Virus record (IMG/VR): IMGVR_UViG_3300037502_001854
Location: 1-20,622 of that record
Direction: 5' to 3' (one strand)
DNA length: 20,622 nucleotides
Source of the DNA: a virus
This document shows positions 1 through 20,622 of this stretch, one piece after another. The notes beneath the pieces were generated by a model. It saw only the letters and a list, made by a program, of their open reading frames with translations. It searched no databases and was not told the DNA's origin. The translations under genes and the position numbers were made by a program. The first letter of the stretch is position 1. The number at the start of each line of letters is the position of its first letter.

Positions 1-39
1 GTCAGACGCACGTGTTCGCGGAATTGATAGGGGTACGGT

Positions 40-519
40 ATGAGTAGTGCCGGACGGAAACCAAAACCGACAGCAATAAAAGAGCTTGCGGGCAATCCTG
101 GCAAGCGGCCATTGAACCAGCGCGAACCTAAACCGCGCGTTGTCATTCCGCCATGCCCAAAATGGTTGCAGGGCGAGGCGCGCGCAGAGTACAAACGGAC
201 GGCGCATATGTTGGTGAATCTGCGCGTGATGACTGAGGCTGACCGCGTGGCATTGGCAGCGTACGCTCACCAGTATGCCAAATGGCTAGAGGCCGAGCGC
301 ATGGTGCAAGAACAAGGCGCAGTCCTAATCAGCGACAAAGGTGGCGCGTACATCAACCCGTGGCAAAACATTGCCAACGGCGCATTGAAGACCATGCGGT
401 CATTGATGGCAGAATTCGGCATGACACCGGCCAGCCGCACGCGTATCAGCGCAGAGCCGGACGATTCGCAGCCGAAATCGTTGGCCGAGCAATTGTTTGA
501 GTTGGCAAAGAATGACTGA
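40..519 (+). CDS. terS: Phage terminase small subunit, P27 family
   Basis: This is the DNA-recognition subunit of the packaging motor; it selects phage DNA and recruits the large terminase. The 159-residue length and the N-terminus (GRKPKP, then a KELAGNPGKRPLN stretch) are typical of P27-family small terminases. The middle (about residues 55-125) is helical and carries the family pattern of an AY.QYA.W.EAE helix followed by NP....N.A...M....EFGMTPASR. The start is ATG 40, with a GGGG purine run about 6 nt upstream. The 39 nt before it are too short to assign, although one frame ends at a TGA (41-43) overlapping this ATG, so an upstream gene may abut it. The stop overlaps the terL start by 8 nt, consistent with translational coupling. 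Confidence 0.93.
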   Translation: MSSAGRKPKPTAIKELAGNPGKRPLNQREPKPRVVIPPCPKWLQGEARAEYKRTAHMLVNLRVMTEADRVALAAYAHQYAKWLEAERMVQEQGAVLISDKGGAYINPWQNIANGALKTMRSLMAEFGMTPASRTRISAEPDDSQPKSLAEQLFELAKND

Positions 520-2056
520 GCAGTTCTGGTTCGACAAGCGTGCCGCAGATTTGGCCGTCGCCTTCTTCGAGCGGCTGTTGGTTCACAGCAAGGGCGAGTG
601 GGCCGGCCAGCCGTTTGCGCTTCAACCGTGGCAGCGTGATGACATCATCCGGCCATTGTTTGGTTGGAAGCGCGCCGACGGCACACGCAAATACCGGCGC
701 GCCTATATCGAAATTCCCCGAAAAAATGGCAAAAGCACTTTATCAGCCGGACTTGCGCTTTACCTACTATTTGCCGATAGCGAACCAGGAGCCGAGGTGT
801 ACAGCGCAGCGGCAGATACCGACCAGGCGCGCATCGTGTTTGAAGAGGCGCAGCGCATGGTAGAGAGCAGTCCTGCGCTATCCAAATTCGGGCAGGTCTA
901 CAAACGCAGCATTATCGTACCAAGCGCAGGCGCAACATACCGAGTTATCAGCGCAGATGCTCACACGAAACATGGGTTCAACGCGCACGGCATCGTCTTC
1001 GACGAACTACACGCACAGCCAAACCGAGACCTGTACGACGTATTGAACACATCTACCGGCGCGCGTCGGCAGCCGATGATGATTATGATTACCACAGCCG
1101 GCTATGACCGTGAGAGCATTTGCTACGAACAACATGAGTACGCGCGCCAGGTGTCAACCGGCATCATAGATGACCCGACATTTTTTGCATACATTGCCGG
1201 GGCCGAGGACAATGATGACTGGACATCTCCGGTCACATGGGCCAAAGCGAATCCAGGGCTAGGCGTTACCATCAAAACGGATTATTTGGAGACCGAGTGC
1301 AAACGAGCGCAGGCATCGCCAGCATACCAGAACACATTTCGTCGCCTTCATCTTAACCAGTGGACATCGCAGGATGAGCGGTGGCTGGATATGGCAGCAT
1401 GGAACGCATGTTCGCAACCGTTGCCAGACCTAACCGGTCGGGACTGTTACGCCGGACTTGACCTTGCCAGCACAACAGACATTGCGGCATTGTCGCTCGT
1501 GTTTCCGCCGGTAGCGGAAGACGAACCATACTGGGTTATGCCATTCCTGTGGGTTCCAGAGGCTGCGCTGATTGACCGTGCGCGCCGAGACCGTGTGCCA
1601 TATGACGCGTGGACGCGAGATGGATACATGATCCACACGCCAGGGAATGTAATCGATTATGATTACATCGTGGACACGATTATTGAGCAGGGCAAGCAAT
1701 ACAATATCCAGGAGATCGCCTTCGACCGCTGGGGGGCGGCGTTGATTAGCCAACGTTTGACTGACCTGGGATTTCAGATGGTGCAATTCGGTCAGGGATA
1801 TGCCAGCATGTCATCTCCGATGAAAGAGTTTCACCGACTTGTGCTTGAGCAACGTTTGGCGCATGGCAATCATCCTGTGCTGCGGTGGATGGCTGACAAC
1901 GTGGTTGCGCGTCAGGATGCAGCGGGCAACGTCAAGCCGGACAAGGAACGCAGCCGCAGCAAAATCGACGGCATTGTTGCAACCATTATGGGATTAGACC
2001 GTGCTGTACGTCACGCGCCATCCGTATACGATGAGCGTGGTGTGCTGACGCTATAG
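512..2056 (+). CDS. terL: Phage terminase large subunit (ATPase and nuclease)
   Basis: This is the motor ATPase and headful nuclease that translocates DNA into the prohead. From the ATG at 512 it has 514 residues, the usual length. The Walker A-like motif is PRKNGKST at residues 69-76 (K74), Walker B is IVFDE at 161-165, and a coupling motif IMITTAG lies near 191-197. The C-terminal RNase H-like nuclease shows its expected acidic residues in GLDLAS (D317), IAFDRW (D405) and KIDGIVA (D486). An in-frame TTG at 497 is also possible, but ATG 512 overlaps the terS stop by 8 nt and gives the usual N-terminus. No clear Shine-Dalgarno is present, so coupling to terS is likely. The sequence belongs to the HK97/P27-associated Terminase_1 type. 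Confidence 0.96.
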   Translation: MTEQFWFDKRAADLAVAFFERLLVHSKGEWAGQPFALQPWQRDDIIRPLFGWKRADGTRKYRRAYIEIPRKNGKSTLSAGLALYLLFADSEPGAEVYSAAADTDQARIVFEEAQRMVESSPALSKFGQVYKRSIIVPSAGATYRVISADAHTKHGFNAHGIVFDELHAQPNRDLYDVLNTSTGARRQPMMIMITTAGYDRESICYEQHEYARQVSTGIIDDPTFFAYIAGAEDNDDWTSPVTWAKANPGLGVTIKTDYLETECKRAQASPAYQNTFRRLHLNQWTSQDERWLDMAAWNACSQPLPDLTGRDCYAGLDLASTTDIAALSLVFPPVAEDEPYWVMPFLWVPEAALIDRARRDRVPYDAWTRDGYMIHTPGNVIDYDYIVDTIIEQGKQYNIQEIAFDRWGAALISQRLTDLGFQMVQFGQGYASMSSPMKEFHRLVLEQRLAHGNHPVLRWMADNVVARQDAAGNVKPDKERSRSKIDGIVATIMGLDRAVRHAPSVYDERGVLTL

Positions 2057-2065
2057 GAGCCACAC

Positions 2066-2422
2066 ATGGCGCGCATTATTGAAGACCTGTATCAAATGAC
2101 ACAGGTGCAGAACTGGCTACACACCGTTGTAACGTTTGCGGCTAGTGGCGACAATACGATTATCAGCGCGCCGGGTGAGGGCAAGCGCATTGTCATCAAA
2201 ACGCTGATTATTCAGGATGAGGTCAGTAACGGCACGGTTTTGATTCTGAAATCAGGCAGCGTTAACCATATTCGATTGCACACTGAAAAGTCAGAGCGTA
2301 TTGTTCTGTCGTTTGCATATGGCGATGAATGGCGGTTGGCTCCGAATGCGGCATTGATTATCAATTTAGACGGCGCACATCAACACGCTGCATCTGTGCG
2401 TTATTGTGTGGAGAACGTGTAA
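2066..2422 (+). CDS. Small beta-rich phage protein between terminase and portal
   Basis: I do not recognise this 118-residue protein. It has no signal peptide or membrane segment. The sequence alternates hydrophobic and polar residues in short runs (RIVIKTLIIQ, GTVLILKSG, SERIVLSF, AALIINL) separated by turns, which suggests an all-beta sandwich of about 8 strands. An AGGAG Shine-Dalgarno sits 6-10 nt before ATG 2066, and its stop shares a base with the portal start (TAATG), so it is translated within the late operon. From this position and fold a minor virion component, for example a decoration or head-fibre-like subunit, is possible. That role is inferred from context only. Confidence 0.75.
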   Translation: MARIIEDLYQMTQVQNWLHTVVTFAASGDNTIISAPGEGKRIVIKTLIIQDEVSNGTVLILKSGSVNHIRLHTEKSERIVLSFAYGDEWRLAPNAALIINLDGAHQHAASVRYCVENV

Positions 2423-4422
2423 TGACAAATCCAGTCGCGCGTTTACTGAATCGAATCACTGAGCGGCGCGGCGTGTCTCCGCATGTTTATGAGTTGCTCG
2501 GTGCGGGGTTGACCTATGCGGGGCCGGACGTGTCCGAAATAGGCAGTCTGCGTTCTACGGCTGTTTATGCCTGCGTGCGGATTATCAGCGAGAGCATTGC
2601 ATCATTGCCGTTGGCATTGTACCGGCAGCAGGGCCGCAACAAAGAGCGCGCGCTAGACCATAATTTGTGGCCTGTATTGCATGACCTAGCAAACCCAGAA
2701 ATGACCAGCATGGAATGGCGCGAGTATGCGTTGTCGCATGTGTTGCTCTGGGGTAATCACTGGTCAGAGATAGAGTACGACGGGCGCGGGCGCGTGGTGG
2801 GGCTATGGCCGCTGCGACCGGATAAGATGGAAACCGCGCAACGTCGCTCAGACGGTTTATGGTGGGCATATCGTATGCCGGACAACACGCTGCGTTGGAT
2901 TCCGGCGGCACGGTTGCATCACCTTCGAGGATTGACCACAGACGGCGTGTGGGGATTATCGCCGATTCGCCTGGTCGCACGTCAAGCCATCGGTCTGAGC
3001 CTAGCCACCGAGGAATTTGGCAGCCGCTTCTTTAGCAACGGCGCGCGTCCTGGTCTGCTGCTGAAACACCCTGGCAAATTATCGCCTGGTGGGTTTGAGC
3101 GACTGCGCGCATCATTCGCCGGTGAGTACCAGGGATTGACCAACGCGCACAAAACCAAGATTCTGGAGGAGGGCATGGATATTAGCACTATCGGTATCCC
3201 GCCGGACGAAGCGCAGTTTTTGGAGACTCGGAAATTCCAGGTTACGGAGATTGCGCGTGTATTCCGTGTGCCTCCTCATTTGCTTGCAGACCTAGACCGT
3301 GCAACGTTCTCCAACATCGAACACCAGTCACTAGAGTTTGTCATGCACACGCTCAGGCCGTGGTTAGTGCGGCATGAACAGGCCATTGCGCGTGATCTGC
3401 TTACACCGGCAGAGCGCAGCACCCTATATGCAAAATACATCGTTGAAGGTCTGCTGCGCGGGGATACAGTCAGCCGCTATCAGGCATATGCCACCGGCAT
3501 CGTCAACGGATTCCTGACCCGCAATGAAGCGCGCGAGTTGGAGGACTGGAACCCGATTGACGGCCTGGACAAACCGCTTGTGCCATTGAACATGGTAGAG
3601 GTCGGCATGGAGCCGCCAGTTGCAGAACGCGCTGAGCATGGCAATATGCAGATTCGCGCCGAGGTCAGTGACCCGCAGGGATGGACAGTGCGCGAAGAGC
3701 GTGTGCGGCGCGACCGGCAGGCCATGATGAATCGCACCATCCGCCTATGGCAGGATGCCTCTGAGCGACTAGTCAAACGTGAGACAGCCGACATCCGGCG
3801 CGCCATCGGTCGCTATTTTGGCAAACGTGATGCGGCTGGATTCGAGACCTGGCTAGAGCGTTTCTATGAAGAGATGCGCGAATGGTTGCCAGACTATTTC
3901 CGCGCGTTGATGCTCACCTATGCCGAAACCATTTTGGCCGCAGTCGCTGATGAACTTGAAGGCGAGCCGATAGCAATTGATGACGGCGTGCGCGCATGGG
4001 TCGAGGCATATCTGACCAACCTGGCAGCAATTTATACCGTTGGCAGTGAGAAACAGCTTCGCACACTGATTGCCGAGGCCGAGGGCGACGAAGCCGCAGC
4101 CGAGGCCATTGAGGAGCGCATGGTTGGTTGGACTGAGACCAAGCCTGGGAAAATGGCATTAGAACAAACATTCGAGGCCGGTAATGCGCTCGCAATTTTG
4201 GGATATGCGCGATTAGGCATTGAGTTCTTGCGCTGGTCTGCGCGTGGCGAGTCGTGTCCATTGTGCCGCAAACTAGACGGGCGGCGCATTCCGATTCAGG
4301 GTGCGTTTGTAGATGAGGGTGATACGGTCGAGGCGGATGGTGTTGACCCACTGCCGATTGTACGCAAAATTAAACACGGGCCATTGCATGGCGGTTGTGA
4401 TTGTGTAGTCATACGGGGTTGA
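2422..4422 (+). CDS. HK97-family portal protein fused to a MuF/SPP1 gp7-like C-terminal domain
   Basis: The portal is the dodecameric ring at the capsid vertex through which DNA passes. Residues 1 to about 400 show the HK97 portal pattern: STAVYACVRIISESIASLPL near the N-terminus, then FFSNGARPGLLL, and TRKFQVTEIARVFRVPPHLL with the following SNIEHQSLEFV. Beyond about residue 425 lies a helical, charged region of roughly 180 residues. It ends in a MuF-type signature, CPLC (C612, C615) with LDGR, then HGPLHGGCDC (C659, C661) at the extreme C-terminus. In SPP1 and Mu this domain is a separate minor head protein encoded just after the portal; here the two are one 666-residue chain. ATG 2422 was chosen because it forms TAATG with the previous stop; the open frame runs further upstream, but that part overlaps the previous gene. 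Confidence 0.93.
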   Translation: MTNPVARLLNRITERRGVSPHVYELLGAGLTYAGPDVSEIGSLRSTAVYACVRIISESIASLPLALYRQQGRNKERALDHNLWPVLHDLANPEMTSMEWREYALSHVLLWGNHWSEIEYDGRGRVVGLWPLRPDKMETAQRRSDGLWWAYRMPDNTLRWIPAARLHHLRGLTTDGVWGLSPIRLVARQAIGLSLATEEFGSRFFSNGARPGLLLKHPGKLSPGGFERLRASFAGEYQGLTNAHKTKILEEGMDISTIGIPPDEAQFLETRKFQVTEIARVFRVPPHLLADLDRATFSNIEHQSLEFVMHTLRPWLVRHEQAIARDLLTPAERSTLYAKYIVEGLLRGDTVSRYQAYATGIVNGFLTRNEARELEDWNPIDGLDKPLVPLNMVEVGMEPPVAERAEHGNMQIRAEVSDPQGWTVREERVRRDRQAMMNRTIRLWQDASERLVKRETADIRRAIGRYFGKRDAAGFETWLERFYEEMREWLPDYFRALMLTYAETILAAVADELEGEPIAIDDGVRAWVEAYLTNLAAIYTVGSEKQLRTLIAEAEGDEAAAEAIEERMVGWTETKPGKMALEQTFEAGNALAILGYARLGIEFLRWSARGESCPLCRKLDGRRIPIQGAFVDEGDTVEADGVDPLPIVRKIKHGPLHGGCDCVVIRG

Positions 4423-4424
4423 TT

Positions 4425-5315
4425 ATGCCGTGGCATATTGAGAATGACAATCCGAAATGTAACGGGTGGGCAATGGTCAAAGATGACGATGGTGAAATCG
4501 AAGGCTGTCATCTAACAGAGGCCGCAGCATTAGCGCAAATGGCGGCATTGTATGCGAGCGAGGAACGAGGCATGGAAAATCGAGCCGGACGGGTACTGAG
4601 CAACAAAAACGAGGGCAAATTGCGCGAGGCGTTGGCTGCGTTGACTGAGGTTCTCGCTCAGTTGGACAGTGGCGACGAAATCAACAACCTGCGCGGGTTG
4701 GCCGGGGGATTTGAGCAGCGCACTGTCGGCATCGGTGATGTGGAGGTGCGTGCCGACGCTGAAATTCCGACCATCCGCGGTTATGCGGCGGTCTTCAATC
4801 GCATGAGTCAACCGCTCGGCAATTTCATGGAGCGCATTGCACCTGGCGCATTTGCCGACAGTCTAGCTTCCGATGTGCGAGCGTTGTGGCAACATGACAC
4901 CAGTCGCGTGTTGGGTCGCACCAAAAACGGCACGTTGAAAATTTGGGAGGATGAGCGGGGCCTGGGCTTCGAGGTCATGCCGCCGGATACCCAGGACGGG
5001 CGTGACGCGCTGGCATTGATTGCGCGCGGTGACGTTGACCAAATGTCATTCGGGTTTACGGTTCCAAGCGGCGGCGATTCCTGGCAACAAGATGGCGGGA
5101 TGCCAGTTCGGACACTGAACCGAGTCAATCTAATCGAGGTGTCGCCGGTGACATTTCCGGCCTATCTGGATACCTCGGCACAGGTATTGCGTACTGCGCC
5201 GGATTGGGTGCAACGGGCGTTGCATCCTGGCGTTGACGATAAACGGGCGGATGAGTTGACGCGGGCGCGTGACTATCTGCAACAACTACGTATCAGACTG
5301 GAGAAACTGAAATGA
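4425..5315 (+). CDS. HK97-family prohead protease (peptidase S78-like) with N-terminal extension
   Basis: This enzyme cleaves the capsid delta domain during prohead maturation. The 296-residue protein has its protease domain at about residues 108-255: IRGYAAVFN, then FMERIAPGAF, the catalytic His in LWQHD (H157), the catalytic Ser in MSFGF (S208), and LIEVSPVTFPAY (E238) in the conserved last block. Residues 1-46 are an extra module with NPKCNGWAMVKDDDGEIEGC and AQMAALYASE. A similar W-V-GCH-A-Q-AL block occurs in other phage capsid-maturation proteins. The last 30 residues are a helical tail. ATG 4425 starts 2 nt after the portal stop, and the stop overlaps the capsid start (ATGA). Confidence 0.94.
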   Translation: MPWHIENDNPKCNGWAMVKDDDGEIEGCHLTEAAALAQMAALYASEERGMENRAGRVLSNKNEGKLREALAALTEVLAQLDSGDEINNLRGLAGGFEQRTVGIGDVEVRADAEIPTIRGYAAVFNRMSQPLGNFMERIAPGAFADSLASDVRALWQHDTSRVLGRTKNGTLKIWEDERGLGFEVMPPDTQDGRDALALIARGDVDQMSFGFTVPSGGDSWQQDGGMPVRTLNRVNLIEVSPVTFPAYLDTSAQVLRTAPDWVQRALHPGVDDKRADELTRARDYLQQLRIRLEKLK

Positions 5316-6505
5316 ACGCAGTGGAATTGCGCCGTCAAAAAGCGCAAATTGTTGAGGAGGCTGGCGCGCTCGCCAAAACCGAAAACATTACGGACGAACA
5401 GCGCGCGCAGATTGACAAGATGTTGAGCAAGGCGGAACAGTTGGAGGCCGATGCCGTGCGCGCCGAAAAGCTGGAAAATTATCGCGGCGTTGTCAAGCCT
5501 TCGCCAGAGGCTCCGGCGTACCATGCACGGCGCACCGGCGATGATGCGCAGAGCATTTTCCTGCGCTACATCCGCACTGGCGACGAAGGCGCGCAGCGCG
5601 AAATCAATCCGGCGGTGCAGGCTGAATATCGTGCCAGCAATGACACGACCATCAACATCACGACCGCCGCCGACGGTGGCGACCTGGTTCCGACTGGCCA
5701 TTTCCAGGGCATTATCGAGCGTGCGCGTCCGTTGGCATTGTACAACCAGCTCGGCGTGCGCATGATTCCTGGCAGCGGCACGACCGTAAACGTGCCGACC
5801 GACAACGAGGCCGATGACGGTCAGTTTGTCAGCACGTCGGAATCCGGTGAGTTTGACCGCGACGCTCCGGCGGTGAATAAGGTCGCGATGACGTTGGTCA
5901 AATATACCAAACGCCTTGATTTGACCTATGAAATCATGCAGGATGAGGACTCCCGCTTGATGGACTTCCTCAATAACTTTGTAGGCGCGGGGATGGCTGC
6001 GACTATGAACAACCTGCTGATTACCGAGGCGTTGGCCGACGGCACTGCGGGTCTGACCCTGGACAGCGCAACGGCTATCGGTTCGGCGGAAATCCCCGAA
6101 CTGCTGTACAAACTCTCGGCGGAATATGCCGCTGGCAACAGCGTGGCATGGATGATGCGGCGTGCCACCGAGGGATATCTGCGCGGCCTTGCCAGCCAGA
6201 GCCAGTTCGTGTTTGGCAATGCGGTCGGCCCTGCCACCGGCAACGGCACGGCGGTCACGTCCTCGTTGTGGGGCATCCCGCTGCACACCAGCTCGTTCAT
6301 GGGTGGATTGCAGGCCAGCGGCAAGAGCCTGCTCATCGGCAATTTCAACTACATGGGTATGCGCCTCGACCCGACCATGACGTTCCTGCGCGACCCGTAC
6401 AGCCGCGCAAGCTACGGCGAGGTGCGGCTGCATTATTATTTCCGCACCGACTTCGAGGTGTTGCAGGCGGCGGCGTTCCAGTACGCAACGCATCCGACGG
6501 CCTAA
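5312..6505 (+). CDS. HK97-family major capsid protein
   Basis: This is the main shell subunit. The 397-residue length is standard. Residues 1 to about 65 are a charged coiled coil (RRQKAQIVEEAG, then KAEQLEADAVRAEKLE) that matches the delta/scaffolding domain removed by the upstream protease. The mature fold follows, with GGDLVPTGHFQGIIERARPL, YTKRLDLTYEIMQDE, and a C-terminal block MRLDPTMTFLRDPYSRASYG with LHYYFRTDFEVLQAAAFQ, all typical of HK97 capsids. GGAG at 5300-5303 lies 8 nt before the ATG, and the start overlaps the protease stop (ATGA). No separate promoter is visible. The exact cleavage site cannot be read from the sequence alone. Confidence 0.96.
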   Translation: MNAVELRRQKAQIVEEAGALAKTENITDEQRAQIDKMLSKAEQLEADAVRAEKLENYRGVVKPSPEAPAYHARRTGDDAQSIFLRYIRTGDEGAQREINPAVQAEYRASNDTTINITTAADGGDLVPTGHFQGIIERARPLALYNQLGVRMIPGSGTTVNVPTDNEADDGQFVSTSESGEFDRDAPAVNKVAMTLVKYTKRLDLTYEIMQDEDSRLMDFLNNFVGAGMAATMNNLLITEALADGTAGLTLDSATAIGSAEIPELLYKLSAEYAAGNSVAWMMRRATEGYLRGLASQSQFVFGNAVGPATGNGTAVTSSLWGIPLHTSSFMGGLQASGKSLLIGNFNYMGMRLDPTMTFLRDPYSRASYGEVRLHYYFRTDFEVLQAAAFQYATHPTA

Positions 6506-6506
6506 T

Positions 6507-7364
6507 ATGAGTGTGCTGATATTCACGCCAACATATGCGGACGCTATGCGGCCTGAGACGGCTGCCAGCATCCAGGCGCAAACGGGCGACATCGAATGGA
6601 CGTGGGAAGTGTCTCGACACAACCCATACCCAGGCGAGCGCAACATGCGCAATATCGTGGCGCAATATCAGCGAGCGTGGGAACTGGCGTTGGCGGGTGG
6701 GTATGATGCGCTGCTCACTGTAGAGCATGACATGGTACTCCCCGCCAACGCATTACAGACATTGTATAATACAAATGCGGGCGTGGTGTATGGCGTCTAC
6801 ATGCTGCGACACGGCACAAGGGCGTTGAACGCATGGCAGTATATCAACAATCGCAGCATGGGCATGAGTCTGAGCCTATATCCGGCAGAATTGAAACGCT
6901 ACAGGCAACGTGGTTGGGGGCGGGTGAGTGGCGTGGGCTGGGGTTGCACACTGATTCGACGTGAGATATTGACTCGAATCTCACCACGATACACCGACAA
7001 CACAGACGCAGGCGACATTCGATTTTCAACCGATTGCCTACACGCCGGAATTGAGATGATTGCACGGTTTGACGTACCGTGTTTGCACATAGAGCCGGAT
7101 GGTACGGTGTTGCATCCGTACCGAAATGGAGGAATTGTGAATCGGGTATTAGCAATGCAGGCAGTGACCGTTAACTCGGACGGCCAAACCATTGTGATGA
7201 AACCAGGCAGCTATTACAGCGTGACGCCGGATGTGGCGAATGATTTGCAACGTGCCGGATATGCCACCATCACCAACAATGAACCGGAAATGGCTGTGGC
7301 GCAACCAGTTACGGAAACGGCAACCGCGCCAGCGCAGCGAGGCCGCAAACGTGCCACTGCTTGA
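6507..7364 (+). CDS. Glycosyltransferase family 2-like protein with C-terminal phage head-associated domain
   Basis: This is a probable sugar transferase encoded inside the virion operon. Residues 1 to about 215 resemble a GT-A fold: MSVLIFTPTYADAM as the first strand, ERNMRNIVAQYQRAWELA, and YDALLTVEHDMVLP, where EHD (73-75) stands where the metal-binding DxD is expected. VSGVGWGCTLIRREIL and a late DTDCLHAGIEM-like segment (FSTDCLHAGIE, near 173-183) fit the family. Residues about 218-256 form a separate small module (TVNSDGQTIVMKPGSYYSVT, then DVANDLQRAGYATI) like the PG...V...A..L...G.A units often encoded just after phage capsid genes. A basic tail (RGRKRATA) follows. It begins 1 nt after the capsid stop with no Shine-Dalgarno. 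Virion glycosylation is an inference. Confidence 0.82.
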   Translation: MSVLIFTPTYADAMRPETAASIQAQTGDIEWTWEVSRHNPYPGERNMRNIVAQYQRAWELALAGGYDALLTVEHDMVLPANALQTLYNTNAGVVYGVYMLRHGTRALNAWQYINNRSMGMSLSLYPAELKRYRQRGWGRVSGVGWGCTLIRREILTRISPRYTDNTDAGDIRFSTDCLHAGIEMIARFDVPCLHIEPDGTVLHPYRNGGIVNRVLAMQAVTVNSDGQTIVMKPGSYYSVTPDVANDLQRAGYATITNNEPEMAVAQPVTETATAPAQRGRKRATA

Positions 7365-7887
7365 GGTGTTGACGCGCTGCTACAGACGGCCTGCGATGTT
7401 GGCCGCAAACCAGGCCAGTTTGCAGCGGCAAACTGATAGCGACTGGACACAGACGTTATTGATAGATGACGAAGGCCGTGGCATCGGTTGGAGTTATCGC
7501 AACATGGCGGCATATGCGCCAAAACTGACCGGCGATTATATCTGGATACTAGATGATGATGACGTGTGTATATTAGACACGTTGGTTGAGGATGTGCGCA
7601 GGATGGCGCGTAAAAATCCAGATGTAATTTTTGTGCGCATGAACCACGGGCCGCGTGGTGTGTTGCCAGGTCGCAACTGGCGCAATGCGCCGATGCAGGG
7701 CGATATCGGCGTAAGCGCGTACATTGTGCGACGGCAGGTCTGGCAGCTGCATTCCAACGCCTTTGGCAACCACTACGCTGGTGATTTCGATTTTATCAGT
7801 AGGGTTTACGCGCGCACACAGGCGCATGTTTGGTACAATGTAGTGGCAAGCGCAGTGCAACGTATCAGCAACGGGGAACCGGAATGA
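7351..7887 (+). CDS. Second glycosyltransferase family 2-like protein
   Basis: This 178-residue protein has a short GT-A core: PLLEVLTRCYRRPAML at the N-terminus, SLQRQTDSDWTQTLLIDDEGRG, then GDYIWILDDDDVCILDTLVE with an acidic DDDD metal/nucleotide-sugar motif (residues 68-71). GVSAYIVRRQVW and a late GDFDFISRVY complete the pattern. GTG 7351 is preferred because it gives exactly the family N-terminus; it overlaps the preceding glycosyltransferase by 14 nt. The open frame extends further upstream but only as a shadow of the first gene. Its stop overlaps the connector start (ATGA). It is shorter than most cellular GT2 enzymes and has no membrane segment, so it probably acts in the cytoplasm during assembly. 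The substrate is unknown. Confidence 0.83.
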   Translation: MPLLEVLTRCYRRPAMLAANQASLQRQTDSDWTQTLLIDDEGRGIGWSYRNMAAYAPKLTGDYIWILDDDDVCILDTLVEDVRRMARKNPDVIFVRMNHGPRGVLPGRNWRNAPMQGDIGVSAYIVRRQVWQLHSNAFGNHYAGDFDFISRVYARTQAHVWYNVVASAVQRISNGEPE

Positions 7888-8483
7888 AAATCAGTCCGAC
7901 GCGCATCCGCATCACAACGCAGCCGACCATCGAGCCGGTTAGCCGCACTGAGGCCAAACTGCATCTGCGCATTGACCATGCCACCGAGGATGATTTGATT
8001 GACCGGCTGATTACCACGGCGCGCATCCAATGCGAAGACATCGCCGGACGGTCATTCATCACGCGCACCTATACGGCTAAATTCGACTTGTGGCCGCGCA
8101 ATGACCGGATGCGTTTACCATTCCCGCCATTGATTAGCGTCTCCAGCATCACCTACACCGATGAAGATGGCAATACTGCGATTTACGCTGCGAGCAACTA
8201 TATCGTAGACAATTACAGCGAACCAGGCCAGTTGGTCATCAAAACGGACAGCACATGGCCGGACGTGACATTGCAGGAGGTCAACGGCATCACCGTGGTT
8301 TATACCGCAGGATATGGCGCGTTGGCTACCGATGTGCCTGCACGCTACCGCCAGGCCATGCTGCTTATGGTCGGCCATTTGTACGAAAATCGAGAAGCGG
8401 TGTTGGTCGGCAACGTCAACGCTGCTGAGCTACCGATGGCATTGAACGCGCTGCTGCTTACAGACCGTGGAGGTTGGTGGTAA
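7884..8483 (+). CDS. Head-tail connector protein, gp6-like / phiE125 gp8 family
   Basis: This is the first adaptor ring beneath the portal. The 199-residue protein has the family N-terminus (TIEPVSRTEAKLHLRIDH, then DDLIDRLITTARIQCEDIAGRSF), two helices that pack against the portal. A beta-rich middle follows (KFDLWPRNDRMRLPFPPLIS, SSITYTDEDG), ending in VYTAGYG and a helical VPARYRQAMLLMVGHLYENREAV. ATG 7884 overlaps the upstream stop (ATGA) and is preceded by a GGGGAACCGGA purine-rich stretch. Its position between the capsid/glycosyltransferase genes and the head-closure gene is the canonical one. Confidence 0.92.
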   Translation: MKISPTRIRITTQPTIEPVSRTEAKLHLRIDHATEDDLIDRLITTARIQCEDIAGRSFITRTYTAKFDLWPRNDRMRLPFPPLISVSSITYTDEDGNTAIYAASNYIVDNYSEPGQLVIKTDSTWPDVTLQEVNGITVVYTAGYGALATDVPARYRQAMLLMVGHLYENREAVLVGNVNAAELPMALNALLLTDRGGWW

Positions 8484-8818
8484 TGCGAATCGGCCCACTG
8501 CGACACCGTGTGACAATCCAACAGATGCCAGGTACGCAGGATGCGGCAGGCGAACCGACAAAGACGTGGAGCAACATTGCCAACATCCCGTCGGTTTGGG
8601 CCGACGTGCGACCTGCCAGCGCAAGCGAACGATTTGTCGGCGGCGGTGAACAGCAACAGGCCATTGTCACACACAACGTAACAATCCGTTATCGCAGCGA
8701 CTTGAACAATCGGATGCGCGTTGTCTGGAATAGCATCAATTTGGATATTGAGGGCATTACAGACCCGAGCGGCAAACGCGAATACCTAACGCTGCAATGT
8801 CGAGAGGTGCAGGCATGA
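8483..8818 (+). CDS. Head closure protein, SPP1 gp16 / phage head-tail joining family
   Basis: This small all-beta adaptor seals the connector after packaging. The 111-residue protein begins MRIGPLRHRVTIQQ and has TWSNIANIPSVWADVRPASA, HNVTIRYRSDLNNRMRV, and the end motif DPSGKREYLTLQCREVQA, all typical of the family. A GGAGG Shine-Dalgarno (8469-8473) sits 9 nt before ATG 8483, which shares a base with the connector stop (TAATG). Its stop overlaps the next gene (ATGA). An ATG at 8474 is also in frame but lies next to the Shine-Dalgarno and is less likely. Confidence 0.9.
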   Translation: MRIGPLRHRVTIQQMPGTQDAAGEPTKTWSNIANIPSVWADVRPASASERFVGGGEQQQAIVTHNVTIRYRSDLNNRMRVVWNSINLDIEGITDPSGKREYLTLQCREVQA

Positions 8819-9210
8819 GCAATTTTGAGTTGAAATGGCGTGGCGATCAAATCTGGCAAACATTACATGAGGCAATGCCAGGTGCATTGTTTGAGGATGG
8901 CGAGCGGTTGGTGGAACTAGCCGCATCCAAAATTAACTCGAACACCGGCACGCTGGCAGACTCTGGCTATGTAGTTTCAAAAGATCGAAGCACCTACAAG
9001 GCGAACAAACGCCATCGACGCGAGTTAAAGCCAGATGGGGATGCCGTCGCCGTAGCGTTTGCGGCGTATTATGCCAAGTTTGTTGAGCTTGGCACGCGTA
9101 AAATGACGGCCAAACCGTATCTGCGACCGGCCATTGATGAGATGCGCTCCAACATTTCATGGCGTGTGGCGCGTGCGTTGGAGAAGTCATTGAAACGATA
9201 TGAGCGATGA
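8815..9210 (+). CDS. HK97 gp10-like neck/tail-joining protein
   Basis: This protein sits in the neck, at or near the head-tail interface. The 131-residue chain has the family signature AAYYAKFVELGTRKMTAKPY followed by LRPAIDEM near residues 85-110, and an N-terminal helix (QIWQTLHEAMPGALFEDGER) leading into TGTLADSGYVVSK. ATG 8815 overlaps the upstream stop (ATGA). Gene order, after head closure and before the DUF3168-like gene, matches HK97-like operons. Confidence 0.9.
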   Translation: MSNFELKWRGDQIWQTLHEAMPGALFEDGERLVELAASKINSNTGTLADSGYVVSKDRSTYKANKRHRRELKPDGDAVAVAFAAYYAKFVELGTRKMTAKPYLRPAIDEMRSNISWRVARALEKSLKRYER

Positions 9211-9590
9211 GCCTGTATCTTCGAGTGCGCGGGCAACTGTTGGCAGACAGCGCGACGGCTGCGCTAGTCGGCACGCGTGTCTATCCGACATATCTGCCGC
9301 AGGCTCCGACATATCCGGCCATCACCTATCAGCGCGTGAGCAACACCGGACAATCAGGCAGCACTTCGCTACGCCAGACACGTTGGCAAATCAACTGCTG
9401 GGCTGCGACATATGTCAGCGCGCAGTCATTGGCGACGGCGGTCAAATCCGTAATGGAGGAGTGGACAAACGGCAGTCAAATGCCGTTGGTGAAAATGGCG
9501 CGCGTCGTCAATGAACTAGACGATTACGAGCCTGAGATAGATGTACATCGTGTGATTATTGACGTTCTGATTGATACGATTGGAGACTGA
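9207..9590 (+). CDS. Tail completion/terminator-like protein, DUF3168-type
   Basis: This 127-residue protein is the likely tail terminator, which caps the tail tube and docks it to the head. It shows the DUF3168 pattern: MSLYLRVRGQLLADSATAAL, VGTRVYPTYLPQAPTYPAIT, YQRVSN, QINCWAATYVSAQSLATAVK, and a last strand HRVIIDVLIDT. The start overlaps the previous stop (ATGA at 9207). The tail tube gene begins 2 nt after its stop. Confidence 0.87.
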   Translation: MSLYLRVRGQLLADSATAALVGTRVYPTYLPQAPTYPAITYQRVSNTGQSGSTSLRQTRWQINCWAATYVSAQSLATAVKSVMEEWTNGSQMPLVKMARVVNELDDYEPEIDVHRVIIDVLIDTIGD

Positions 9591-9592
9591 CA

Positions 9593-10201
9593 ATGGCAGA
9601 TCAAGACATCCTCATTGGGCCAGGTCGTTTGTGGCGCGCGCCGCTTGGCACGGCAAATCCCGATGAATCCACCGTGGCATATGGTGCGGCGTGGGGCGGC
9701 AGTTGGGTAAATATCGGCGATATTCTCGAAGGCAATCCGGTTGTGTTGTCTATGTCTGAGGAATTTACCGACGTTCACACCGAGCAGTATGTGGCCGCGC
9801 GCAACAGCGTGCGCACGCGTCGCGAGATTATGATTAAAGCGACGCTGGCTGAACACACCGTGGCAAACTTGGAGATGCTGTTGTCTAGCACGGCTGCCAC
9901 CACTGCGGCGGCGGGCGGCGGGCAAAAGGGGTTCTCCGAAATCAAATTTGGGTCTGAGTCTGCGGTTGATATGTACAAATGGGGCATCGAGGCATTGCGG
10001 GTTGACAGCGCAGGCAACAATCAGCCGGTGCGTTGGTTCCTGCATCGGGGTTATATCAAACTTGCTGGCGATGTCAGCTACGCTAAACAGAATCCAACCG
10101 GCCTGCCGATTGAAATCAAAATCTTGGCCGACGCTACGCAGGCTGCTGGTCAGGAACTCGGCATTCTGCACATTGTCACGGCTGCGGCGACTGCGACCTA
10201 A
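9593..10201 (+). CDS. Major tail protein (tail tube subunit)
   Basis: This 202-residue protein is the predicted tail-tube monomer. It is beta-rich with GPGRLWRAPLGTA near the N-terminus, SWVNIGDILEGNPVVLSMSE, TRREIMIKATLAEHTVANLE and a C-terminal GLPIEIKILADATQ. This order of strands, helix and strand, and its place just before the tail chaperones, fits siphovirus tube proteins. GGAG (9582-9585) lies 7 nt before ATG 9593. Its TAA shares a base with the next start (TAATG). A low-complexity stretch (SSTAATTAAAGGGQKG) near residues 103-118 is probably a surface loop. Confidence 0.88.
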   Translation: MADQDILIGPGRLWRAPLGTANPDESTVAYGAAWGGSWVNIGDILEGNPVVLSMSEEFTDVHTEQYVAARNSVRTRREIMIKATLAEHTVANLEMLLSSTAATTAAAGGGQKGFSEIKFGSESAVDMYKWGIEALRVDSAGNNQPVRWFLHRGYIKLAGDVSYAKQNPTGLPIEIKILADATQAAGQELGILHIVTAAATAT

Positions 10202-10626
10202 TGGAGCGCATGATGGTTGAAGTCCAAACTGTTACAATTCAGTTGGGTCAGCGCGAATACACCATTGCCGAGGCTCCGCGCCTGCGCGCTGCTCCGTGGC
10301 GCAAACGGTTGATGGCCGATGTCAAGCCGCTCTTTGACCAGGTGGCTGGCGCGCAGGAAATGACGTTTAACACTCCCGCCGACCTGTTGCGCCTATGGCC
10401 GGTCATCGAAACGTTGATGATTGACGGCCTTGACAACCTGTTTGAGTTGTTGTTGGCATACGACGCGCAGTTGGAGAACGATCGCGAGTATATCGAAGCC
10501 AACGCCACCGACAAACAAATTCTCAGCGCGTTTGGGGAGGTGGCGCGTTTTGCCGACCCTTTCGGGGTGTTGAATCTGGCGAACAGGCAGATTGGCCGCA
10601 GAATGACTGGCACGTCATCGAATTAG
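10201..10626 (+). CDS. Tail assembly chaperone, gpG-like (zero-frame product)
   Basis: This 141-residue soluble, mostly helical protein begins with a short beta section (VTIQLGQREYTIAEAP) and then amphipathic helices. It sits exactly between the tail tube and tape measure genes, where siphoviruses encode the chaperone that coats the tape measure during tail assembly. The zero-frame product ends at TAG 10624-10626. Two start candidates exist: ATG 10201, which overlaps the tube stop (TAATG), and ATG 10210 or 10213 just downstream. Near its end, CCCTTTC (10557-10563) is in the right register for -1 slippage into the following open frame. Confidence 0.84.
   Translation: MERMMVEVQTVTIQLGQREYTIAEAPRLRAAPWRKRLMADVKPLFDQVAGAQEMTFNTPADLLRLWPVIETLMIDGLDNLFELLLAYDAQLENDREYIEANATDKQILSAFGEVARFADPFGVLNLANRQIGRRMTGTSSN
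10557..10593 (+). promoter_or_regulatory. Programmed -1 ribosomal frameshift site (CCCTTTC) with downstream hairpin
   Basis: The heptamer C CCT TTC at 10557-10563 follows the X XXY YYZ rule in the register of the upstream gene (codons GAC, CCT, TTC). After a -1 slip both tRNAs re-pair on CCC and TTT. A short stem AATCTG (10573-10578) with CAGATT (10588-10593) and a 9-nt loop begins 9 nt downstream, a plausible stimulatory distance though the stem is weak. Confidence 0.7.
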
Positions 10627-10832
10627 CAATGTCAGCATGGGGCATGACGCTAGAACAGGCTTCGGCATTGCCTGAGCGTCATGCCTCCATGTTGATGCGG
10701 TCATATCTGGCGCGTCAACGGTTCGAGTCACGCGTATTGATTGCGCAGTTGGCCGAGGCAATGCAACCAAAGCGCGAGCAGGGCAGTTTGGCAGGACTGG
10801 CCGCGTTGGGATTTGGAATCAGAGGTGCATGA
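10563..10832 (+). CDS. Tail assembly chaperone T extension, reached by -1 frameshift (gpGT-like)
   Basis: In the -1 frame relative to the preceding gene, reading stays open from about 10446 to TGA 10830-10832. After slippage at 10557-10563 the fused chain continues RGVESGEQADWPQNDWHVIE then LAMSAWGMTLEQASALPERH, giving about 210 residues in total. The DW-VIE-L-M--WGMT motif just before the first ATG (10629) reads as a genuine protein continuing through it. That ATG also has no Shine-Dalgarno, so a separate 67-residue gene is less likely. In lambda and many siphoviruses the T part binds the tape measure. The overlap with the tape measure start (ATGATGG) fits. Confidence 0.78.
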   Translation, partial: RGVESGEQADWPQNDWHVIELAMSAWGMTLEQASALPERHASMLMRSYLARQRFESRVLIAQLAEAMQPKREQGSLAGLAALGFGIRGA

Positions 10833-12811
10833 TGGCAGTGTCAGTCGGTGATTTGGTTGTTTTTCTCCGTGGCGATGATTCGCAGCTAGACAGCACGCTC
10901 AACAACGCCAAAACTAAAACGCAATCATTCGGCGGCATTGCCACATCCGTTCTAGGTGGGGCAGTGGTGGCTGGGGCTGCCGCTGCCGCCGGTGCAATTG
11001 CCGCCGTCGGCATTGCTGCGTTTGACGTATCCAAGGACACTCAGACCGCTACGGCTAACATTGCGGCGCAGTTGGGCATTCCGACTGAGGCGGCGCAGGC
11101 GTTTGGCGACGTGGCGCGCGATGTGTTTGCCAACAATTTCGCCAGTTCTGTGCAGGATGCGGGTGAGGCGGTCGCACTACTGGCGCAACAGCTCGGCCTA
11201 ACCGCCGAAGACCCTGCGTTGCAGACTATGACCGAAAACGCATTCCGGCTGCGAGACACGTTTGGTGTAGATGTAAACGAGAGCATTGACGCCGTCAAAA
11301 CGCTAATGGACAATTTCGGCGTTACTGGTGACGAAGCGTTCGACCTGATTGCCGCCGGTTTTCAGCGTGGCCTAAACCGCAGCGATGATTTCCTGGATAC
11401 CATCGGAGAATACAGCACACAATTCTCCAACGGCGGCGCAACGGCGGGCCAGTTTTTTTCACTGTTGGAGTCTGGTCTTCAAGGCGGCGTTCTAGGCACA
11501 GACAAGGCCGCCGATGCGTTCAAAGAATTTCAGGTTCGCATTGCCGATGGCTCAAAAACTACTGCAGACGGCCTAGCTCTGCTTGGATTAAATGTTGATG
11601 ACATAACCACGGGATTGAGTGATGGCACACTCACCACGGCTGATGCATTTAATATTGTTCAGGAAGCATTGCGCGGCACGGATGATTCTGTGGTGCGTTT
11701 TCAGGCTGGCGTGGCATTGCTCGGCACACAGTATGAGGACCTGGGCGACAGCGCGGCTTTGGCCCTCGAAATGAACAATGAATGGGCCGCCGGTACTGAA
11801 CAGTCCATCGAATCACTGGACGCCAAATACAACACGTTTGGCGATGCAGTCAGCGGCGTCTGGCGACGATTGACGGTGAGCGTTTCGCCACTCACCGACA
11901 AACTGTTGGAACTGGTCAATAATGCCATGCCGCAGGTGATGGCCGCATTTGATGCGTTTGACCAAAACGTCGGGCCAGCAATGGAGAATGCGCAACGTAT
12001 CATTGACAACGTTGTAAATTTTATCACGAACCTGTTTTCCCGTGCGAGTGAGTCTACGAACAATGACCTGTTGGGGCCGCTGCAATACTGGCGGCAATGG
12101 GTTGATACCAACATGCCGTTGATACAGACATTGTTCCAAAATATTCTTGGAGGAATCCAACAGTTCTGGGCTATGTTTGGTGATGACATCATGCGCATTG
12201 TCGGCAACACGTTCAGCATTATGTATGCCATTATTGATGGAGCCATGCGCAACATCGGTGACATTATCACGTTGGCATTGCAGTTACTGACCGGCGATTG
12301 GGAAGGCGCAGGTCAGACGTTAGAGGCCATCGTGCGGCGCATCTGGGATACCATTACGTTTATTTTCCGTACTCAGTTAGATACCATTAGAACACAATTC
12401 AACATGATTGACTGGCAGGCGGCAGGGCAGGCGATTGTTGATGGTGTAAAAACTGGTATCTCCAATGCGTGGTCTGGATTGAGAGATTGGTTTACTGGTC
12501 GATTACAGGCCATGCGCGATATGTTGCCATTCTCTGAGCCACGCGATAGCACTTCGCCATTGCGCAATTTAGGCCGTGCAGGACAGGCAACTGTTGAAAT
12601 GTACCAGGATGGTATGGAGCGGGCATTTGCAAATTTAAATGCCAGCATGAGCGGCGGATTAGCTGGCATGATGCAGCCCGCAACGGCTCCGGCGGTCAGT
12701 ACAAATAATAATATTGTGGTCAATATTTCAGGCATTGCGGACATTGACGGCGTGAAAACGGCGAGTCGCGAGGGCGTTTTGGCTGCGTTGCGTGCCAGAG
12801 GGATTCGATAA
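10829..12811 (+). CDS. Tail tape measure protein, TP901-like
   Basis: This protein sets tail length and is ejected with DNA. The 660-residue chain has a hydrophobic Ala/Gly-rich segment at about 35-65, then helical repeats containing the TP901 core pattern TIGEYSTQFSNGGATAGQFF and SLLESG, followed by a glycine-rich turn. The C-terminal third contains membrane-like or amphipathic segments (WAMFGDDIMRIVGNTFSIMY). It ends with DMLPFSEPRDSTSPLRNLGR, a common tape-measure motif. Starts at 10829 and 10832 are both possible. ATG 10829 overlaps the previous stop (ATGATGG), while GAGG at 10822-10825 is better spaced for ATG 10832. At roughly 0.15 nm per residue, the family rule, the tail would be near 100 nm. 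Confidence 0.94.
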   Translation: MMAVSVGDLVVFLRGDDSQLDSTLNNAKTKTQSFGGIATSVLGGAVVAGAAAAAGAIAAVGIAAFDVSKDTQTATANIAAQLGIPTEAAQAFGDVARDVFANNFASSVQDAGEAVALLAQQLGLTAEDPALQTMTENAFRLRDTFGVDVNESIDAVKTLMDNFGVTGDEAFDLIAAGFQRGLNRSDDFLDTIGEYSTQFSNGGATAGQFFSLLESGLQGGVLGTDKAADAFKEFQVRIADGSKTTADGLALLGLNVDDITTGLSDGTLTTADAFNIVQEALRGTDDSVVRFQAGVALLGTQYEDLGDSAALALEMNNEWAAGTEQSIESLDAKYNTFGDAVSGVWRRLTVSVSPLTDKLLELVNNAMPQVMAAFDAFDQNVGPAMENAQRIIDNVVNFITNLFSRASESTNNDLLGPLQYWRQWVDTNMPLIQTLFQNILGGIQQFWAMFGDDIMRIVGNTFSIMYAIIDGAMRNIGDIITLALQLLTGDWEGAGQTLEAIVRRIWDTITFIFRTQLDTIRTQFNMIDWQAAGQAIVDGVKTGISNAWSGLRDWFTGRLQAMRDMLPFSEPRDSTSPLRNLGRAGQATVEMYQDGMERAFANLNASMSGGLAGMMQPATAPAVSTNNNIVVNISGIADIDGVKTASREGVLAALRARGIR

Positions 12812-13653
12812 TGAGTTATTCATTTTCACGGTTCGGCAATATCATATTGCCAGCCTATAATCGAGAATCGGTCACGTCGCCGGTTGCACCAGCGCAACGC
12901 ATCATCACGACAACTGCGGGCGCATTTGATAGCGACAGCTCTCAGCGCGCCACTCAAAAATTTCCGCATGTGTTATCAATTGATGCGATTGTGTACGAAT
13001 CGGATGTGGCCGTTCAACGTTCTGAGATTGATATTCTGAGGGCCGCAGTCGGGACACGAGCATTCCTGTATAGAGAGGCCGATGATGATGGTGTTACGCA
13101 TCGTGCATTGTGCCGATTAAATAATATGGTTATCAATCGGTCGCATACGCAGAGACGAACATTTCAACCTGTCACATTGCAATTTTTACAATTGATGGCA
13201 TGGCAAGGCGGCAATCATACTGAATGGACATTAGATAGCGGAGAATCATTAGACGATGCGTTATTTTTTGATGTTGTTGATTACACATGGAGCATCGGCA
13301 CATCTCCAACAACGCAGACCGTCAATAATGCAGGAAACCTTCCTGTCAGAAATGTTGTATTTACAATCACTGCCGGGGCAACAGCATTAACAAATCCCAA
13401 AATTAGCGGGGCCGGTATGGATTTGTGGTATACCGGCACGATTGCGGCTGGAAAAAGTTTTGTTGTTGATTGCGGTTCGCTCAGTGTTCTAAATGATGGC
13501 GTAGACGCGTATGCTAATCTAGAATTAGGAACGGGACACACCATCGAACACTGGTGCAATCTGCCGCCGGGAAACACATCCATTGAGTTGGAGATTAGTG
13601 GCACGACAACCGGCGCAACGTGGTCAGTAGCATTTCGAGATGGATGGGCATAA
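12811..13653 (+). CDS. Distal tail protein (Dit-like)
   Basis: This 280-residue protein would form the hub joining the tail tube to the tip. The N-terminal half (residues 1-140) has the Dit-type beta barrel pattern, with FPHVLSIDAIVYESDVAVQR, LRAAVGTRAFLYREADDDGV and RRTFQPVTLQFL. The C-terminal half is beta-rich and galectin-like (NNAGNLPVRNVVFTITAGAT, then TIAAGKSFVVDCGSLSVLND), as in other Dit proteins. Start ATG 12811 overlaps the tape measure stop (TAATG) and is preceded by an AGAGGG purine stretch. Its location between tape measure and tip genes supports the assignment. Confidence 0.83.
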   Translation: MSYSFSRFGNIILPAYNRESVTSPVAPAQRIITTTAGAFDSDSSQRATQKFPHVLSIDAIVYESDVAVQRSEIDILRAAVGTRAFLYREADDDGVTHRALCRLNNMVINRSHTQRRTFQPVTLQFLQLMAWQGGNHTEWTLDSGESLDDALFFDVVDYTWSIGTSPTTQTVNNAGNLPVRNVVFTITAGATALTNPKISGAGMDLWYTGTIAAGKSFVVDCGSLSVLNDGVDAYANLELGTGHTIEHWCNLPPGNTSIELEISGTTTGATWSVAFRDGWA

Positions 13654-15683
13654 TGCAAATGTGGTTAGATGTTCAATCAGCCGGTTCGACAATTGGAGCA
13701 GGGCCTATTGTCGAAATTGTAAATTTCTCGTCTGAGGAACGCCTGAACCGTGCTGGAACATGGTCTGCATTAGTTCCAGCAACCGATGAACGTTCACTGG
13801 ATTTGCTTAGCTCGCGTAGAACAGTGTTGGCATACGGCTGGATTAACGGAGAGAGACGATTTCTCGGCGGCGGCGTCATTGAATCGATGCGAGTACGCAT
13901 AATTGCAGATGGCCCGCCGATGTTGGAGATTAGCGGCAGTGATTTGTTGGAAGAATTAAATCGTGTGCCAGTTGGGGATATTTCAATAACGCAGCCTGGA
14001 ACATATGCGCTGTCGAATTATCTGACAGCAGGCACACCGGCAAACTGGACAACAAACGCGCCAACCACAGGCATTCCAGCATTTTCGGCGCGACTGGTTT
14101 ACGACACTTTTCTCGGTGGTCTGAACTCGTTAGCTGAGAAACTGCCGATTTGGTTCCGGCGTTTGACCACGACCGGCAATCCGCGTACGCTCGATGTTTT
14201 GGTCGCGCTGCCTTCGACAATCGCATTACATGCGGTCGCGAATGCTGACGCTGTGGCAATTGAAAATAACGACGCCATCTGTTTGATAACAAATATTAGC
14301 GAGGAGCGGCAATCAGCGGATATTGTCACGTCTGTCATTGCGTTTGGGGCTGGCAACGGAAACGCTCGGCTCGATATGCGACTGGCGAATCAATGGCCTA
14401 ATGGCGCGTTATTGACCGGCACATATGTGCCGATTACCGGTGTGACGTTAGCATTTAATGGCTCCAACAACACGATTACAAATGCCAGCGCGCCAGCAGC
14501 ATATGGCACATTGCAACGCGCAATCGCATGGAAAGACATCGCGCCATTGTCGAACAGCGCGACCGATTTACAGTCTGCTGCGAATACACTGGTGTCTGCT
14601 GCATGTGAATATCTAGTCCGGCATTCTGCACCGCATACCGTCTATTCGTTGGACGTGGCTGGCGTACGTCGTGACATTTATCCGGGTGATTTAATTCGGG
14701 TGACGGCTCGGAAATTTGTTGATGGAGAGAAACCTATCAACATTGCGGCGAATGTGCGAGTCTTGGAGGTGCGCTCAAAAATTGATAACAACGGAATGCG
14801 CGTAACTGGATTGACCGTTGCGACGTTAAACAGATGGCCGGATGAGGATGCCGATGCCATAGCGCGCGATATTCGCCAAAATCAGGTTATGGAGGCATTG
14901 CCGCAGATGTCGGCCTCGGTTGATACGATTTCATACCGTGAGCCTCTGGATGACAATTACAATGCCGACCTGCGATTTTGGCTGGGCAACGAAACAACAA
15001 CAGTCAATCAGGTGTTGATACGTTTTCGCATTGATCCATTTCGCAGCACGGCCAAAACCGTCGGCGGCTCAGTAACTGGAACTGTCAATATTCCAGACCA
15101 TACGCATAACATTACGATTGGCGATCACAGCCACACAACGCCAAACCATTTTCATACGACTACCATTGCCGATGGTTCAGTATTATCTACATTGATTTCT
15201 AATGTGAATCTATATCAGGATAGTGGCATTTATTATCTGGGCCATGAAGACGCTGGCGCAGGTTCACATTTTGTTTCTACTCAACAAAGCAACGAGGGCG
15301 GCGGAACCAGCAGCAACGGCGGCAGCACAACCGTTACGCCTCCGACTGGCGGTGGCACAAACAACGTCAGCCTGAGTTTAACAAACGCATTGACGTTACA
15401 ATATGGCATTCATGAGGATACCGGCGCCAACACCTATGGTGTGACTGACCTGGAGTGGCTGGTCAATGGCACGTTGTTGACGGCAACGCCAGTCAGTATC
15501 ACCGGCGGCTGGTATGCTCTAGACATCACATCCAACATTGTGGCGGCCAACGGATTGCGGCCAAATCAGGCGGATAATCTCATAACCGTGCGCGTAAAAA
15601 CTGCCAGCAAAACGGGCAAACGCGCGCAAATCACGGCGCAAATCGAGCGGCGCACAGTCATTCAGGCCATTGCATACATTTAG
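13653..15683 (+). CDS. Tail-associated tip protein (Tal-like) with histidine-rich C-terminal region
   Basis: This 676-residue protein follows Dit and probably forms the baseplate hub and tip. Residues 1 to about 430 contain Tal-like strands: LNRAGTWSALVPATDE, then VLAYGWINGERRFLGGGVIE, LEISGSDLLEELNRV, and IYPGDLIRVTARKFVDGEKP. Residues 482-502 carry three HxH pairs (H483/H485, H492/H494, H499/H501), a pattern that binds iron in phage fibre tips such as T4 gp37. A Gly/Ser/Thr-rich linker spans about 545-571, and a final beta domain follows (LEWLVNGTLLTATPVSITGG). ATG 13653 forms TAATG with the Dit stop; upstream in-frame codons overlap Dit. I see no obvious peptidase signature. Confidence 0.8.
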   Translation: MQMWLDVQSAGSTIGAGPIVEIVNFSSEERLNRAGTWSALVPATDERSLDLLSSRRTVLAYGWINGERRFLGGGVIESMRVRIIADGPPMLEISGSDLLEELNRVPVGDISITQPGTYALSNYLTAGTPANWTTNAPTTGIPAFSARLVYDTFLGGLNSLAEKLPIWFRRLTTTGNPRTLDVLVALPSTIALHAVANADAVAIENNDAICLITNISEERQSADIVTSVIAFGAGNGNARLDMRLANQWPNGALLTGTYVPITGVTLAFNGSNNTITNASAPAAYGTLQRAIAWKDIAPLSNSATDLQSAANTLVSAACEYLVRHSAPHTVYSLDVAGVRRDIYPGDLIRVTARKFVDGEKPINIAANVRVLEVRSKIDNNGMRVTGLTVATLNRWPDEDADAIARDIRQNQVMEALPQMSASVDTISYREPLDDNYNADLRFWLGNETTTVNQVLIRFRIDPFRSTAKTVGGSVTGTVNIPDHTHNITIGDHSHTTPNHFHTTTIADGSVLSTLISNVNLYQDSGIYYLGHEDAGAGSHFVSTQQSNEGGGTSSNGGSTTVTPPTGGGTNNVSLSLTNALTLQYGIHEDTGANTYGVTDLEWLVNGTLLTATPVSITGGWYALDITSNIVAANGLRPNQADNLITVRVKTASKTGKRAQITAQIERRTVIQAIAYI

Positions 15684-15692
15684 GAGGGCTTC

Positions 15693-17357
15693 ATGTCCAC
15701 AATTTATCATGATCCAATTGTCATTGGCGCGCCTGCCAATGCAGCCACTATCAATGCTCCGTTGGGAGAGTTGGATTCAGGCATTGTAACCGTAGACACG
15801 CGCGTTAGCAACATTATCGCCAGCAGCGGAACCTCGTCTACTGAGGTTGTTGACGCGCGAACAGCGAATTACACCTCGTTAAAAGACCGGCTGGACGATA
15901 TCGCGCTTAGTAGTAACATTTTTTTCGTTGACCCATTATTTGAGCATGAGCCAACCGCCAAACGATTTACAACAATTTCCCAGGCCATGCTTGCTGCATC
16001 CGGCAACGAGACAATTATTATTGCCCCTGGAATTTATGCGGAAAACGTTGTCCTGCCAGCGAATAACATTTCTATTTATGGTGGCGGGCAACCTGCATTT
16101 GACGCCTCATCTGGGCGATTAGTCGGCGGCACAATTATTCGTGGGCGGTTGCGCTGTGGCACTCGTACCGGTTTGACAATATCCAATCTTGGCGTTGATT
16201 TGGTTGGCGTTAACTCTGTCGATTGCATTGAGTCAACATTTTCTGGCAGCGTTGACGCGTGGAGAAAATTTACAAATTTGACATTGCTCGGCAATGGCAG
16301 TGACCCAAGTTCGTCACCGTTGGCCTACACGCCTCACGGCCTATATGGAGATGGAAATTATTTGACAATTGACAATGTGCATGTAATTAGATGCCATCAT
16401 TCCATTGCCATTCATGGCAGTTATGTGAATATCAGTAACTGCATTTTTGAGCGATGCACTGGAAGTGCCGTTATTGTCAAATCCAAAGGGACCGCCGATG
16501 TTCTGCATGTAAATATTCAGAATATCGTTATTCGCGGCAATTCGAGCCTCGGCACATGGCATCGTGGCGGGCCAATAGTCGTCCAGTCTGAGGATGGACG
16601 CCTAACTGAATTTGTCAATGTTTCTAACGTCACAGCGTCTGAGTGCATTAACGGAGTTGTGCAAGTTACTCAATCGTCTCCTGCTGGCACAGTTAGGAAT
16701 GTGACATTTACCAATATTGTCAGTGAAAGAAACCGCGATTTGGCAGCCGTCGGTGATTTTTGGATTAAAACCGGAACGCGCATCACATTTGTCAATTGTA
16801 AATCATTGGCCCGTGTCGGCGGTCATGGATTCAACAATGATGCAACGGGAGATGCGACACTGGTATATGTGTATGACTGCACCTCAGATTCATCAGGCGC
16901 AGGAGTTAGCAACGGCACATTTACCGCACTGGAAATCAATCGCTCAACAAGCGCTACGACAAATCAGCGCAATCAATTCACAGTTGCGCAGGGCATGACC
17001 ATCACAAAATCAGTAAATAACAATACTGCAACTGACATTGCAGATTTAACGTCCGCTAGCGCGGCATTTATTTCTGGAGCTGTTCTTGCATCCATTGAGG
17101 TTTCTGGAGGCTCGAATTTGTCTGCGGCATTATATGCGGTTGTATGGGGATATTCGACTGAGGCGGCTACTGTTTTGTCGTCGCAATTGTTTGGGCATAC
17201 AACATTAACAATGACCGTTGTTGCATCCGTTTCTAATAAACGTGTGCGTTTCACATTGACGCAGGTAAATCCTGACGCAGTGGCCTGTACTGTCCGGCTT
17301 AGTGTTTTTCCGATTAGCGCCTGGTGGGACAATGTAATGACGTTGACTGCGTTGTAG
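15693..17357 (+). CDS. Tail spike / receptor-binding protein with right-handed beta-helix
   Basis: This 554-residue protein is the probable host-recognition or polysaccharide-processing spike. Residues 1-70 form an attachment segment ending in TANYTSLKDRLDDI, a motif seen in other phage fibres. From about 77 to 420 the sequence has the pectate-lyase-like start (FFVDPLF, then RFTTISQAMLAA, ETIIIAPGIYAENVVL) followed by regularly spaced Ile/Val/Asn rungs (ISNLGVDLVG, FTNLTLLGNG, IDNVHVIRCHHSIAIHG, ISNCIFERCTGSAVIV). Residues about 430-554 form a separate beta-rich C-terminal domain. Catalytic residues cannot be assigned. AGGAGG (15682-15687), 5 nt before the ATG, is the best Shine-Dalgarno in the virion block, consistent with high expression. 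It is the last rightward gene. Confidence 0.87.
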   Translation: MSTIYHDPIVIGAPANAATINAPLGELDSGIVTVDTRVSNIIASSGTSSTEVVDARTANYTSLKDRLDDIALSSNIFFVDPLFEHEPTAKRFTTISQAMLAASGNETIIIAPGIYAENVVLPANNISIYGGGQPAFDASSGRLVGGTIIRGRLRCGTRTGLTISNLGVDLVGVNSVDCIESTFSGSVDAWRKFTNLTLLGNGSDPSSSPLAYTPHGLYGDGNYLTIDNVHVIRCHHSIAIHGSYVNISNCIFERCTGSAVIVKSKGTADVLHVNIQNIVIRGNSSLGTWHRGGPIVVQSEDGRLTEFVNVSNVTASECINGVVQVTQSSPAGTVRNVTFTNIVSERNRDLAAVGDFWIKTGTRITFVNCKSLARVGGHGFNNDATGDATLVYVYDCTSDSSGAGVSNGTFTALEINRSTSATTNQRNQFTVAQGMTITKSVNNNTATDIADLTSASAAFISGAVLASIEVSGGSNLSAALYAVVWGYSTEAATVLSSQLFGHTTLTMTVVASVSNKRVRFTLTQVNPDAVACTVRLSVFPISAWWDNVMTLTAL

Positions 17358-17373
17358 AAGAATTCTACAACGC
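17349..17373 (+). terminator. Perfect 11-bp hairpin over the tail spike stop codon
   Basis: GCGTTGTAGAA (17349-17359) and TTCTACAACGC (17363-17373) pair perfectly around a GAA loop, and the spike TAG lies in the left arm. No T-run follows, so alone it is not a standard intrinsic terminator. It may protect the mRNA 3' end or assist the terminator that lies about 30 nt further on. Confidence 0.55.
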
Positions 17374-17389
17374 AGGAACCCCACCCCTG

Positions 17390-17427
17390 CCCTCCCCCAG
17401 CGCGCAAAAAACCCTCCCCCAGCGCGC
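17390..17427. repeat. 16-bp direct repeat CCCTCCCCCAGCGCGC, two copies
   Basis: Identical copies lie at 17390-17405 and 17412-17427, separated by AAAAAA. The second copy is the left arm of the strong terminator. The first could pair with the same right arm as an alternative fold, or could be the remnant of a duplicated or partly deleted palindrome. The surrounding GC-rich string resembles dispersed intergenic palindromes of Chloroflexota (inference). Confidence 0.8.
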
Positions 17428-17446
17428 GCTGGGGGAGGGTTTTTTT
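17406..17446. terminator. Bidirectional intrinsic terminator between converging operons
   Basis: CCCTCCCCCAGCGC and GCGCTGGGGGAGGG form a perfect palindrome centred at 17425/17426. An A-run lies on the left (17406-17411) and a T-run on the right (17440-17446), so it can terminate both the rightward virion transcript and the leftward csx16 transcript. Its place between convergent genes supports that role. Confidence 0.92.
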
Positions 17447-17465
17447 GGGGGAATGCTCTCACTGG

Positions 17466-17852
17466 TTAGAGATTGCCGGCGAGGGCGGCGGCGGCGGCGT
17501 TTGCCTTGTCTGCTGGCGGGCCAGCAAACGCAAACCAGGACAATTCACGGGCGGCTTCCGCCACCGCCGCCCATTGAGGCTCGGTGGCAACAACGTACCA
17601 CCGAATGGACGCTCCGGCAGCCTCCATTTCCGCCGCCGTCAAATCCTGCCCCCGCTGTTCGGGGCGCAGCACCATGTCGATGCTGCCCACGGCGGCGGCG
17701 TGAACCGCCAAATGCAATGGCAGCGCGCCAATCACGCGCTTCCCTGCAATTTGCGTCGCGTCACCGACGTGGCTCAGCACGTCGCCAACGATTCCCTGGC
17801 TGCGCAGCCATTCGACTGCGCCAGCGTGACGACTAACGATAATGGTGTTCAT
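17466..17852 (-). CDS. csx16: Csx16 (VVA1548) family protein; candidate anti-type III CRISPR ring nuclease
   Basis: This 128-residue protein shows the Csx16 pattern in order: IIVSRHAGAVEWLRSQGI (residues 4-21), DVLSHV (24-29, H28), GKRVIGALPLHLA (37-49, H47), and EQRGQDLTAAEMEAAGASIR (65-84). Csx16 is normally an accessory gene of type III CRISPR loci; as I recall it has been assigned ring-nuclease activity, cleaving the cyclic oligoadenylate alarm signal. Residues about 88-128 extend past the usual end and finish in an Ala-rich tail. ATG 17852 has GGAG 8 nt upstream, and it is the last gene of a leftward operon. No cas1, cas10 or repeat array is in the window, so it is a phage accessory gene. 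The family call is strong; the anti-CRISPR role is inference. Confidence 0.87.
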   Translation of the reverse strand: MNTIIVSRHAGAVEWLRSQGIVGDVLSHVGDATQIAGKRVIGALPLHLAVHAAAVGSIDMVLRPEQRGQDLTAAEMEAAGASIRWYVVATEPQWAAVAEAARELSWFAFAGPPADKANAAAAALAGNL

Positions 17853-17861
17853 TGTTCTGCT

Positions 17862-17915
17862 CCTTGTGTGTTGGTTGTGGTTGCGGTGGGCAGTTTTGCG
17901 CCATGCCCAGGGCGG
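17862..17915 (-). repeat. 54-nt leader repeat, copy A (upstream of csx16)
   Basis: Identical over 54 nt to 18210-18263. Read leftward it has a TGGGCA/TGCCCA hairpin (17887-17892 with 17904-17909), then a CA-rich unstructured stretch ending in the ribosome-binding site of csx16. A small ATG reading frame inside it runs into the csx16 start region out of frame with csx16. Confidence 0.95.
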
Positions 17916-17922
17916 TCGTGGA

Positions 17923-18198
17923 TTATTCAGCGTCGGGGTCGGCATCGCTGCCCACCAGGTAGCCGACACGCTCAACCAGAAGAGAGGAAAACCGAATACC
18001 GTCATCATAATCAGACGGTATTGTCACCCACACCCATCCGTCATACATGACGGTAACTAATGCTGGGTGTGAGTTGCCGTCGGCGTCCTCGCACGGCTCC
18101 CAGGTCAAGACGTGGGCGATCAGGTTCTCCAGCGTGTCGGGGCCGGTCTCCCCGACAATAATGTTTGCGCTGTTAGTAATCATAATGTTGGTGTTCAT
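17923..18198 (-). CDS. Small acidic protein of unknown function, paralogue of the gene upstream (copy 1)
   Basis: I do not recognise this 91-residue protein. It starts MNTNIMITNSANIIVGETG and has TWEPCEDADG in the middle, then WVWVTIPSDYDDG and ERVGYLVGSDADPDAE at the end. It has no membrane segment or signal peptide and is strongly acidic, with a predicted mixed alpha/beta character. The same blocks (ITNSANIIVGETG, TWEPCEDADG, ERVGYLVGSDA) recur in the neighbouring 92-residue protein, so the two arose by tandem duplication. The start ATG 18198 has GGAG about 8 nt upstream; an ATG 54 nt further upstream (18252) is in frame but lies inside the shared leader. Cotranscription with csx16 makes a counter-defence role possible, by association only. 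Confidence 0.82.
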   Translation of the reverse strand: MNTNIMITNSANIIVGETGPDTLENLIAHVLTWEPCEDADGNSHPALVTVMYDGWVWVTIPSDYDDGIRFSSLLVERVGYLVGSDADPDAE

Positions 18199-18209
18199 TG
18201 TTCTGCTCT

Positions 18210-18263
18210 CCTTGTGTGTTGGTTGTGGTTGCGGTGGGCAGTTTTGCGCCATGCCCAGGGCGG
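18210..18263 (-). repeat. 54-nt leader repeat, copy B (between the two paralogues)
   Basis: Identical to 17862-17915. It sits immediately upstream of the 91-residue gene. Just beyond the repeat, toward the start codon, this copy has two extra bases (CTCTCC instead of CTCC on the plus strand). That shifts the frame of the leader ATG relative to copy A and argues that the repeat is not conserved as coding sequence. Confidence 0.95.
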
Positions 18264-18268
18264 CGGGG

Positions 18269-18547
18269 CTATTCGTCGGCTTCGGCCTCGGCTTGGGCGT
18301 CACTGCCCACCAGGTAGCCGACCCGCTCGCACAATTCGGATGCGCGTTTCCACCCGTCTTCGTGATGGGCGGGGATTGCCACCCACACCCCACCATTGTA
18401 ATCTGTGTAGACATGCGGCTTAGACTCCTCGCCGTCTGCGTCTTCGCACGGCTCCCACGTCGCGACGTAGGCAATCACATTCGCCAACGTGTCGGAGCCG
18501 GTCTCCCCGACAATGATGTTTGCGCTGTTGGTGATAATGATGTTCAT
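18269..18547 (-). CDS. Small acidic protein of unknown function, paralogue of the gene downstream (copy 2)
   Basis: This is the first gene of the leftward operon. The 92-residue protein starts MNIIITNSANIIVGETG, continues through TWEPCEDADG, VWVAIPAHHEDGW and ERVGYLVGSDA, and ends in an acidic tail (AQAEAEADE). It is unrecognised, soluble and acidic. Its start ATG 18547 follows AGGAG by about 8 nt, and the -10 box lies only about 50 nt upstream, so it should be well expressed. Its leader shares only the last 25 nt or so (the ribosome-binding segment) with the other two leaders. Against copy 1, the middle (about residues 41-70) is most diverged while the N-terminal and C-terminal blocks are conserved. 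Confidence 0.82.
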   Translation of the reverse strand: MNIIITNSANIIVGETGSDTLANVIAYVATWEPCEDADGEESKPHVYTDYNGGVWVAIPAHHEDGWKRASELCERVGYLVGSDAQAEAEADE

Positions 18548-18582
18548 TGTTCTGTCTCCTGTGTGTTAGTGGCTGCTCATTG

Positions 18583-18619
18583 CTGCCCGTGATTACATTA
18601 TAACACAACGTGCGGGCAG
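18583..18619. promoter_or_regulatory. Inverted repeat CTGCCCG / CGGGCAG flanking the -10 box; candidate operator
   Basis: CTGCCCG (18583-18589) and CGGGCAG (18613-18619) are perfect inverted 7-mers, 23 nt apart. Their centres are about 30 nt apart, close to three helical turns. One arm covers the spacer next to -35 and the other the start-site region. That layout suits a dimeric repressor or autoregulation, but the arms are short. Confidence 0.45.
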
Positions 18620-18625
18620 TGTCAA
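18597..18625 (-). promoter_or_regulatory. Consensus sigma-70 promoter with extended -10 for the csx16 operon
   Basis: Read leftward: -35 TTGACA (18625-18620), a spacer of exactly 17 nt (18619-18603), and -10 TATAAT (18602-18597) preceded by TGT, an extended -10. Both hexamers are perfect. The predicted start of transcription is near 18589. It drives the 92-residue gene, then the 91-residue gene, then csx16. Confidence 0.93.
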
Positions 18626-18636
18626 TACTTTTTTTG

Positions 18637-18655
18637 ACGAATTTTAAAAATTCGT
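18637..18655. repeat. AT-rich 19-bp palindrome upstream of the promoter
   Basis: ACGAATTTT (18637-18645) and AAAATTCGT (18647-18655) are perfect inverted 9-mers around a single A. It lies just upstream of the -35 box of the leftward promoter and could be a regulator site or an AT-rich UP-like segment. Confidence 0.5.
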
Positions 18656-18673
18656 GGCATGAATTTTTCGGGC

Positions 18674-18715
18674 AAAAAAGCGCACACTGGAAGAAGGCGA
18701 ATCCTCCAGTGTGCG
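18674..18715 (-). terminator. Leftward intrinsic terminator after the four-gene cluster
   Basis: CGCACACTGGA (18681-18691) pairs perfectly with TCCAGTGTGCG (18705-18715) around a 13-nt loop. Reading leftward it is followed by TTTTTT (18679-18674). It lies 35 nt beyond the 18751 stop and ends the upstream leftward transcript just before the strong csx16-operon promoter. Confidence 0.88.
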
Positions 18716-18750
18716 GGCTACTGCGCGCTATCGGGGCGGCTACCTATTTC

Positions 18751-19251
18751 CTACGTGCCGACTAGCACGCCGCTACGAGCAGTCCTATACTCAGATACAC
18801 GCACTGTGTGCCGGGGGAGCCACCGAGAAGCCGCTCGCCTGTCGGGGTAGTCAACCAGGTTGATGCGCCAGTTTCGGCTGGCCGCCTCATACATAAACAG
18901 CGGCGGCATACCTCTCGGTACGTCAATCCAACCAACCAGTATGGTACGCATGATGCGCGCCTCCAACGGGCGCATTCCCCATTGTTTGTAACCCTTGCGG
19001 CCCCACGGCAACGGAAACAGGATGCGGCCTGTCACGTTGTCGATGTTGATGAGGCCGCCGGCATCTTCCTCGAATGCCAAATCTACCACGCGCTGTAATG
19101 CCTCGTTCATTAGCTCACACACGGCGGCGTCGGCATTGCGGCGGCTGAGCGACTGCGCCACCTGGCGCACCGTGGAATGGCGCGCCGGCTGCGTTTCCGA
19201 AATTGCGCCAGCGCGCTCCAACGTGAGATGCAATCCATCCGCTGCTGTCAT
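18751..19251 (-). CDS. Hypothetical protein (166 residues)
   Basis: I do not recognise this protein. It is soluble, with a helical N-terminal half (TVRQVAQSLSRRNADAAVCE, LMNEALQRVVDLAFEEDAGG) and a mixed C-terminal half rich in Trp, Arg and Pro (RILFPLPWGRKGYKQWGMRP, RNWRINLVDYPDRRA). There is no Cys cluster, nucleotide-binding loop or catalytic motif that I can name. The start ATG 19251 overlaps the stop of the upstream membrane protein (ATGA) with a GGATGAT purine stretch before it. It is the last gene before a clear terminator, so it belongs to the same transcript as the membrane proteins and the HTH protein. Confidence 0.75.
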   Translation of the reverse strand: MTAADGLHLTLERAGAISETQPARHSTVRQVAQSLSRRNADAAVCELMNEALQRVVDLAFEEDAGGLINIDNVTGRILFPLPWGRKGYKQWGMRPLEARIMRTILVGWIDVPRGMPPLFMYEAASRNWRINLVDYPDRRAASRWLPRHTVRVSEYRTARSGVLVGT

Positions 19252-19649
19252 TTATCATCCGTTCTGCGCGCGAGTCGCGCGCGCTGTTCGTGCCGTACAT
19301 ACCGATAACCGAGCAATGCCTGAATCAAGGCGATGCCGTCGGGACTGACAACGTGGTGAATCGTCCAGCCAACCAACCACCAAACCAGAAACGCACACCA
19401 GAACACACCGAGCGCGGCCACGCTGAACACTGGCACGCTCCAACCGATGGCGGCCACCAGCAACACGCCGCCGCCAAACGCCACGGCGACGGGCAGGGTC
19501 GCCAACTGGAAGCCTTTCGCCCGGTCGGTGTATGTGGCGCGCACTTCTACCGACGTGGTGGCGACTGTCGGCGGTGCGGTGATTTGCTGCGGTTCGACGC
19601 GTACCACTGGCGACTGACGCGGCGGGCCTGGTTCTACAAAATTTTTCAC
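19248..19649 (-). CDS. Membrane protein with two transmembrane helices
   Basis: This 133-residue protein has a Pro-rich polar N-terminus (residues 1-45), two adjacent hydrophobic helices (about 49-69, LATLPVAVAFGGGVLLVAAI, and 72-95, containing VFWCAFLVWWLVGW), then a 38-residue basic cytoplasmic-type tail ending ARLARRTDDK. The positive C-terminus suggests both ends face the cytoplasm. The start codon is GTG, overlapping the previous stop (GTGA). I cannot name a family. Two closely spaced helices could fit a holin-like role, but the gene is not next to any endolysin in this window and the long tail is not typical. Confidence 0.75.
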   Translation of the reverse strand: MKNFVEPGPPRQSPVVRVEPQQITAPPTVATTSVEVRATYTDRAKGFQLATLPVAVAFGGGVLLVAAIGWSVPVFSVAALGVFWCAFLVWWLVGWTIHHVVSPDGIALIQALLGYRYVRHEQRARLARRTDDK

Positions 19650-19855
19650 CGTGCCACCTCCGCAACGTTAACCAGCAGCCACAGCACGAACAACATGCCA
19701 GCGCCGACTGTCAACATGAACACAAACGTACCCGCCATCAATCCGGCGCGCTTTTCCGTGGTGTCCACCGTGCCGCCGTACTGTTGCTCCATGTCGCGCG
19801 GACTGCGCATGGCAAAATACAGCGCAATCAACACGATTATCGCAATTACAATCAT
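19646..19855 (-). CDS. Small membrane protein (69 residues)
   Basis: This protein has a hydrophobic N-terminal helix (residues 1-16, MIVIAIIVLIALYFAM), a polar middle (RSPRDMEQQYGGTVDTTEKR) and a second helix (39-62, LMAGTFVFMLTVGAGMLFVL continuing to WLLV). The first helix is short and could be a signal anchor. It lies 2 nt after the HTH gene and overlaps the next membrane gene, so the pair probably act together. Function is unknown. Confidence 0.72.
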   Translation of the reverse strand: MIVIAIIVLIALYFAMRSPRDMEQQYGGTVDTTEKRAGLMAGTFVFMLTVGAGMLFVLWLLVNVAEVAR

Positions 19856-19857
19856 GA

Positions 19858-20292
19858 CTACCTCGCTCTGTAATACTGAGTGCCTGCCACGCGCATGGCG
19901 GCCTCGAACAAATCCGGATGCGCCTGTAGCAGAGCCTTCGCCGACGATGAAGAGCAGCCGATGTACGTTGCCACCTGCGCTGCTGTCACCATGCCCGACT
20001 TGCGTACCCAGGCGGCGACGCGCACCTCGGCGCGTGTGGCGCCAGTGGCGACTGCCTGTCGCGCTTGCTTTGTTTTCGGAGTCGGGGCCGGTTTAACCTC
20101 CGGCCCCTTCCCGATGCTAATCACCGTACACCGACAGTACACATGCCGGTTGCGCCGATGATCCCACAGTCGAACCAGCGCGCCATCTGCCACCAACGTG
20201 CCGCCTAGCTGATAATATTCATGCTCTGCTGCGATTACCGCTGGCCCTCGGCCATCTGCGACGGATTGCTCGATTCGACTGCCTGCGTACAT
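19858..20292 (-). CDS. Winged-helix/HTH-like DNA-binding protein
   Basis: This 144-residue protein has two parts. Residues 1-62 are probably beta-rich (EYYQLGGTLVADGALVRLWD, RHVYCRCTVISIGKGP). After a basic Pro/Lys linker (KPAPTPKTKQARQ), residues about 90-144 carry a helix-turn-helix-like segment: VRVAAWVRKSGMVTAAQVAT, then YIGCSSSSAKALLQAHPDLF and a wing-like end VAGTQYYRAR. Such a layout suggests a regulator or a DNA-end/replication accessory. The start ATG 20292 follows a clean GGAGG with 5 nt spacing. It heads a four-gene leftward cluster, so it may regulate its own upstream region (20293-20622), where short repeats occur. The target is inferred, not shown. Confidence 0.7.
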   Translation of the reverse strand: MYAGSRIEQSVADGRGPAVIAAEHEYYQLGGTLVADGALVRLWDHRRNRHVYCRCTVISIGKGPEVKPAPTPKTKQARQAVATGATRAEVRVAAWVRKSGMVTAAQVATYIGCSSSSAKALLQAHPDLFEAAMRVAGTQYYRAR

Positions 20293-20622
20293 AACGCCTC
20301 CGTTTTGAACTGCGCTGAACCGTACATTGCCGTGCCGTTACCCGACTGGATTCTGCCAAGCAGCGTATCACCGCACCGCGTCCTGCTGCCTGTACTGAGC
20401 CGAAACATTGCCGACAGTGCTGAGCCGAGCTATGCCAACACAGCACCAGACCCTACCCCGCTATGCCGTTGCACGGTATCGCCCAACGTCGCTCCGCCAT
20501 TGCGGAGCGTTGCGTCACCTAGCCACGCCTTAACTATCACTGCACGGGGCTACACAATGCCGCTACGCGTCCACACGGTAATTAGCCATGCTATGCTTGC
20601 GCCACACCCAGCGGGACGCCAC
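20293..20622. other. Non-coding region with imperfect 20-bp repeats and a hairpin
   Basis: About 330 bp without a convincing gene in any frame. Three imperfect copies of a CTGARCCGnnnnWTTGCC-like element lie at 20312-20331, 20392-20412 and 20417-20436 (each about 20-21 nt). Related shorter pieces ending in CTATGCC or AATGCC occur near 20453-20466 and 20547-20565. A stem CGCTCCGC (20490-20497) with GCGGAGCG (20502-20509) closes a CATT loop. No good -35/-10 pair was seen on the leftward strand, although a promoter for the HTH cluster must lie here or further upstream. Confidence 0.6.
20312..20436. repeat. Three imperfect 20-bp repeats upstream of the HTH gene
   Basis: GCGCTGAACCGTACATTGCC (20312-20331), then 20392-20412 (TACTGAGCCGAAACATTGCC core), and GTGCTGAGCCGAGCTATGCC (20417-20436). 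The CTGA[AG]CCG core and the TGCC end are fixed in all three, while the middle varies. Spacing between copies is uneven, about 60 nt then 4 nt, which fits protein-binding sites better than a tandem repeat array. Confidence 0.6.

Follow-up and report, generated by a model that had tools for sequence, protein, structure and literature searches.

Why would a phage carry csx16, a gene that in cells is usually found beside type III CRISPR genes? The question is raised by a 20,622-base virus record in IMG/VR, the whole of which was analyzed and is called the window below; it carries a large terminase and a portal gene as well as csx16 (Table 1). No RAMP gene (PF03787) was found in the whole record, and searches with known Cas10, Cmr, Cas6, Csx1, and Cas1 proteins gave no match in the window, in agreement with a preliminary description of this DNA that had reported a phage-borne Csx16 without type III genes. 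The gene is located on a mobile element without cognate CRISPR genes, which is one criterion by which anti-CRISPR genes are recognized. The patterns described below make it probable that this phage Csx16 is an early-expressed ring nuclease that would degrade cyclic tetra-adenylate (cA4) and thereby act against type III CRISPR.

Table 1. Features of the window discussed in the text, in order of position.
Feature	Position	Strand	Description
Large terminase subunit (phage hallmark)	497..2056	+	Pfam TerL_ATPase/TerL_nuclease
Portal protein (phage hallmark)	2329..4422	+	Pfam Phage_portal, E 3e-107
554-aa tail protein, convergent with csx16	15693..17357	+	PHROG 4577 tail protein, E 4e-6, residues 16-69
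Bidirectional terminator, tail gene/csx16 boundary	17390..17445	.	Inverted repeat of 20 nt, perfect, bordered by A and T tracts
csx16	17466..17852	-	128 aa; Cas_VVA1548/Csx16 domain at residues 5-88; extra C-terminal helices 91-127
56-nt leader before csx16	17860..17915	-	Identical to the copy at 18208-18263
91-aa acidic protein	17923..18198	-	Net charge -14; paralogue of the 92-aa gene
56-nt leader before 91-aa gene	18208..18263	-	Second identical copy, from repeat analysis
92-aa acidic protein, first gene of the unit	18269..18547	-	Net charge -14; 65% identity to the 91-aa protein
Sigma-70 promoter	18597..18625	-	Perfect TTGACA-17-TATAAT with an extended -10 element (TG); precedes the three-gene unit
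Intrinsic terminator ending the upstream minus-strand operon	18681..18715	-	14-pair stem, then CTTTTTT

The open reading frame is real and on the minus strand, with an ATG at 17852, a stop at 17466–17468, 128 codons, an AAGGAG ribosome-binding site upstream, and every motif quoted in the preliminary description (e.g. SRHAGAVEW, SH, VIGALPLHL). The profile search that had been proposed there matched Pfam PF09652 (Cas_VVA1548/Csx16) at E 1.3e-20 and 73.8–74.3 bits over profile positions 2–90/91, compared with a gathering cut-off of 25 bits, a match far beyond chance. The score against NCBIfam TIGR02620 (CRISPR-associated Csx16) was 45.7 bits, 0.65 below the cut-off of 46.35, and the protein is therefore filed as a variant of the Csx16 family and not as a typical CRISPR-associated Csx16. 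In an alignment of 27 viral and 16 cellular sequences, residues R8, H9, G42, L44, P45, and R67 were invariant, all of them being kept in the window protein, position 7 was always serine or threonine, and H28 was retained in 24 of the 27 viral and all 16 cellular sequences. Between relatives for which it was computable dN/dS was 0.15–0.41, values that show purifying selection. A C-terminal extension of about 40 residues, with helices at 91–110 and 114–127 in the AlphaFold2 model, had been thought possibly specific to phages. Extensions of 30–40 residues do recur among viral members, in 8 of 27 as compared with at most 19 residues in the 16 cellular proteins, but they are not universal there. 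An ankyrin relationship of viral Csx16 was considered and rejected, there being no Pfam ankyrin repeat and only matches to short pieces: a viral Csx16 profile gave 203 matches to PDB sequences, and among the 60 listed nearly all were designed ankyrin-repeat proteins, spuriously, because the conserved LPLHLAA (window protein residues 44–50) mimics the ankyrin-repeat consensus.

The occurrence on a phage is not isolated. When IMG/VR was scanned with a pattern derived from a ten-member alignment, csx16 was found in 26 other viral contigs, all 26 passing the Pfam cut-off and none with a RAMP gene found; a search for further phage-borne copies in viral metagenomes had been proposed in the preliminary description. 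Among the 28 viral records searched there were terminase matches in 15 and portal matches in 8, with the window and a close relative, G033, counted in both. Clustering of all genes from the 28 viral loci left csx16 as the only gene common to more than three, the loci being otherwise unrelated; among the neighbors are genes for a RecT-like protein, a primase, an N4-like RNA polymerase, and a PAPS reductase-like protein. The N4-like RNA polymerase is encoded at 9755–11788 of contig L018, and csx16 thus reaches N4-like phages; the placement of that polymerase gene in the csx16 cluster itself was dropped as a chance match over 41 residues. Two of the phage proteins (L029, 3–422, and L035, 5106–5471) have an N-terminal zinc-ribbon-like stretch with paired cysteine motifs. 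AcrIII-1 (PF08960) was found neither in the window record nor in the other 27, as companion or as replacement, which its rarity alone predicts. The only named phages found to carry csx16 were the methanogen viruses Drs3 and PhiF3.

Cellular copies were sampled in three phyla, with matches in 13 of 299 Pseudomonadota genomes (12 above the cut-off), 1 of 395 genomes in the phylum of a deltaproteobacterial genome, and 3 of 393 in the phylum of a methanogen genome. Flanks were searched with the same Cas10, Cmr, Cas6, Csx1, and Cas1 probes, and type III genes were present beside csx16 at 14 of 17 sampled cellular loci compared with 0 of 34 mobile-element loci (Fisher p 5e-10, kinship being ignored). 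The cellular loci where no type III gene turned up in the sequence examined were L006/L047 and L053 (L092), which are nevertheless labelled type III in the tree, and the methanogen locus L100, which is outside it. In two loci (L005, 1340–3406, and L007, 2819–4885) Csx16 is fused as the N-terminus of a 688-aa protein that contains phosphoesterase/HD-like sequence, and this fusion gene adjoins Cmr6-like and CARF genes. A maximum-likelihood tree of 49 rows, unrooted and with the long branches of PhiF3 and Paenibacillus placed unsurely, put the window protein within a clade of 22 rows, all from mobile elements (support 93/86). The mobile or type III label changed twice on this tree as opposed to 13.7 times with shuffled labels, and an earlier tree from which the extra plasmids were left out gave a like picture with four changes. 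A single clade of all type III-linked rows was rejected (p-AU 0.003), because a methanogen/deltaproteobacterial pair groups with the methanogen viruses.

The AlphaFold2 model of the window protein (pLDDT 91.6, pTM 0.77) had no Foldseek match at E <0.001 in the PDB or BFVD, an absence that is no evidence for a new fold. The top PDB row in structural comparison was AFV3-109 (2j6b), an AcrIII-1 homologue, at Z 4.8 and rmsd 2.6 over 70 residues, which is weak in that Z below 8 may reflect a common arrangement; it was followed, also weakly, by cA4-bound Cam1 (8t65, Z 4.8), Csx1-Crn2 with cA4 (8y7g, 4.4), and AcrIII-1 (6scf, 4.3), with more cA4-binding CARF proteins and ring nucleases in the lower rows. 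For a cellular Csx16 Hoikkala et al. 2025 (PMC12409355) report 2J6B as the best PDB match, also at Z 4.8, and a CARF-like fold derived from the Rossmann fold. The weak structural match is made more credible both by this clustering of cA4 binders and by a top match and Z equal to those published. In the aligned ranges model residue 1 falls on Crn2 487 and AcrIII-1 39 so that, provided the first nine residues align without a gap, H9 falls on H495 and H47 respectively, the published active-site histidines of these ring nucleases; on the model, H9 is a candidate catalytic residue. The preliminary description had supposed a fold unlike that of AcrIII-1 and hence an independent route to the same counter-defense. 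This is not supported, since the closest matches, weak as they are (Z 4.3–4.8), are to the AcrIII-1 family and to cA4-bound CARF and Crn2 domains. Sequence profiles had no significant homology (hhalign against the AcrIII-1 profile, probability 0.4% over 25 columns), so common descent is only a possibility.

The retention of the invariant residues, purifying selection, and the lack of type III genes on these elements together make an anti-type III ring nuclease the best explanation. In the mechanism that we propose, a strong promoter of the host type would drive transcription of csx16, probably shortly after infection, and its product would be a small, probably dimeric, CARF-like protein. It would bind cA4, the alarm produced by host Cas10, and cut it to short linear products, such that cA4-activated effectors (Csx1 or Can1-2) would stay off and the phage would survive the type III CRISPR response. 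We infer early expression, the dimer, the rate of cleavage, and the anti-CRISPR role, and take the cA4 substrate from the one cellular Csx16 with published activity, which Hoikkala et al. 2025 (PMC12409355) showed to be a cA4-specific ring nuclease that does not degrade cA3 or cA6. Since AcrIII-1 works about 60 times faster than Crn1, the viral Csx16 is predicted to be a fast enzyme.

The main alternative, which we consider unlikely, is that viral Csx16 serves as a sponge for cyclic nucleotides or acts on another ring (other cyclic oligoadenylates or CBASS signals), countering signalling defense without cutting cA4. Type III-linked Csx16 has a conserved R-G-[AG]-R-Y stretch next to the LP[VL]xL motif, and 23 of the 27 viral proteins lack this region by a deletion of 3–4 residues, as do most members of the 22-row clade. 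Because the viral type is thus without a segment of the characterized cellular kind, its substrate or rate may differ. Precedents also exist, in that Csx15, a related candidate, is reported to be a good cA4 sponge and a slow nuclease (PMC13148439), and Crn4, a ring nuclease found in phages too, also takes cA3 and cA6 (PMC12830947). However, all of the residues invariant in Csx16 are kept in the window protein, the candidate catalytic H9 included, and the published specificity is for cA4.

Expression signals around csx16 are consistent with an autonomous unit. The gene closes a three-gene minus-strand unit, after the 92-aa and 91-aa genes, and the perfect sigma-70 site before the unit is the only one in the 20.6 kb window, with 0 in 100 shuffles; this promoter argues for a bacterial host. 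Although csx16 is adjacent to a phage tail gene, as had been described, the two are convergent and belong to separate transcription units with a strong bidirectional terminator between them (folding energy -54.9 kcal/mol, z -4.8). Such a layout, with its own promoter and strong terminators, resembles that of phage morons, and expression would be early or constitutive. The identical 56-nt leaders before the 91-aa gene and csx16 make it look as if csx16 had been placed in a duplicated cassette. Searches of Pfam, NCBIfam, and PHROG gave no match for the 91-aa protein; the 92-aa protein, likewise without a family match, had no match in phages, and its structural model was of low confidence (pLDDT 62.7). 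These tandem-duplicated acidic proteins (17923–18547, minus strand) may be further anti-defense proteins.

A moron-like unit could also be a tool of lysogeny or superinfection, in which a prophage csx16 dampens the host type III alarm and thereby lets the lysogen tolerate the prophage or a mis-triggered Cas10, with no role in lytic growth. Autonomous promoters and terminators are seen in morons expressed from prophages, and stand-alone csx16 is carried by plasmids, which are long-term residents, of Allomeiothermus silvanus, Deinococcus proteolyticus, and Paenibacillus polymyxa and by an archaeal plasmid. RAMP genes were not found on these plasmids, although the same search detected them on Allochromatium and Aeromonas plasmids, where csx16 is linked to type III. 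Inspection of the window and of the 13.8 kb that lies upstream in G033 recognized no integrase, however, and we regard a lysogeny role as quite improbable. The A. silvanus plasmid, pMESIL02, has csx16 at three places in two genes: Csx16-like modules occur in a 671-aa protein (L083, 8998–11013) and, in tandem, in a 261-aa protein (L012, 7992–8777), and the plasmid also has conjugation genes but lacks RAMP genes.

The window record is a fragment, and it was extended only in the direction away from csx16. Its relative G033 is 91–92% identical and adds 13.8 kb upstream, reaching phage replication genes, with an overlap that stops short of the csx16 end. Judged from translation, G033 also encodes a 766-aa fusion of a helicase with a DNA-methyltransferase-like domain (L062, 2016–4316) and has DnaB-like and ThyX-like genes. 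Megablast of the window against named phages gave no match, and no relatives were found via a neighboring 166-aa gene. It is very improbable that host or prophage DNA was mis-binned here and that csx16 is an ordinary accessory of a type III locus just outside the contig: the right end does lie only 2.8 kb past csx16, and at 3 of the 17 sampled cellular loci the sequence examined likewise shows no type III genes, but terminase, portal, and further head-tail genes form a single long block, G033 continues as phage, the window protein falls inside the mobile-element-only clade, and type III genes were detected at none of the mobile-element csx16 loci.

To return to an anti-type III ring nuclease as the reading best fitting these data, phage Csx16 as such is already published, and AcrIII-1, AcrIII-2, and Crn4 have been the subject of related proposals. 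Hoikkala et al. 2025 (PMC12409355) count Csx16 in two phage genomes, in one sentence, and these are probably Drs3 and PhiF3. Beyond the open literature, preprints excluded, what is new is a mobile-element subfamily, distinct and widely distributed, that is cleanly split from type III loci, together with the self-contained expression unit in the window phage and carriage by plasmids. Many more mobile elements than the two named methanogen viruses may disarm type III defense via Csx16, and a distinct subfamily present on several plasmids as well as on 26 or more additional viral contigs would amount to a broad counter-measure to cA4 signalling. A bolder possibility, which we offer tentatively and would put at somewhat under an even chance, is that Csx16 is mainly an anti-defense family of mobile elements, with a distinct short-loop subfamily used as an anti-type III weapon in several unrelated kinds of phage and in plasmids bearing conjugation genes, and that type III loci have captured Csx16 at least twice as an off-switch. 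Such capture has been proposed likewise for AcrIII-1 and Crn2. If true, the mobile-element subfamily would turn round the question of whether host or parasite invented the enzyme.

Compared with known systems, the window protein is closest to Csx16 of type III loci, which it resembles over the whole Pfam domain and in S/T7, R8, H9, H28, G42-x-L-P, and R67-G-x-[DE]-L. It differs in its position away from type III genes, its 40-residue helical tail, its membership of a separate mobile-element clade, and the absence of the 3–4-residue R-G segment that is present in nearly all type III-linked Csx16 sampled. The Csx16 proteins of the Methanobacterium viruses Drs3 and PhiF3 are phage-borne and annotated as Cas_VVA1548/Csx16, like that of the window, but their hosts are archaeal and in the tree they fall beside cellular sequences of methanogens and deltaproteobacteria, outside the window clade. 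AcrIII-1/Crn2 (DUF1874, PF08960) is alike in expected activity and role, in the weak structural match, and in a candidate catalytic histidine at the corresponding position ahead of a helix, whereas there is no PF08960 match in the window record, no significant profile similarity, and a longer N-terminus in AcrIII-1. In the open literature, preprints excluded, the characterized viral ring-nuclease anti-CRISPRs are AcrIII-1 and AcrIII-2 only. AcrIII-2, a viral SAVED ring nuclease, and Crn4 of phages and plasmids are likewise encoded by mobile elements, and removal of type III cyclic oligoadenylates has been proposed or shown for them (PMC12751052, PMC12830947), but they belong to families unrelated to Csx16: AcrIII-2 is a SAVED domain, and the fold of Crn4 is a separate one.
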